Both the position numbers and the translations under genes were made by a program. Source: Pontibacter sp. Tf4 (lineage in GTDB: Bacteria > Bacteroidota > Bacteroidia > Cytophagales > Hymenobacteraceae). From it: a stretch of DNA of 64,000 nucleotides. The stretch is from the NCBI RefSeq assembly GCF_014212495.1, contig NZ_JACKZC010000005.1:124001-188000 (forward strand), given 5' to 3'. Every line of letters begins with the position of its first letter. Position 1 is the stretch's first letter. Below are positions 1 through 64,000 of the stretch, piece by piece. The notes under the pieces were generated by a model, which saw only the letters and a program-made list of their open reading frames with translations, searched no databases and was not told the DNA's origin.

Positions 1-1
1 T

Positions 2-871
<870 letters not shown>

Positions 872-890
872 CTATAGATAAGATGTAGTA

Positions 891-926
891 TAGTTGGTTG
901 GTTTAGAAAATAGAGCCAACCAACTA
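891..926 (+). terminator. Hairpin downstream of guaB
   Basis: An 11-bp perfect stem (891-901 with 916-926, arm TAGTTGGTTGG) follows the guaB stop by 19 bases. It is followed by AT-rich DNA rather than a clean T run, so it is only a probable terminator. Confidence 0.45.
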
Positions 927-976
927 TATATATTTTACGTTATGCAAGGTGATTTTCTAAACTCAGATAAGGTACC

Positions 977-3142
977 TTGCTTAAAGAGCGAAAAATTTTA
1001 CTACCTTTCATTAACGTAAACACTACACAGATCCAGAAACAGTCGCTGCAAAAACTTCGCACGGTATTCCGCTTTATGCTATACAAGACTAACGCAAAAT
1101 CTTTGTTGGTTATTTCTGCTATAGTTAGCTGGGTGCTGCTACTGGGAAATGTGCTGTTGATGGCCGAGAGTGCCCGCCAGCCGGGCGCTATCAAAATGGC
1201 CTTGCCCTACATCAACAACCTGCTCATCATTGTTTTCATTCTTTCGGTCTTCATCTTTCAGCGCATCCACGCCAATAACCTGAAAGGCATCGACTTCAGC
1301 AGCTACCTCTGGAACCTGTTTTCGAGGGCAGCGGTGGCAGCCTACCTGAGCATTGCCCTGTACTTTGGCTACAAGCTGGCCACCGGATACATGCAGGTCA
1401 AATCGCCGTTTCTGCTGCACCTGGTGTACCAGGTTAACTTTGGGTTGCTGGTGTACTTCTTAGCAAAGGCATTCTATATCTGGCGGCAGTTGTTGCTCTA
1501 TCATAAAAACAAGTTCCTGCATGTGGCCTGGGAGTGGTTCGAACTGCTGTTATGCAGCACGCTCATCCTGACGCTGCTCAACTTCAACTATACCAACTAT
1601 ATTTTTCTGCCCCTTTTTGTGCTGCTGGGCTGCTATATCCTGTTTCTGTGCACAAATCTTAAATGGGTGGCTTACCTGTCGTTCAACAAAAAAAGCCGCT
1701 CTCTGGTGCTGTTAGGTGCTATCCTTGTCAGCTGCTATATCTTCACCAAGTTCTTTCAGGAGTTTTCCGATAGTCCGGAGCTGGTTATAGATTATTCGGA
1801 TGTCGGGTTTCTGATGCTGGCCATGGCATTTGTTGGACTGTACACGCTAGGGGCTTTCCTGGTCTCGTTGTTCAGTTTGCCTACCTCCAGCGTGTTTGAG
1901 CAGAAAAGCGAGGACCTGCTTAATTTCCAGCGCCTGAGCCAGTCCATTCAGCAAGGGCAAAGCGAGGCACAGGTGTACGACCTGTTGTTCGAAAGTACCA
2001 TTAAGGCATCGGATGCAAGTGCAGGCTGGCTGGAGCAGGTACGCGGCAACAACACCCATATCTCGCACCTGCTTAACATCAACAACGAGCAGATCGAGCG
2101 CATCCGTCACCTGTTACTGGCTTACAACATCCAGCACATTGATTACATCAACAATAACCTGGACCGCAACTCCGGTTTCCGCGACCTGGCGCTGCCGTGG
2201 CGTTCGCTCATCATCTTGCCCATCAAGTCTAAAAAACACGTTTTCGGCACCTTGTACCTGCTCCGCGATATTGAACAGGGCTTTGACCGCGAAACTATAA
2301 ACGTACTGCGCACCTTCACCAGCCAGACTATACTGACCATTGAGAACCTGCGCCTGGTTGCCGAATCGTTGCAGAACGAGCGCTACAAAGAAGAGCTGAA
2401 AATTGCCACACAGGTACAGGAGAGCCTGATACCAAAAACCTTCCCGACGGATAGCTGGTTCGAGATTTCGACACACGCCGTAGCGGCCAAGGAAGTAGGC
2501 GGCGATTTTTATGATTTCCTGCAGCTAAGCGAGTCGCGTATTGCCATTATCATCGGCGACGTGTCGGGCAAAGGTATTTCGGCGGCGTTCCACATGGCCC
2601 AGATGAAAGGCATTTTCCACGGCCTGATGCAGCAGGACATGCCACCGAGCGAGTTTATGAAACAGGCCAACAGTGCCCTCAGCCGCTGCCTCGAGAAAAC
2701 CTCTTTCATCACTTCATCGCTATATATCATAGATTACCGTATGAAGGGTTTTATGTTTGCGCGCGCCGGCCACTGCCATACGCTGTACTATAACGCCATG
2801 ATGGATGATGTTTTCTACTTCCAGACGGATGGGTTGGGGCTTGGCATAGTGCGTGACAAAAGCTATAACAACCACGTGCGGGAAATGTACTATGACTACA
2901 ACCCGAACGACGTAATGGTGATCTATACGGATGGTATAGTAGAAGCCCGTAACCCGGACCAGACCGAAGAATATGGCGAAGATCGTTTGAAGTATATGCT
3001 TACCCAGACCTACCACCTCGAGGCAGAAGATATCAAGTGCGCCATCATAAATGATCTGGAAGATTTTACTGGTCCGGAAAACCTCTACGACGATCAGACG
3101 TTGCTTGTGATAAAGTTCAAACCCATTCAACCTAACGCATAA
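977..3142 (+). CDS. Membrane-bound SpoIIE/RsbU-type protein phosphatase with GAF-like domain
   Basis: A 721-residue sensor phosphatase. About eight hydrophobic helices fill residues 40-305. A GAF-like linker follows (about 330-465), then a PP2C/SpoIIE catalytic domain (about 480-715) with the metal-binding motifs EVGGDFYDF (from 506) and GDVSGKGISAA (from 527). Proteins of this family dephosphorylate a STAS antagonist and so release a sigma factor or other target; the STAS protein and its kinase are the next two genes, which supports that role here. The start is a TTG just after an in-frame stop, preceded by AAGG at about 4 bases. The first in-frame ATG is at 1076, so a shorter product is possible. 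What it senses is unknown. Confidence 0.88.
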   Translation: MLKERKILLPFINVNTTQIQKQSLQKLRTVFRFMLYKTNAKSLLVISAIVSWVLLLGNVLLMAESARQPGAIKMALPYINNLLIIVFILSVFIFQRIHANNLKGIDFSSYLWNLFSRAAVAAYLSIALYFGYKLATGYMQVKSPFLLHLVYQVNFGLLVYFLAKAFYIWRQLLLYHKNKFLHVAWEWFELLLCSTLILTLLNFNYTNYIFLPLFVLLGCYILFLCTNLKWVAYLSFNKKSRSLVLLGAILVSCYIFTKFFQEFSDSPELVIDYSDVGFLMLAMAFVGLYTLGAFLVSLFSLPTSSVFEQKSEDLLNFQRLSQSIQQGQSEAQVYDLLFESTIKASDASAGWLEQVRGNNTHISHLLNINNEQIERIRHLLLAYNIQHIDYINNNLDRNSGFRDLALPWRSLIILPIKSKKHVFGTLYLLRDIEQGFDRETINVLRTFTSQTILTIENLRLVAESLQNERYKEELKIATQVQESLIPKTFPTDSWFEISTHAVAAKEVGGDFYDFLQLSESRIAIIIGDVSGKGISAAFHMAQMKGIFHGLMQQDMPPSEFMKQANSALSRCLEKTSFITSSLYIIDYRMKGFMFARAGHCHTLYYNAMMDDVFYFQTDGLGLGIVRDKSYNNHVREMYYDYNPNDVMVIYTDGIVEARNPDQTEEYGEDRLKYMLTQTYHLEAEDIKCAIINDLEDFTGPENLYDDQTLLVIKFKPIQPNA

Positions 3143-3161
3143 CTAAAACGTAAAGTACCCG

Positions 3162-3500
3162 ATGAAAATAACACAAGATATTAAAGACTCAACCATCATC
3201 ATGACCCTTGATGGTGAACTCGATGCAAGCTCATCTGTGATACTGGACGAAGAACTGTCGGATCCGGAGATCATGAAATACAACAAGATACTGGTTGACT
3301 GCCGCAGCCTGAACTATATTTCATCTGCCGGTCTGGGTGTATTCATTTCGCACCTGCAGCGCTTCGAGGATGCACAGATAAAGCTCATCTTCTTTAACAT
3401 GCAGGAAAAAGTGCGCAACGTATTCGAGATACTCGGCCTGGACCTGTTAATGACCATCGTAACCAATTACGAGGAAGCCATTACCATTGCTGATGAATAA
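3162..3500 (+). CDS. STAS-domain anti-sigma factor antagonist (RsbV/SpoIIAA-like)
   Basis: A 112-residue single STAS domain, the usual size of SpoIIAA/RsbV proteins. The segment YISSAGLGVF carries the serine phosphorylated in this family by an RsbW-type kinase. When dephosphorylated by the upstream SpoIIE-type phosphatase, such proteins bind the kinase and free its target. It starts 19 bases after the phosphatase gene, and its last codons overlap the kinase gene, so the three are almost certainly one transcript. No sigma factor follows, so the final target of the switch is not visible here. Confidence 0.9.
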   Translation: MKITQDIKDSTIIMTLDGELDASSSVILDEELSDPEIMKYNKILVDCRSLNYISSAGLGVFISHLQRFEDAQIKLIFFNMQEKVRNVFEILGLDLLMTIVTNYEEAITIADE

Positions 3501-3903
3501 CTCCATCCGGGTAAATTGTACTAAAAAAAACCTGAAGCAAATACGGGACTTCGTTTCGGAGTATCTGGGGCAGCTTGCGCTCTCCGATATCCTGGTGAAC
3601 CAGATCGTATTGGCCGTGGATGAGATATGCGCTAACCTGATCATCCATGCCAACCACGAAGACCCAACCAAGTACATTTACCTGACCATTACCGAACCCA
3701 AGAATGCCGTTCAGTTTGAGATAACCGACAATGGCCTTGCCTTTAAAAGCACCGATTACAAAGAGCCCGACCTGCACGAATATGTGCGGATGGGAAAAAA
3801 GGGCGGAGTAGGCATTGCGCTCGTAAAGCGCATCATGGACAAGGTTGAGTTTACCTCAAAGGACGGCGCCAACGCCTGCCTGCTATATAAAAAGATTAAG
3901 TAA
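3493..3903 (+). CDS. RsbW/SpoIIAB-like serine kinase (anti-sigma type ATPase)
   Basis: A 136-residue HATPase_c protein. The N box is in QIVLAVDEICANLIIHA, the G1 box in FEITDNGLAF and the G2 box in KKGGVGIALVKRI, as in RsbW-type kinases that phosphorylate STAS antagonists and sequester a partner. I chose the ATG at 3493, which overlaps the STAS stop by 8 bases and suggests translational coupling; a TTG two codons earlier is possible. It completes the phosphatase/STAS/kinase switch. Whether the partner is a sigma factor or another output protein cannot be told from this window. Confidence 0.88.
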   Translation: MNNSIRVNCTKKNLKQIRDFVSEYLGQLALSDILVNQIVLAVDEICANLIIHANHEDPTKYIYLTITEPKNAVQFEITDNGLAFKSTDYKEPDLHEYVRMGKKGGVGIALVKRIMDKVEFTSKDGANACLLYKKIK

Positions 3904-4058
3904 AGCGCATACACTTAAACGGCGCTTTCTCCGTTATCCGGAACGAAAACCTATGCAATAGGATTATAGTTATACTTTTTGGCTTATCTGTCAGAAAAAA
4001 TAATTAAAATTGCATATTCTGATCCTTATCAGCGAAACAAGTTTTGTTTAAATCACTT

Positions 4059-6371
4059 ATGCGCAGCAACCATCTACTTGTTGCGGTAGCCGCTTTAGCG
4101 TTGGCCGGGTGCACCGCATCCAACAAGAACAACAGCAAAGAACCGGCTATTGCAACGCTTGGCTCCCAGCCAATCTCTACATCCGAGTTTAAATATGTGT
4201 ACGAGAAAAACAACGGGGGTAACGAAGATGCCTACACCCCGCAAAGCGTGCAGGACTACCTGCAACTATACACCAACTTTAAACTGAAGGTACTGGAAGC
4301 CGAAAGCCGCGGCCTGGATACCACCACTGCTTTTAAGCGCGAACTGGAAGGCTACAAAGAGCAGCTGGCCCTGCCCTACCTGACCGAAAACAGCGTTACA
4401 GATAAACTGGTGCACGAAGCATACGAGCGCCTGAAGCAGGAGGTAAATGCTTCGCATATCCTTATCACGTTAGAGCCGGATGCCGCTCCGCAGGATACAA
4501 TGGCTGCCTACAACCGGGTAATGGAACTGCGCAAGCGGGCCGAGGCCGGAGAGGATTTTGCAAAACTGGCCAGAGAAAACTCACAGGACCCGTCTGCAGC
4601 GGAGAACGGTGGCAACTTAGGATACTTTACGGCCATGCAGATGGTATACCCGTTTGAGAACGCGGCTTACAAAACTGCGCCGGGCCAGCTATCTATGCCA
4701 GTGCGTACGCGCTTTGGTTACCACCTGATAAAAGTACACGACAAACGCGATGCGCGGGGCGAAGTGCAGGTAGCGCATATTATGGTACGCGCCACACCGG
4801 GCATGCCAAAAGCCGACTCGCTGGCAGCCAAGCAGCGCATAGATGCCATCTATAAACGCGCACAGCGCAACGAAGACTGGAACAAACTGGCCGCTGAATT
4901 CTCGGAAGACGATAACACGGCCAACACCGGCGGCGAACTGCCATGGTTTGGTACCGGCCGCATGATCCCGGCATTTGAGGAAGCCGCTTTTGCCCTGCAG
5001 AAGAAAGGCGACATATCGAAGCCGGTGCTGACTCCGTATGGCTGGCACATTGTTAAACTGATAGAAAAACGTGGCCTGCCACCTTACGAGGCCATGGAGC
5101 AGAACCTGCGCAACAAGGTGGCCAAAGATTCCCGCTCCGAGCTTAACAAGGCGGTGTTTCTGAAGCGCATCCGCCAGGAGAATAACTTTACTGAGGTACC
5201 TGAAGCCAAAACGATAGCTTTCGGCCAGGCAAATGATGCCCTGCTGAAAGGCACCTGGAAATTTGAGCCGAACGAAAAGGATAAGACACAGAAAACAACC
5301 TTATTTACCATACAGGGCAAGCCATATACTATAGCTGACTTCTATAGTTACGTGGCAGAGAACCAGCGCCCGCGAACCAGCGGCACCGCCGAATACGCCA
5401 TGACGCTGCTTTACGACAACTTCGTGAACAAGAGCCTGCTGGAATACGAGCGTGCTAACCTGGAGAATAAACATACCGACTACCGCATGCTGGTTCGGGA
5501 GTACCACGATGGTATCCTGTTGTTCCAGCTGATGGATGAGAAAGTTTGGTCTAAAGCAGTGGAAGACTCTGTTGGCCTGAAAGCATATTTTGAAGCAAAC
5601 AAAGAGAAATATAAATGGGGCGAGCGTGCTGATGCTATCGTTATCAGTGCTGCCAACAAGGACCTGCTGCAGAAAGCGCAGCAGCAATTGAGCAACCGCC
5701 GTTACCCTGTTAAAACGGCCAAGCTGCCGGATGTACTGTTCGAGAATGGCAAGGCAACCCTTACAAAAGATGGTGTAGCCCAACTGAACGAACTGGCCGA
5801 GCTACTGAAAGAAATGCCGAACACCAGCCTGGATGTAAACGGTCATGCCGACGCCCGCGAAGATGCTGCTGCCAAAGACCTGGCTCAGAAACGCGCACAG
5901 GCTGTAGCTACTTACCTGCAGCAGGAGGGCGTACCAGCGGCACAGCTGTCTGTAAACGCACTTGGCAAAACCAAACAGGCAGGCCCTGATAATACAGAAA
6001 CCGGCCGCCGACGCAATCGCCGGGCATCTTTTACGTTATATTCTTCGGATCTGGGTACCCTGGCAGATAACCTGAATGCCGGTAACCCGCTGGCAGTGCA
6101 GATTACGGAAAAGAAATTCCAGAAAGGTGAGAACAAAGCAGTGGATGCTGTGAAGTGGGAAAAAGGAACCCATACCACACAGCAGAACGGCCGCGAGTAC
6201 CTTGTGATCATCAGGGATGTGCTGGCTCCGGGGTATAAGCAGCTGAACGAGGTACGTGGCGTTGCCATCTCTGATTACCAGAACTACCTGGAAGAGCAGT
6301 GGGTGAAAGAGCTTCGCGAAAAGTATCCTGTAAGTGTTAATACCGAAGAGGTAGAGAAACTGGTAAAATAA
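4059..6371 (+). CDS. Lipoprotein peptidyl-prolyl isomerase with two parvulin domains and an OmpA-like domain
   Basis: A 770-residue exported foldase. The N-terminus has a hydrophobic signal with lipobox ALAGC, so it is probably an outer-membrane or periplasmic lipoprotein. Two PpiC/rotamase domains lie at about 129-232 (NASHILITL to GYHLIKVHDKR) and 236-338 (VAHIMV to WHIVKLIEKRG). An OmpA-like domain lies at about 559-660, with DVNGHADAREDAAAK and a closing TGRRRNRRASFTL that resemble the peptidoglycan-binding loops. The sequence then resumes a C-terminal segment (residues 661-770) that looks like a continuation of the foldase scaffold. I chose ATG 4059 because it begins the signal peptide; a TTG at 4044 would add five residues. 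The next gene is a second parvulin. Confidence 0.87.
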   Translation: MRSNHLLVAVAALALAGCTASNKNNSKEPAIATLGSQPISTSEFKYVYEKNNGGNEDAYTPQSVQDYLQLYTNFKLKVLEAESRGLDTTTAFKRELEGYKEQLALPYLTENSVTDKLVHEAYERLKQEVNASHILITLEPDAAPQDTMAAYNRVMELRKRAEAGEDFAKLARENSQDPSAAENGGNLGYFTAMQMVYPFENAAYKTAPGQLSMPVRTRFGYHLIKVHDKRDARGEVQVAHIMVRATPGMPKADSLAAKQRIDAIYKRAQRNEDWNKLAAEFSEDDNTANTGGELPWFGTGRMIPAFEEAAFALQKKGDISKPVLTPYGWHIVKLIEKRGLPPYEAMEQNLRNKVAKDSRSELNKAVFLKRIRQENNFTEVPEAKTIAFGQANDALLKGTWKFEPNEKDKTQKTTLFTIQGKPYTIADFYSYVAENQRPRTSGTAEYAMTLLYDNFVNKSLLEYERANLENKHTDYRMLVREYHDGILLFQLMDEKVWSKAVEDSVGLKAYFEANKEKYKWGERADAIVISAANKDLLQKAQQQLSNRRYPVKTAKLPDVLFENGKATLTKDGVAQLNELAELLKEMPNTSLDVNGHADAREDAAAKDLAQKRAQAVATYLQQEGVPAAQLSVNALGKTKQAGPDNTETGRRRNRRASFTLYSSDLGTLADNLNAGNPLAVQITEKKFQKGENKAVDAVKWEKGTHTTQQNGREYLVIIRDVLAPGYKQLNEVRGVAISDYQNYLEEQWVKELREKYPVSVNTEEVEKLVK

Positions 6372-6379
6372 ACCGCTGC

Positions 6380-6413
6380 AAAAAAGCTGCACTTTTATAG
6401 TGGAGCTTTTTTT
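6380..6413 (+). terminator. Intrinsic terminator after the parvulin-OmpA gene
   Basis: Stem 6380-6392 with 6400-6412 (one mismatch), with a loop made of TTTTATA and a T run to 6413. It begins 9 bases after the stop codon. Confidence 0.75.
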
Positions 6414-6542
6414 GCTAAAAAAATCTTTGGAGATTGCAGGTTGCAAACCCTGCCTTAACGGCAAATGCCTGACGGGCTCCGGTATCTGCAGAACATAAAA
6501 TCAGAAAGTATAGCGCAAAACAGCAAGCGCACAAACACCAAT

Positions 6543-7913
6543 ATGCATAACCAACCTATAAAAACCCGGGTATTTAGTGTAGCAGCAGCTATTGTTTTTA
6601 GTGTGATGTCTGCTTTTCAGGCAAACGCGCAGGCACCTGTGCAGCGCCACGTGGATGGCATCATCGCTAAGATAGACAACCAGATCGTGCTCCGCTCCGA
6701 CCTGGAATTCAGCTACCTGCAATACCTGGCCCAGAGCAAACAGCAACCCAACGAAGACCTGAAGTGCGAGATATTCAAGTCGCTGGTGCAGGATAAACTA
6801 TTGCTGGCCCGCGCCGAGATAGACTCTGTAGTTGTGGAAGAAGACCGCGTAACCGGTGAGCTTAACCGCCGCGTGGATTACCTGTCGGCACAAGTGGGTG
6901 GCGTGGAGCGACTGGAGCAATACTATGACAAGAGCATCCGCCAGCTAAAAGAAGAACTGCGCAAAACGATAAAAGACCAGCTGGTAATGCAGAAGATGCA
7001 GGAAGAGATTGCCGGCAAAGTGCGCGTTACCCCAAAAGAGGTGGCAGCTTACTTCAACCGTATCCCACAGGACAGCCTTCCTTACTTCTCCAGCGAAGTG
7101 GAACTGGCCCAGATCGTGAAGTATGCCGAAGTAAGCAAGCAGCAAAAACAGGAAGCACGTAAGCAGCTGGAAGAGATCCGTAAGCGTATAGTTGCCGGCG
7201 AAGATTTCGCCACCTTAGCCAAGCAGTATTCTCAGGACCCGGGCTCAGCACCAGCAGGTGGTGAACTGGGCTTTTTCAAGAAAAAAGAACTTACCCCTGA
7301 GTACGAAGCCGCTGCCCTGCGCCTGGAGCCGGGCGGTATTTCCGGTATTGTAGAGTCGCCTTTTGGTTTCCACCTGATCCAGATGATCGAGCGCAAAGGC
7401 CAGGAGTACAATACCCGTCACATCCTGATAAAGCCTGCTACAGCTACAGTAAACATCGAAGAAGCTGCCACTGAGTTGGACAGCATCCGCACGCTTATTC
7501 AGAACGACAGCATCTCGTTTGCCAAAGCTGCCAAAGATTTTTCGGACGACTTCCAGACCAAAGACAATGGTGGTATGCTGGCGAGCCGCAACGGTTCTAC
7601 CTACATCCCGATGGACCAGGTAGACCCGGCTGTTTTCTTTGTGATCGATACCATGCAGGTAGGTGAAATTTCGGAGCCGATACCGTTCCGGACTGAAGAC
7701 GGCAAAGAAGCCGTGCGTATTGTAAAGCTTGTAGGCAAGTCAGTTCCGCATCAGGCTAACCTCGAAGATGATTATCCGAAAATAGCTGCGGCGGCACTCA
7801 ACGATAAAAAGAGCAAAGCCGTAGATGAGTGGTTCAGGAAGAACATCGATACGGTTTACATCGAAATAGACCCTGAGTACCAGAACTGCAAAGCACTACA
7901 ACTCACGCAATAA
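6543..7913 (+). CDS. SurA-like periplasmic peptidyl-prolyl isomerase
   Basis: A 456-residue exported chaperone. The signal peptide ends near ANAQ (about residue 30). A SurA-type N-terminal helical region follows (VDGIIAKIDNQIVLRSDLEF). Two parvulin domains lie at about 186-286 (VELAQIVKYA to FHLIQMIERKG) and 289-397 (YNTRHILIK to VRIVKLVGK). SurA escorts unfolded outer-membrane proteins to the Bam complex; this is known for the family and inferred here. I chose the ATG at 6543 because it begins the signal peptide; the open frame continues upstream without a signal-like sequence. The MoxR gene follows by 6 bases, which suggests co-transcription. Confidence 0.88.
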   Translation: MHNQPIKTRVFSVAAAIVFSVMSAFQANAQAPVQRHVDGIIAKIDNQIVLRSDLEFSYLQYLAQSKQQPNEDLKCEIFKSLVQDKLLLARAEIDSVVVEEDRVTGELNRRVDYLSAQVGGVERLEQYYDKSIRQLKEELRKTIKDQLVMQKMQEEIAGKVRVTPKEVAAYFNRIPQDSLPYFSSEVELAQIVKYAEVSKQQKQEARKQLEEIRKRIVAGEDFATLAKQYSQDPGSAPAGGELGFFKKKELTPEYEAAALRLEPGGISGIVESPFGFHLIQMIERKGQEYNTRHILIKPATATVNIEEAATELDSIRTLIQNDSISFAKAAKDFSDDFQTKDNGGMLASRNGSTYIPMDQVDPAVFFVIDTMQVGEISEPIPFRTEDGKEAVRIVKLVGKSVPHQANLEDDYPKIAAAALNDKKSKAVDEWFRKNIDTVYIEIDPEYQNCKALQLTQ

Positions 7914-7919
7914 AACTAT

Positions 7920-8885
<966 letters not shown>

Positions 8886-8988
8886 TTTGCTTAATTGCTG
8901 TATTGATAAATTGTTGATTGTTATTCTTAACAATTTAGCCATCTAACAATTTAACCTTGAATCCATTTAGCCATTCGACAATTTAGTT

Positions 8989-8996
8989 TAATTTTG
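8989..8996 (+). promoter_or_regulatory. Candidate Bacteroidota -7 element
   Basis: TAATTTTG fits TAnnTTTG exactly and lies 31 bases before the ATG of the next gene. I see no convincing -33 TTG at the usual distance. The preceding 100 bases are AT-rich with imperfect ACAATTTAGCC-like repeats. Confidence 0.45.
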
Positions 8997-9027
8997 CGGC
9001 AGACTTACACTTACTAATCATATACCT

Positions 9028-9456
9028 ATGGAGGCGGCTGCTTTATACTTTCGCTTTAAAGAGAACCTGGCAACTATAGTTAGTGCACTAAACAGCCAAC
9101 TGGAAGTGCGTACTATGCCTTATAATACATCCATTCCGCTGGAGATAGACCTGATGAGCGACATTCTGCGCATCTATGGCCTTAACTTTACCTCGGCAAC
9201 TACAGGTGCTGCCCGTATATTTGATTTTGAGCAGTGGTACCTGCAAAACGAAGAAGCTGTGAACGATGTGATGCACCGCGTGCTGGAGGACAAAAAAGCC
9301 TACATGAAAACTGCTACCGGTGTTGTCCTGCAAAAGGAAATGCTGTACAGAAGGCTGGAATTCTTTAAAGAAACAGCACATACGCTGGAGGTAATGATGG
9401 TGCAGCAGAACTTAGGCAGCCCGAAACATCACAACTATCCTTTCCTGAATCAATAG
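9028..9456 (+). CDS. Conserved-looking hypothetical protein, 142 aa
   Basis: I do not recognise this protein. It is 142 residues long, with no signal peptide or membrane helix, mostly charged and probably helical, ending in a short histidine-containing tail (SPKHHNYPF). It has a good -7 element upstream and a strong terminator downstream, and its codon use and GC resemble its neighbours, so it is very likely a real single-gene unit. Two copies of the AACTATA motif fall at its edges. No function can be offered from sequence. Confidence 0.75.
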   Translation: MEAAALYFRFKENLATIVSALNSQLEVRTMPYNTSIPLEIDLMSDILRIYGLNFTSATTGAARIFDFEQWYLQNEEAVNDVMHRVLEDKKAYMKTATGVVLQKEMLYRRLEFFKETAHTLEVMMVQQNLGSPKHHNYPFLNQ

Positions 9457-9476
9457 TCAAAACTATAGTTTATAGT

Positions 9477-9512
9477 ACAAAGGCCGGCAATTTTATAGTT
9501 GCCGGCCTTTGT
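9477..9512. terminator. Bidirectional intrinsic terminator between convergent genes
   Basis: A perfect 14-bp stem (9477-9490 with 9499-9512) around the 8-base loop TTTTATAG. It serves the hypothetical gene on the plus strand and the SDR gene on the minus strand. The loop and the right arm together spell TATAGTT, the window's dispersed motif. Confidence 0.88.
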
Positions 9513-9531
9513 TTTATAGTTCAGCTATAGT

Positions 9532-10395
9532 TTACTTCCGGATAGAAGTATGCCCTTCTTTGGAGTGTTCCAGCTCCAGTTCTCCTTTCGGCTCTTTCTT
9601 CATCTCCGAATCGGCCTGGCTGCCTACACCGCCCTTTGCTATAGTTATGCCGCCATCCACCATATAAGTAGCACCAGTTACATAAGAGGCCTCGTCTGAT
9701 GCCAGGAACAGGTACACATTCGCCACTTCTTCCGGTGTACCACGTCTGCCCATGGGGGTAGCTTCTTTCATCGTTTTCACCATTTTGCTATCCATCGGGC
9801 CGGTACTTTCGTGGGTCCAGGCGGTATCTATAGGGCCGGGGCCAACTATGTTGCAACGCACCCCAAACTGTGCCTGTTCTACAGCCAGGCCGCGCATAAA
9901 GGCATGTATAAATCCTTTGGTACCGCCATAGGGCGTGTTTTGCGCAATTCCCAGCACACCCGACTCCGAGCCCGCCGATACAATGTTGCCTTTGGTTTTA
10001 TGCAGTTCGGGCAGGGCTGCCTTGCTCATGACAAAAGCCGTTTTCACATTGTTCTTCAGCATGTACTCAAAAGCCTCTTCCGAAAAATCCTGCAGCATGT
10101 TCACTTCCGGAAACACCCCGGCATTGTTGACCAGGATATCCAGCTTACCGTATTGGCTTACGGCAGTTTCCACGCAGCGCTTTGCATTGGCTTCTGTCGA
10201 CAGGTCAGCAGTAAAAGGCAAGGCACTTCCCCCCTCTTTCTGTATCTCTTTCACCACCTCTTCTACCGGGTCTTCGGGGAAGCCGGCAACAACCACACTG
10301 GCCCCTTCGCGGGCAAATTTCTTACAGATAGCTTCGCCAATGCCGGTGCCACCGCCTGTTACAATTGCAACTTTTCCTTTTAGTCTGTCTCCCAT
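9532..10395 (-). CDS. Short-chain dehydrogenase/reductase (SDR)
   Basis: A 287-residue classical-type SDR. The nucleotide-binding motif TGGGTGIG is at the N-terminus, NNAG follows near residue 90, and the catalytic YxxxK is Y156-K160 (PYGGTKG), with a serine in SAGSESG upstream. The C-terminus has the usual ATYMVDGG strand and then a charged extension of about 35 residues (rich in Lys, Glu, Ser) that standard SDRs lack. The substrate cannot be named. It is related to the glucose-1-dehydrogenase or 3-oxoacyl reductase type. It is a single gene facing away from the acetyltransferase gene. Confidence 0.88.
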   Translation of the reverse strand: MGDRLKGKVAIVTGGGTGIGEAICKKFAREGASVVVAGFPEDPVEEVVKEIQKEGGSALPFTADLSTEANAKRCVETAVSQYGKLDILVNNAGVFPEVNMLQDFSEEAFEYMLKNNVKTAFVMSKAALPELHKTKGNIVSAGSESGVLGIAQNTPYGGTKGFIHAFMRGLAVEQAQFGVRCNIVGPGPIDTAWTHESTGPMDSKMVKTMKEATPMGRRGTPEEVANVYLFLASDEASYVTGATYMVDGGITIAKGGVGSQADSEMKKEPKGELELEHSKEGHTSIRK

Positions 10396-10552
10396 AGTTT
10401 TTTATAGTTTAAATAATAGCACATGTTACTTACTAACGTTTTGGCTGGCTGCTTGTTTATAGTTCATACAACCCGAAATGCTATACCAATTCATGCATAA
10501 AGCGTAAGAAGATACACGCACCATATAAACTGACTATAAGAAGCAAACTATA

Positions 10553-11185
10553 ATGAACTCACTATATAATATCCTACCCGATGCTCTGGACGAAAGACTG
10601 GAGACAGACAACCTCATCCTAAGGCCATACCAGGAAGGCGACGAAGGCGATTTTATGCGCGTGCTGCTGGAAAACCCCGACAACCTGTACCCTGCCTTCA
10701 GTGGCCGTATTGCGCGTGTGAAAGTGTTGGAAGATGCCCGCCTGCAAATGCAACAGCTCCGTACCGACTGGGACAACCGCAAAACCTTCGACTTCGGTGT
10801 CTGGACCAAGGCCGGCAACACCTACTTAGGCGACATAGCCCTGAAGAACGTAGACCACAAAATTCCGAAAGCAGAGATAGGCTTATACTTTACCGGCTGG
10901 CCCGAAACCAAAGAACTGGTGCAGGAAGCCCTGCAGGCTATGCTTGATTTTGCCTTTGATGCCCTGCAACTGAATAAAGTATACATCCGGTGCACGGCAA
11001 CCAACAAATTTTACGGCGAGCTGGCCCTGGAGAATGGCTTTGTAGAAGAAGGCACCCTGCGCAGCGACTTCAGGGGATCTGACTCGGACGAGCTGCACGA
11101 CCTGACCTACTTTGGGATGACACGCCAGGATTTTGAAAGGCGCAGAAGGCCTCAGGAATCAGCGAGCCCGGCCACAGTGGTGTAG
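10553..11185 (+). CDS. GNAT-family acetyltransferase (RimJ/RimL type)
   Basis: A 210-residue N-acetyltransferase of the RimJ/RimL group. The opening ETDNLILRPYQEGDE and the late pattern of a family residue followed by NxxYGELALENGFVEEGTLR match the ribosomal-protein or small-molecule acetyltransferases of this fold. The substrate is unknown. The ATG at 10553 comes directly after an ACTATA motif. The next gene is recA, after a 355-base gap, so this is probably a single-gene unit. Confidence 0.82.
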   Translation: MNSLYNILPDALDERLETDNLILRPYQEGDEGDFMRVLLENPDNLYPAFSGRIARVKVLEDARLQMQQLRTDWDNRKTFDFGVWTKAGNTYLGDIALKNVDHKIPKAEIGLYFTGWPETKELVQEALQAMLDFAFDALQLNKVYIRCTATNKFYGELALENGFVEEGTLRSDFRGSDSDELHDLTYFGMTRQDFERRRRPQESASPATVV

Positions 11186-11476
11186 ACGAACTATAGTTTG
11201 GGACAGGCTGCAGGGCTCCATGTATGCAACCGCATACTATAGTATTATAAATTCTAATATTTTTAGCAAACACAAACCCAAAGGGCTGTCCTTCAGCAAC
11301 TATAGCTCATGGCAAAGCCATTGGTTAAGCAACTATAAGCCAAACCGCTACGGCGTAAAATTATTTAAAAATAACTGCTAAAAAAGCTCAGATAATGGCA
11401 CAAAAGCACTGCCGCTGATGTTAGGTATAGACAGCAATGATCAGCTAAAATAATTAGCAAAATATAGGGTAACTTT
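11186..11476. other. Non-coding gap before recA
   Basis: This stretch has no credible gene. It holds at least three copies of the CTATAG motif (in 11188-11320) and becomes AT-rich toward recA. An open frame running from the acetyltransferase 3' end across it has no homology-like features and is not called. Confidence 0.6.
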
Positions 11477-11508
11477 TTTGCATATTGGATCTGAAAGTTG
11501 TAATTTCA
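11477..11508 (+). promoter_or_regulatory. Candidate recA promoter
   Basis: TTTG at 11477-11480, a 20-base spacer, then TAATTTCA at 11501-11508, close to the Bacteroidota pattern TTG-N19-21-TAnnTTTG. The predicted leader is about 25-30 bases. I see no LexA-type SOS box in the region. Confidence 0.5.
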
Positions 11509-11540
11509 CAATCAAATTAAGCTAAACAAGAAAAGAACAC

Positions 11541-12590
11541 ATGAGTGTAAGCAACGAAAAACTTAAAGCCCTGCAGCTGACCATCGATAAGCTTGACAAG
11601 ACTTACGGTAAAGGCACTGTAATGAAGCTTAGCGACAACAAGGTAGAAGACATTCCTGCTATTTCTACAGGGTCTCTTGGGTTGGACATAGCTTTGGGTA
11701 TTGGCGGTTTGCCACGTGGCCGTGTTATCGAGATCTACGGTCCTGAATCATCTGGTAAAACCACGCTTACCATGCATGCCATTGCCGAGGCACAGCGCCA
11801 GGGCGGTCTGGCTGCATTTATTGACGCAGAGCACGCTTTTGATAAAGTATATGCCGAAAAATTAGGTATCGATACAGAGAACTTACTTATCTCGCAGCCG
11901 GATAACGGTGAGCAGGCACTGGAGATCGCTGACCACCTGATCCGTTCAGGTGCTATCGATATCATTGTAATTGACTCTGTTGCTGCCCTGGTGCCGAAAG
12001 GCGAACTGGAGGGCGATATGGGTGACAGCAAAATGGGTCTTCAGGCTCGTTTAATGTCGCAGGCACTTCGTAAGTTAACCGGTACCATCAACAAAACAGG
12101 CTGCTGCTGTATCTTCATCAACCAGCTTCGTGAGAAGATCGGTGTGATGTTCGGTAACCCGGAGACAACAACCGGTGGTAACGCCCTTAAATTCTACGCT
12201 TCGGTACGTCTGGATATCCGTCGTATTGGCCAGATTAAAGAAGGTGCTGATAACATTACCGGTAACCGTACACGCGTGAAAGTAGTGAAAAACAAAGTAG
12301 CGCCTCCATTCAAAGTAGTTGAATTCGACATCATGTACGGCGAGGGTATCTCTAAAGTAGGTGAGATCCTTGACCTGGGCGTAGAGCTGAACATTGTACA
12401 GAAATCAGGTTCGTGGTTCTCTTACGATGGCAACAAGCTTGGCCAGGGCCGCGATGGTGTGAAGCAGATCCTGCTGGACAACCCTGAACTGATGGACGAG
12501 ATCGAGCAAAAGATCAGAGCTATAGTTAAAGGTGAGCCTGAGAAAGTAGCAGAAGTAATGGAAGATAAATCGGGCGAAAGCGCTGAATGA
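11541..12590 (+). CDS. recA: Recombinase A
   Basis: A 349-residue RecA, normal length. It polymerises on single-stranded DNA and catalyses strand exchange in homologous recombination. Walker A is GPESSGKT at residue 67. Loop segments [18 protein letters not shown] and [20 protein letters not shown] are canonical, as is the acidic C-terminus. It stands alone, with its own promoter and a very strong terminator. RecA is also required for chromosomal integration of DNA taken up by natural transformation, which matters for the uptake-sequence idea raised for the dispersed motif. Confidence 0.98.
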
Positions 12591-12612
12591 ACTTTATTTC
12601 CTGAACTAAAAT

Positions 12613-12650
12613 AACAAAAAAGGTGCTATAGTTATAGCACCTTTTTTGTT
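12613..12650 (+). terminator. recA terminator
   Basis: A perfect 18-bp inverted repeat (12613-12630 with 12633-12650) with a T-rich 3' arm. Its tip is GCTATAGTTATAGC, so the dispersed CTATAG/TATAGTT motif forms the head of the hairpin. Confidence 0.92.
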
Positions 12651-12850
12651 TACCCTAACAGTAAAAAAATTTACATAAAGTGCTAACTTGCAATACACAA
12701 CATAGTATAAAACCCTGTAGGCAGTAGCAAACAGACACAAACTATAGCTTGAACCTTACAGCGCAAAGCAGGGTTATAGTTTGCTGTAACTACAGAATAT
12801 AGTTGGTATGATAGTTGAATAGACACCTACTACTATTGATGCAGCCCCTT

Positions 12851-13666
12851 ATGAAGAAGAATATGAAGAAGATTTTTCCAGTAGCACTGCTTTTAGTCAT
12901 CGTTCTGTCGGCGTTTGCTACAAAAGACAGAATGCGAATTGTGCGCAACGAAAGTTTTTCGACCGGTGAAGTACTGAAGTATAAAGTACACTATGGCCCT
13001 ATTACCGCAGCTGAGGCAACTATAGATATATCCAACAACCTGCATATGGTAAATGGCCGCCCAACGTACCGGGCCACTGTGTATGGCAGAACCAGCAGCT
13101 CTTTCGACCTGTTCATAAAAGTGCGCGACACCTGGCAGTCTTATATTGATACGGCAGCCATATTACCGCACCGCTTTCACCGCGACATACAGGAAGGCAG
13201 CTACCGCAAAAAAGAAACCGTGGACTTTAACCACTACAGCAACACAGCTGCTGTAAAAACAAAACGTAAAAAAGATCCGGAAAGAAACAGCACCCACAAG
13301 ATATCGGATAACGTGCAGGACATTGTGAGCGGTTTTTACTACCTGCGTACCCTTGATTACGACAACATGCGCAAAGGCGACAAAATGGTAGTGAAAGGCT
13401 TTTTTGATGAAGAGAACTTTGATATGGAGATCACTTACAAAGGCCGCGAAACAGTAAACACCAAAGCCGGAAAGATAAAAGCCATTAAACTGATCCCGAA
13501 AATGCCGAAGAACGACCTGTTTAAAGGCGAGAACGCGATAGCCGTGTACTTATCGGACGACAACAATAAAATACCGGTGCTGATTGAAGCCGAAATGTTT
13601 GTAGGCTCCCTGAAAGTGGACCTCTACAACTACAAAGGCCTGAAACATAAATTGGTAACACGCTAA
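12851..13666 (+). CDS. Exported DUF3108-like protein
   Basis: A 271-residue protein with an N-terminal hydrophobic signal (KKIFPVALLLVIVLSAFA). The mature part opens FSTGEVLKYKVHYGPITAAEA and continues with alternating strands, including YRATVYGRTSSSFDLFIKVRD, which I recognise as the DUF3108 pattern. These are periplasmic beta-rich proteins of unknown function, sometimes compared with lipid- or polysaccharide-handling folds. Several in-frame starts exist (TTG 12815, ATG 12839, 12851, 12863). I chose 12851 because it puts a lysine-rich n-region directly before the hydrophobic core. It is a single gene with its own terminator. Confidence 0.78.
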   Translation: MKKNMKKIFPVALLLVIVLSAFATKDRMRIVRNESFSTGEVLKYKVHYGPITAAEATIDISNNLHMVNGRPTYRATVYGRTSSSFDLFIKVRDTWQSYIDTAAILPHRFHRDIQEGSYRKKETVDFNHYSNTAAVKTKRKKDPERNSTHKISDNVQDIVSGFYYLRTLDYDNMRKGDKMVVKGFFDEENFDMEITYKGRETVNTKAGKIKAIKLIPKMPKNDLFKGENAIAVYLSDDNNKIPVLIEAEMFVGSLKVDLYNYKGLKHKLVTR

Positions 13667-13675
13667 CAACTATAG

Positions 13676-13701
13676 AAACCAGCCCGCCGGCTGGTTTTTT
13701 T
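13676..13701 (+). terminator. Intrinsic terminator
   Basis: Stem AAACCAGCC/GGCTGGTTT (13676-13684 with 13689-13697) followed by a T run, 9 bases after the stop codon of the DUF3108-like gene. Confidence 0.88.
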
Positions 13702-13853
13702 GTTACTGCTACCTGCTGCCACATTGTTAAGAAACTATTAACATTTTACTGTAACTGAGCAGTTTACTTAAATCATGCTAACTTTACATTACCAAAGTAA
13801 CAAGGCAGCAGTATAGCGCCAGTTATGTTTATATAGTTCTAAACCGAAGACAC

Positions 13854-14543
13854 GTGCAAACTACATCAAACTATAAGATACTGATAGTGGACGATGAGCC
13901 CAACATTGTGGAACTGTTGCACTATAACCTGACCCGCGAAGGCTACGAAGTGGCCCAGGCCGAAAACGGCCAGAAAGCTATTGAGACAGCACTAACCTTT
14001 AAGCCGGATGTGATCCTGATGGACGTAATGATGCCCGTATTGGATGGAATTGCAGCCTGCCGCCAGTTGCGCGAAATGCCTGACTTTAAACATACGCACA
14101 TTATTTTCCTGACAGCCCGCTCCGAGGAGTTTTCGGAAGTAGCAGCTTTTGAGGCCGGCGCCGACGACTTTATAACCAAGCCCATAAAACCACGTGCCCT
14201 GCTGAGCCGCCTGGCTGCCCTTGCGCGCCGCGAGGCCCTGCTCGAAGACCAGGAACAGGTGATAACGATAGCCGGCCTGAAAATAGACCGTACCAGCTTT
14301 GCCGTGTACAAAGGCGACCAGAAAATAACATTGCCTAAAAAGGAATTTGAACTGCTGGCGTTTCTGGCCGCTACTCCAAACAAAGTATTTACCCGCGACG
14401 AACTGCTGAATAGCATCTGGGGCACCGATGTGTATGTAATTGCCCGCACCGTGGACGTTCATATCCGGAAGGTGCGCGAAAAGGTAGGCGAAGACCACAT
14501 CAGAACTATAAAAGGCGTGGGCTACAAGTTTAACACCGACTAA
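13854..14543 (+). CDS. OmpR/PhoB-family response regulator
   Basis: A 229-residue response regulator. The receiver domain (about 7-122) has the acidic pair in ILIVDDEPN, the phospho-accepting D57 in LMDVMMPVLDG and K109 in FITKPIKP. The C-terminal winged helix (about 130-229) ends RTVDVHIRKVREKVGEDHIRT-type, typical of DNA-binding OmpR/PhoB proteins. The start is GTG 13854; the residues that follow lead straight into the receiver. The histidine kinase begins 5 bases after the stop, so the two form one operon. The pairing resembles PhoB/PhoR of phosphate control, but no Pho genes are adjacent. Confidence 0.92.
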   Translation: MQTTSNYKILIVDDEPNIVELLHYNLTREGYEVAQAENGQKAIETALTFKPDVILMDVMMPVLDGIAACRQLREMPDFKHTHIIFLTARSEEFSEVAAFEAGADDFITKPIKPRALLSRLAALARREALLEDQEQVITIAGLKIDRTSFAVYKGDQKITLPKKEFELLAFLAATPNKVFTRDELLNSIWGTDVYVIARTVDVHIRKVREKVGEDHIRTIKGVGYKFNTD

Positions 14544-14548
14544 ACTGC

Positions 14549-15583
14549 ATGAACCTGAACTCGCGTTCGCTTGCTTTACTTATCTCGCTGGCGGTGGCTT
14601 TGGTGCTTACCGCCTTTCTTACGTTAGCCAGTTATTTCTCGTCCAAAGGGTTGATAGCGGCCCTGGTGCTGGTCTTTATCTGTTGCTTTCTGCTGATCTA
14701 TTTTTCTTACGAAGCACTGGTGCTCCGCGAAATAAAGAATGTGTACTCTACTCTGGAGCGCATCAAACGCCAGGACAGCAAAAGAGCCGAAGGCCGTTCG
14801 TTTTTCACATCCGACCCGTTGCTGAAGATCAAAAATGAGATCTATGAGATAGCAGCAAAAAAACAACTCGAGATCGATGAACTCAAGCGCCTGCAAAACA
14901 TGCGCAGCGATTTTCTGGCCGATGTATCGCACGAACTGAAGACACCCATTTTTGCAGCACAGGGCTTTATACACACCCTGCTGGACGGCGCTGTGGATGA
15001 CGTAACCGTACGCGACAAATTCCTATTGAAAGCAGCCAACAGCCTAGATGGCCTGGACACACTGGTGCAGGACCTGATCAGCATTTCGCAGTTGGAGAAC
15101 GGGGTGATACAACTACAGAAACGCAATTTTGATGCGGTAGCGCTGGTGCAGGATGTATTTGAGCAGTTAGAGTTAAAAGCTGCAGAACGCCAGATTACCC
15201 TTCACCTGGAAGCGTTACCGGGCCAGACCATAAACCTTTTTGGCGACCCTAACCGCATCCGGCAGGTATTTGTAAACCTGATCGACAACGCTATAAAATA
15301 TGGCCGCGACGGTGGTAACATCTGGGTTTCGTTTACAGAGGGCCGTAAAAAATACACCATTACCGTAAAAGACGACGGCATGGGCGTGGCCGAAGAGCAC
15401 ATCAACCGTATTTTTGAACGCTTTTACCGCATCGATAAGAGCCGTGCCAAATCAGAAGGCGGCACCGGGCTGGGGCTTGCCATCTCGAAGCACATCGTGG
15501 AAGCGCACCGTTCGTTCATTGCCATATCCAGCACCGTAGGCAAAGGTTCCACCCTGCGTTTCAAGCTCCCGAAAGCCAAATAG
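14549..15583 (+). CDS. Sensor histidine kinase, PhoR-like
   Basis: A 344-residue membrane kinase. Two hydrophobic helices (about 8-28 and 33-52) form the whole sensor part, with almost no periplasmic domain. The HisKA domain has H128 in FLADVSHELKTP, followed by the HATPase domain (about 220-343) with N box NLIDNAIKYG, G1 DDGMGV and G2 GGTGLGLAI. Such kinases phosphorylate the partner regulator, here the gene just upstream. The short sensor resembles PhoR types that sense through membrane partners. The signal is not evident. Confidence 0.92.
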   Translation: MNLNSRSLALLISLAVALVLTAFLTLASYFSSKGLIAALVLVFICCFLLIYFSYEALVLREIKNVYSTLERIKRQDSKRAEGRSFFTSDPLLKIKNEIYEIAAKKQLEIDELKRLQNMRSDFLADVSHELKTPIFAAQGFIHTLLDGAVDDVTVRDKFLLKAANSLDGLDTLVQDLISISQLENGVIQLQKRNFDAVALVQDVFEQLELKAAERQITLHLEALPGQTINLFGDPNRIRQVFVNLIDNAIKYGRDGGNIWVSFTEGRKKYTITVKDDGMGVAEEHINRIFERFYRIDKSRAKSEGGTGLGLAISKHIVEAHRSFIAISSTVGKGSTLRFKLPKAK

Positions 15584-15585
15584 TT

Positions 15586-15679
15586 GCTGGTTGTTAGTTA
15601 TTGGTTGTTCGATTCTCAGAGTTTAACTCACTTTCTCCCAAAACGCACTAATAACTAACAACGAATAACCAACAACTAA
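15586..15679. repeat. Intergenic imperfect inverted repeat
   Basis: Two arms of about 28 bases (15586-15613 and about 15652-15679) built from GTTAGTTATTGGTTGTT-like sequence and its complement, with a 38-base spacer. It lies between the kinase gene and the pseudouridine synthase gene and may also terminate the two-component transcript. Confidence 0.6.
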
Positions 15680-15685
15680 TTTCCG

Positions 15686-15693
15686 TATCTTTG
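15686..15693 (+). promoter_or_regulatory. Candidate -7 element for the pseudouridine synthase gene
   Basis: TATCTTTG is a perfect TAnnTTTG, 49 bases before the ATG at 15743. No clear -33 element is visible, as the expected place lies within the inverted repeat. Confidence 0.5.
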
Positions 15694-15742
15694 CAAACGC
15701 GCAGTTCAACACATAGCTGTGTCGGTTATAGTTTAGATACAC

Positions 15743-16453
15743 ATGAAGTACCCGGTTTTTAAAGACCTGATCATATTTGAGAACGACGACTACATTGTAG
15801 TTAACAAGCCCCCTTTTCTGGCAACGCTGGAAGACCGCACGCCCAACACCACCAACCTGCTTAAAATAGCGCGCCAGTACAACCCGGCGTTGCAGGCCTG
15901 CCACCGTCTGGACAAGGACACTTCCGGCTGCCTGGTATTTGCCAAAAACCCGGAGACTTACCGCAACCTGGCCATGCAGTTTGAGCACCGCGAAGTGTAT
16001 AAAGTGTATCATGCTGTGGTGTGGGGCACCCATAAATTTGAAGACCAGCTGGTAAGCAAAGCCATATTACCTAATGCGAAAGGCGTGGCCAAACTAACGC
16101 CACAGGGCAAACCAGCCGAAACCTACTTTACCACTCTGGAGAACTATAGCCGTCACTCCCTGATAGAATGTATGCCGGTAACCGGCCGCCTGCACCAGAT
16201 ACGCGTGCACCTGGCATGGTTAAAGGCACCTATAGTTGGCGATTCGTTGTATGGCGGAGAGGATCTGTTTTTGAGCACCCTGAAACGCGGCTACAACCTG
16301 AAAAAGTTGACTGAAGAACAACCGCTGATCAAACGCTTTGCCCTGCACTCGCACACGATTGGTTTCCGGTTGCTGAATGGCGAGCCGGTAAAAGTAGAAG
16401 CACCTTACCCGAAAGACTTCGCTGTATTGGTAAAACAACTGCGGGCACAGTAG
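15743..16453 (+). CDS. RluA-family pseudouridine synthase
   Basis: A 236-residue enzyme that isomerises uridine to pseudouridine in rRNA or tRNA. The catalytic motif HRLDKDTSG begins at residue 54, with the nucleophilic Asp at 57. Later segments VTGRLHQIRVHLAWLKAPIVGDSLYGG and YKVYHAVVWG are typical of the RluA/C/D group. No S4 domain is present, so it is shorter than RluC/RluD and closer to the RluA or TruC size. The exact target site cannot be assigned. Confidence 0.92.
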   Translation: MKYPVFKDLIIFENDDYIVVNKPPFLATLEDRTPNTTNLLKIARQYNPALQACHRLDKDTSGCLVFAKNPETYRNLAMQFEHREVYKVYHAVVWGTHKFEDQLVSKAILPNAKGVAKLTPQGKPAETYFTTLENYSRHSLIECMPVTGRLHQIRVHLAWLKAPIVGDSLYGGEDLFLSTLKRGYNLKKLTEEQPLIKRFALHSHTIGFRLLNGEPVKVEAPYPKDFAVLVKQLRAQ

Positions 16454-16479
16454 TTTTCCTTGACAAAGGATTTTTTGAC

Positions 16480-16521
16480 AAAAGGACAGAAGACGCAACT
16501 ATAGCTCTTTTGTCCTTTTTT
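16480..16521 (+). terminator. Intrinsic terminator after the pseudouridine synthase gene
   Basis: Stem AAAAGGACA/TGTCCTTTT (16480-16488 with 16511-16519) and a T run. A copy of AACTATAG lies in the loop. Confidence 0.65.
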
Positions 16522-16536
16522 GTTTGAACTGGGGTA

Positions 16537-16857
16537 GTTTTGATTTTGGGATTATCCTGGATCTTTTTGTCTGAATCAGGATTCACAGGATTTTAGGATG
16601 AACAGGATTCTGTAAACTATAAAACTATACCCAAACTATAGCTGGATGCTGGCACGGATCTGTGATCCGTGACTTATTTATAACGTTGGATTTGCAATCC
16701 GACTAGGCCAGAGGCCCAAACTATAGCCTTCCGTAAACTATAGTTTCCTGCTTGTGCATAACGCCAGTTACAAACTGGCGCCATCATTAACCACAAGTTA
16801 CGCTGGCGCTAAACTTGCGGCATTTTCATTCTTCTATCAAACAGTTTTTGTCTCTTT
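16537..16857. repeat. Intergenic island of short repeats and hairpins
   Basis: No gene is visible. The island holds a run of CAGGATT repeats (about 16550-16612), then hairpins CACGGATC-TGT-GATCCGTG (16653-16671), GTTGGATT-TGC-AATCCGAC (16685-16703) and CGCCAGTT-ACA-AACTGGCG (16762-16780), and CAAGTT/AACTTG arms around CGCTGGCG (about 16794-16816). Three CTATAG copies are interspersed. The hairpin arms differ but all keep pairing. Confidence 0.75.
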
Positions 16858-17838
16858 TTAATCCACCCGCAGCACAATTTTACCGATGTTTTGGTTGCTT
16901 TCCATGTAGCGGTGCGCTTCGGCTGCGTCTTCCCAACTATAAATCGAGTCGATAACAGGTTTGAGCTTTCCTTCTTTAAACAGTGGCAAGGCAAACTGGG
17001 CGAGGTCTTCGGTTAATTTTATCTGGTAGTCTTTGGTGCGGGAGCGTAGCGTGGAACCCATTACCTGCAACCGTTTTGTGAGGATCTTGCGCAGATCAAA
17101 GTTATCCACTTTCCCGCCACCCAGGCTGGCCAGTATAACCAGCCGGCCATCGAGGCGCAGGCAATCTATGTTCTGGTTAAAGTATGGCCCGGCTATAAAA
17201 TCAACGATCACATCCACGCCTTCGCTGTTGGTATAGGCCAGCACTTCATCCTCGAAAGGTACTTCTTTATAGTTGATAGCTTTGTGGGCACCCAGGTTCA
17301 GGCAGGCTTGTAGTTTGGTTTCGGATGCGGTGACCAGCACTTCGGTTTTCAGGGCGCGGGCTAATTGTATGGCTGCCGTGCCTACACCGCTGGCACCGGC
17401 GTGTACCAGCACCCGTTCGCCGGGTTGTAGTTTACCGAGCCACACCAGCGCCTGCCAGGCTGTTAGAAAAACTTCGGGTATGGCGGCAGCTTCTTCAAAG
17501 CTAAGGTTGTCGGGCATCGGCATGGCCATGGCCTCATCTATCGTTACATACTCGGCGTAACCGCCGCCGGGCAGTAACCCGAACACCTTATCGCCTTTTT
17601 TAAAACGGGTGCAGTTAATGCCTGCCTCTGCCACTTCGCCGGCCATCTCCAGGCCAAGCAGCGGACTGGCTCCTTTTGGCGGCGGGTATTTCCCCTGCCG
17701 CTGCAAGGTGTCGGCGCGGTTAAGGGCGGTGGCATGTACTTTCACCAGCAGCTCGGTTGGGCTGGGTAACGGCTGTTCATACTCACCCAATATAAGTTGT
17801 TCCGGTCCGCCGGGTTGCTTTACAAGAATGGCTTTCAT
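16858..17838 (-). CDS. NAD(P)H quinone oxidoreductase, PIG3/zeta-crystallin type
   Basis: A 326-residue medium-chain reductase. The opening MKAILVKQPGGPEQL and the cofactor motif VHAGASGVGTAAIQLARAL are characteristic of zinc-free quinone oxidoreductases. The structural-zinc cysteine cluster of alcohol dehydrogenases is absent, and the segment LNRADTLQRQGKYPPP is typical of the PIG3 subgroup. Such enzymes reduce quinones with NADPH in the cytosol; the true substrate here is unknown. It is a single gene, 49 bases downstream of nothing co-directional except the permease gene, which ends at 17888. Confidence 0.9.
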   Translation of the reverse strand: MKAILVKQPGGPEQLILGEYEQPLPSPTELLVKVHATALNRADTLQRQGKYPPPKGASPLLGLEMAGEVAEAGINCTRFKKGDKVFGLLPGGGYAEYVTIDEAMAMPMPDNLSFEEAAAIPEVFLTAWQALVWLGKLQPGERVLVHAGASGVGTAAIQLARALKTEVLVTASETKLQACLNLGAHKAINYKEVPFEDEVLAYTNSEGVDVIVDFIAGPYFNQNIDCLRLDGRLVILASLGGGKVDNFDLRKILTKRLQVMGSTLRSRTKDYQIKLTEDLAQFALPLFKEGKLKPVIDSIYSWEDAAEAHRYMESNQNIGKIVLRVD

Positions 17839-17887
17839 AATTTTTATAGTTGTTATAGTTACCTACTATAGTTTGCGGCTGCTTGTT

Positions 17888-19111
17888 TTACTCTCTCCGG
17901 ATGGCATCTACGGGGTTCAGGCGTGCGGCACGCATGGCAGGGTACGTGCCGAACACAATACCGATAACTATAGCAATGATAGTGATAACCATAAATGTAT
18001 TTAGAGTATAAGCCGCCTGGAAAGGCACATCTGTAACGGCTTTAATAACAGGCACGGCTCCCATCGCAAACAGTATACCGAGCGCAAGCCCCAGCAAACT
18101 GCCAAACAACGACACCGTGACCGACTCGGCAAGGAACTGCAGCAGGATGTCGCGCTTTTTGGCACCCATAGCTTTACGCACGCCAATCTCAACCGTGCGT
18201 TCATTCACCGAAATCAGCAGCACATTCATTACACCGATGCCACCCACTATAACTGAGATCCCCACGATCATCCCCATCACGATCCGGAACAGTAAAAAGC
18301 CTTTCGACGCCTGCTCTACCCTGCTTTCGTTGGTCATCACCCTGAAGTCAGTGGTGTCTTTGGCCACGTTGGTTTTCAGCCATTGTTCGGCATCTTTCTT
18401 AAACGCCTGCACCTGCTCCACTTCATCCACCTCAAACATTACGCGCGGCGGGTTTGCTTTCAGCTCCTCGTCAGAAAATAAGCTTATAGGCAAGTATAGT
18501 TCAGGTTTCTCCTGGCCCTTGGATTTAAGGATACCTACCAGTTTTACCGCTTTATCTTTATAAGTTACGGTTTGCCCCAACGCCGCATCCACAGAATCTT
18601 TTCCTGCCACTTGTTTGGCAAAACTATAGTTGGCAAAGGCAACAGGTGTTTTGGTGGTTAATTCCTTCGGCGTAAATAACCGGCCGGTTTCCAGCACTGC
18701 TAATGTCGGGTGCACCGCGTTCACACCATTCACGCCAACGCCAACCTTACTGCTATCGGACAGCAAAACTTCGCTGTTGTTTCCGAACTCGATATAGCCG
18801 GTAGCTGGTATGGGCATAGCTCCTGAAAAAGTTTTGAACCGTTCGTAGTTCAGGTAGCCGTAGTCTTCTTTCTGCACGCCCACATCGTTTACGCGCTTAT
18901 AGGTATTGGTTTCTATCATCACGGCTTTCAGCGATGTAGTGGTGGTTATCTGCTCTTTGGCAAATTTTTCCAAGCCATCTATCAGCGAGAGCACGGTTAC
19001 CAGCGCGCCTACTCCTATCACAATACCTAAAATAGACAGCAGTGTATGGAACAACCTGGTGCGGATATTATGCAACGCCAGCGCGAACGAGTTTAGTAGT
19101 TTTTTGAGCAT
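17888..19111 (-). CDS. MacB/FtsX-type ABC transporter permease
   Basis: A 407-residue permease with the four-helix layout of the MacB family. Helix 1 is near residues 20-42 (TLLSILGIVIGVGALVTVLSL), a MacB-type periplasmic core occupies about 45-265, and three C-terminal helices form the FtsX domain, with GVMNVLLISVNERTVEIGVRKA and a final PAMRAARLNPVDAIRRE. In other bacteria these proteins work with an ATPase and a membrane-fusion protein in efflux or lipoprotein release. Neither partner is in this window. The lipoprotein genes upstream on the same strand could share its transcript. Confidence 0.9.
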   Translation of the reverse strand: MLKKLLNSFALALHNIRTRLFHTLLSILGIVIGVGALVTVLSLIDGLEKFAKEQITTTTSLKAVMIETNTYKRVNDVGVQKEDYGYLNYERFKTFSGAMPIPATGYIEFGNNSEVLLSDSSKVGVGVNGVNAVHPTLAVLETGRLFTPKELTTKTPVAFANYSFAKQVAGKDSVDAALGQTVTYKDKAVKLVGILKSKGQEKPELYLPISLFSDEELKANPPRVMFEVDEVEQVQAFKKDAEQWLKTNVAKDTTDFRVMTNESRVEQASKGFLLFRIVMGMIVGISVIVGGIGVMNVLLISVNERTVEIGVRKAMGAKKRDILLQFLAESVTVSLFGSLLGLALGILFAMGAVPVIKAVTDVPFQAAYTLNTFMVITIIAIVIGIVFGTYPAMRAARLNPVDAIRRE

Positions 19112-19128
19112 ACAGCAGAACTATAGTT

Positions 19129-19791
19129 TTAGTGCTTTTCTAAAGGTGGTGTATAGTTAACTTTTACTGGTGGCGGAGGCATTGGCCGGTCTGACCATGG
19201 CACTGTACGACCTGCACCGAAGCTCTCATGGTTAACAATAGGCACCATTATACTGTCATCCGGCACCAAGCTGTTTACCACGTCCAAATCCGGGCTTTCT
19301 GTTAAGGCAAGTAAGTAATCCGTGAACAGTTCGAATCTTTTATCCAGCTCTCGGGAAGTAAAGTAATAAATTCTTTCCTCGCCGGCATAGCTGTAGTTCG
19401 TGTAAAAAGTCAGGCCGCAATAGAGCGTACCTTCGGGTGTTTTTGGGGTTATCAGGTTACTGCTTTCATACTGCCGGCTGGCTTCTATGTAAGCAACTAT
19501 AGCCGGATGTTTTGAAATACCGCTTATATATCCTGCTTTTGCAACTGTTTCAGTACTGTCAGAATTATCTATCTTCCGCTGAATGTAAACTGAATCAGTC
19601 TCCAAGTTTATGTAAACGTAATGGCCAGGGCAAAAGCCTTTGTTTTGTTGTGTAGGATTATCAGACAACCCGAAGGTTACCAGCTCAATCACACTTCCAT
19701 CTCCAGCAGGCGCATCCTTAACTATAGTTTCATCGGAGCAACCCGTAAGCAGGATAGCTATAGTTGTTAAGGATAGTAGAAGCTGCTTCAT
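19129..19791 (-). CDS. Lipoprotein of unknown function, paralogue A
   Basis: A 220-residue lipoprotein with signal MKQLLLSLTTIAILLTGCSDE. I do not recognise the family. It is clearly related along its length to the next gene upstream (19831-20466). Shared features include ETI at the mature start, VIE-VTFG/VTLG, NKGF, Y-NLETDSVYIQ/NLATDSVFIQ, a conserved Cys in YCG/FCG, and a late I-VPIV/V-VPMV. Both end in a proline-rich tail (here RPMPPPPVKVNYTPP). It ends 17 bases before the permease start, which suggests one transcript. Confidence 0.8.
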   Translation of the reverse strand: MKQLLLSLTTIAILLTGCSDETIVKDAPAGDGSVIELVTFGLSDNPTQQNKGFCPGHYVYINLETDSVYIQRKIDNSDSTETVAKAGYISGISKHPAIVAYIEASRQYESSNLITPKTPEGTLYCGLTFYTNYSYAGEERIYYFTSRELDKRFELFTDYLLALTESPDLDVVNSLVPDDSIMVPIVNHESFGAGRTVPWSDRPMPPPPVKVNYTPPLEKH

Positions 19792-19830
19792 GTGTAATGT
19801 AAAATCAAACTGATCTGGTCCTGAATTACG

Positions 19831-20466
19831 TTAATTGACTTTCTCCTGGGCTGGAGGTGGTGGATGCGGGAGATCAGGTGGCGGTGGCCTTAAATCATAT
19901 CCTGCAAACCTTACCATTGGCACTACTATTTTATCTTCGTCCATTACTTTTACAGGCTTTAGCTGTTCTTTTTTCAGTAATGACAAAATGAAATCCTTAA
20001 CATGGACAAATCTTAAATCCACATCATTAGTATTAAAATAAAGTATTTTCTCAACACCCGATCCATAATTCCTTATCGCGTAAGTAGGTCCGCAGAAGCT
20101 GGCTCCTTCCTCAACAGGTTCACTTATTATTTGTCCACTTTTATACTGCTTTGCAGCTTCCAGATAATTGTGTAATACAGGATTCTGAGATATGCCAGCT
20201 ATAATACCAGCTCGGGCAAATGTTTCCGGCTGTTCAATAGGGTTGATTTTCTGTTGTATAAATACAGAGTCGGTAGCCAGGTTTAAGTAGCAATAGTAAA
20301 AAGCTCCAAAGCCTTTATTCTCATCATTGGCATCTTCTGCGAAGCCAAGAGTTACAAATTCAATAACATGGCTGTCGCGTACAGTAAACTCCTTTTTTAT
20401 AGTTTCTTCGGAACATCCGGACAGAACTATAGCTATACCTACTAAAGAAAGTAATATTGACTTCAT
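19831..20466 (-). CDS. Lipoprotein of unknown function, paralogue B
   Basis: A 211-residue lipoprotein with signal MKSILLSLVGIAIVLSGCSEE, the tandem paralogue of the gene that follows it. Its C-terminus is even richer in proline (LRPPPPDLPHPPPPAQEK), which could reach toward the cell wall or bind a partner. It is somewhat more AT-rich than its neighbours. The pair faces away from the BlaI/BlaR1 genes. A shared regulatory role with that pair is possible from position only. Confidence 0.8.
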   Translation of the reverse strand: MKSILLSLVGIAIVLSGCSEETIKKEFTVRDSHVIEFVTLGFAEDANDENKGFGAFYYCYLNLATDSVFIQQKINPIEQPETFARAGIIAGISQNPVLHNYLEAAKQYKSGQIISEPVEEGASFCGPTYAIRNYGSGVEKILYFNTNDVDLRFVHVKDFILSLLKKEQLKPVKVMDEDKIVVPMVRFAGYDLRPPPPDLPHPPPPAQEKVN

Positions 20467-20606
20467 AGTTCGTATTTCATTTTATCAGATAAGGTACAGA
20501 TTTTTCAACTGTAAACACAGTTTCCACTTTTCTCGCAGTCCATCCATAAAATTATTTTTAACTAAAAACCCTCTTTACGTCCTTGAAACCAATACCCAAA
20601 AATAAT

Positions 20607-20663
20607 TACGAAAATTTCGTAGCTTTTATTACGAACATTTCGTAACTATACGAAAACATCGTA
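20607..20663 (+). promoter_or_regulatory. Three operator-like dyads upstream of the BlaI gene
   Basis: Three 15-bp dyads: TACGAAAATTTCGTA (20607-20621, perfect apart from the centre), TACGAACATTTCGTA (20630-20644) and TACGAAAACATCGTA (20649-20663). The last ends 5 bases before the BlaI ATG. Starts are spaced 23 and 19 bases. BlaI/MecI repressors bind dyads of this size and repress their own operon, so these are the expected autoregulatory sites. The half-site TACGAAA differs from the TACA core of staphylococcal sites. Confidence 0.8.
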
Positions 20664-20668
20664 ACACT

Positions 20669-21034
20669 ATGGAAAAGCTGACCCAACAAGAAGAAGAAGC
20701 CATGCTGGTAATTTGGGAAACCGGTGGCGGATTTATAAAGGATTTTCTGGAAGAGTTGCCCGAGCCGAAACCGCCTTACACCACGCTGGCATCAACGGTA
20801 AAAAACCTGGAGAAAAAGGGTTTTGTGCAGGGCGAGAAGTTGGGCAACACCTACCGCTACACGCCTGTAATCAAGCAGGAAGACTATAAGAAGCGCTTCA
20901 TGAAAAGCTTTGTGGGCGATTACTTTAAGAACTCCTACAAAGAGCTGGTGGCATTTTTTGCGCAGGACAAGAAGATAAGCGCTGAAGAGCTGCAGGAAAT
21001 TATTAACATGATCGAGAACAAAAAAGCCGAATAG
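20669..21034 (+). CDS. BlaI/MecI-family winged-helix repressor
   Basis: A 121-residue repressor of the BlaI/MecI/CopY family. It opens MEKLTQQEEEAMLVIWETGG and has the recognition-helix region PPYTTLASTVKNLEKKGFV, then YTPVIKQEDYKKRFM leading to the dimerisation helices, where these proteins are cleaved when the M56 sensor fires. It is 2 bases upstream of the M56 gene and 5 bases downstream of three dyads. No beta-lactamase gene is nearby, so the regulated function is probably not drug resistance. Confidence 0.93.
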   Translation: MEKLTQQEEEAMLVIWETGGGFIKDFLEELPEPKPPYTTLASTVKNLEKKGFVQGEKLGNTYRYTPVIKQEDYKKRFMKSFVGDYFKNSYKELVAFFAQDKKISAEELQEIINMIENKKAE

Positions 21035-21036
21035 CC

Positions 21037-23109
21037 ATGCCGGAACTGCTCTTATACCTGCTGAAAGTAAATGTGGCGCTGGTGCTGTTTTACCTGGCCT
21101 ACCATGTAGCGCTCCGCCGGCTCACATTCTACCACCTCAACCGGCTTTTCCTGGTGTTTGGTATCATGTTCTCTACAGTGTACCCTTTTATAGACCTATC
21201 AGAGCTGTTAGCAAACCATGAGCCGATTGCCAATGCTTACATTGTAACTATACCAGCCTGGGCAATCAGTACACAAACTATAGTTGCTGCCCCGACCTTC
21301 GACTACTGGCAACTGCCGGTTTACCTGTTTTGGGCCGGAGTTATAGTTATGCTCATCAGGTTTATAGTTCAGTTGGTTTCGCTTTACAAGATACATGCAG
21401 CCTCAGAGCCTGCCAACTATAAGCACATCGGTTTCAGGCAGGTTAAAACTATAAGGCAGGCTTTTTCTTTTTGGCAAACCATTTACCTTAACCCCGAGCA
21501 GCACAAACAGGATGAGCTGGAAAAGATACTGCACCACGAACTGATACATATTACCGGCTGGCATACCCTGGATGTGCTGCTGGCCGAACTGAGCACCGTG
21601 TTTTACTGGTTTAACCCGGGCGCGTGGCTCATGAAAAAAGCTGTGAAAGAAAACCTGGAGTTTATTGCCGACCAGAACGTGGTAAACACCGGAGTAGACA
21701 AAAAAGAATACCAATACCTTTTACTGAAAGTTGTAGGCGCCACGCAACCTCAGATTGCCAATCAATTCAATTTTCCATCACTAAAAAGAAGAATTGCCAT
21801 GATGAACAAAATGCCTACCAGTAAGGCCGGTAAGCTCAGGTTGCTGATCGCCTTGCCGCTTGCCACTACCCTGCTGTTTGCCTTCCGGAATGCAGCACCT
21901 ACAATTAATGAACTCTCTGGAGAACTAAGCAAAACCAGCCTTGAGCTGCAAGGCGAGAACGATAAGTTTCAGGAAGACCAGGCCTCATTTCTGGAACGCA
22001 ACCCCAATGTGGAGCAGTTGTACTGGCTGCATGAGGATGTCCTTGATAAGACGAGTAAGCTTACACGCGTAGTTATCCAACGCAAAGACCAGCCACAATT
22101 CGAGAATTACCATCTGGATAATGAAAAAGAGATAGCCGCTTTTGAAAAGAAATATGGAAAGCTTCCTCCAATACCTGCGCAGTCTCTACAGCAAAATGGT
22201 GAAAAAGATCTTCCTAAAGAGCTCGTTCAGCATTTAAAGAAAAATCCGGCTGTAAAAAGCGTGCGCGGCAAAGTAGTGAACAATAGAAATGCAATTGTAA
22301 TTGGCCTGAAAGGCGGTGGCACCGAAGTTTATTACCTGGATGATGCCAAAAGTATAGCCGAACTTGAGCGCAAGTATAACTTGCCGGAGTTACCACCTCC
22401 TCCGCCTCCTGTACCTGCAGCCCCTGCAGCTCCTCCTGCACCGCCGGCACCCGTACAGGAAGTAGACCTGCCAGCACCACCTGCGCCACCTGTTAAACCA
22501 GATACCAAAGATATGCTGCAGAGCCTTCCGGATGGTGTGGTGTACTACCTTGATGGCAAAGAAGACAAAACCGAGGCTTACAAGAAACTGGACCCGAAGA
22601 AAATCCACAGCATTAATGTGATCAAAGGGGAACAAGCTCAGAAAATAGCAGGCAGCAAGGCTGCGAAAGGGCTGATCTCTATTGTAACAGAGAAAAACAA
22701 AGACTCTAAAGAGGTTAAAGAGCTTGAGCAGAAGTTTGAAACATTGCCCGCCCCACCGCCACCAGTAAGGCACGAAGGTCCGCTTGTTCCGGCATCAGGT
22801 GCGAAGCTCGTAGAAGATGAAAAAACTGTTACATATGTGCTTTGGCCAAACGATGTTACCAAACGCGAACTTGATGCAGCCCAGCAGGCATTTGCAGCCA
22901 ACGGTTTTGACCTCTCATTTAAAGAGCACAAAGATGCCAGCGGCAACGATGCAATCAACATTACGATAGCTTCCAGAAAACTGAACAACGGCACCAGTGT
23001 GTCTCATAGTTTAAAAGGCCTGGCTGCGCATAACAACGTAGTGGTGGTAAAAGGCTTTAAGGAAACCGGCAGGTTTATAGTTGGTACTACCATTCCGCCA
23101 GAGAAATAA
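21037..23109 (+). CDS. BlaR1/M56-family sensor metalloprotease with extended exported domain
   Basis: A 690-residue M56 peptidase. Hydrophobic helices are at about 3-25, 35-53, 85-115 and 265-290. The zinc-binding HELIH begins at residue 167, in HHELIHITGWHTLDVL. After the last helix comes a long extra-cytoplasmic part with repeated LExKY-type segments, a Pro/Ala-rich linker (about 450-490), and NVIKGEQAQKIAGSKAAKG, which resembles the plug motif of TonB-dependent receptors. BlaR1 proteins sense a ligand outside and trigger BlaI loss inside. There is no penicillin-binding domain, so the ligand is unknown. It is in an operon with the repressor gene. Confidence 0.88.
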   Translation: MPELLLYLLKVNVALVLFYLAYHVALRRLTFYHLNRLFLVFGIMFSTVYPFIDLSELLANHEPIANAYIVTIPAWAISTQTIVAAPTFDYWQLPVYLFWAGVIVMLIRFIVQLVSLYKIHAASEPANYKHIGFRQVKTIRQAFSFWQTIYLNPEQHKQDELEKILHHELIHITGWHTLDVLLAELSTVFYWFNPGAWLMKKAVKENLEFIADQNVVNTGVDKKEYQYLLLKVVGATQPQIANQFNFPSLKRRIAMMNKMPTSKAGKLRLLIALPLATTLLFAFRNAAPTINELSGELSKTSLELQGENDKFQEDQASFLERNPNVEQLYWLHEDVLDKTSKLTRVVIQRKDQPQFENYHLDNEKEIAAFEKKYGKLPPIPAQSLQQNGEKDLPKELVQHLKKNPAVKSVRGKVVNNRNAIVIGLKGGGTEVYYLDDAKSIAELERKYNLPELPPPPPPVPAAPAAPPAPPAPVQEVDLPAPPAPPVKPDTKDMLQSLPDGVVYYLDGKEDKTEAYKKLDPKKIHSINVIKGEQAQKIAGSKAAKGLISIVTEKNKDSKEVKELEQKFETLPAPPPPVRHEGPLVPASGAKLVEDEKTVTYVLWPNDVTKRELDAAQQAFAANGFDLSFKEHKDASGNDAINITIASRKLNNGTSVSHSLKGLAAHNNVVVVKGFKETGRFIVGTTIPPEK

Positions 23110-23126
23110 GACAGGCGCATTTTCTA

Positions 23127-23174
23127 AAAAAGCATGAGGCAGAACTATAGTTTATGGTTCTGCCTCATGCTTTT
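23127..23174 (+). terminator. Terminator of the BlaI/BlaR1 operon
   Basis: A perfect 18-bp stem (23127-23144 with 23157-23174) with a T-rich end. Its loop region contains ACTATAGTTTATG, again a copy of the dispersed motif. Confidence 0.88.
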
Positions 23175-23287
23175 ACGGCTACACCACAAAATACTATCTG
23201 CGCACGGGCTGGTAAGGTTACCCTATAGTTGGCAACTATAGCCTGCAACTGCTATTGCCCTGATTTACGGGAATTTATAAAACAGTA

Positions 23288-23318
23288 TTGCATATAAAAT
23301 AAATACCTTCTATCTTTG
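23288..23318 (+). promoter_or_regulatory. Promoter of the rplM operon
   Basis: TTG at 23288-23290, a 20-base spacer and TATCTTTG at 23311-23318 match the Bacteroidota consensus fully. The leader before rplM is about 60 bases and AT-rich, with ATTAATTAATAAATAAA just ahead of the gene. Confidence 0.75.
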
Positions 23319-23384
23319 TGTCCATTTTCGAAGAACCGAAATACAATTATTAATTAATAAATAAATCGCTTACTACCACCAAAA

Positions 23385-23834
23385 ATGGATCATTTAAGTT
23401 ATAAAACCCTTACTGTCAACAAGAAGACAGCCAACAAAGGCTGGGTAATTGTTGATGCAGGGCAAGGAAGCTTGGGTCGCGTGGCGTCTGAAATCGCCAA
23501 GATCCTGAAAGGCAAAAACAAGCCTTCGTACACGCCAAACGCTGACTGCGGTGACAACGTGATCGTTATCAATGCTGATGACACTCGTTTCACAGGTCGC
23601 AAGTGGGATCAGAAGTACTACCTGTCGCACACTGGTTACCCAGGCGGTCAGAGAAGAACTTCTCCACGTGAGCTAAAGGCTAAATCATCAACGCTGCTCG
23701 TAGAGCGCGCAGTTCGTGGCATGTTGCCAAAAGGCCCACTAGGTCGCGAGCTATTCCGTAATCTTCATGTTTTTGCAGGAAGCGAGCATCCATTTGCAGC
23801 TCAGCAGCCTAAAGAATTAACCTTCAATCTATAA
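23385..23834 (+). CDS. rplM: 50S ribosomal protein L13
   Basis: A 149-residue L13, an early-assembling 23S rRNA-binding protein of the large subunit. Typical segments are WVIVDAGQGSLGRVASEIA, NADDTRFTGRKWDQKYY and RAVRGMLPKGPLGR. It is first in the operon with rpsI and rpsB, an order common in bacteria. Bacteroidota L13 usually begins like this, with a short leader before the core. Confidence 0.97.
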   Translation: MDHLSYKTLTVNKKTANKGWVIVDAGQGSLGRVASEIAKILKGKNKPSYTPNADCGDNVIVINADDTRFTGRKWDQKYYLSHTGYPGGQRRTSPRELKAKSSTLLVERAVRGMLPKGPLGRELFRNLHVFAGSEHPFAAQQPKELTFNL

Positions 23835-23841
23835 TTAATTA

Positions 23842-24228
23842 ATGGAAGTTATCAATACATCCGGTAGAAGAAAAACCTCGGTGGCACGTATCTATATGAC
23901 GGCCGGGCAAGGGAATATCACTATTAACGGTAAAGATATCAAGGCATACTTCCCTAACGAAGTATTGCAAACTATAGTAAATCAGCCGTTTCAAACCTTA
24001 GATCTGATTGGCAAGTACGATGTTACTGCTAATTTAAAAGGTGGTGGTGTAAGCGGCCAGGCTGAGGCACTAAGACTTGCTATCTCTAAAGCCCTGGTAG
24101 TTGAGAACGCCGAAACTAAGTCAACGCTTCGTAAAGAAGGATTCATCACACGTGACCCACGTATGGTGGAGCGTAAGAAGTTCGGTAAGCGTAAAGCGCG
24201 TCGTTCATTCCAGTTCAGCAAACGTTAA
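23842..24228 (+). CDS. rpsI: 30S ribosomal protein S9
   Basis: A 128-residue S9 whose C-terminal tail reaches the P-site tRNA in the small subunit. TSGRRKTSVARIYM, the GGGVSGQAEALRLAI segment and the basic C-terminus KFGKRKARRSFQFSKR are diagnostic. It begins 7 bases after rplM. The gene carries one copy of AACTATAG (about 23970), rare among the ribosomal genes here. Confidence 0.97.
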   Translation: MEVINTSGRRKTSVARIYMTAGQGNITINGKDIKAYFPNEVLQTIVNQPFQTLDLIGKYDVTANLKGGGVSGQAEALRLAISKALVVENAETKSTLRKEGFITRDPRMVERKKFGKRKARRSFQFSKR

Positions 24229-24249
24229 TATTTTAGGTGTATCAACAAC

Positions 24250-25017
24250 ATGGCAAGTACTAATTATAAAGAATTACTGGAAGCTGGTGTACACTTTGGT
24301 CACCTTACCAGAAAGTGGGACCCGAAAATGGCTCCATACATCTTCATGGAGAAGAACGGTATCCACATCATCGACCTTAACAAAACTCTGGTTGCGCTTG
24401 ACGAAGCTACTTCAGCTATCAAGAACATCGCCAAGTCTGGTCGTAAGATCCTGTTCGTAGCTACTAAAAAGCAGGCGCAGGACATCGTGGCTGAAGAGGC
24501 TAAGCGTCTTAAAATGCCTTACGTTACCGATCGTTGGTTAGGCGGTATGCTTACTAACTTCGCTACTGTGCGTAAGTCTCTTAAGAAAATGTCTACCATC
24601 GACAAGATGATGAAAGACAACACAGCTTATGCAGCTATCGCAAAGCGTGAGAAACTGATGCTTTCTCGTGAGCGTGAGAAACTGGAGCGTGTACTGGGCG
24701 GTATCGCAGATCTGTCTCGTCTACCAGCTGCTCTTTTCATCGTTGACGTGAAGCGTGAGCACATCGCAGTTAAAGAAGCACACAAGCTTAACCTGCCTGT
24801 GTTCGCTATCTGCGATACAAACTCAAACCCTGAGTCAGTTGATTTCCCAATCCCTGCAAACGATGACGCTTCTAAGTCAATCGCCCTGATCGTTTCTATC
24901 ATGGGTAAGGCTATTGAAGAAGGTCTGTCTGAGCGCAAAGTGGACAAAGAAGAAACTGAGCGTAAGCGTTCTGAAGAAGAAGGCATCAAGGCTAAACAAG
25001 AAGCTGACGAGCAATAA
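24250..25017 (+). CDS. rpsB: 30S ribosomal protein S2
   Basis: A 255-residue S2. It opens NYKELLEAGVHFGHLTRKW and contains KKQAQDIVAEEA, VTDRWLGGMLTNF and PVFAICDTNSNP, all signature segments. S2 binds late in small-subunit assembly and helps recruit S1. The C-terminus is a charged KEETERKRSEEEGIKAKQ tail. It closes the rplM-rpsI-rpsB unit, with a terminator before tsf. Confidence 0.97.
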   Translation: MASTNYKELLEAGVHFGHLTRKWDPKMAPYIFMEKNGIHIIDLNKTLVALDEATSAIKNIAKSGRKILFVATKKQAQDIVAEEAKRLKMPYVTDRWLGGMLTNFATVRKSLKKMSTIDKMMKDNTAYAAIAKREKLMLSREREKLERVLGGIADLSRLPAALFIVDVKREHIAVKEAHKLNLPVFAICDTNSNPESVDFPIPANDDASKSIALIVSIMGKAIEEGLSERKVDKEETERKRSEEEGIKAKQEADEQ

Positions 25018-25041
25018 GAATTTGCTCATATTGCAACATAT

Positions 25042-25085
25042 CAAACTGAACATTGGGCAGACTGCTTCAATGTTCAGTTTGTTTT
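25042..25085 (+). terminator. Terminator or attenuator between rpsB and tsf
   Basis: Stem CAAACTGAACATT/AATGTTCAGTTTG (25042-25054 with 25069-25081) and a short T run. Because tsf is usually co-transcribed with rpsB, this may be partial. Confidence 0.75.
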
Positions 25086-25188
25086 AGGGGCTCTGTATCA
25101 GACAATAGATTTTAGACAAAAGACAATAGACTTTTCTATTCACTTATAGTTGTCTGAAGTATAAACAGAGCACGAAAACCGAAATTCT

Positions 25189-25215
25189 TAATTATTAATT
25201 CGTAATTCATAATTA
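25189..25215. repeat. AT-rich inverted repeat before tsf
   Basis: TAATTATTAATT and AATTCATAATTA (25189-25200 and 25204-25215, one mismatch) around CGT, 9 bases before the tsf ATG. It may reduce or set the translation start context; I know no function for it. Confidence 0.5.
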
Positions 25216-25223
25216 TAAAAATC

Positions 25224-26060
25224 ATGGCTATTACAGCACAAGACGTTAACAGACTTCGCCAGGAAACTGGTGCTGGTATGATGGACTGCAAAAAAGCGCT
25301 TACTGAAGCTAACGGCGACTTTGAAGCAGCTAAAGATATTCTGCGCAAGCAGGGACAGAAAATTGCCAGCAAGCGTGCTGACAACACAACTTCTGAAGGT
25401 ATTGTATTAACGCAGGTTTCTGCTGATGGCGCAACTGGTAAAGTAGTAGCTATCGCTTGCGAAACTGAGCCGGTATCTAAAGTAGAGGATTTCAGAAACC
25501 TGGCGCAGGCAGTTCTGGATGCAGCTGTTTCTACAAACGCTGCTTCTAAAGAAGAATTATTGGCTACACCACAAGCTGATGGCCGCTCGCTGCAGGACCA
25601 CATCACGGATCTGATGGGTAAAATCGGTGAGAAGATCGACGTAGTTTCTTACGAGACTGTAAACGCTGAGAAAGTTGTAGCTTACAACCACTCTAATGGT
25701 AAATTAGGTGTATTGGTTGGCCTTAACAACACAAACGGTACAGATGTAACTGAAGTTGGTAAAGACATCGCGATGCAGATCGCGGCTATGAAGCCAATTG
25801 CACTGGATAAAGACGGTGTAGATGCAGCTACTATCGAGCGTGAAATCGAGATCGGTAAAGAGCAGGCACGTGCTGAAGGCAAGCCAGAGAACATGCTGGA
25901 GAAAATTGCGCAGGGTAAACTGAACAAGTTTTACAAAGAAAGCACACTGTTAAACCAAGAGTTCGTTAAGGATTCTTCTTTAACAATCGCTCAGCTGCTT
26001 GAGAAAACAAGCAAAGGCTTAACAGTAACTGATTTCAAGCGTGTAGCTATCGGTGCTTAA
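25224..26060 (+). CDS. tsf: Elongation factor Ts
   Basis: A 278-residue EF-Ts, the GDP-exchange factor of EF-Tu. The N-terminal UBA-like domain with VNRLRQETGAGMMDCKKAL and the dimerisation part with ACETEPVSKVEDF are diagnostic. The C-terminal SKGLTVTDFKRVAIGA closes a normal-length protein. It follows rpsB by 206 bases that contain a hairpin and an AT-rich repeat, so it may have its own promoter. Confidence 0.97.
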   Translation: MAITAQDVNRLRQETGAGMMDCKKALTEANGDFEAAKDILRKQGQKIASKRADNTTSEGIVLTQVSADGATGKVVAIACETEPVSKVEDFRNLAQAVLDAAVSTNAASKEELLATPQADGRSLQDHITDLMGKIGEKIDVVSYETVNAEKVVAYNHSNGKLGVLVGLNNTNGTDVTEVGKDIAMQIAAMKPIALDKDGVDAATIEREIEIGKEQARAEGKPENMLEKIAQGKLNKFYKESTLLNQEFVKDSSLTIAQLLEKTSKGLTVTDFKRVAIGA

Positions 26061-26083
26061 TTAGCTTTTAGCTTATAAACTAT

Positions 26084-26113
26084 AAAAGCCCGCTGATGAA
26101 GCGGGCTTTTTTT
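26084..26113 (+). terminator. tsf terminator
   Basis: Stem AAAAGCCCGC/GCGGGCTTTT (26084-26093 with 26101-26110) with a T run, 23 bases after the stop. Confidence 0.92.
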
Positions 26114-26161
26114 ATGGTTGATCTTTTAACGGTTTGGCTATGAGCAGGCGGGCTTTAAAAG

Positions 26162-26929
26162 CTATTTACCTGTCAACCAAGACCAAAGTTTGTTTAAAGT
26201 ATTATCGTTTCGTTTAGCACTATCCACCCGCTTGCTTATAGCTGTTGTTGTAAGGCGTTTTTTTTCTTCTTTCAGTACTTCTAGGTTACTTTCAAATGCT
26301 TTGAATCCTGTTGTATCATCACGTTCTACTTCCGTCCAAACAGTTGATTCACGTTCCTTCTCTGTCCTAAGGTCTTCGTATTCATAATGGCCAATTTCAT
26401 CAGCCTTTCCTGATAATATGATTTTGCCATTTTCAATCCAAGTAATTGCTCTTTCAATGTCAGACTGTAACTGTGGATAGAAGCTTTCAATCAATTCTGA
26501 CTTTTCTGTTTCTGACATTCCTTCCCATGTTTCAGCTTTATAGTTGCTGGGCGGAACTTCAACAGTCAAGCCATAACCCAACCCCAAGTAATTCAGAAAG
26601 GCATATCCCTTGCAATATAGGTCGTAGAATTGTCTAAGGATATCTGGCAGCTTTTCGTCTTTATTTTTGGCGGCATATAGGAGATTGAGCATTCTCCATT
26701 TCTCGTATTCTGCAAGGTCGATATACCTGTCTATAAGCAGATTTACAAGTTCACACTTCGCACCGTTCTTTTTGTAGTTGAAAGAAATCAGTTCAAGGTA
26801 TTCGTCTTCTGACAAAATGGTTTCTAATTCCTTGTCTGAATATACCCAAGACTCAAATTCTTCCAAGGCGACCGTTCCAAATATGGTCTCGTAGAATTTT
26901 TGTTCTATATACCTTGGAAGCTTCTTCAT
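26162..26929 (-). CDS. Hypothetical protein, 255 aa, AT-rich
   Basis: I do not recognise this protein. It has 255 residues, no signal peptide or membrane helix, and is rich in Glu, Lys and Tyr. The C-terminal third (about 185-240) is strongly charged and probably coiled coil, and it ends KLWSWLTGK. Its base composition is visibly more AT-rich than the flanking genes, which suggests recent acquisition or weak selection. The frame is clean over its whole length. The N-terminal half, with IEQKFYETIFGTVALEEFE, vaguely resembles small immunity-type proteins, but I would not assign that. Confidence 0.7.
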   Translation of the reverse strand: MKKLPRYIEQKFYETIFGTVALEEFESWVYSDKELETILSEDEYLELISFNYKKNGAKCELVNLLIDRYIDLAEYEKWRMLNLLYAAKNKDEKLPDILRQFYDLYCKGYAFLNYLGLGYGLTVEVPPSNYKAETWEGMSETEKSELIESFYPQLQSDIERAITWIENGKIILSGKADEIGHYEYEDLRTEKERESTVWTEVERDDTTGFKAFESNLEVLKEEKKRLTTTAISKRVDSAKRNDNTLNKLWSWLTGK

Positions 26930-26977
26930 GATTTAAATGGTCTACAACTAGCAGATAAACTTAATAATCAAGAAACC

Positions 26978-27220
26978 TTACCCATTCCTCCTCACCGTAC
27001 TCACAAAGACGTCGCGCATATCAACAAAGCGGTTCACAACGGCTTCTACAAATTCTTCATCTATCAAAGCTATAGCGCCTTCGTCTCCATTTACTTCGGT
27101 TTCTTCAATTTTATAGATCTGCTCCAGGTTGGCCTTCTCCAGTTTAATAATGTACTTTCCGTTATAAGAATGCAAGGTGATCTTAACGTGCGGGTTTGGA
27201 ATGTCTGCTACTACTCTCAT
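26978..27220 (-). CDS. Small hypothetical protein, 80 aa
   Basis: An 80-residue protein that I do not recognise. It opens MRVVADIPNPHVKITLHSYNGKYIIKLEKANLEQ, written here only in outline: an N-terminal strand-rich half and a helical acidic second half (EEFVEAVVNRFVDMRDVFV). It has normal GC for the region and a copy of TATAGTT directly before its ATG. It looks like a conserved small cytoplasmic protein of Bacteroidota rather than a chance frame, judging by residue patterning. Confidence 0.6.
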   Translation of the reverse strand: MRVVADIPNPHVKITLHSYNGKYIIKLEKANLEQIYKIEETEVNGDEGAIALIDEEFVEAVVNRFVDMRDVFVSTVRRNG

Positions 27221-27265
27221 AGTTTATAGTTTAATGTGCTGATTAGTTAATGTGTTAATGTATAT

Positions 27266-27312
27266 GGGCCAGAGGCCCAACTATAGTTAGTCATGAGCGT
27301 GGATGCTCGCGC
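27266..27312. repeat. Pair of short hairpins with CTATAG between them
   Basis: GGGCC-AGA-GGCCC (27266-27278) and GAGCGT-GG-ATGCTC (27295-27308), with AACTATAGTT between. The first is nearly the same as a hairpin near 16704-16714. Confidence 0.6.
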
Positions 27313-27359
27313 CATCTCTGTTTTCTTTTGTCTTTTGTCAAAAAGTCCTTTGCCTATAG

Positions 27360-29171
27360 TTACTCCTCTTCTATAGCAATGCCCATTAGCTGCATGAGCT
27401 TGCTGGCGTTAAAGCTGCCGCAAATGCCGCGTTGCAGTTTATAGTCGAACAGGATCTTATTGCCTTCTATGGTGCTGTTGAAACTATAGTTCTCTACGCT
27501 GCCTTTCAGTTCTTCTTCCATAGCGCCAAGCTCCAGGTCGTGCGTCGAGATCATGCCGGAACTATAGCGCTGGTGCAATTGCCTAATCAACGCCATGGCG
27601 CCTAAATGACGGTCGCGGGAGTTCGTGCCTTTCAGAATCTCATCCAGCAAATAGAAGACCGGTTCGCCCTGTTCGGTCATGTTCAGGAGTATACGCAGGC
27701 GCTTCAGTTCGGCATAAAAAGACGAGGTACTTTCGGCCAGGTTATCGACGGTACGCATGGCGGTGTAAACCTGGGCCGGTGAAACACGCAAATGGCGGGC
27801 ACAAACGGGCGCTCCGGCAAAGGCAAGCACCATGTTTATGCCCACCGTACGCAGAAAAGTGGTTTTACCCGACATATTGGAGCCGGTAACTATAATGGTA
27901 TGCCCCACGCCCTGCATCGAAAAGCTGTTGGCGATGCGTTCCGATACAAAAATGAGCGGGTGCGCCAGCTCTTCCGCCGAAAATTCAAACGGCACATCAC
28001 TTATCTCCGGAATGGCGTGCGTAGGGTTAGCTTGCTGGTGCGCTGCTATACTGGCTATAGTTTCAAAACTGGCCAGCACTTCCAGAGAGCCTTTTACCTG
28101 CTCCAGGTAACGGTCGCGCCAGTTCTCCAGCCGGTACATCCATATAAAATCCCACATCAGGATCGTGTTCAGGAAAAAGGCCATGAGTGTGCTTAACCGG
28201 TAAGAGAAGAAATCGATGATGGTAGCCAGTTTGCCCAGCGCTACGGATGCCCTTACATTCCCAATATGCAGTTTTTGCTGTAACTCCACGAGCATCGGGG
28301 CATGAAACTGGTGCTGCTCAATGTGTCGCAACTGTTTTGTATAGCTGCGCATGGCCTCGTAAATGGCAATGCTGTTATCATAATAGGCATCCCGCTCTAC
28401 CCGAAACCTATAAGCCAGCAACGATTGCACTACCAGCAAGCCAACAGCCGGATAGCCGGAGTACCCATAAAACCACGCAACTATAGATGCCAGTGTAACT
28501 ACAGGAACTATAAAAATAAGCGGCTTCAGGTAGGTATGTTTGCTGTAAAAACGGTTCTCCTGCAGCCATGCAAAAAAGTCCTGTTTACTTTCCTGGGTGT
28601 GTTTGTAGTGTCGCGGTAATACCAGCAGGTTTTGCAGCCAGTCTATAGTTTTCGGTTCAGCTAACTCAGCTATAGCTTCCTGGCGTTGCACAATCTCGGT
28701 TTTAGCGGCTCTGTGTTGCAGCCAGGTGGCCAGTTTTGCTTTGCCTATAGTTGTAACCGACCGGTTTATCAGCTGAAATAGCGAGTTCGGGCCAAAAATA
28801 TCAAGGTCAGAAGTATACGGGTGATGATCGTCGGTAAACTCATGGCCACTTTCCAGCTTTGCAATGTTGCCTTTTAAACGGTCGAGCTCTTCCAGGTTCA
28901 GTTCGTGCAGCAGCTTTAATTGCTGGCGCTGATACTCCAGGCGTGTGTGCCAGCGCATAACCATTACAAAAACCACATACCCGGCAACTATAGCCAGGGC
29001 ACCCAGCAGGTTATTGCCGGAGCTAAAAAAATGGTAAGCAGCTGCAACGGCAGCCACAAACAAAAACACACGCAACCACGACACACGCGATGCTTTACCT
29101 GCGGCTATAGTTTGCTGTTGCTTAAAAGCCGAAGCCCGCGAACTATAGATCTCTGATGGGTTATGCTGCAT
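27360..29171 (-). CDS. Membrane-anchored MutS-family ATPase
   Basis: A 603-residue protein. Two hydrophobic helices at about residues 29-70 anchor the N-terminus, and further hydrophobic stretches lie near 215-260 and 330-355. The C-terminal third is a MutS ATPase domain with Walker A TGSNMSGKTTFLR, LAESTSSFYAEL and Walker B FYLLDEILKGTNSRDR. The mismatch-recognition domain of MutS1 and the Smr domain of MutS2 are both absent. True mismatch repair is therefore unlikely; a membrane-linked DNA or nucleoid function is an inference. The RidA gene is 3 bases upstream, so the two are probably co-transcribed. Confidence 0.85.
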   Translation of the reverse strand: MQHNPSEIYSSRASAFKQQQTIAAGKASRVSWLRVFLFVAAVAAAYHFFSSGNNLLGALAIVAGYVVFVMVMRWHTRLEYQRQQLKLLHELNLEELDRLKGNIAKLESGHEFTDDHHPYTSDLDIFGPNSLFQLINRSVTTIGKAKLATWLQHRAAKTEIVQRQEAIAELAEPKTIDWLQNLLVLPRHYKHTQESKQDFFAWLQENRFYSKHTYLKPLIFIVPVVTLASIVAWFYGYSGYPAVGLLVVQSLLAYRFRVERDAYYDNSIAIYEAMRSYTKQLRHIEQHQFHAPMLVELQQKLHIGNVRASVALGKLATIIDFFSYRLSTLMAFFLNTILMWDFIWMYRLENWRDRYLEQVKGSLEVLASFETIASIAAHQQANPTHAIPEISDVPFEFSAEELAHPLIFVSERIANSFSMQGVGHTIIVTGSNMSGKTTFLRTVGINMVLAFAGAPVCARHLRVSPAQVYTAMRTVDNLAESTSSFYAELKRLRILLNMTEQGEPVFYLLDEILKGTNSRDRHLGAMALIRQLHQRYSSGMISTHDLELGAMEEELKGSVENYSFNSTIEGNKILFDYKLQRGICGSFNASKLMQLMGIAIEEE

Positions 29172-29174
29172 GTG

Positions 29175-29597
29175 TTAAATGGTGGCGATGCACTTCAGTT
29201 CAATAGCGATCGGGGTTGGCAGGCTGCTGATCTCTACCGTAGTACGGCAGGGCTGGTTGTCCTTAAAATACTCGGCATAAATGCGGTTATAGGTCGCAAA
29301 ATCAGCTTTCATGTTTGTCAGGAACACGGTTACATCCACCAGTTTATCCCAACCCGAGCCGGCATCTTCTAAAATGTAGCGTACATTCTGGAACACAGAA
29401 TGGCACTGCGCTTCGATGTCGTAAGAGGTAATGTTGCCGGCATCGTCCAGCTCCACGCCGGGTATCTTTTTAGTGCCGCGCTCGCGGGGGCCAACCCCGG
29501 ACAGGAACAACAGGTTGCCAACTTTGCGGGCATGCGGGTATAGCCCAACCGGTTCAGGGGCCTTAGAAGAATTTAGTATCTCGTTTTGATTTGCCAT
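29175..29597 (-). CDS. RidA-family deaminase
   Basis: A 140-residue protein of the YjgF/YER057c/UK114 family, whose best-studied member deaminates reactive enamine/imine intermediates. Features are LFLSGVGPRERGTKK, QNVRYILEDAGSGWDKLVDVTVFL and RTTVEISSLPTPIAIELKCIA, the last holding the conserved Arg and substrate-pocket segment. I chose ATG 29597 because the family core starts soon after it; an upstream start adds 24 unlikely residues. TATATTTG at 29601-29608 is a perfect -7 element only 3 bases before this ATG, so a leaderless transcript is possible. Confidence 0.88.
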   Translation of the reverse strand: MANQNEILNSSKAPEPVGLYPHARKVGNLLFLSGVGPRERGTKKIPGVELDDAGNITSYDIEAQCHSVFQNVRYILEDAGSGWDKLVDVTVFLTNMKADFATYNRIYAEYFKDNQPCRTTVEISSLPTPIAIELKCIATI

Positions 29598-29641
29598 AGT
29601 CAAATATAAGCATTGTGGGCTAATAAACCCTACCAAACGCC

Positions 29642-29667
29642 GGGAGCCGGCTGACTGGCCGGCTCCC
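29642..29667 (-). terminator. GC-rich hairpin after the DUF4097 gene
   Basis: Perfect stem GGGAGCCGGC/GCCGGCTCCC (29642-29651 with 29658-29667). The T run on the minus side is weak. Confidence 0.6.
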
Positions 29668-29700
29668 AACTATAACAAAACAACTTACACAAACAGGAAT

Positions 29701-30816
29701 TTATTGCGTGAACCGGACATCGCCGTATTTAGAGGTAATGGACACGGCTGCTTTGGACGAGCTGTTGCCAAACTTACCCTTATAATCAGCAGAGGTATAG
29801 TCTTTCTCCATCGATGTGATATTGACCAGGTCTTTGTTCACCTTAAAATCACCGTACTGCACATTCACATCGAAATCGAACGCAGTGTTGTCGGCAAAAT
29901 TAAGCATGATGGGGATGTAGGTGCTGGCCAGCTTTATGTTTTTAATGCTGTTGCTGATGTTGTTTACCCGGAACGAACCGTACTTCATTTCCATGGTAAT
30001 GCCTTCGGCAAGACGGCCTATGGTCAGGTCGCTGTACTTGCTGTACCCGTTCAACGATCTGGCATCCGCGGCATTCAGGTCGAAGTAAGCCAGTTGCAGC
30101 GTGCCGCCATTTATATAACTACAGCTGCCGGAGCCATAGGTCAGTTTCAGAGCGTTGTTTGCATTGGCAAGTCTGTCGCATTTTAGGTTGCCGTATTTCA
30201 TGGTTACATCGGCTTTGCCTTTAAGCGCTGCCAGGTACACATCGCCGTACGTATTCTTCAGGGTAATGGCGTTGGACTCGGGCATGTAAATGGTGTAGTT
30301 TATCTCGGATGAGCTCATTCCGGAATTACGGCCCGGCTCGTACACTGTTTTAAGGTAGATCGTATTCCCTTCGCGGGCTTCGTCCACCTGCATGCGGTTC
30401 AGCAGATCATTTGCCCTGTTTTCAGATCCGGCACGGGCAATCATGTCAACCTTTACCTTTATCTCCTTTTTATCCCAGGTGTTTACATGCACGCGGCCAT
30501 ACTTGTTCTCTATGTTCAGAATGTCGGAGCTGTTTACTTTGTAGGTCTTCTCAAAAGTTTTGCGTTTCTCGGCATCGTATTTTACCGAGACTGTAGGCTG
30601 GCCCGGTCGCACGAAGTGTACCGGCGGCTGCGCCACATGCACCCGTGGCTGAACTATAGCTACAGCAGATTCCGGGCAAGGCGGTGCCGGTAAGGCTGGC
30701 GGCGTTGGTGCAGGCGGGGTGGATGGTCTGTCGGTCGCTTGGCGAGCGAGTACCATAGCTGGGGCCATTACAAAAATAATAGCCAGGTAGCGTAGAGATC
30801 TATACATTGGTTTCAT
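29701..30816 (-). CDS. Exported DUF4097-type (adhesin-like) protein of the ECF operon
   Basis: A 371-residue exported protein. The signal peptide is followed by a Pro-rich stretch (STPPAPTPPALPAPPCP), then a repetitive beta-helix-like part with recurring IxNKYGxVxV, LKNTYGDVYL, MKYGNLKC and MKYGSFRV units. This is the layout of DUF4097/DUF4098 proteins found beside anti-sigma genes in Bacteroidota. The biochemical function is unknown; an envelope-stress read-out role is an inference from the operon. It overlaps the anti-sigma gene by 17 bases, which implies coupled translation. Confidence 0.82.
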   Translation of the reverse strand: MKPMYRSLRYLAIIFVMAPAMVLARQATDRPSTPPAPTPPALPAPPCPESAVAIVQPRVHVAQPPVHFVRPGQPTVSVKYDAEKRKTFEKTYKVNSSDILNIENKYGRVHVNTWDKKEIKVKVDMIARAGSENRANDLLNRMQVDEAREGNTIYLKTVYEPGRNSGMSSSEINYTIYMPESNAITLKNTYGDVYLAALKGKADVTMKYGNLKCDRLANANNALKLTYGSGSCSYINGGTLQLAYFDLNAADARSLNGYSKYSDLTIGRLAEGITMEMKYGSFRVNNISNSIKNIKLASTYIPIMLNFADNTAFDFDVNVQYGDFKVNKDLVNITSMEKDYTSADYKGKFGNSSSKAAVSITSKYGDVRFTQ

Positions 30817-31435
30817 TGCTTAGTTGTTCTTCGGTTGTTTGTTTCTGAAGGGTTTCTATTTTCTGTAATACTTCCAACTGGCGATTCAGCACTTCGATCC
30901 GTATCTGCAGGTTCTGGATCATGGCGTTCATCACTTTATCGGTATTGGGGGCAGTTAGTAATTGCTTTTTAAGCTGAATGTAGCTGCTGTCCAGGCGGGC
31001 AAGCTCGCGGTCTATGTCGCGTTTTTCGTCTAGGCCAAGCACTTTCATGTCGTACTCGCTCAGTTCTTCTTTCTTGCTCTTCAGTTGGCTGGTGTAGTAG
31101 GCTTCCACTTCAACCAGTTCGGGGGCTATCTTTTGTATGGCCGGCTGGGTGGCCGCTGCCAAACTATAGGTTCCCTCTTCGGTGCGCTGCTTGGTCATCC
31201 ATAGTGTCAGGCCGCAGCCCAGCAGCAGCAGTATGGCAGCTGCTACGCGCATAAAGGCCAGGTTACCGCTAAAGCTAAAATTATCGCCGTAGCTGAACCG
31301 GATCACTTTGGTCTCCTGTCGTTCTTTCTCAACCGATATTTCCTGACAGATCTCCTGCCAGAGCTCCGGCCGGGGCTCATACACATCGAACTCATCCCGA
31401 TGCTCGCTTACAAAGTCTTTCAGTCTATCTTTCAT
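30800..31435 (-). CDS. Probable membrane anti-sigma factor
   Basis: A 211-residue single-pass membrane protein. Residues 1-58 would be cytoplasmic and bind the sigma factor, one helix spans about 60-80, and the outer part (about 105-205) is a long charged coiled coil (LDSSYIQLKKQL, IEVLNRQLEVLQKIETLQK). I see no standard zinc anti-sigma HxxxCxxC motif, so the assignment rests on topology and on position: directly after an ECF sigma gene (23-base gap) and overlapping the DUF4097 gene. The coiled coil may sense envelope conditions. Confidence 0.78.
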   Translation of the reverse strand: MKDRLKDFVSEHRDEFDVYEPRPELWQEICQEISVEKERQETKVIRFSYGDNFSFSGNLAFMRVAAAILLLLGCGLTLWMTKQRTEEGTYSLAAATQPAIQKIAPELVEVEAYYTSQLKSKKEELSEYDMKVLGLDEKRDIDRELARLDSSYIQLKKQLLTAPNTDKVMNAMIQNLQIRIEVLNRQLEVLQKIETLQKQTTEEQLSNETNV

Positions 31436-31458
31436 GTCTGTTATTGTTTGTTCTGTTA

Positions 31459-32019
31459 TCAGGCCGCGAACTGTGGCTCACGCATGATTTCTAATAATTT
31501 CTTTTTTGCCCTACTGTACTGCGACTTGGAAGTAGATTCCGATACACCCAGTATCTCCCCTATTTCTGTGTGGTCGTAGCCATCCAGCAGGTATAAGCTT
31601 AGCACTACTCTGTAGCCATCCGGCAGCTTTTGTATGGCGCGGCGCACCTTGTCTACCTGCCAGGCGGCGTCCTCCTCATCCGAGGGCTCGTCTGCCACCT
31701 CGCCGGCAATGCGCTCGTCCATAGGTACCAGCTCTGCCCGGCGTTTCCGGATAGCGTTGATCGCGGCGTTTACCACGATCTTTTTAAGCCAGCTGCCAAA
31801 CGAGGCTTCAGATTTGTAGGAATGAAGATTTTTGAAGGCACTGATGAACGCTTCCTGCAGTACATCTTCTGCTTCGGCGTAGTCGTTGGTGATGCGCATG
31901 CTCACGTTGAACATGGCTTTGGAGTATAGCTTGTATAGTTCGTACTGTGCCCGGTTGTCGCCACCCTTGCACCGCTCCACTACCTGCTGATTAACGTCCT
32001 GATAAGTAGATGTCTCCAA
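31459..32019 (-). CDS. ECF-subfamily RNA polymerase sigma factor
   Basis: A 186-residue sigma-70 family ECF factor. Region 2 (about 25-95) includes AEDVLQEAFISAFKNLHSYK, with the core-binding and -10 recognition helices. Region 4 (about 120-175) has GYRVVLSLYLLDGYDHTEIG and the recognition helix GVSESTSKSQYSRAKKKL. Its partner anti-sigma and an exported effector follow on the same strand. A GCAACC-N16-GTCTTT promoter lies about 90 bases upstream, which suggests autoregulation, as is usual for ECF factors. Confidence 0.93.
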   Translation of the reverse strand: METSTYQDVNQQVVERCKGGDNRAQYELYKLYSKAMFNVSMRITNDYAEAEDVLQEAFISAFKNLHSYKSEASFGSWLKKIVVNAAINAIRKRRAELVPMDERIAGEVADEPSDEEDAAWQVDKVRRAIQKLPDGYRVVLSLYLLDGYDHTEIGEILGVSESTSKSQYSRAKKKLLEIMREPQFAA

Positions 32020-32110
32020 GTTACTCCGTTTTAGGAATTATATTTTCTTTATTATCACCATCGGCGCTGCCGTTTCTTCATTTCCCTGCTGTCTCCCCTA
32101 CTTGCATACT

Positions 32111-32138
32111 AAAGACAAAGCCCTAAACCGAAGGTTGC
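32111..32138 (-). promoter_or_regulatory. Candidate ECF-type autoregulatory promoter
   Basis: On the minus strand GCAACC (complement of 32133-32138), a 16-base spacer and GTCTTT (complement of 32111-32116) resemble the AAC/-35 and CGTC-like/-10 elements of ECF promoters. A second TGCAAC lies 11 bases further upstream (32143). The sigma gene starts about 90 bases downstream. Confidence 0.5.
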
Positions 32139-32220
32139 ATTAAGTTGCAAAAATTTTCAGGATAATAGTGCGTTGCCCCAACTATAGCTGTCGTTTACAG
32201 GGCAGCAATCGTTTACTCAC

Positions 32221-32250
32221 AAAAAAAGCCAGCCCTTTGCAGAGCTGGCT
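32221..32250 (-). terminator. Terminator for the ALDH transcript
   Basis: Stem AGCCAGC/GCTGGCT (32227-32233 with 32244-32250), followed on the minus strand by seven T. It lies 340 bases after the aldehyde dehydrogenase stop, so the transcript would run through the repeat island. Confidence 0.75.
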
Positions 32251-32588
32251 TCTAACGTTTGACAGAACAAGTACTTACAGTATTAAGGACTTTCAGGATT
32301 GTAGAGACGCAATACCTTGCGTCTCCGCTATGAAATGATGGGCCAAACTATAGTTTATCCTTGTTCTGCAACTATATCCAAGCGAGTCTGGAGACTCGCG
32401 CCCACTGTACGCCACCGGTTGGATGCCAGCGCAAGTTTTAAATTCTGTAAATCTTTAGGATGAGTTTGCTTAGATGTCGACAAAAAAAAGAGACGCAACG
32501 TATTGCGTCTCTACATTCCGGCCGATACTTCAATTCTGTTTCAAACTATAGTTTCAGCCTAATATTAAAATTATTGAATATTAAAATG
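32251..32588. repeat. Intergenic repeat island
   Basis: No gene is visible here. Two hairpins share the 9-base arms GAGACGCAA/TTGCGTCTC but have different loops, TACC (32304-32325) and CGTA (32490-32511). Between them is GCGAGTCT-GG-AGACTCGC (32382-32399). Copies of CTATAG lie at about 32349 and 32547. Confidence 0.75.
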
Positions 32589-34163
32589 TTAGTCCATGAT
32601 ATCAAATTTGATGCCCTGGGCAAGTGGTAGCTCACGGCTATAGTTAATGGTGTTGGTCTGGCGGCGCATGTATACTCTCCAGGCATCAGAACCGGACTCA
32701 CGTCCACCACCTGTTTCTTTCTCACCACCAAATGCACCACCGATCTCAGCACCGGACGTACCAATGTTCACGTTGGCAATACCGCAGTCAGAACCCCAGT
32801 GGCTCAGGAATGCTTCGGTCTCCAGCAGGTTGGTAGAGAAGATAGAAGATGACAGGCCTTGTTTTACGCCGTTCTGCAGCTCAATAGCATTCTCTACATC
32901 ACCGCTGTATTTGATCAGGTACAGAATCGGGGCAAAGGTTTCTTCCTGCACGGTTTCGTAGTGGTTCTCTACCTCAACTATAGCCGGTTTTACATACGTG
33001 CCGGTCTCGTAGCCTTCGCCACTCAGCAGGTCGCCACCGGTTATCAGGTTACCGCCCTCCTGCTGCACTTTCTCCAGCGCATTGGTAAAGGCATTTACTG
33101 CGTCCTTGTCGATCAGCGGGCCTACCAGCGTCGTGCTGTCCAGCGGATGACCGATCGGCAGTTTTGGATATACTTTCAGCAGGCGCTCTTTTACCTGCTC
33201 GTAAATATTTTCGTGGATAATAAGGCGGCGGGTCGTCGTGCAACGCTGTCCGCAGGTACCAACCGCTCCGAATACAACGGCTATAGTTGCCAGTTCCAGG
33301 TCGGCATGTTCGGTCAGAATAATGGCGTTGTTACCACCCAGTTCCAGCAACGATCTGCCTAAACGGGAGCCCACTGCTTCGCCTACTTTCTTGCCCATAC
33401 GCGTAGAGCCTGTAGCCGAAACCAGCGGAATACGGTTATCGTGGCTCATCAGGCTACCAATTTCCGCATCCCCGATGATCAGGTTAAAGATACCTTCCGG
33501 CAGGTCGTTCTCGGCCAGCACCTCTCTTATAATATGCTGACAGGCAATAGCGGCAAGCGGCGTTTTCTCGGATGGTTTCCAGATGATAACGTCGCCGCAC
33601 ACGGCAGCCAGCATGGCATTCCAGCTCCACACTGCTACCGGGAAGTTAAACGCTGAAATAACGCCAACAATGCCCAGCGGGTGGTACTGCTCGTACATGC
33701 GGTGCTGCGGGCGCTCCGAGTGCATGGTATAGCCGTGCAACTGGCGCGACAATCCTACCGCAAAATCACAGATATCGATCATTTCCTGCACCTCGCCAAG
33801 GCCTTCCTGCAGAATTTTGCCCATTTCGTAGCTTACCAGTTTGCCTAAAGCCTCTTTGTGCTGGCGCAGCTTCTCTCCTATCTGGCGCACAATCTCACCG
33901 CGCTTTGGAGCCGGCATTTTACGCCATACTTTAAAAGCTTCCTGAGCCGTGGTAACTATAGTTTCATAGTCTTCTGGGGTGGCCATGGTTACGGTAGCAA
34001 TCAGGTTGCCATCGGCTGGCGAGGAAATATCGCGGGTAGTTTTGCCGGTGCCGCCCCAGGTAAGGCCGGTGCTGTAAGCGGGGTTGATGTCTTTTACTCC
34101 TAACTGTTTTAGCATGTCAGCTATGTCCTGCTGCAGCGGAAGCTGATCTATGGTCTGTTTCAT
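32589..34163 (-). CDS. ALDH7-type aldehyde dehydrogenase (aminoadipate-semialdehyde type)
   Basis: A 524-residue NAD-dependent aldehyde dehydrogenase. Motifs include FNFPVAVWSWNAMLAAVCGD, LLELGGNNAIIL with the catalytic Glu, and GTCGQRCTTTRR with the catalytic Cys. The C-terminal NVNIGTSGAEIGGAFGGEKE and GGRESGSDAWRVYMRRQTNT are characteristic of the ALDH7 (antiquitin/piperideine-6-carboxylate dehydrogenase) branch. ALDH7 enzymes act on 2-aminoadipate semialdehyde in lysine breakdown. The precise substrate here is inferred from this branch. It is a single gene. Confidence 0.93.
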   Translation of the reverse strand: MKQTIDQLPLQQDIADMLKQLGVKDINPAYSTGLTWGGTGKTTRDISSPADGNLIATVTMATPEDYETIVTTAQEAFKVWRKMPAPKRGEIVRQIGEKLRQHKEALGKLVSYEMGKILQEGLGEVQEMIDICDFAVGLSRQLHGYTMHSERPQHRMYEQYHPLGIVGVISAFNFPVAVWSWNAMLAAVCGDVIIWKPSEKTPLAAIACQHIIREVLAENDLPEGIFNLIIGDAEIGSLMSHDNRIPLVSATGSTRMGKKVGEAVGSRLGRSLLELGGNNAIILTEHADLELATIAVVFGAVGTCGQRCTTTRRLIIHENIYEQVKERLLKVYPKLPIGHPLDSTTLVGPLIDKDAVNAFTNALEKVQQEGGNLITGGDLLSGEGYETGTYVKPAIVEVENHYETVQEETFAPILYLIKYSGDVENAIELQNGVKQGLSSSIFSTNLLETEAFLSHWGSDCGIANVNIGTSGAEIGGAFGGEKETGGGRESGSDAWRVYMRRQTNTINYSRELPLAQGIKFDIMD

Positions 34164-34250
34164 GAGTTTTATGTAATGCGTTTAGTGCCTGCCGGCAACT
34201 ATAGCTTAGCCAACAGACGGAAATGATACAAAAGGGTCTTTTACAAAGCT

Positions 34251-34288
34251 ATAAAATAAAAAAGCTTCTGCAAGGCTGCAGAAGCTTT
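34251..34288 (-). terminator. Terminator of the DegP gene
   Basis: Perfect 12-bp stem AAAGCTTCTGCA/TGCAGAAGCTTT (34261-34272 with 34277-34288), followed on the minus strand by a T-rich stretch. Confidence 0.88.
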
Positions 34289-34311
34289 CTGTAGGATTAT
34301 CAGTATGTTAA

Positions 34312-35823
34312 TTACCCTTTGCCTATCGGGTAGTAAGCTTTCAGGCCATCCGGGTAAACACCCTCAATGTACACCACGCCACCTTCAAAGTTCTTCAGGT
34401 GTTTCTGCACATCGCCAGGCTCATTTACCGGGTATTTATCAATTCTGGTAATAATAAAGCCGTCTTTCATGCCTGTATCGCGGAATTTGCTGCTGCGCAC
34501 GCCTGTAATCTTGGCACCGCCGTCAATACCCAGCTTGTTCATTTCCTGCTTGCTTACAGGCTCAAACGTAGCACCGTCAAAGGTAATGGCTTTGGCAGTT
34601 GCACGCTTGGTAAGCTCAGTGCTCGAGTTCATGTTCTTCAGGGTCACGTTGGCAGTTCGCTCTTTACCATCGCGCATGTACGCTACTTTTACCTTGTCGC
34701 CAGGGCGGTAGCGGGCAATCTGCTCCAGCAACTGCGACGATTTACTGATCGCCACACCATTTATAGCCGTGATCACGTCTCCTTCTTTAAGACCGGCATC
34801 CTGGGCACCACTGTTTTCGGTTACACGGGCAACGTATACGCCGTTCAGCGTTTTCAGGCCTTTTTCTTTTGCAAAAGCGGCATCAATTTCCTGGATGTTG
34901 GCACCCAGCAAGGCACGCTGTACTTCACCAAACTTCAGCAGGTCATCTACCACTTTGCTAACTATAGCCGATGGCACCGCAAACGAATACCCGGCAAAAG
35001 AACCGGTCTGCGAGGCAATGGCTGTGTTTATACCTACCAGGTCGCCGTTCAGGTTAACCAGCGCACCACCCGAGTTACCCGGGTTTACGGCAGCATCCGT
35101 CTGGATAAACGATTCGATTGTCATATCGGCTGTCTGGCCGTTGCTGCGCTGGTTTGTGCTCAGGATGTTGATGTTACGCCCTTTGGCACTAACAATACCG
35201 GCAGTTACAGTTGAGGTCAGGTTCATAGGGTTACCTACGGCCAGCACCCACTCGCCTACCTGTAGTTCATCGGAGTTGCCGTAGCGGATAACCGGAAGCT
35301 TATCAGCATTTATTTTCAGCAGGGCAAGGTCGGTGTTCGGGTCCGAACCAACCAGGGTTGCTTCAAACTTGCGCTTGTCGTCCAGCACAACTTCTATTTT
35401 ATCTGCCCTGTCAATTACGTGGTTATTAGTAACAATGTAGCCGTTAGAGGCAATGATCACGCCGGAGCCGGAGCCCATTTGCGGGCCGCGTGGCACGCGT
35501 TCGCCAAAGCCATCACCAAAGAACTCGCGCAGGAACGGGTCCATCGGGCTGCTATAGTTTTCGGATGAGCGGACACTGTACTCCGTCATAACATGGACTA
35601 CGGCCGGTGTGGAAACCTGTGCTGCTTTAATGAAATTTAAACCTTCGGGCACCGCATTGGTGCTGCTGCGCATTTCGCTTGTGTAGCGGACTTTCGGATA
35701 CTCTACCTGCTCCTGGGTAGTTTCGGGGTTGTTGTCTTCCAGCAGCTTATAGCTACCTACCGCAACACCGCCACCCAATAAGGCTGAAAGCGTGAGGCCG
35801 ACAATAAACTGTTTCGTCTTCAT
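34312..35823 (-). CDS. degP: DegP/HtrA-type periplasmic serine protease with two PDZ domains
   Basis: A 503-residue trypsin-like protease of the DegP/DegQ type. It has an N-terminal anchor or signal (VGLTLSALLGGGVAVGSY) and a catalytic triad H135 (NNHVID), D165 (NTDLALLKI) and S251 (NPGNSGGALV). Two PDZ domains occupy about 305-395 and 410-500. These proteases degrade or refold damaged envelope proteins. A nested palindrome lies 48-77 bases before the ATG and may be an operator. It sits between ALDH and Hsp20 genes with its own terminator, so it is probably a single unit. Confidence 0.93.
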   Translation of the reverse strand: MKTKQFIVGLTLSALLGGGVAVGSYKLLEDNNPETTQEQVEYPKVRYTSEMRSSTNAVPEGLNFIKAAQVSTPAVVHVMTEYSVRSSENYSSPMDPFLREFFGDGFGERVPRGPQMGSGSGVIIASNGYIVTNNHVIDRADKIEVVLDDKRKFEATLVGSDPNTDLALLKINADKLPVIRYGNSDELQVGEWVLAVGNPMNLTSTVTAGIVSAKGRNINILSTNQRSNGQTADMTIESFIQTDAAVNPGNSGGALVNLNGDLVGINTAIASQTGSFAGYSFAVPSAIVSKVVDDLLKFGEVQRALLGANIQEIDAAFAKEKGLKTLNGVYVARVTENSGAQDAGLKEGDVITAINGVAISKSSQLLEQIARYRPGDKVKVAYMRDGKERTANVTLKNMNSSTELTKRATAKAITFDGATFEPVSKQEMNKLGIDGGAKITGVRSSKFRDTGMKDGFIITRIDKYPVNEPGDVQKHLKNFEGGVVYIEGVYPDGLKAYYPIGKG

Positions 35824-35870
35824 TTAATAGGGTTATAGTTAAATTAATATATAGTTTCAGCTATGTAGTT

Positions 35871-35900
35871 TACCGTATAACGTTATACTTGTATACGGTA
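35871..35900. promoter_or_regulatory. Nested palindrome upstream of degP
   Basis: A 14-bp perfect palindrome GTATAACGTTATAC (35875-35888) sits inside a wider dyad with 9-base arms TACCGTATA (35871-35879) and TATACGGTA (35892-35900). It is 48-77 bases upstream of the degP start, in a plausible operator position. No known regulator can be named. Confidence 0.5.
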
Positions 35901-35945
35901 GTGTGCCTGCAAAGGCGGGATAAGCTTCTCTAAGGTATAAACAAA

Positions 35946-35981
35946 CAAAAAAGAGGCCAAAAATTACGGGCCTCTTTTTTG
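35946..35981. terminator. Terminator of the Hsp20 gene (works in both directions)
   Basis: Stem CAAAAAAGAGGCC/GGCCTCTTTTTTG (35946-35958 with 35969-35981), with A/T runs on both sides, 16 bases from the Hsp20 stop. Confidence 0.92.
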
Positions 35982-35996
35982 TTTTGTATCTCTGGG

Positions 35997-36512
35997 TTAA
36001 GCTTCTACAGCCTTACCGTTCTCAGATGTTTTTGCTTTTTTTGCTTTGGCGGTTCTGTTCTCATCCGCCTCTTCGGTACCGGCAATGCTGATCTGGCGTT
36101 TCATGGTCTTATGAGCATCTTTCGGTACGTTTACCTGCAGTATGCCATTCTCCAGTCGGGCGGATATCTGGTCAGGATTTACGTTATCAGGCAGGTAGAA
36201 CGAACGGGTAAATGAGCCGTACTGAGTTTCCAGCATCTGGTAGCGTTTGCCGTCGCCTTCTTTGCGCTCAAATCTGCGCTCACCCGAAATGGTCAGGCGG
36301 CCCTCCTGGAAATCAATCGAAATGTCTTCTTTTTTAATGCCTGGCAATGCTACCTCAATTTCGTAGCCATTTTCAGTTTCGCAGGCATCTACGTGTGGTG
36401 TAAAGCTGCTCATGCCTCTTGCGTTTACCGATTCGTTAAAGAACCTGTCGAGCATGGAGCTGAATGTCTGTGGCATGTTGGTTTCCATGCCGGTATATTT
36501 GCTTAGTGCCAT
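35997..36512 (-). CDS. Small heat-shock protein, Hsp20/alpha-crystallin family
   Basis: A 171-residue small heat-shock protein. The alpha-crystallin domain runs from about residue 38 (TPHVDACETENGYEIEVALP) to the end of the beta core (LENGILQVNVPK), with the IxI-like SIAG region after it and a Lys/Ala-rich tail. It is an ATP-independent holdase. It has AGGAGG 5 bases before the ATG, a strong Shine-Dalgarno that is rare in this phylum, and a TTG-N18-TATAGTTG promoter-like pair further upstream (36550-36578), suggesting high expression. Confidence 0.95.
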   Translation of the reverse strand: MALSKYTGMETNMPQTFSSMLDRFFNESVNARGMSSFTPHVDACETENGYEIEVALPGIKKEDISIDFQEGRLTISGERRFERKEGDGKRYQMLETQYGSFTRSFYLPDNVNPDQISARLENGILQVNVPKDAHKTMKRQISIAGTEEADENRTAKAKKAKTSENGKAVEA

Positions 36513-36516
36513 AGTT

Positions 36517-36578
36517 ACCTCCTTTTTTAAAGTTCTTAAACTTAACTTTCAACTATAGGATAGTAAAAACTATGCCAA
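36517..36578 (-). promoter_or_regulatory. Shine-Dalgarno and promoter-like elements of the Hsp20 gene
   Basis: On the minus strand a GGAGGT (complement of 36517-36522) stands 4 bases before the ATG. TATAGTTG (complement of 36550-36557) lies 18 bases after TTG (complement of 36576-36578). A real SD is unusual in Bacteroidota and suggests either transfer or strong selection for translation. Confidence 0.55.
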
Positions 36579-36667
36579 TGGAATTATGCTGATTTTTTAT
36601 GAAAAAATGTCATTTCTGAAACCATAAACCCCGCTAACTATCTGACGCTTTTACAGTTACCACATCA

Positions 36668-37462
36668 TTAGTAAGAAATACTGGCAGTTTGCGGTGTCCT
36701 GCCTATCGTGTACTTTAGCTCCAGCCCGAAAACAGGTGTAATGCGGTTCCGTTTGGTCGTGTAGCCTTCCTGTAGCAGCACGCCATCTTCATCGTACTCC
36801 GGGGCAATCATGACATAGTAGCGGTCTGTCTGGCGCATAAAATATGGGGTAATACGCAGCTTTTCGGTCAGTTCGTAGGTCAGGTGCAGGCGCAGGCGCG
36901 TACGGTCTACCAGTCGCTTTTCCTCGTTCTCATCTTCATCATTACCAAACTCCGACAGCAGTGTGGCTTCGTAGCTGATAGCCGGTGAAATGAACCTGCT
37001 TTTAAGTGGTAGGCGCTTCCCTAACTCTACGGAAAGGTTATACCTGCCAAAATCCTTCCGGCTCTGCTGTACCACATAATCAAACAGTAGTTGCTTGTTA
37101 AAGTACAGGCCTTTCAGGTTACCGTTGTGCCGGATAAACGGCGATATGAAAAGAGACTTCGGAAAATTTTCGGCTGCATAGCGCACGATTGCCCCGCCCC
37201 GCCAGTGCTCGGTAAACGTGTGCTCGTAACCCAGGCTCAGTTCAATGCGCTCCAGGCTGCTCAGCACCCCGGAATTGCTGAAATCGTTGTACCGGCTGTC
37301 GGTATTAATGCGGTACTGGTTCCGGATAAAAAGGATGCCGTCTTCGCCCAAGTCAGTGCTTAGTTGCAGCTCCGGCCAGATGGTAGTTGGCGCCGTAACC
37401 TTACTTTGCCCCAGCACCGTTGCCGGAAGCACCAAAAGCAGCAGGAAGTATAGTTTTCTCAT
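36668..37462 (-). CDS. DUF2490-family exported protein
   Basis: A 264-residue exported protein with signal MRKLYFLLLLVLPATVLG. The body is built of alternating beta strands with aromatic residues (LERIELSLGYEHTFTEHW, YDFNKQLLFDYVVQQSR-like, LRLHLTYELTEKLRITPYFM), as in DUF2490 outer-membrane barrel-like proteins. Function is not known. A lipoprotein gene lies only 2 bases upstream, so the two probably act as a unit at the outer membrane. Confidence 0.82.
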   Translation of the reverse strand: MRKLYFLLLLVLPATVLGQSKVTAPTTIWPELQLSTDLGEDGILFIRNQYRINTDSRYNDFSNSGVLSSLERIELSLGYEHTFTEHWRGGAIVRYAAENFPKSLFISPFIRHNGNLKGLYFNKQLLFDYVVQQSRKDFGRYNLSVELGKRLPLKSRFISPAISYEATLLSEFGNDEDENEEKRLVDRTRLRLHLTYELTEKLRITPYFMRQTDRYYVMIAPEYDEDGVLLQEGYTTKRNRITPVFGLELKYTIGRTPQTASISY

Positions 37463-37464
37463 AT

Positions 37465-38019
37465 TCAGCAGCAGTTAAAATACATCACCACTTTTTGCAG
37501 CGCTTCAGAATAGGCAATCCAGCGGCCATCTTCTTTGCCCAACAGGTAATAAAAGCCAACCCGGCTGGAGTCATTTTTTATATCATTCCAAGCAGTGCTA
37601 TCCGCATAGTAAGGGTCAAACGTCATTCCTTCTTTTATAGCCGGGGTCGCAAAGTTCTTTTCATCAAAAAAACTATCTATCCTATTAAGAATGAATTTAT
37701 CCCACTCCTCCGGCGAGGCATTTTCAGGAAGGTCGTAGTTTATCAGATCAATTGCTTTAAATTTCTCTTCGTAGATCTGCTCTCCTTTGCTGTTTTTTAT
37801 CTCAAAAGTTACTGTTGCAGCCTGCACCGAATCACCTCTCAGCTGCACAATAAAGATATCCTTCGTAGCCGGATCAGAGAACGTGTGGTATTTTACACTT
37901 TGCTTTATAATGTTCGTTTCTGCCTCAGCTATTTCTGTTGGCTTTGTCTTTTGCTCCTCTGCGCTGCCACAGGCGCTCAGCAGTACAGCTATCATTCCGG
38001 CAACAAGTAGATTTCTCAT
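37465..38019 (-). CDS. Hypothetical lipoprotein, 184 aa
   Basis: A 184-residue lipoprotein with signal MRNLLVAGMIAVLLSACGS. The mature part is mixed alpha/beta and acidic and ends in YFNCC, a pair of C-terminal cysteines that is unusual. I do not recognise a family. The 2-base spacing to the DUF2490 gene suggests co-translation and an outer-membrane partnership. The copy of AACTATAGTT directly before its start lies between it and the amidohydrolase gene. Confidence 0.75.
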   Translation of the reverse strand: MRNLLVAGMIAVLLSACGSAEEQKTKPTEIAEAETNIIKQSVKYHTFSDPATKDIFIVQLRGDSVQAATVTFEIKNSKGEQIYEEKFKAIDLINYDLPENASPEEWDKFILNRIDSFFDEKNFATPAIKEGMTFDPYYADSTAWNDIKNDSSRVGFYYLLGKEDGRWIAYSEALQKVVMYFNCC

Positions 38020-38028
38020 AACTATAGT

Positions 38029-39216
38029 TTATGCCTGCAACTCCTGCACGGCCACAAAAGCCATCAGGCCGATACTGGTTTCCAGGGCAGCTTCGTCAAT
38101 ATCAAAGGTTGGGGTGTGCACGCCGGATGTAATGCCACGCGCTTCGTTGCGGGTGCCTAAACGGTAAAAGCAGGCAGGCACCTCCTGCGAGTAATAGGCA
38201 AAATCCTCTGCCCCCATCCACAGATCCAGGTCTACTACATTTTCTTCGCCCAGGTATAGTTCAGCTGCTGCACGTGCTCTGCCTGTCAGCTCCGGATCGT
38301 TCTGCAGAAAAGGGTAGCCATTTTTAATATCTATATCGCAGCTGCCGCCCATGCTTTCGCAAAGGCTTTCGGCCAGTTTTCTTATTTTCTGATGCGCTTC
38401 TCTTCTCCATGTTTCGTTCATCGTCCGGAAAGTACCTTCTATTTTCACTTCGTTCGGGATGACGTTGGTGGCACCTTTGGCTTCTATTTTACCAAAGGAA
38501 AGCACGGTTGGCGTTTTGGGGCTGGCATGGCGGCTCACGATCTGCTGCAGTGCAACTATAAGGTGTGCCGATATCAGAACAGGGTCAATATTCATTTCGG
38601 GTAGCGCCGCATGGCCACCTTTGCCTTTCACGGTAATGTAGATCTCATCGGCGCTGGCCATGTACATACCAGACTTAAAGCCTACCTTACCCGCCGGCAA
38701 CAGCGGAAACACATGTTGCCCGATGATACCTTCCGGCGCCGGATTTTGCAGTACGCCTTCCTTTATCATGATTGAAGCGCCACCCGGAAACTTCTCCTCG
38801 CCGGGCTGGAACACCAGTTTTATAGTTCCTTCAAACTCCTCGCGCAACTCGTGCAAAATACGGGCAGCACCCAGCAACGACGCTGTATGCACGTCATGTC
38901 CGCAGGCATGCATCACGCCCTGATTCCTTGATCTATAGTCTACTTCATTGGCTTCCACTATAGGCAGGGCATCCAGGTCGGCACGCAGGGCAATTGTCTT
39001 CTTATCGGGGTTTCTGCCTTTTATCAACGCTACCAAACCTGTTTCGGCCATCGTTTCCGAAGCGATGCCATAGTTCCCGAGCGTATGCTTTACATAGGCT
39101 GCCGTATTGTATTCTTCAAAACTAAGCTCCGGGTTGGCATGTATGTGGCGACGCACCTGCACCGTTTCAGAGGCATAGGCTTTCGCCAGTTCTTTTATTT
39201 TATCTGCGATGTTCAA
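38029..39216 (-). CDS. M20-family amidohydrolase (N-acyl amino-acid amidohydrolase type)
   Basis: A 395-residue zinc peptidase of the M20D group. Zinc-binding and catalytic motifs are LRADLDALPI, MHACGHDVHTA and FQPGEEKFPGGA, and the dimerisation domain carries KGKGGHAALPEMNIDPV. Family members hydrolyse N-acetyl or N-acyl amino acids or auxin conjugates. No signal peptide is seen, so it acts in the cytosol. The substrate is open. Confidence 0.93.
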   Translation of the reverse strand: MNIADKIKELAKAYASETVQVRRHIHANPELSFEEYNTAAYVKHTLGNYGIASETMAETGLVALIKGRNPDKKTIALRADLDALPIVEANEVDYRSRNQGVMHACGHDVHTASLLGAARILHELREEFEGTIKLVFQPGEEKFPGGASIMIKEGVLQNPAPEGIIGQHVFPLLPAGKVGFKSGMYMASADEIYITVKGKGGHAALPEMNIDPVLISAHLIVALQQIVSRHASPKTPTVLSFGKIEAKGATNVIPNEVKIEGTFRTMNETWRREAHQKIRKLAESLCESMGGSCDIDIKNGYPFLQNDPELTGRARAAAELYLGEENVVDLDLWMGAEDFAYYSQEVPACFYRLGTRNEARGITSGVHTPTFDIDEAALETSIGLMAFVAVQELQA

Positions 39217-39244
39217 GTTCTTAATTGATTCTGAAGTAAGTTAA

Positions 39245-39877
39245 CTACTTACTTGGTTTGATATTTCTACTTTCTAGGTACAACTGCAAACTATAAACTT
39301 GTCTGTCTTCGCTATTTACTTCCTGCTGACACTTACTTGCTGTAATGTCTACAGCGTTCTGGTCTACCATTTTATATGTGCTATCAATCAAGGCATGGTT
39401 TAAACCATACAATTTTACTACGGTTTCTTGGCTAACGTCTTCTATAATTCCTCCATCAGGGCAGAACGTATTAAAAGCACTTATTTTTCTTTCGTAAGCA
39501 TAGGTATCCCCGTTTTCATCAAAATAATAACTATACACTATATCCCAGTCTCCACTTTCGCTGTAAGGGGACTCAGAGATCCTTATTATCCTACCTGATG
39601 CATCTTTTAGGATGTTATAGGTTTCTTCAATCTCTTCCGGCCATGCTTCATTAAAGACTTCCACTGGTTTATTTGTGTCCTTAACTTTTACAAGCACCTT
39701 AACTTCATCAAGGTTTTTGCTAAATAAAGTATCTGTCTGTGCTTTCTGTCGATAAAGCCTTTCTTTTAGTTCCCGGGTACTATAGGCTTGCTTACTTTCA
39801 TCAACCGGAGCTTTGTTTACTTTTTGAGCACAGGATAAAACAGCAGCAGAAAGCAGTGTAAGAAGTAATCGCTTCAT
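39245..39877 (-). CDS. Hypothetical lipoprotein, 210 aa
   Basis: A 210-residue lipoprotein with signal MKRLLLTLLSAAVLSCAQK. It contains a repeat-like strand segment (ASGRIIRISESPYSESGDWD, YYFDENGDTYAYERKIS) and two cysteines. I do not recognise a family. It is AT-rich relative to its neighbours. It lies between the amidohydrolase and the SPOR gene, all on the same strand, with clear gaps. Confidence 0.75.
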   Translation of the reverse strand: MKRLLLTLLSAAVLSCAQKVNKAPVDESKQAYSTRELKERLYRQKAQTDTLFSKNLDEVKVLVKVKDTNKPVEVFNEAWPEEIEETYNILKDASGRIIRISESPYSESGDWDIVYSYYFDENGDTYAYERKISAFNTFCPDGGIIEDVSQETVVKLYGLNHALIDSTYKMVDQNAVDITASKCQQEVNSEDRQVYSLQLYLESRNIKPSK

Positions 39878-39963
39878 AAGTAACTAAAGGTAGCAAAAAT
39901 AAAAAACGTTGCGAACCTGTGGGACCGCAACGCTCTAAAGTCTCTAATCTATTATCTACCGTC

Positions 39964-40467
39964 TCATTTAATATTGATCTGGTCCTGCACGATCTGCGCA
40001 TTCGGGATCAGGTCTGAGATCTGGTTGAGCACCTGCTGCGCTTCCAGGCGGGTAAAAAAATCGCCTACCTTTAACCGGAAATTCGGCTGGTTGTAGGTCA
40101 AATAATCTTTTACTTCCGGCACGCGCCTGATAATTGACTTACGGAGGTCCATAACGGTTTGCCGCTCAGAACCATTGTAAGCCAAGATACGGTAACCCTG
40201 TGCATACTTGATGTTCTTGTTCACGCTGGCCACGGTATCCATCAGCACGGCCACTTTGCGGTTTACATGATTGGCTGGCTCTACGCGGGCACCCGGTGCA
40301 TCTTCCGGTGTTTCGTATTTCGGGCGGTAAACGCTCAGGTCTTCCACCACTTTATCTTTTCCGCCAGATTTAACCGTTCTGTCTGACGAGCCGCCTGCCG
40401 ATGACGACGCGCAGCCTGTGGAAATAACTATAGTTAGCGAAAGTAAAAGACTAACGATTCTGTTCAT
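39964..40467 (-). CDS. SPOR-domain lipoprotein
   Basis: A 167-residue lipoprotein (signal with IVISTGCASSS). The C-terminal 75 residues (YRILAYNGSERQTVMDLRK to LKVGDFFTRLEAQQVLNQI) match the SPOR/Sporulation-related repeat, which binds glycan strands stripped of peptides at division sites. I chose ATG 40467; a TTG three codons upstream is possible. It overlaps deoC by 17 bases, which is an odd pairing of a cell-wall protein with nucleoside catabolism but is common in compact genomes. Confidence 0.8.
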   Translation of the reverse strand: MNRIVSLLLSLTIVISTGCASSSAGGSSDRTVKSGGKDKVVEDLSVYRPKYETPEDAPGARVEPANHVNRKVAVLMDTVASVNKNIKYAQGYRILAYNGSERQTVMDLRKSIIRRVPEVKDYLTYNQPNFRLKVGDFFTRLEAQQVLNQISDLIPNAQIVQDQINIK

Positions 40468-41116
40468 GGGTAACAATTTGGATACTGGCCGAGCAACCTA
40501 ACCTGTCGGCGCCTGCCTTAATTAACGCCTGCGCATCTTCGAATGTTCGGATGCCGCCGGCCGCTTTGATTTTTATGTGCGATGGCAATACACGGCGCAT
40601 CAGCTCCACGTGCGCCACCGTAGCTCCTGCAGAAGCAAACCCTGTTGACGTTTTTACATAATCCACACCGGCATTGGTGCAGAGCTCGCAGGCTTTTACA
40701 ATTTCATCGTCTGTCAGCAGTGCTGTCTCGATGATCACCTTCAGCTCCGCATCTTTTAAATGACAGAACTTGGCCAGCTCGCTCAGTTCGTTCTCCACAC
40801 CGCTATAGTTACCTGACTTCAGGGCAGAAATATTGATGACCACATCAATTTCCGTAGCGCCGTCGGCAATGGCCTGATGCGTTTCCAGGAACTTTACTTT
40901 CGGATGATTATACCCCAATGGGAAACCAACCACGGTGGCCACCTGCACATCAGTGCCTTTTAAACGCTCTGCTGCGGCCTGCACATAGCACGGCGGAATA
41001 CAAACAGCTGCGAAACTATAGTTACGGGCTTCGTCGCAGATCTGCAGTACCTGGGCTTCGGTAGCATCAGGTTTCAGGATCGTGTGGTCAATATAGGAAG
41101 CAAGCTCTCTTGCCAT
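40451..41116 (-). CDS. deoC: Deoxyribose-phosphate aldolase
   Basis: A 221-residue class I aldolase that splits 2-deoxyribose 5-phosphate into acetaldehyde and glyceraldehyde 3-phosphate. The Schiff-base lysine is in DYVKTSTGF, a second active lysine is in IKIKAAGGIRT, and the opening IDHTILKPDAT is typical. Its start follows the secA gene on the same strand by 110 bases, with a hairpin between them. It is a scavenging enzyme and a common neighbour of nothing in particular here. Confidence 0.96.
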   Translation of the reverse strand: MARELASYIDHTILKPDATEAQVLQICDEARNYSFAAVCIPPCYVQAAAERLKGTDVQVATVVGFPLGYNHPKVKFLETHQAIADGATEIDVVINISALKSGNYSGVENELSELAKFCHLKDAELKVIIETALLTDDEIVKACELCTNAGVDYVKTSTGFASAGATVAHVELMRRVLPSHIKIKAAGGIRTFEDAQALIKAGADRLGCSASIQIVTHEQNR

Positions 41117-41191
41117 AATTCGAGATTTTATATGAAAGACAAAAGGTTTTAGACTTCTCTTTTTATACTTTCAGATTTATGTAAACATAAA

Positions 41192-41219
41192 GCAGCCACT
41201 AATTTGAGTTAGTGGCTGC
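41192..41219 (-). terminator. secA terminator
   Basis: Perfect 10-bp stem GCAGCCACTA/TAGTGGCTGC (41192-41201 with 41210-41219), just after the secA stop, with T-rich sequence beyond on the minus strand. Confidence 0.88.
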
Positions 41220-41226
41220 GGTATTC

Positions 41227-44200
41227 TTAGTCTTCAATTATTATACAACGGTTGTGCAGCAGGTCGTCTTCTACGGTTTTGTATTTAACGTCCTTCACTA
41301 CACGGCCATCTGTGTACTGTACACTTACACGGTCGTTGCGACCGGCTACTTTCTGCGAGTGGGCCGGCATTATTTTTTCCGGTTCCGGAGCCGGCATTGA
41401 AGTATGCCCGGACTGGTTCTCGAGTGATGAATGTACTTCCTGCTTCTGCTCTTTCAGCACGGGTGCTTTAGGCGCCTGCTGCGGACGTGGCTCACGCACC
41501 TGGTCTGGCGCCTGAACCGGAATAAATGCATGGAACAGGAAGTTTATAGTTTCCTCGTTCACTTTACCGATCATGCGCTTAAACAGCTCAAACGACTCGA
41601 ACTTGTAGATCAACAACGGATCTTTCTGCTCGTACACCGCGTTCTGCACGCTTTGCTTCAGGTCGTCCATCTGGCGTAAGTGCTCTGTCCAGGCCTGGTC
41701 TATAGTTCCCAGCGTAATCAGTTTCTCCATCGCCCGGATCAGCTCCATGCCATGTGTTTCATACGTTTTGGTCAGGTTGGCTACAGCAGCTAACTGGCGC
41801 TTACCATCTGTAAACGGTACCGCTACGTTCTCAATCATCGGTCCACGGTTGGCATGGATGTCGGCAATGATTGGGTACGCGTGGTCTGCGATCTGTTTGT
41901 TGCGCGTCAGGTAATGGTTCAGTGCTTCGTTGTATAAGCGCTCTACCAGTTGGTTAGCCTGTACGGTCTTAAACTCGCTCTCATTGATAGATGACTCGAT
42001 ACCGAACACACGCAGCACGTGCAGTTGGAAATTTTCGTAATCGTTGATGTTCTTGTAGCTCACGATCACGTCCTCGCTGATATCATAGATCATGTTCCAG
42101 ATATCCAGTTCCAGGCGCTCGCCGTACAGGGCGTTTCTGCGGCGCTTGTACACCACCTCACGCTGTGCGTTCATCACGTCGTCGTACTCCAGCAGGCGCT
42201 TACGCTGTCCGAAGTTATTCTCTTCTACTTTCTTCTGGGCACGCTCAATCGAGCTGGTGATCATCGAGTGCTGAATCACTTCCCCTTCTTCCAGACCCAT
42301 GCGGTCCATCAGGCGGGCAATTCTGTCAGAGCCGAACAGGCGCATCAGGTTATCTTCCAAGCTCACAAAGAACTGCGAAGAACCCGGGTCACCCTGGCGA
42401 CCGGCACGACCACGCAACTGGCGGTCTACGCGGCGTGACTCGTGGCGTTCTGTACCTATAATGGCCAGACCACCGGCAGCTTTGGCTTCTGGGGTAAGTT
42501 TAATGTCGGTACCACGACCGGCCATGTTGGTAGCTATAGTTACCGTGCCTGGCTTACCAGCTTCCGCTACAATTTCAGCTTCTTTCTGGTGCAGTTTGGC
42601 GTTCAGTACCTGGTGTTTGATCTTGCGCAGCGTCAGCATACGGCTCAGCAATTCCGAGATCTCTACCGAAGTTGTACCCACCAGTACCGGACGACCCGCT
42701 TCTGTTAAAGCTACGATCTCGTCGGCAACAGCATTATATTTCTCACGAACGGTTTTGTATACTTTGTCGTGCTCGTCTTTTCTGGCAATAGGCCGGTTGG
42801 TTGGGATAACAACTACGTCCAGTTTATAGATATCCCAGAACTCGCCTGCTTCTGTTTCGGCAGTACCCGTCATACCAGACAGTTTGTGGTACATACGGAA
42901 GTAGTTCTGCAGCGTAACCGTAGCGTAGGTCTGTGTGGCATCTTCTACCTTCACATTCTCTTTCGCTTCAATGGCCTGGTGCAAACCGTCTGAGTAACGA
43001 CGACCTTCCATCACACGGCCTGTCTGCTCGTCTACAATTTTCACCTTGTTATCCGGCGTTACGATATACTCCGTGTCTTTTTCGAACAGGGTATAAGCCT
43101 TCAGTAACTGGTTTATGGTGTGGATGCGTTTTGATTTCTCCTGGAAGTCGGCGATCAACTGCTCTTTTCGCTGTAGCAGCTCTTCGTGGCTCAGCGATTT
43201 GTCGTTCTCCAGGTTTGCGATCTCCGTACCAAGGTCCGGCATGATGAAGAAGTTCGGATCTTCGCCCTGGCCTGTGATCAGGTCAACGCCTTTCTCGGTA
43301 AGCTCGATCTGGTTGTGTTTCTCATCGATGGTAAAGTACAGCGGCTCGTCGGCTTCCGGCATCTGGCGTGAGTTATCCTGCAGGTAGTGGTTTTCTACTT
43401 TTTGCATGATGGCACGGTTACCGGTCTCGCTCAGGAACTTGATCAAAGGTTTGCTCTTAGGCAGACCACGATACGCTCTGAACAGGGCCAGACCACCTTC
43501 TTTCTCGTTTCCTTCTTTTATAAGACGCTTGGCTTCTGTCAGGAAGTTGGTAACTACTTTGCGCTGCGCCTCCACCAGCATCGAAATGCGTGGCTTCAGG
43601 ATATGGAACTCGTGTTCGTCGCCACGTGGTACCGGACCTGAAATGATCAGTGGTGTACGGGCATCGTCAATCAATACAGAGTCCACCTCATCGACCATGG
43701 CGTAATGGTGCTTGCGCTGTACCAGGTCCTGTGGCTCGCGGCTCATGTTGTCGCGCAGGTAATCGAAGCCGAACTCGTTGTTTGTACCGTAAGTAATATC
43801 AGCTTTGTAAGCGTTGCGGCGGGCCTCCGAGTTTGGCTGGTGCTTGTCTATACAGTCGATGGTGATACCATGGAACTCGAACAACGGTGCCATCCACTCC
43901 GAGTCACGACGGGCCAGGTAGTCGTTCACGGTTACCACGTGTACACCACGTCCGGCCAGTGCGTTCAGGTAAGCAGGCAGGGTTGCTACCAATGTTTTAC
44001 CCTCACCGGTCGCCATCTCGGCAATTTTACCCTGGTGCAGTACTATACCACCAATCAGCTGTACATCGTAGTGCAGCATATCCCAGGTTATCTCGTTGCC
44101 AGCAGCCTCCCACTTGTTCGCCCAGATCGCTTTGTCGCCATCCAGCTGTACGTTTGGCTTGCGTGCGGCAATGGCGCGGTCTATGTCGGTAGCGGTTACT

Positions 44201-44598
44201 ACCAGCTGGCCGTTCTCTTTCCAGCGGCGGGCAGTTTCTTTCACTATCGCAAAACCTACAGGCAGCACTTCCATCAGTACTACTTCCAGGTCTTTATTAC
44301 GCTGCTTCTCCAGTTCGTCTATCTCCGAGAAGATGGCTTCCTTCTGCACAATGTTCAGCTCGGTTTCTTCGGCTACGCGCTTGTGCAGGGCGGCTATCTT
44401 TTCATCTACAGGCTTCAGCCGCTCTGCTATTATGCCTTTGATCTCTGCTGTTTTCTGGCGCAGCTGGTCGTCTGTAAGGCCTTTAAGCTTAGCGTACTCT
44501 TCGTTTATTTTAGATACGTAAGGTAGTACCTCTTTAATATCTCTGTCGGATTTGGTTCCGAATAGTTTCGCAACGGTTTTACCGAAAAAATCAAACAT
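41227..44598 (-). CDS. secA: Preprotein translocase ATPase SecA
   Basis: A 1123-residue SecA, long as in Bacteroidota. The first nucleotide-binding domain has Walker A ATGEGKT near residues 196-202, then [14 protein letters not shown] and the [16 protein letters not shown] segment, the preprotein cross-linking domain, and the second ATPase domain ([28 protein letters not shown]). SecA drives secretory proteins through SecYEG. It ends NRCIIIED, with no CxCxxxxxxxCH zinc motif of the E. coli type. A -7 element is 45 bases upstream. Confidence 0.98.
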
Positions 44599-44642
44599 CT
44601 GTGTCGGTTGTTCTTAAATGAAATCTTCTGTTTGCAATATCG

Positions 44643-44650
44643 TCAAAAGT
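44643..44650 (-). promoter_or_regulatory. Candidate secA -7 element
   Basis: On the minus strand TACTTTTG (complement of 44643-44650) fits TAnnTTTG exactly and lies 45 bases before the secA ATG. No clear -33 element is visible. Confidence 0.45.
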
Positions 44651-44816
44651 AAGGTGTTTTTCTGACATATTTTACGTTCTGTACTAAAACAATACCACAT
44701 TAATTCCTGTTCAGGATATCTGCCATATTTACCGGTAAAGTATAGAAGATATACTATTTACAGTGGAAAAAGCTAATTAACTATGACAGAACAGGTAAAA
44801 TGTGGTTGGTGGATTG

Positions 44817-45221
44817 TTAGATTGCTGATCGCTGAGAGAGCTGCACCCAGACATAAACTATAACGATCAGGAGCCCTGTTATTGCCAGTATGTACTTCCG
44901 CTGTTTATGTTTGTATGTATAGCCGTCCTTTTTCAGGTTCCAGTCGAACAGCACGCTTATTAAAAACGCAGGCAAGTTAAAAATCACCTCCACCCAACTA
45001 TAGCTTTCCTTAGCCTTCCTGAAACTGATGGCCTGCTCTTTTCTCTTATAAAAGCGGTTCCAGTTCCTGACTTTTCGCTGCTGGTAATCCGTCGGGACAT
45101 TTCTTTTCAGCAGTTCCTGTTTTGCCTGTTCTACAGCAACCGGGTTCCACTTATCCGGATAGTTCGCTATTCTTACCAGTTCGTCTGTTTTGCGGGCTGC
45201 TATAGGTGGTGAAAATTCCAT
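44817..45221 (-). CDS. Hypothetical membrane protein, 134 aa
   Basis: A 134-residue protein with a soluble N-terminal part (DELVRIANYPDKWNPVAVEQA, a helix of the kind found in small SHOCT-like or DUF2007-like modules) and two hydrophobic helices near residues 72-90 and 110-128. I do not recognise a family. I chose ATG 45221 because the residues before it look random. The stop of the acetyltransferase gene is 1 base from its start, so it is probably co-transcribed with that gene. Confidence 0.65.
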   Translation of the reverse strand: MEFSPPIAARKTDELVRIANYPDKWNPVAVEQAKQELLKRNVPTDYQQRKVRNWNRFYKRKEQAISFRKAKESYSWVEVIFNLPAFLISVLFDWNLKKDGYTYKHKQRKYILAITGLLIVIVYVWVQLSQRSAI

Positions 45222-45222
45222 G

Positions 45223-45756
45223 CTACTGCTTCTTTTTAGCGCCGTAAATGTATTGCATCTCCACCACATCCTCCCAGCCATCCGGCGTCAGGAACCACTC
45301 TTTGCGAATTCCTACCTGATCGAATCCGGCTTTGATAAAGAGATTAATACTGGGCAGATTGGTGGCCGTAACCGAGCAATACACCTGGTGCAGCCTGAGC
45401 ACATCGCGACAATAGGTCAGTAGCAGATTAAGCGCATCGGCAGCATGTCCGTTTCCGCGGTATTCTTCTGTTATCACAATGCCTATGCCAGCCCGGCGGT
45501 GTAACGGGTCGAAATCGTACAGGTCGATGGCGCCTATAGTTTGCGCATCAGCATTGCAGATCACCAGCCGGAGTTGTTTTACGGTATAGATATCGAGTGC
45601 GGCATTTTCGAGGTACTGCTCCAGCACGAATTTAGAATATGGCGTAAGTGTGTTGCCCACATGCCACACGGCAGTATCGTTTTCTAAAGCGTACAGAAAA
45701 TCCAGGTCGGTAGGCTCGAGGGCGCGCAGGAAGGTTTGGTCTGTTTTCAGGAACAC
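45223..45756 (-). CDS. GNAT acetyltransferase (SpeG/RimJ-like)
   Basis: A 177-residue acetyltransferase. It opens FLRALEPTDLDFLYALEN, has the cofactor motif GIVITEEYRGNGHAADALNL and a closing INLFIKAGFDQVGIRKEWF. The pattern is close to the SpeG (spermidine) and RimJ groups. The substrate is not certain. It lies upstream of the small membrane protein and downstream of a repeat island. Confidence 0.85.
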   Translation of the reverse strand: MFLKTDQTFLRALEPTDLDFLYALENDTAVWHVGNTLTPYSKFVLEQYLENAALDIYTVKQLRLVICNADAQTIGAIDLYDFDPLHRRAGIGIVITEEYRGNGHAADALNLLLTYCRDVLRLHQVYCSVTATNLPSINLFIKAGFDQVGIRKEWFLTPDGWEDVVEMQYIYGAKKKQ

Positions 45757-45803
45757 GGGGCTATAGTTTGGTCTATAGTTACAAGCTACATAAAAAAGAA
45801 AAA

Positions 45804-45831
45804 ACTCCCAACAATTTATAGTTGCTGAGAG
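45804..45831 (-). terminator. Weak terminator, probably of dapF
   Basis: Imperfect stem (ACTC/GAGT with CAAC/GTTG inside, 45804-45831), with the loop TTTATA and an A-rich left flank that reads as T on the minus strand. It lies about 200 bases after dapF. Confidence 0.4.
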
Positions 45832-45871
45832 TCTTGTTTTATAGTTGGACCTATAGTTTGGTCTGCTGTAG

Positions 45872-46023
45872 TTAACCCACCCCTACCCCTCCCGAGAGGG
45901 GAATTTTTGTCCCCTTATAGTTTTGGTTGTAGTTCTATAGTTACCTTATTTGCTGGCGCGAGTTTGCAACTCGTGCCTTCATAATCCAGGAACATAAAGT
46001 ACGAGCTGCAAGCTCGCACCAGC
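45872..46023. repeat. Intergenic repeat element
   Basis: Bases 45872-45906 are identical over 35 bases to 49781-49815. Downstream are hairpins CGAGTT-TGC-AACTCG (45959-45973) and CGAGCT-GCA-AGCTCG (46002-46016), nested in an outer GCTGG/CCAGC pair (45952-45956 with 46019-46023). Several CTATAG copies flank it. Confidence 0.8.
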
Positions 46024-46037
46024 ACGTAAACTATAGT

Positions 46038-46814
46038 TTAAACCGTAACCGAACCTGTAAACACCTGCTTGGCCGGGCCGATCAGGTAGATATACTTAAA
46101 GGTATCTTCGCCGGATTGCTGAAAAGCTACTTCCAGTTCGCCGCCCAGCACTTTCACTTTTACAGGGCTCTGCATGCCTTCTAAACCAGCCACTAACGCG
46201 GCTGCTGTTACACCTGTTCCGCACGAAAGCGTTTCATCTTCCACGCCACGCTCGTAGGTGCGCACAAATATCTCGTTGTCGCTTAGTTTCTGCACAAAGT
46301 TTACGTTGGTGCCTACTGCTGCAAAACGATCGTTGTAGCGTATCGCGCGGCCTTCTTCAAACACATCTATAGCTTGCACATCATCAACAAAGCGGATGTA
46401 ATGTGGTGAGCCGGTGTTCAGGTAATAATCATTGCCAATTCTTTCTACGCCGTTCACGTCGTTCATCTTCAGCTGTATCAGGTCGCGCTCTACGCTGGCC
46501 TGGTGCTCGCCGTCGGCAGCTAAAAAACAGGCTACGTCTTCTATCACGCCTAACTGGCGGGCAAAGCGTACCGTGCAGCGCGCGCCGTTTCCGCACATCG
46601 AGCCCACACGGCCGTCGGCGTTATAGTACACCATCTCGAAATCGTAGTCCGGGTGGTCCTGTAATAATATTAATCCGTCGGCGCCAATGCCCACGCGGCG
46701 GTCGCAGAGGTGCTTTACCAACGCTTCGTTCTCGCCCGGGAAGGTCATTTTCCGGTTGTCGATCATCACGAAATCGTTGCCGGTGCCCTGGTATTTATAA
46801 AAACTGATTGCCAT
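46038..46814 (-). CDS. dapF: Diaminopimelate epimerase
   Basis: A 258-residue epimerase converting LL- to meso-diaminopimelate, for lysine and peptidoglycan. The two catalytic cysteines are C74 (SMCGNGARC) and C198 (LSCGTGVTA), and the opening FYKYQGTGNDFVMID is diagnostic. The gene is divergent from the methyltransferase gene. A perfect TATCTTTG on the minus strand at 46915-46922 could be its -7, but it overlaps the start of that neighbour and may be chance. Confidence 0.97.
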   Translation of the reverse strand: MAISFYKYQGTGNDFVMIDNRKMTFPGENEALVKHLCDRRVGIGADGLILLQDHPDYDFEMVYYNADGRVGSMCGNGARCTVRFARQLGVIEDVACFLAADGEHQASVERDLIQLKMNDVNGVERIGNDYYLNTGSPHYIRFVDDVQAIDVFEEGRAIRYNDRFAAVGTNVNFVQKLSDNEIFVRTYERGVEDETLSCGTGVTAAALVAGLEGMQSPVKVKVLGGELEVAFQQSGEDTFKYIYLIGPAKQVFTGSVTV

Positions 46815-46921
46815 GTATCTGAAACAATTAAAACTGCCGGTTCGTGCCCTATTAAGGTGTGGCAGATAATGCGTAATTTTACCACCTTATAGGCACTGCG
46901 CCTGAAATAAACGACAAAGAT

Positions 46922-47815
46922 ATGTATTCCTTTCTTACAACAGAAAACTGGGCCGATTACGAATTAGTGGATAGTGGCAACTTTGAGAAACTGGAGCGTT
47001 TTGGCCAGTACTACGTAGCGCGCCCCGAGCCGCAGGCCATTTGGGACAAGCACCTGCCCGAGCAGGAGTGGCAGCGCCTGGCACAAGCCGTATTTACCCG
47101 CGACAAAGGCAGCCAGGAAAAAGGCCAGTGGAAACTGAAGAAAGGAATGCCCGAACAGTGGTTCATCAACTATAACTATAACGGTCTGAAGCTGCGCTTC
47201 CGCTTGGGTCTATCGTCGTTTAAGCACGTGGGCTTGTTTCCGGAGCAGGACGCGAACTGGAAATTTATTTATGACACTACCCGCAAACTGAAAACCCCGC
47301 AGCCAAAAGTGCTGAACATGTTTGCCTATACCGGCGCTGCCACCCTGGCTGCCAAAGCTGCCGGTGCCGACGTTACGCACCTCGACTCTATAAAGCAGGT
47401 TAACTTCTGGGCCCGCGACAATATGGAAGCCAGCAACCTGGACAATGTGCGCTGGATAGTGGAAGACGCCATGAAGTATGCCCGCCGCGAAGTAAAACGT
47501 GGCAACAAGTATAACGGCATTATCCTGGACCCGCCTAGCTACGGCCGCGGCCCGAACGGCGAAAAATGGCAGCTGGAAGACGAACTTAACGAGATGATAA
47601 AGCTTTGCCGCGAAATGCTGGACGGCACCGATTATTTCCTGCTGATAAACCTGTACTCTATGGGCTTCTCGGCGATGGTACTCGAAAACCTGATGCGCGG
47701 CACTTTCGGCGACATGGTGAAGAACGTAGAACTCGGCGAACTATACCTGCATGATAGCGGTGAGCGAAAACTGCCTTTGGGCACTTTCTTTAGGTTTACT
47801 TCGGTGGAAAGGTAG
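46922..47815 (+). CDS. Class I SAM-dependent methyltransferase (RlmI/RlmK-like)
   Basis: A 297-residue methyltransferase. The SAM motif region is NMFAYTGAATLAAKAAGADVTHLD, and ILDPPSYGRGPNGEKW is a DPPxY motif of enzymes methylating RNA bases. The C-terminal YFLLINLYSMGFSAMVL is typical. Its relatives include the RlmI/RlmK rRNA methyltransferase group; the substrate base is not certain. The start follows the dapF start by 107 bases, with TAATTTTA (46874-46881) as a possible -7. Confidence 0.85.
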   Translation: MYSFLTTENWADYELVDSGNFEKLERFGQYYVARPEPQAIWDKHLPEQEWQRLAQAVFTRDKGSQEKGQWKLKKGMPEQWFINYNYNGLKLRFRLGLSSFKHVGLFPEQDANWKFIYDTTRKLKTPQPKVLNMFAYTGAATLAAKAAGADVTHLDSIKQVNFWARDNMEASNLDNVRWIVEDAMKYARREVKRGNKYNGIILDPPSYGRGPNGEKWQLEDELNEMIKLCREMLDGTDYFLLINLYSMGFSAMVLENLMRGTFGDMVKNVELGELYLHDSGERKLPLGTFFRFTSVER

Positions 47816-47863
47816 ATGCTTGATAGCTAATAGTCTTGATAAGAGAAAATTAAATAGATTATA

Positions 47864-48487
47864 ATGACAAAGATAATATTAGGGCTTCCAGAATCCTTTT
47901 ATAACAGAATACTCTGGGTGGCGAGAGAATTTCGAACTAATCCCCTATCTCACGAACCCGGTGGTTGTGATGTTATAGTAGAATATCATACTCAAAAAAT
48001 ATATGGCTATGATTGGATTAAGTTCCCATCATTGTATATAAGCAAAATTTGGAATTTCAGCATTTCAAAAATCTATATAAATTATGAAAAGTATGATGAA
48101 GACCTGCAATTGAAAATTATAAAACAAAATATAAAAAGAGTCTTTGCCAGAAAATATAATCGAGAAAATTTTGAAAACGAAGAATTTAAGGAAGTATGGA
48201 ATGCAGAAACTTCTGATAAGATACCGTGGAAACTATTAGAAGAATTTGATTACTATAGGAAGGTTGATAGTAAAACAGCTTTTGAAGAATACTTAAAGCA
48301 GCAAGAAAAAAGTTTTGCATACGAAAATCATTTAATAGAATTAGCTAAAAACACTTTGCACCCAGATCAAGCTGAATTCAATGACTATCTAAAGAAGCAA
48401 GAGGCGAGCCCTGAATATGAAAAGCATATAATAAAAACTGCTATTGAACGGGCTAAACTTGATGATTTTCTGGCGGGTCGAGACTAA
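47864..48487 (+). CDS. AT-rich orphan protein with internal tandem repeat
   Basis: A 207-residue protein that I do not recognise. The C-terminal third contains two similar units, FEEYLKQQEKSFAYENHLIE and FNDYLKKQEASPEYEKHIIK, about 34 residues apart, and a likely third partial unit. The N-terminus (ILGLPESFYNRILWVAREF) is amphipathic. Base composition is clearly more AT-rich than its neighbours (many AAA, ATA, AAT codons), so it may have been acquired. It sits between two housekeeping genes. Confidence 0.72.
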   Translation: MTKIILGLPESFYNRILWVAREFRTNPLSHEPGGCDVIVEYHTQKIYGYDWIKFPSLYISKIWNFSISKIYINYEKYDEDLQLKIIKQNIKRVFARKYNRENFENEEFKEVWNAETSDKIPWKLLEEFDYYRKVDSKTAFEEYLKQQEKSFAYENHLIELAKNTLHPDQAEFNDYLKKQEASPEYEKHIIKTAIERAKLDDFLAGRD

Positions 48488-48560
48488 TTATTAAAGTATA
48501 CATTAAGAAGATTTAGCTCCTAGTTAATCTATCTCCCAAATATAAAATTGTCTTGTTGAA

Positions 48561-48577
48561 AGTAACACTTTGTTACT
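48561..48577. promoter_or_regulatory. Dyad upstream of the Ppx/GppA gene
   Basis: AGTAACA-CTT-TGTTACT (48561-48577), a perfect 7-base dyad 62 bases before the ATG. It is operator-like in size and position, but it could also be the end of the orphan's transcript. Confidence 0.4.
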
Positions 48578-48638
48578 GTTGTAAAAGCTACAAAGTATAA
48601 GCTGCTTTCTAATTGATTGTCACAGCAAACTATAAATA

Positions 48639-49574
48639 ATGAAAAACCGCCTTGCACTGATTGACATGGGTACTAATACATTTCACTTGCTGGTAACGGA
48701 AGTGAATGAGCAGGGGCAGTTGCACGACCTATATAAAACCAAAGTACCGGTTCGTTTAGGCCAGGGCGGCATCAGCAACGGCAACATCGCGCCCGAAGCC
48801 TACGAGCGTGCCCTTAAAACGCTGAAAGATTTCCGGAAGGTGATTGATGAGCATGGTGCAGAAACGGTTCGGGCAATGGCTACCAGCATGGTGCGCAACG
48901 CAGCCAACGGCGACGATTTTGTAAAGGACATCTACAAGCAGACCGACATTGAAGTAGAAGTAATAGACGGTGCCCGCGAAGCCGAACTGATCTACTACGG
49001 CGTACGCTTCGCAGGTGTGCTGAACGAGCAGACAGCCCTTATCATGGATATTGGCGGCGGCAGCGTGGAGTTTATAGTTTGCAACAACCAGGAGATCTTC
49101 TGGAAACGCAGCTTCGAGGTAGGTGCCCAGCGCCTGATGGACCAGTTCTTCACCGCAGACCCGATACCAGCCGAGAGTATAGCCGCCGAAAAAACTTATT
49201 TAGCTGAGAAACTACAACCACTCTCCGAAGCGGTAGCAACCTATAAACCAACTATATTGGTAGGCTCATCCGGTACCTTCGATACGCTTTGCGACATAGA
49301 TGCCCTCCGCAAAGGCGACACCTCCCGTCAGCAAACTATTCCACCGGCATCGGAGCTGACGATGGATGATTTTTATAGTATCTACAAGGACCTGCTTCAC
49401 AAAACCCACGACGAGCGCTTAGCCATCCCCGGCATGCTGGAAATGCGTGTGGATATGATTCTGCTGGCAACTATACTGGTAGACTTTGTGCTGGAGAACT
49501 ATAAGCTAAAAGAGATCCGGGTATCGTCGTATGCGCTGAAGGAAGGCGTGTTGCAGCAAATGCTGGGGAAGTAG
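48639..49574 (+). CDS. Ppx/GppA-family exopolyphosphatase
   Basis: A 311-residue phosphatase of the ASKHA fold. Phosphate-1 motif ALIDMGTNTFHLLV opens the protein and phosphate-2 ALIMDIGGGSVEF follows near residue 135. It covers only domains I and II, shorter than E. coli PPX, as is usual in this phylum. It would remove phosphate from polyphosphate or from pppGpp. The two activities cannot be separated by sequence alone. No Ppk gene is nearby. Confidence 0.9.
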   Translation: MKNRLALIDMGTNTFHLLVTEVNEQGQLHDLYKTKVPVRLGQGGISNGNIAPEAYERALKTLKDFRKVIDEHGAETVRAMATSMVRNAANGDDFVKDIYKQTDIEVEVIDGAREAELIYYGVRFAGVLNEQTALIMDIGGGSVEFIVCNNQEIFWKRSFEVGAQRLMDQFFTADPIPAESIAAEKTYLAEKLQPLSEAVATYKPTILVGSSGTFDTLCDIDALRKGDTSRQQTIPPASELTMDDFYSIYKDLLHKTHDERLAIPGMLEMRVDMILLATILVDFVLENYKLKEIRVSSYALKEGVLQQMLGK

Positions 49575-50340
49575 TCAGAATCAGGATTTTCAGGATTCGG
49601 GGATTTTCAGGATTTGGTCTTTTGCTATAGTTTAGGCTAAAGTTCTATAGTTACTATACAGGTTTGGCTGACGTGAGCGCCCACGCTCGTGACTTAGGAT
49701 GGTGTTGAGTCTCCCGACTCAACTGGCCCGAAAGGGACAGGCTTGCATTAAGCGCTGGCTATAGTTCTATAGTTAACGTTTTAACCCACCCCTACCCCTC
49801 CCGAGAGGGGAATTTCGGCCCTTACTATAGTTTGAGCTATAGTTCTATAGCTACAGCCCACGAACAGGACAGGTTTACCTGTCCCTACTGAACTATAGCC
49901 ACGAGAAAGTAATCGGTCTGCTATAGCAAAGAGCAAGCACAACAACTATAGCTAAGGCAGAAGCTATCGAATTGTTATCAGTCTTTGGGTTGAGCGCCTT
50001 GTAGATTTCCGGTGCCTGCAGGGCATTGCGAGGCACGAGCAAAGGAAATGTACACCGCGCGATGCCCGAAGACGGGGCCTCCCGGCCCGGGAGGGAGCCA
50101 ACTAAACTATAAAACAGTAGGCTCTTAGAGCTCTCAGGATTAGAAGTAGCTATGGAATAGATGGCTTGTTTCCAGCAGTAGGCAAAGCCAACTATAGCAC
50201 GATAGACCTTGAGCTATAGTCTGAGATAGATTTCTCACTTTGTTCGAAATGACAGACAAGAAACCATAAGACATATAAGATGTCTCGCAGCTACGCTGGC
50301 TCTTTTCGACTCGCGTCTACAGATTGCTCGGGATGACAGC
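49575..50340. repeat. Large intergenic repeat island
   Basis: No gene. It contains CAGGATT repeats (49577-49612), hairpins GTTGAGTC-TCCC-GACTCAAC (49704-49723) and GGACAGGT-TT-ACCTGTCC (49867-49884), the element shared with 45872-45906 (49781-49815), twelve CTATAG copies between 49625 and 50219, a structured block (49994-50104) and a tail with TTCGAAATGACAG and GATGACAG-like repeats (50230-50340). All are non-coding. Confidence 0.82.
49994..50104. other. Candidate structured RNA or palindromic element with possible pseudoknot
   Basis: Nested stems ATTTCC/GGAAAT (50005-50010 with 50044-50049) and GTGCCT/AGGCAC (50012-50017 with 50031-50036) enclose the loop GCAGGGCATTGCG. GGGCATTGCG in that loop (50021-50030) can pair with CGCGATGCCC (50058-50067) over 10 bp with one GU, making a pseudoknot-like fold. 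A further stem CCTCCCGG-C-CCGGGAGG follows (50078-50094). It has no open frame. Whether it is an RNA or a DNA repeat is not known. Confidence 0.4.
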
Positions 50341-50345
50341 AAACA

Positions 50346-50373
50346 AAAAAGGCAGGTTATTCACCTGCCTTTT
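50346..50373 (-). terminator. Terminator of the TPR-like protein gene
   Basis: Stem AAAAGGCAGGT/ACCTGCCTTTT (50347-50357 with 50363-50373), with a T run on the minus strand, next to the gene's stop at 50384. Confidence 0.88.
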
Positions 50374-50383
50374 ACATTCAAAT

Positions 50384-52768
50384 TTATCCTTTTGCTAAAC
50401 GCTTTCTTTCCTTCTCATAAGCCTTTCGCAGCTTCTTCAGATCGCGGTTGTTATTGGTGTGCTTCATGGCTAAAGCCTCGGCATCATCTTTTAAACCTAA
50501 CTGCACGTCCTGAGATGCCAGTTGTTTGCCTAACTGCTCCTGCACGTCTTTGGTCTTGCGGTTCTTGTAGTCCTTCTGCAAAAGTATAGTTAATAAACTG
50601 ATCGCAACTTCCTCCTCGCCCAGGCTGGCATAGTATTGCACCACTTCAGCCGTGAACGGCAGTTTTGGAGTTTCTTTGGCATAGTTGTACAGCGAAATAT
50701 GATCCAGCCCGAAACGGTTCACTTCGTAGGCTTTGTAATGTTTCTCGGCCTGGTTGTAGGTTTGCAGGGCTTCGGCGTAGCGGCTGCTGGCAACAAAACG
50801 ATTTACATCCTCCAGCATTTGCTGGTAACGCACAGCAGCCAATATTGCTTCGCGGCCATCTTTTGCAGTAAAATCGGCTAACTGACACACGCTGTTATCG
50901 CCGGCTACTGCCAGGGCAGCTAAGTAGGCTTTATCGGCAGCTAAGTATTGTTTGCTGCGGGCCAGCTCTTTTGCCTTCTGTACATGGGCATCGTACGCGT
51001 TTTGCGCGTTCTGGCACTCCTGGGTTACAATGCGGTCGCGGAGCAGGTTGTATTTGCTGATCACCTCTTTATCCTGCGCTAAACCATAGCGGCCCTGCAT
51101 GGCAACAGCTTTTGATGCCGTAGCGCGTGCATCTGGCAACCTGTTCTGCATGGCCTGCTCGTAGCCCGCCTGCAAATCTGCCAACAGCACTGGTTTTGCG
51201 GCTTTCTGAGCCAAGGTAGTCAGTTCGGTTACGGGCTTAAAAGTATAGCTGTCTTCCAGGTCCAGGGCAGCATCGAACTGGCTAAGCGCAGCACCATAGT
51301 TTTTGCTGTTCAGGTAGCTTTTGCCTTTGTCGATGTGCTCTACATAATAAGTATATTTTACCTGGTTCTGTAGTTCAATGGCTTCGGTTGGTTGTGGCAA
51401 TACATCGCGGTAGTCACTCTGGAAACGCAGGGCATCTTCAGCAAGCCTGTCTGCCCTGGCAATGTTGTTACGGGTCAGTTCCCGTTTTCCTTCTGCTACC
51501 ATGTTCTTATAGATACCTGTTGCGGCACGGCCTTCGCCTTCGCGCAGGGCTGGCAGGTTACAGCCAAGTCCGCCTACGTTGTTGCACATGTCGCGGGCAG
51601 TATTAAAAGCCTGCAGTGCCGCATTGTAGTCGCCGCGGTTGGTCAGGTTGTGGCCCTGTGTGATGTGCGCGTTATAGATGTCGTATGCCAAAACCTGTAG
51701 CATCTGGCGGGTTTCCGGGTCAATGCGCATCCCTGTCAGCACGCTTAAGGTACGGGCAGTTGCCTCTTTCAGGTAGCCGTTCGCAAAATCCAGGCGGGCC
51801 AGTTGCAGGTGCGATGGAGCAAACTTAGGGTTCACTTCCAGCGATTTCACAAAATAAGCCTTCGCTGCATTAGCGTTGCCTGATGTAACCATGCTCATGC
51901 CTTTGTTAAAGAACTGCAGGTCCATGGTGCTGAGGGCATAGTCTACGGCGCGGCGGCGCTCCTGTAGCTGGCGGTTCAGGTCAGTCATTTTCTGGGTAAG
52001 CTGTTGCGGGTCGTACTGGCGCAGGTTCAGCTTTTCTCTGAAATTCTGATCTTTGATGCGCGCATACATATCCTCCATCTGGCGCAGGTTGTGGTTGTGC
52101 TGGCTGATGCGGTCTACATCGTCCGGTTGAATGTGGTTGATATCCTGCAGGGCGCGGCTTATAGTTGCTTCGGCCGCATAATAATCGCGTACCAGTTCGC
52201 GGTATCTTTTAAAGCGTGCAACACTCTCTGTTGTATAAACAAGCTCCAACGGCTCCACCACCAAACTATAGTTCGGGTTGGCAGTGGTATCTGGTATGGT
52301 TACATCCAGCAGCGTAACGCCTTCTTTTTTGAAAGCAATGTTGCTCAGGTTAAACACCTGCAACTCTTTCTTCTTCCCGTCCAGCAACTTTACTTTCGCA
52401 TTTAGCTTTTCGGGTAGCAGTACATCCTCCACCCCAAAGTCTTTGTAAGTCACATCGCTGTTCACACCTATTTTAGAGAGCTGTACTTTCAGTTGCAGTT
52501 TATCGCCGGCATCGGCAATACGGGCCTGTTGCTCCAGGCGCACCACAAATTCCGGTGTACGACTGGTTGGCCGCCCGCCACCTCTTTTTACATCGCCTTC
52601 TTTTAATAAGCTGATGATGGAATTAATGTGCGTCTGGCTGCTGCTACCGGTTGTGCTATACTTTAGCAGGTAAGCTTCCGGGGTGGTTTCTTCGAAAATG
52701 AGTTTGGTCTGTGCCTGTGCAACAAAGGCGGTCAGCAACAGGAAAGAAGAAAGTATAGCTCGTATCAT
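50384..52768 (-). CDS. Large exported TPR-like repeat protein
   Basis: A 794-residue exported protein (signal ending AQAQ, about residue 20). Residues 20-190 are a beta-rich domain of unknown type. The rest is helical, with repeated TPR-like units such as ANAAKAYFVKSLEVNPKFAP, GDYNAALQAFNTARDM, KNYGAALSQFDAALDLED and SRYAEALQTYNQAEKHY. It ends with a Lys/Arg-rich tail. Such proteins are usually scaffolds for envelope complexes; the partner is unknown. It is a single gene with its own terminator. Confidence 0.8.
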   Translation of the reverse strand: MIRAILSSFLLLTAFVAQAQTKLIFEETTPEAYLLKYSTTGSSSQTHINSIISLLKEGDVKRGGGRPTSRTPEFVVRLEQQARIADAGDKLQLKVQLSKIGVNSDVTYKDFGVEDVLLPEKLNAKVKLLDGKKKELQVFNLSNIAFKKEGVTLLDVTIPDTTANPNYSLVVEPLELVYTTESVARFKRYRELVRDYYAAEATISRALQDINHIQPDDVDRISQHNHNLRQMEDMYARIKDQNFREKLNLRQYDPQQLTQKMTDLNRQLQERRRAVDYALSTMDLQFFNKGMSMVTSGNANAAKAYFVKSLEVNPKFAPSHLQLARLDFANGYLKEATARTLSVLTGMRIDPETRQMLQVLAYDIYNAHITQGHNLTNRGDYNAALQAFNTARDMCNNVGGLGCNLPALREGEGRAATGIYKNMVAEGKRELTRNNIARADRLAEDALRFQSDYRDVLPQPTEAIELQNQVKYTYYVEHIDKGKSYLNSKNYGAALSQFDAALDLEDSYTFKPVTELTTLAQKAAKPVLLADLQAGYEQAMQNRLPDARATASKAVAMQGRYGLAQDKEVISKYNLLRDRIVTQECQNAQNAYDAHVQKAKELARSKQYLAADKAYLAALAVAGDNSVCQLADFTAKDGREAILAAVRYQQMLEDVNRFVASSRYAEALQTYNQAEKHYKAYEVNRFGLDHISLYNYAKETPKLPFTAEVVQYYASLGEEEVAISLLTILLQKDYKNRKTKDVQEQLGKQLASQDVQLGLKDDAEALAMKHTNNNRDLKKLRKAYEKERKRLAKG

Positions 52769-52973
52769 AGGAAAAATATAAATAGCCTAAGCTGCCGAAA
52801 ACAAAATCTGTTCCACAAACTTAAGCCGGCTTAAAAGTATATAAAAAAATACATACTTGCAGGGCTTACCCGCACTATAGTGTTGTGTACTACACCTATA
52901 AAGGCAGATTTATCCGAGCGATTGGAAGCAGAATTTAGTAATTTGCCGCCTTTGATTACAGCAATTCAGACGA

Positions 52974-54041
52974 ATGTATACCTACCGACAATTATTTGAC
53001 TTCACCAACGAAGTTTTTTTAGCCATGGGCTGCCCGCCAAAAGATGCCAAGTTAGCTGCCGAAGTATTACTGGAAGCCGACCTGCGCGGTGTTGACTCGC
53101 ATGGCGTTGCCCGCCTGAGCGGTTATGTACGCCTGTGGGAAGCCGGCCGCATTAACCCGAAGCCAACCATGCGCATTGTGCACGAAACCCCCAGCACCGC
53201 CACTGTGGACGGCGATGGTGGTTTAGGCCTGGTGATCGCGCCGAAAGCTATGGACATTGCCATTGATAAAGCAAACAACGTAGGAACCGGCTGGGTATCG
53301 GTGCGTAACTCCAACCACTTTGGCATTGCCGGCTATCACGCCATGGAGGCCTTAAGTTCGGATATGATCGGGATGGCGATGACCAATGCCAGCCCGCTGG
53401 TAGCCCCGACCCACTCTGTAGACCGCATGTTAGGGACCAACCCTATTGCCGTAGCGGTGCCTACTAAAAAGCAACCCCCTTTTGTAGCCGACTTTGCCAC
53501 GGCATCGGCGGCCAACGGTAAACTGGAGATACTGCAGCGCAAGAACAAGAAAGCTCCTGTTGGCTGGATACAGACTGCCGAAGGCGATGATACCGATAAT
53601 GCCAACGAACTGAAGGATGGCGGCGCTCTGCTCCCGCTCGGTTCTGATTTAGTGCACGGCAGCCACAAAGGATATGCCCTGGCGGCTATAGTTGATATTT
53701 TCTCGGCTGTGCTTTCGGGTGCCAACTATGGCCCGTGGGTGCCACCGTTTGTAGCCTTCCTAAACCCGCCTGCTGACCCGGTAGGGAAAGGTATCGGTCA
53801 CTTTTTAGGAGCCATGCGCATCGATGCCTTCCGCCCTGCCGATGAGTTTAAAGAGCACATGGACCGCTGGATTGAAACCTTCCGGGCGGCCAAGACCAAG
53901 AAAGGCGAGAAAGCTGTACTGATACCCGGCGACCCGGAACGAGAAATGACCGAAATCCGCCTGAAAGAAGGTATTCCGTTGCTGGACCCTGTGGCAGAAG
54001 ATCTGGAAAAGTTAGGAAAGAAGTTCGGCATCAAATTCTAA
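52974..54041 (+). CDS. Malate/L-lactate dehydrogenase-family (Ldh) oxidoreductase
   Basis: A 355-residue NAD(P)-dependent oxidoreductase of the Ldh_2 fold, not related to the usual lactate dehydrogenases. The motifs DLRGVDSHGVARL, SVRNSNHFGIAGYHA and GTNPIAVAVPT are characteristic. Members act on malate, sulfolactate, ureidoglycolate or related 2-hydroxy acids, so the substrate is open. The region TAATTTG at 52939-52945, 30 bases before the gene, is a weak -7 candidate. A hydrolase gene begins 24 bases after its stop. Confidence 0.92.
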   Translation: MYTYRQLFDFTNEVFLAMGCPPKDAKLAAEVLLEADLRGVDSHGVARLSGYVRLWEAGRINPKPTMRIVHETPSTATVDGDGGLGLVIAPKAMDIAIDKANNVGTGWVSVRNSNHFGIAGYHAMEALSSDMIGMAMTNASPLVAPTHSVDRMLGTNPIAVAVPTKKQPPFVADFATASAANGKLEILQRKNKKAPVGWIQTAEGDDTDNANELKDGGALLPLGSDLVHGSHKGYALAAIVDIFSAVLSGANYGPWVPPFVAFLNPPADPVGKGIGHFLGAMRIDAFRPADEFKEHMDRWIETFRAAKTKKGEKAVLIPGDPEREMTEIRLKEGIPLLDPVAEDLEKLGKKFGIKF

Positions 54042-54065
54042 ACTATAGCGCCAACTATAAAAACC

Positions 54066-55007
54066 ATGAAACTATACTCCGGATGGCTACTGGCACTCTT
54101 CCTGCTGGCAACTATAAGTACGGCATCGGCCCAGAAAGCAGCGCGTTTTTATACCACGTCTGCAATTGATACGGCCCGTAACTATACGCTTGTTATCCAG
54201 CCTGAAAAAGGAAAGCCGACCGGTCTGGTGCTGTTATTCCCGGGTTTCGGGGAAACGCCGGCAGATGTATTGAAGGAAACCACCTTCCCGATGGCAGCCG
54301 CGAAAGCTGGCTATGTGGTAGCAATGCCTTACATGGAGGGCAATGCCGGGCTCTATTTAACAGATGCCAAACAACAGCGGATTGCGCAGCTGGTGCAGGA
54401 CCTGCAGAAGAAGTATAAACTGCAGGATAAGAAGATTGCGGTTGGCGGATTTTCGATGGGTGGCACTACAGCTGTTAAGTTTGCGGAGTATAGTTTGGCA
54501 ACACCTGCTGCGCCTAAGGTTTCTGCACTTCTTGCCGTAGACCCATTGTTGGATATGGAGCGTTTTGAACGTAGTGTGCTGAAAGCAATACAGCGAGGCC
54601 AGTCGCCGAGAGCAAAGCAGATGCTGCAGTACATGCAACATTTGCTCCGGCAGGATTTCAGTACTACTCCGTTACAAAGCCCGGAGAAGTTCTACTCCAT
54701 TTCGCCTTATACTTACTCCGACACGGCAAACACTGCCATTAAGCCACTGAAACAGTTGCCGGTACTTTTCTATTCGGAGCCGGATGCTGCAAACCAGTTT
54801 AAAACCAACCAGCGCGACCTGTACGACCTGAACACCGCTGACTGTATGGGCATGATCGCTGATCTGCAAAGCATGGGCAATCAACAAGCACAACTCATCC
54901 TTTCCACCGGCAAAGGCCGCCGCGCCGATGGTACTGTTAATCCGCATTCGTGGTCTATTCTGGAAGTGGATCAAACTATAGCCTGGCTACAACAGCATCT
55001 GAAATAA
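54066..55007 (+). CDS. Secreted alpha/beta hydrolase
   Basis: A 313-residue hydrolase with signal MKLYSGWLLALFLLATISTA. The nucleophile is S130 in GGFSMGGTTAV, and a histidine in NPHSWSILEVDQT is likely part of the triad. GLVLLFPGFGET resembles the oxyanion region of dienelactone-hydrolase-like or esterase enzymes. The substrate is unknown. It follows the Ldh-family gene by 24 bases, so it is probably in one transcript with it, and ends in a strong terminator. Confidence 0.85.
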   Translation: MKLYSGWLLALFLLATISTASAQKAARFYTTSAIDTARNYTLVIQPEKGKPTGLVLLFPGFGETPADVLKETTFPMAAAKAGYVVAMPYMEGNAGLYLTDAKQQRIAQLVQDLQKKYKLQDKKIAVGGFSMGGTTAVKFAEYSLATPAAPKVSALLAVDPLLDMERFERSVLKAIQRGQSPRAKQMLQYMQHLLRQDFSTTPLQSPEKFYSISPYTYSDTANTAIKPLKQLPVLFYSEPDAANQFKTNQRDLYDLNTADCMGMIADLQSMGNQQAQLILSTGKGRRADGTVNPHSWSILEVDQTIAWLQQHLK

Positions 55008-55040
55008 AGCATTATCAGGACCAGCAACTTTAGTTAAAAC

Positions 55041-55075
55041 AGAAGCGCCGGCAGTTTATAGTTGCCGGCGCTTCT
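55041..55075. terminator. Strong hairpin terminator after the hydrolase gene
   Basis: Perfect 13-bp stem AGAAGCGCCGGCA/TGCCGGCGCTTCT (55041-55053 with 55063-55075), with GTTTATAGT in the loop, the dispersed motif again. It can also end the HscA-like transcript from the other side. Confidence 0.88.
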
Positions 55076-55131
55076 GTATTCGGGAATGATTAAACACACC
55101 TCTACTCCTCTCAAGAGGGAATTAAAATTAC

Positions 55132-56994
55132 TTACTCTATCTTCTTGCCTGTCATGGCTTGTTTGATGGAGATCTGCATGACGCGCTCCGCAAACGGACT
55201 TGTCTGTTCTTCCAGAATGTCCACAGCTTTCAGGATCGCGTCTTTATCGCCGCTGCCCAGTACGTTTTTCAGGTTCTGTACATTGGTTCTGGTCAGCTCA
55301 ATTTCTTCAGTTGTCAGGTGCTCGCCGTTCTTCTCTACAAAGCGCTCTACCTGGTAAATCATTTGCTCGGCTGTTGTGCGGGCTTCGATCACCATACGGG
55401 TAGAAACGTCTTCTTTGGCGTGTGTGATAGAGTCCATCAGCATCTGCTCTACCTGCTCGTCAGTCAGGCCGTACTGTGGTTTTACTTCCACTTCCTGGCG
55501 TACGCCAGAGCGTAGTTCAATAGCTTCCACTTTCAGTATTCCGTCGGCGTTCAGGATAAAGTTCACATCTACTTTCGGAAAACCGGCCGGCATGGCAGGT
55601 ATGCCTTTCAGGTCGAACTCTGCCAGTTTGCGGTTCTCTTTCACTAAGTCGCGCTCGCCCTGGTACACCGATATCTTCATATTCACCTGCCCATCTACCG
55701 ACGTGGTGTACTGGCGGCCGGCTTTGGTTGGGATCTTAGAGTTACGAGGAATGATAGAATCCATCAAACCACCCATCGTTTCGATACCCAGTGTCAGCGG
55801 CGTTACGTCCAGCAACAGAATATCTTTCCGGTTACCAGCCAGAATATCGGCTTGTATAGCAGCACCCAACGATACGACCTCATCCGGGTTAAGCGAGTTG
55901 TTGGCCTGCTTCCCGAAGAACTCCGACACCGCATCATATACCATCGGCACGCGCGTAGAGCCACCCACCATGATCACGGCATCTATCTGCTCTGGCTGCA
56001 GTTTGGCATCGGCCATAGCCTGGCGACAGCTTTCAATCGTTCGGGCAACTATAGGCGCAATCAGTGTTTCGAACGTGTGGCGCTCGATGTGGCAATCTAT
56101 CGTTCCGTTTATAGTTCCGGCATAGACCGGCTGCGAGCTCAGCGTCCTTTTTGCTTCTTCGGCTTTCAGGCGCAGTTCCTGCTGCAGGTTTTTGTCTTCG
56201 TTTACCGTATCAGCTATCAGCTGATTTTCCTGTATCCAGTGGTTGATAATGGCTCTGTCAAAGTCATCACCACCTAGGTAGGTATCACCGTTAGTGGAAA
56301 GCACTTCAAAAATGCCCTGATGGATGCTCAGGATAGAGATATCAAACGTACCACCACCTAAATCGTACACGGCCACGGTTTTCTCTTCGTTCGGATCGAT
56401 GCCGATGCCATAAGCCAGCGCCGCAGCAGTTGGCTCATTAACAATACGCAGTACTTCCAGGCCAGCCAGTTTACCGGCATCGCGGGTTGCCTGGCGTTGT
56501 GAGTCGTTGAAGTAAGCTGGTACGGTAATAACTGCGCGGTTCACAGGCGTCTTCAAAGAGTGCTCTGCACGCTCGCGCAGTTCCTTCAATATCTCCGCCG
56601 ACAGCTCGATTGGGGAATAAAACTTATCGCCTACTCTTATTTTTACCAGGCCTTCACTGTCATCATCAATGATCTTGTAGCCAAAGTAATCTTTATGCTC
56701 GCCTACATCTTTATACGATTTGCCCAGCAGGCGCTTAACAGAGTAAATGGTATTGGCCGGATCAGTGGTCAGGTAATCTTTGGCATCGGTGCCAACTATA
56801 GTTTCGCCGGTCTGGGTAAAATGCACCACCGACGGTACGATGGTACCACGCCCCTGGTCGTTAATAGCGATCGGTTTTTTATCTTCAGGATGGATGTAGG
56901 CTACTAAACTGTTGGTAGTACCCAGATCTATACCTACTATAACTTCTTCCTGCTGAATAGAGCCGGTAGAAAGGTTTATTGCAACTTTTGCCAT
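55132..56994 (-). CDS. Hsp70-family chaperone, HscA-like
   Basis: A 620-residue Hsp70. The ATPase motifs are VGIDLGTTNSLVAY, VYDLGGGTFDISIL and IMVGGSTRVPMVYDAV, and the substrate domain has LLDVTPLTLGIETMGG. Its length, the long N-terminal leader VAINLSTGSIQQEE and the missing EEVD-like lid end match HscA rather than DnaK. HscA works in iron-sulfur cluster assembly. No isc, hscB or fdx gene is nearby, so the role is inferred. ATG 56994 is chosen because the leader is typical; the upstream frame is random. Confidence 0.85.
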   Translation of the reverse strand: MAKVAINLSTGSIQQEEVIVGIDLGTTNSLVAYIHPEDKKPIAINDQGRGTIVPSVVHFTQTGETIVGTDAKDYLTTDPANTIYSVKRLLGKSYKDVGEHKDYFGYKIIDDDSEGLVKIRVGDKFYSPIELSAEILKELRERAEHSLKTPVNRAVITVPAYFNDSQRQATRDAGKLAGLEVLRIVNEPTAAALAYGIGIDPNEEKTVAVYDLGGGTFDISILSIHQGIFEVLSTNGDTYLGGDDFDRAIINHWIQENQLIADTVNEDKNLQQELRLKAEEAKRTLSSQPVYAGTINGTIDCHIERHTFETLIAPIVARTIESCRQAMADAKLQPEQIDAVIMVGGSTRVPMVYDAVSEFFGKQANNSLNPDEVVSLGAAIQADILAGNRKDILLLDVTPLTLGIETMGGLMDSIIPRNSKIPTKAGRQYTTSVDGQVNMKISVYQGERDLVKENRKLAEFDLKGIPAMPAGFPKVDVNFILNADGILKVEAIELRSGVRQEVEVKPQYGLTDEQVEQMLMDSITHAKEDVSTRMVIEARTTAEQMIYQVERFVEKNGEHLTTEEIELTRTNVQNLKNVLGSGDKDAILKAVDILEEQTSPFAERVMQISIKQAMTGKKIE

Positions 56995-57152
56995 AGTATC
57001 TATACTTAGGTGAGGCCGCAAACTATAGTTGCAGCACAATGGCACAAAGTTACGAATTATTTAGGCAGGGTTTAAGGGATGAGCAGGTTATTGGCCCCGA
57101 AAGTGAAGTAGCAAACTATAGTTACTCCAACTTATATTATACCATAAACAGA

Positions 57153-57175
57153 AAAGCTGCTCACAAGAACAGCTT
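57153..57175 (-). terminator. Probable terminator of the DivIC/FtsB gene
   Basis: Stem of about 9 bp (AAGCTG core, 57153-57175), with T-rich sequence on the minus strand, about 30 bases after the gene's end. Confidence 0.45.
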
Positions 57176-57204
57176 CCGATCAAAGTATAACTTCTAACTA
57201 TAGT

Positions 57205-57504
57205 CTACTCCTCCTCCTTGGTAACTATAATGAACACATCCTCGTTCGGGCGTTTCATCAGGTATTTTTCGCGGGCGTATTTTTCCAACAGGTCAGCATT
57301 CCCCATCAGGGCTTTGCGGTCTTTCTCCACTTCTTCCATCTTCTCCAGATAGCCTTCTTTCACGTCTTCCAGATCGCTGAGTTGTTTGCTCATCTGGTAC
57401 TGCGTAATAAAGTCGTTGGAGTCGAAAAAGAGCATCCACACCACAAACAGGGCTGTTGTGATAAAGTAGAAATTGCGGAAAAACTTAGGAATGCGCTTCA
57501 ACAT
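57205..57504 (-). CDS. FtsB/DivIC-family septum protein
   Basis: A 99-residue single-pass membrane protein: a short basic N-terminus, one helix (about 12-29), and a coiled coil (SKQLSDLEDVKEGYLEKMEE). The late segment LLEKYAREKYLMKRPNEDVF is the conserved FtsB/DivIC signature. These proteins connect the division complex to FtsL and FtsQ. It lies between the HscA-like gene and eno, and eno-FtsB linkage is common in bacteria. Confidence 0.92.
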   Translation of the reverse strand: MLKRIPKFFRNFYFITTALFVVWMLFFDSNDFITQYQMSKQLSDLEDVKEGYLEKMEEVEKDRKALMGNADLLEKYAREKYLMKRPNEDVFIIVTKEEE

Positions 57505-57538
57505 CGGGAACTATAGCTAAAAGGTACTTATACAAAAA

Positions 57539-57570
57539 TAAGGCTGTGAGTCATATAACCCACAGCCTTA
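57539..57570 (-). terminator. eno terminator
   Basis: Stem TAAGGCTGTG/CACAGCCTTA (57539-57548 with 57561-57570), with T-rich continuation on the minus strand, 27 bases after the eno stop. Confidence 0.82.
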
Positions 57571-57597
57571 GCCATAAATATTTTTAAATGTAGGATT

Positions 57598-60010
<2,413 letters not shown>

Positions 60011-60033
60011 TTCGAGATTTTTACAAAAATAAA

Positions 60034-60063
60034 AAAGGGACACGACTTATGTCCTGTCCCTTT
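60034..60063 (-). terminator. Terminator of the alpha operon (after rplQ)
   Basis: Stem AAAGGGACA/TGTCCCTTT (60034-60042 with 60055-60063), with a T run on the minus strand. It separates the ribosomal operon from carA. Confidence 0.82.
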
Positions 60064-60084
60064 AAAATATTTCAAAGAATACGC

Positions 60085-60597
60085 TTATTCAGCATCTTTT
60101 GCATCTTCTGCAGTTGCATCAGTTTCAGCAGCTTTAGGAGCTTCTGCAGCACCTTCTGCTTTCTTCTTAGCACCACCAGCACCACGACGACGAGTTTTCT
60201 TCGCGCCAGCTGCTGAACCTGTAGTTGCCAGCATATCCTCGTTGTAGTCTACCAGCTCAATAACACACATTTCTGCGTTGTCACCAAGACGTAGACCTGT
60301 TTTCAGGATACGGGTGTAACCACCTGGTCTGTTAGCGATTTTTGCTGCTACTTCATCAAAAAGCTCTTTAACAGCTTCCTTCTCCTGAAGGTAAGCGAAT
60401 ACAGTTCTCCTTGAATGCGTAGTATCGTTCTTAGATTTTGTAAGAAGAGGTTCTACATACTTACGAAGAGCTTTTGCTTTTGCTACTGTAGTAGAAATAC
60501 GTTTCTTCAGAATAAGGGAAGCAGCCATGTTAGACAGCATCGCCTTACGGTGAGCAGCAGTTCTTCCTAAGTGATTGATTTTTTTACCGTGTCTCAT
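60085..60597 (-). CDS. rplQ: 50S ribosomal protein L17
   Basis: A 170-residue L17, last gene of the alpha operon. The core is in residues 1-115 ([41 protein letters not shown]). A C-terminal extension of about 50 residues is built of Ala, Lys, Glu and Thr ([20 protein letters not shown]), longer than in E. coli. Such tails are seen in several Bacteroidota L17 proteins. It lies 66 bases after rpoA. Confidence 0.97.
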
Positions 60598-60663
60598 TTT
60601 TTTGATTGTGCACGTGCATACCGTCGATCAACCTTTCGGGATCGGGAATTATGCCGTAGGTTA

Positions 60664-61653
60664 TTATTCTTCTTCTAATTTATATTTGGAAAGGTCCATA
60701 CCAAAGGTTAAACCTTTTTCCTGTACTAAGTTCTCTAACTCAGTCAACGATTTCTTACCGAAGTTACGGAATTTCATCATATCAGAGATGTCTAACTGCA
60801 CCAGGTCACCAAGCGTTTTGATGTCGGCAGCCTTTAAGCAGTTGTAAGCTCTAACAGATAAGTCCATATCCTGAAGTGGTGTCTTCAGAACTTTGCGCAT
60901 GTGCAGCAGTTCTTCATCTACAACCTCTTCTTCTTCTGGCTTAGCCGTTTCAAACGTCATTGTGTTGTCAGAGAAAAGCATGAAGTGCTGTATAAGGATA
61001 TTGGCAGCTCCTTTCAATGCTTCTTCCGGATGGATTGATCCGTCAGTCTGGATTTCCAGCACAAGTTTTTCATAGTCGGTCTTCTGCTCCACACGCGTGT
61101 TCTCAACACTGAACTTCACATTTTTGATTGGTGTGAAGATAGAGTCGATAGAGATTAGACCAAATACCTGGTCAGCTGGCTTGTTTTCTTCAGCAGGCAC
61201 ATAACCACGGCCTTTCTGAATAGTAAGCTCAACTTCTAATGAAAGATTTTTATCCAGGTTACAGATCACCAGCTCAGGGTTCAGAACTTCAAAGCTTGAA
61301 GTGAACTTGTTAATATCACCGGCATAGAAAGTATCTGCACCGTTGATAGTAACCGTGATCTTGTCATCGATAACTTCGCTGATCTTCTTAAAGCGAACCA
61401 TTTTCAGGTTCAGGATAATGTCAGACACATCCTGCACCACACCTTCAACTGATGAGAACTCATGCAGTACACCAGGTATGCGAACGCTGGTAATTGCATA
61501 ACCTTCTAACGAAGAAAGCAAAATTCTGCGTAGCGCATTACCGATGGTTACACCGTAACCTTTTTCAAGCGGCTTGAATTCAAATAAACCATGAAAGTCG
61601 TCGGCTTTTTCCATTACAACTTTCTCTGGCATTTGAAATGCTAATATTGACAT
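60664..61653 (-). CDS. rpoA: RNA polymerase alpha subunit
   Basis: A 329-residue alpha subunit. The N-terminal dimerisation domain has [20 protein letters not shown], and the C-terminal domain (from about 255) has [20 protein letters not shown] and the helix-hairpin-helix. Alpha assembles the polymerase and contacts promoters and activators. I chose ATG 61653, because the product then starts [12 protein letters not shown], the usual Bacteroidota opening. It is between rpsD and rplQ in the standard order. Confidence 0.98.
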
Positions 61654-61690
61654 ACTTGCAGTGTTAAAGGTTAAAAATTGATTATGCTGC

Positions 61691-62296
61691 TTACTTAGAG
61701 TAAAGTTCAACGATCAGCTGCTCCTGGATCTTCTCCGGGATCAGGTCACGCTGTGGCGCAGAGATAAACTTACCAGCCATTTCAGTTGCGTCCCACTCTA
61801 ACCAACTAAACTGTCTTGCATTACGAACAGATAAGCTTGCTGTAATGGCCTCAAGAGATTTAGATTTCTCTCTAACAGCTATAACATCACCAACTTTTAA
61901 ACTATAGGAAGGTATGTTTACGATGTTACCGTTAACAGTAATGTGCTTGTGCAGTACAAGCTGACGAGCAGCTCTGCGAGTTGGCGCAATACCCAGACGG
62001 TAAACCGTATTGTCTAATCTTGACTCCAGGAGGATTAACAGGTTTTCACCAGCAATACCGCCTTTTCTCTGAGCTTTTTCAAACAGGTTAGCAAATTGCT
62101 TCTCTAATACACCGTAGATGTATTTAGCTTTCTGCTTTTCAGTCAGCTGAATAGAGTATTCAGACTGCTTTTTACGACGGCCACGACCGTGCTGTCCTGG
62201 AGGATAAGCTTTCTTTTTTAATGCTTTGCTTGGGCCGAAAATCTCTTCATTGAATTTTCGAGAGATTTTACTTTTTGGACCAGTATATCTTGCCAT
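61691..62296 (-). CDS. rpsD: 30S ribosomal protein S4
   Basis: A 201-residue S4, a primary 16S rRNA-binding protein. It begins [20 protein letters not shown] and has the S4 RNA-binding domain [20 protein letters not shown]. The N-terminal region has no cysteine, so it is the zinc-free form. It contains the single AACTATAG copy of the whole operon (about 61904). Confidence 0.97.
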
Positions 62297-62318
62297 TTTA
62301 TTTAATCTACTTTAAAAA

Positions 62319-62711
62319 TTAAACTCTTCTGCGTTTAGGAGGACGACATCCGTTGTGTGGTAATGGCGTAACATCTTTAATAGTTGTTACTTCAATACCT
62401 GAATTTTGCACAGTACGGATAGCGGACTCTCTACCTGCGCCAGGGCCTTTAACGAAAACCTCAGCTTTACGCATACCTAAGTCATAAGCAACTTTAGCGC
62501 AATCTGAAGCTGCCATCTGTGCAGCGTAAGGAGTGTTCTTCTTAGAACCTTTGAATCCCATTTTACCAGCAGAAGCCCAAGATATAACTTGTCCTGCGTT
62601 ATTGGTTACCGAGATAATAATATTGTTGAAAGAAGCTTTGATGTGTACCTGGCCAGTTGCCTCAACAACTACAACACGCTTCTTAGCTTTGTCTTTTCTT
62701 TTCTGAGCCAT
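62319..62711 (-). CDS. rpsK: 30S ribosomal protein S11
   Basis: A 130-residue S11, at the platform of the small subunit. [21 protein letters not shown] and the C-terminal [17 protein letters not shown] are diagnostic. I chose ATG 62711 ([15 protein letters not shown] follows). It is 9 bases after rpsM, in the usual operon order. Confidence 0.97.
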
Positions 62712-62720
62712 GATCAATTA

Positions 62721-63098
62721 TTATTTAGAAGCTTTCTTCTTGTTTGCAACTGTTTTACGCTTACCTTTTCTCGTACGCGAGTTGTTCTTTGTACGCTGTC
62801 CACGAACCGGAAGACCCTTACGGTGTCTCAATCCACGGTAGCAACCAATGTCAAGAAGACGCTTAATGTGCAACTGTACTTCAGATCTTAATACACCTTC
62901 CGTTTTAATGTCAGTTGCAATAATATTTCTGATCTCGTTAGACTCATCTTCAGACCAGTCTTTTACTTTCTTGTCAAGATCCACCCCGGCTTTGTTTAAG
63001 ATAGTCTTAGACAGATTACGACCTATACCAAAAATATAGGTTAGTGCAATCTCACCTCTCTTGTTATCCGGAATATCAACTCCTGCTATTCTAGCCAT
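62721..63098 (-). CDS. rpsM: 30S ribosomal protein S13
   Basis: A 125-residue S13, at the head of the 30S subunit, contacting the P-site t[43 protein letters not shown] and the basic tail [14 protein letters not shown] are standard. The start lies 10 bases after rpmJ. Confidence 0.98.
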
Positions 63099-63108
63099 AC
63101 TTGTTTAA

Positions 63109-63225
63109 TTAACCTTGTCTTTGTTTATATCTTGGATTTTTTTTGTTGATGACGTAAAGCTTACCCTTGCGACGGATAATCTTACATTCAGCACTTCTCT
63201 TTTTAACTGATGCTTTAACTTTCAT
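63109..63225 (-). CDS. rpmJ: 50S ribosomal protein L36 (zinc-free type)
   Basis: A 38-residue protein read on the minus strand from ATG 63225 to the stop at 63109. It begins [15 protein letters not shown], has [16 protein letters not shown] and ends RYKQRQG. The usual zinc ligands are mostly missing: Ser at 11, Cys kept at 14, Asn at 27 and Tyr in place of the His near 33. It is thus the zinc-independent form. It fits between infA (5-base gap) and rpsM, the standard place. Confidence 0.95.
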
Positions 63226-63230
63226 TGTAT

Positions 63231-63449
63231 TTATTTATATCGATAAACAATCCGACCTTTTGTTAAATCATAAGGAGACATTTCCAACTTTACTTTATCT
63301 CCTGGAAGAATTTTTATGTAGTTCATTCTCATCTTCCCTGAGATATGAGCAATTAACTGGTGTCCGTTCTCCAATTCAACACGGAACATGGCATTTGATA
63401 AAGCCTCGATTATAGTTCCGTCCTGTTCAATAGATGACTGCTTGGCCAT
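63231..63449 (-). CDS. infA: Translation initiation factor IF-1
   Basis: A 72-residue IF-1, an OB-fold protein that blocks the A site during initiation. [20 protein letters not shown] and [19 protein letters not shown] are the signature, with KGRIVYRYK at the end. Its start codon abuts the map stop codon exactly (63447-63449 against 63450-63452), so translation is probably coupled. Confidence 0.98.
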
Positions 63450-64000
63450 TTATGCTTTTTTAGCTTTTTCTATATATTCAAAGGTAGTCAGAATTTCTGG
63501 CTGACCTTTTCTGATCACAACTGTGTGCTCAAAATGAGCGGAAGGTTTTTTGTCACGTGTCCGGATCGTCCATCCATCATCTTCCTGAACAACATTTCGT
63601 GTTCCGAGGTTAATCATAGGCTCAATCGCTAACACCATTCCTTCTTGTAGTTTTACGCCTTGCCCTCGCTTACCATAGTTAGGTACTTCCGGAGCTTCGT
63701 GCAGATTACGGCCAATTCCATGACCAACTAATTCGCGCACAACTGTAAAACCATTACTTTCAGCATGTAGCTGAATGGCATTGCTCAAATCGCCCATTCT
63801 GTTACCAGCGACCGCTTTCTCAATGCCTTTATATAAACTCTCTTTTGTTACTTCCAGAAGTTTCTTTACTTCTTCTGGTACTTCGCCAACTGTATGTGTA
63901 TAGGCTGAATCACTATGGTAGCCTTTGTAATACACACCACCGTCTACCGAAATAATATCTCCGTTGCGCAGTATATGTTTTCCAGGAAACCCGTGTACAA
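63450..64000 (-). CDS. map: Methionine aminopeptidase type I (5' end outside window)
   Basis: The C-terminal 182 residues of a type I methionine aminopeptidase; the frame is open to the window end and the start lies beyond 64000. Metal ligands are visible in GDIISVDGGVYYKGYHSDSA (two Asp), GHGIGRNLHEAPEVPNYGK (His), VLAIEPM (Glu) and AHFEHTVVI (Glu). It removes N-terminal methionine. The ATG at 63935 is not the start, because VHGFPGKHILRNGD precedes it in frame and is conserved. Confidence 0.97.
   Translation of the reverse strand, partial: VHGFPGKHILRNGDIISVDGGVYYKGYHSDSAYTHTVGEVPEEVKKLLEVTKESLYKGIEKAVAGNRMGDLSNAIQLHAESNGFTVVRELVGHGIGRNLHEAPEVPNYGKRGQGVKLQEGMVLAIEPMINLGTRNVVQEDDGWTIRTRDKKPSAHFEHTVVIRKGQPEILTTFEYIEKAKKA

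Follow-up and report, generated by a model that had tools for sequence, protein, structure and literature searches.

Positions 49979-50102 of the window (the whole 64,000-nt stretch of DNA that was analysed) may encode one copy of a structured RNA family that is borne, mostly on the sense strand, by a non-autonomous dispersed element in the gaps behind genes. We put the probability of this reading at about 0.5, and the odds on the mechanism of the element are likewise about even. In this mechanism, the RNA copy would be the conserved heart of the element, situated behind genes and mostly on their sense strand. It would be made as RNA by read-through or from a promoter of its own, and its fold would be recognised by a protein encoded elsewhere. 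Copies would have spread within each lineage, and gene conversion of short tracts or some other kind of mosaic copying would keep them similar to one another. The RNA family is previously unlisted, with no match in Rfam 15. The features of the locus are collected in Table 1.

Table 1. Features of the RNA copy, its array and the neighbouring genes in the window (pairing values are for alignment A4).
Feature	Position	Strand	Details
Conserved RNA core (P1, P2, P3, P4, P5 and 3' pseudoknot)	49979..50102	+	model R1, 137.4 bits, this copy being one of the 33 sequences used to build R1
P1, 5' strand	49981..49989	+	partner 50065-50073; 95.7% of cells paired, 8/9 pairs double-changed
P1, 3' strand	50065..50073	+
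P2, 5' strand	49994..50010 (49994-49997, 50000-50003, 50005-50010)	+	88.8% paired, 13/14 pairs double-changed
P2, 3' strand	50044..50060 (50044-50049, 50051-50054, 50057-50060)	+
P3 hairpin	50013..50025 (50013-50016 with 50022-50025)	+	91.8% paired, 3/4 pairs double-changed
P4 hairpin	50026..50042 (50026-50029 with 50039-50042)	+	86.7% paired, 3/4 pairs double-changed
P5 hairpin	50076..50087 (50076-50079 with 50084-50087)	+	98.5% paired, 2/4 pairs double-changed
3' pseudoknot	50081..50095 (P5 loop 50081-50083 with 50093-50095)	+	90.7% paired, 2/3 pairs double-changed
Array enclosing the RNA	49577..50239	+	modules A, B, F, RNA and H, linked by CTATAGTT words
Upstream gene	48639..49574	+	co-directional with the RNA; presumably Ppx/GppA-like
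Downstream gene	50384..52768	-	convergent; 794 aa

As predicted from aligned copies, the architecture of the RNA is near certain: helix P1 encloses P2, P2 bears the two hairpins P3 and P4, and P5 follows, its loop pairing with the 3' tail. The fold is maintained by natural selection. A 231-nt stretch around the block folded better than all 200 of its dinucleotide shuffles (z = -3.61). Alignment A1 (a first set of 33, chosen among loci collected by DNA similarity only and aligned by sequence only) had changes on both sides in 18 of 40 pairs and a covariation of 0.142, against 0.078 when shuffled. Left unaided on the first alignment, RNAalifold returned nearly the same nested helices (34 pairs, 14 of them double-changed). 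Alignments A3 and A4 were drawn from 47 loci (50 matches) picked for diversity. On A4, whose 50 sequences were aligned by sequence alone but had been gathered with a model already holding the same fold, 91.7% of cells were paired, 31 of 38 pairs had changed on both sides, and covariation reached 0.454; the 500 shuffles gave 0.160, and slid partners no more than 0.151. A model-fitted alignment, which leans towards the model, gave 95.7% pairing and a covariation of 0.518.

The 3' pseudoknot was left unpaired in every model, yet it paired as listed above on A4, where it occurs as C-G (32) or G-C (10) at one pair and as G-C (24), C-G (23) or U-A (1) at another. On A1, with columns taken from the window copy, only 62.1% of its cells were paired, since copy types differ in the register of the tail; in the window copy itself an additional base precedes the tail, which puts its 3' pseudoknot one column out of register in A4. 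Both the length and the letters of the P3 loop vary. The dinucleotides G14-A15 and G83-A84, which flank P2, are almost invariant and, we infer, form tandem G-A pairs. Short inserts resembling GGGGGTAGGGGCCCTCGATAAGG or its reverse complement were seen within the RNA core of one locus (L026) and in four orthologous gaps (G012, G030, G074 and G145); in G012 each arm of P1 carries such an insert, so that the two could pair with each other.

The earlier note on this DNA had proposed a two-level hairpin with a 10-bp pseudoknot. Its motifs are all present: ATTTCC (50005-50010) with GGAAAT (50044-50049), GTGCCT (50012-50017) with AGGCAC (50031-50036), and GGGCATTGCG (50021-50030), which is complementary, with one G-U, to CGCGATGCCC (50058-50067) across 27 intervening bases. 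The outer stem ATTTCC/GGAAAT is a genuine part of helix P2, and the GC-rich hairpin that it saw downstream is P5. The other two proposed pairings, GTGCCT/AGGCAC as inner stem and the 10-bp pseudoknot, were not supported. Together they had a covariation on A4 of 0.081, against 0.084 in shuffles, and 60.8% pairing, against 59.6% (24 of 500 shuffles reached 60.8%). They did out-pair slid versions (at most 41.1%), as is expected of conserved letters. In L012, L013 and L076, TTGC has become GCCC jointly with a change of GCAA to GGGC just downstream, within P4, while CGCGATGCCC is unchanged. The statement that a chance 10-base match was improbable was too strong: a 10-bp helix (at most one G-U, 111 nt) arose in 13 of 400 shuffles, and such a helix, found in 7 of 160 sampled window stretches, is not very rare. 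The earlier fold can form in the window copy, the single-sequence minimum-energy fold of which includes part of the inner stem, and this in part explains its appeal. Given covariation over the 50 sequences no better than shuffles, we regard that fold as almost certainly wrong, and the 10-bp pseudoknot was rejected; the idea of a pseudoknot holds only for the different, short one at the 3' end.

The note's broader impression, of a structured RNA or a mobile palindromic element that it did not recognise as a known riboswitch or sRNA, agrees in part with what we found, a structured RNA-like block within a dispersed repeat. Searched with Rfam 15 covariance models at E <= 10, the core drew no match; the eight matches of these models in the window all lay at 50337-50400 on the minus strand, and none of nine matches in 14 further loci lay over the core. 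In the element's own genome a first look gave 137 candidates, and all 40 of those scored matched (E <= 2.6e-61, identity 87-100%), giving a copy number of at least 40. A DNA-level search of a sample of relatives matched 29 of 59 genomes; the genus, counting the own genome, supplied 37 of the 59 and 28 of the 29. The search of other Hymenobacteraceae genomes that the note had called for showed the block to be repeated there too: covariance model R1, at E <= 0.01, found the element in 68 of 200 genomes of the family (4 of 6 genera) and in 43 of 50 genomes of the genus, the weakest carrier (G033) having a single match at E 0.004. Three other genera supplied twenty selected carriers, each with 2-144 matches at E <= 1e-3, at most 150 places being scored per genome; the richest genome counted, G083, had the 144. 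Outside the family, R1 matched 3 of 395 genomes of the phylum (own genome included), and a wider model, R2, matched 38 of 390 genomes of the order and 9 of its 129 genera (family included). In each of eleven chosen genomes, 1-11 places matched at E <= 0.01. The element thus occurs in several families but is rare outside its own. A pattern scan of named genomes returned 28 stretches, all from Pontibacter qinzhouensis; its spacer was one base too long and it is not a census.

Phage and plasmid collections held no match to the element and viral contigs no exact match to the pattern, and a phage or plasmid origin was rejected on these grounds. Some individual loci have features of their own. In L099, L120, L121 and L169 pairs of copies lie head-to-head, about 190-500 nt apart. 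Five of the copies listed for G075 are no more than about 900 bases from the start of a contig, which would fit an assembly broken by long, nearly identical repeats. A distant relative of the RNA (L226, in G600) lies between two genes, which we take to be LexA-like and nucleotidyltransferase-like, amid what are presumably defence genes.

In its own genome the RNA lies in intergenic arrays of hairpin modules linked by the same words as in the window. Across 40 such arrays (that of the window and 39 further loci), modules may be missing but are seldom rearranged: the order A, B, C, D, E, F or f, RNA, G, H is kept with the exception of two pairs (L041 and L057), an order that is description only, the modules having been picked by eye from the same arrays. 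Modules A to H have a uniform orientation; module K of L050, which is not among them, is reversed. The whole array was considered as the spreading unit and rejected: pairwise distances showed no correlation between neighbouring segments, not even between the core's two halves (Mantel r -0.10 to 0.07).

Placement relative to genes was scored in five sets comprising 159 loci, genes being taken as the longest ORFs, so that some calls may be wrong: 72 loci were tandem sense, 27 tandem antisense, 53 convergent and 7 divergent, and the preceding gene was co-directional with the RNA in 125. By set, and in the order convergent, tandem sense, tandem antisense and divergent, the counts were 18, 17, 5 and 0 for own copies (n = 40); 13, 15, 5 and 4 for other members of the genus; 10, 12, 2 and 0 for genus g24; 9, 7, 9 and 3 for genus g27; and 3, 21, 6 and 0 for thirty low-copy loci judged by eye, among which four orthologous g11 loci and two orthologous g19 loci were each counted. 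The sets for the other members of the genus, g24 and g27 comprised selected loci, with one g1 and one g24 copy excluded for want of a flanking ORF. With 7 sense and 9 antisense, g27 has no preference for the sense strand. One locus, L005, sits after an apparent tRNA gene. In the window itself a terminator-like hairpin flanked by A and T runs was seen by eye at 50346-50373, between the two convergent genes, and CTATAG occurs 109 times in the whole window against 13.4 expected from shuffles, also within genes; we take it to resemble a highly iterated palindrome.

This placement at gene ends is also what a host mRNA 3'-end element would show, one serving stability, processing or read-through control that would have been copied to many sites behind genes and made uniform by gene conversion. 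The low-copy genera lend it further support, as there the element often fills short co-directional gaps (in L260 its neighbours are 12 and 7 nt away). However, arrays in the window's lineage often begin downstream of what looks like the terminator hairpin of the preceding gene (by eye, with no count), so the RNA would lie outside the upstream mRNA. Moreover, 7 of 50 genomes of the genus are without the element, and the low-copy loci have no neighbouring gene in common except at orthologous sites. We consider an mRNA 3'-end element unlikely. A partner encoded beside the low-copy copies was rejected, as the neighbours differ apart from orthologous sites.

The paired cells of the RNA are also asymmetric between strands. 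Read on the RNA strand in another model-fitted alignment, A2 (79 rows, 78 distinct), G-U cells outnumber A-C cells by 106 to 1, or by 56 to 1 without a single mostly-U-G pair; the lowest 17 of the 96 matches in A2, which are antisense mirror hits, were excluded from this count. A preference for G-T over A-C would be expected equally of single-stranded DNA, and the selected molecule could be a folded DNA strand, the element then being a composite MITE or resembling a REP, with a RAYT (Y1/HUH transposase) to move it. Its own genome has three Y1_Tnp matches, the arrays are shared with other hairpin modules, and within the genus a Y1 transposase (E <= 1e-6) was found in 35 of 43 element carriers versus 1 of 7 non-carriers, an association that may arise if lineages rich in one repeat are rich in others. 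Against this, three carriers (G032, G095 and G108) have no Y1 at that cut-off, yet 17 of 17 scored places in them match the element. None of 20 RAYT loci holds the element within about 2 kb of the gene; in L168 and L169, two longer loci selected for having the element nearby, it lies about 4.5 kb from the RAYT. Most of the 16 of these 20 loci whose flanks were inspected by eye are flanked by short palindromes unlike the RNA element, and two own-genome RAYT loci that were inspected contain other repeats. Several RAYT-like subfamilies, many with flanking palindromes of their own, occur in the family (L168-L187).

As described in PMC3733652, REPs are high-copy, extragenic, hairpin-forming sequences, thought to be miniature elements. 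The present repeats share these traits, and the window genome has RAYT-like genes, but a REP is a palindrome of 20-40 bp (PMC3733652), whereas the RNA element is a far more complex fold of 125 nt, multi-helix and pseudoknotted, with wide covariation. An element moved by a RAYT is, in our judgement, an improbable explanation. Bacterial stem-loop containing repeat families, described in PMC2267715 as non-coding, foldable and claimed to be transcribed, are similar in being repeated non-coding sequences able to fold; the main text of that paper contains none of the terms Bacteroid-, Cytophaga and covariation. Among the papers returned by literature searches, no title or abstract opening describes the present repeat.

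Searches for a partner protein among Y1/RAYT, TnpB, reverse transcriptase and neighbouring genes found none. The TnpB domain PF07282 is absent from the own genome and occurs in 2 of 32 genomes at E <= 1e-5; the reverse transcriptase domain RVT_1 has no candidate in the own genome and is present in 13 of 32; and HEARO (RF02033) exceeded its cut-off in none of 59 genomes, with one weak match (21.7 bits) in G025. HEARO, TnpB and reverse transcriptase were rejected as partners, none having been found in the own genome. The HEARO/IscB omega RNA is a structured RNA tied to mobility and is sometimes multi-copy, and omega-type guide RNAs can occur apart from their protein. An RNA of about 125 nt that is pseudoknotted and dispersed might accordingly be a stand-alone guide-type RNA of a TnpB- or IscB-like nuclease. 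The scarcity of PF07282 and RF02033 weighs against this, as does the lack of a variable guide-like end (the flanks are alignable between own copies), and we hold it to be very improbable. Group II introns and other retroelement RNAs are also structured and spreading, and some insert in sense behind terminators; they differ in that the own genome has no reverse transcriptase domain and the core no Rfam match.

The history of the copies bears on how the dispersed element would spread. Among 16 species with the window's gene pair (G026, in which the two genes lie apart, was excluded), the element is present in 9, absent in 6 and, by eye, a remnant in one (G022), and its edges are not clean. The orthologous gaps compared contained no clean insertion with an empty site and no target duplication. 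The closest relatives of the window copy are other copies in the own genome (median identity 0.907); to the 8 copies that other species have at the orthologous site its identity is 0.63-0.78. G030 and G074 have the same inherited copy at this gene pair, so copies also persist without moving. Among own copies, r2 between shared variants drops from 0.30 to 0.03 by 20-60 bp (floor 0.026), and all four combinations are found in 1509 of 1891 site pairs. This loss of linkage is consistent with frequent conversion of short tracts or with copying that yields mosaics; recurrent mutation of the same sites is another way in which linkage could be lowered. An RNA-centred mobile element of a new kind, in which a putative protein would recognise and copy the folded RNA in a host without reverse transcriptase or TnpB, and template switching or micro-conversion would yield mosaic daughters, would account for the lack of linkage between shared variants more than 20-60 bp apart. 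We advance this version only tentatively and think it rather doubtful.

With strong covariation, dozens of copies in many genomes, an occurrence in several families and no entry in Rfam 15, the RNA would be a sizeable unlisted class. Because so many divergent copies exist, the fold is already open to testing, and the carrier and non-carrier species within one genus offer a natural comparison for its partner and function.
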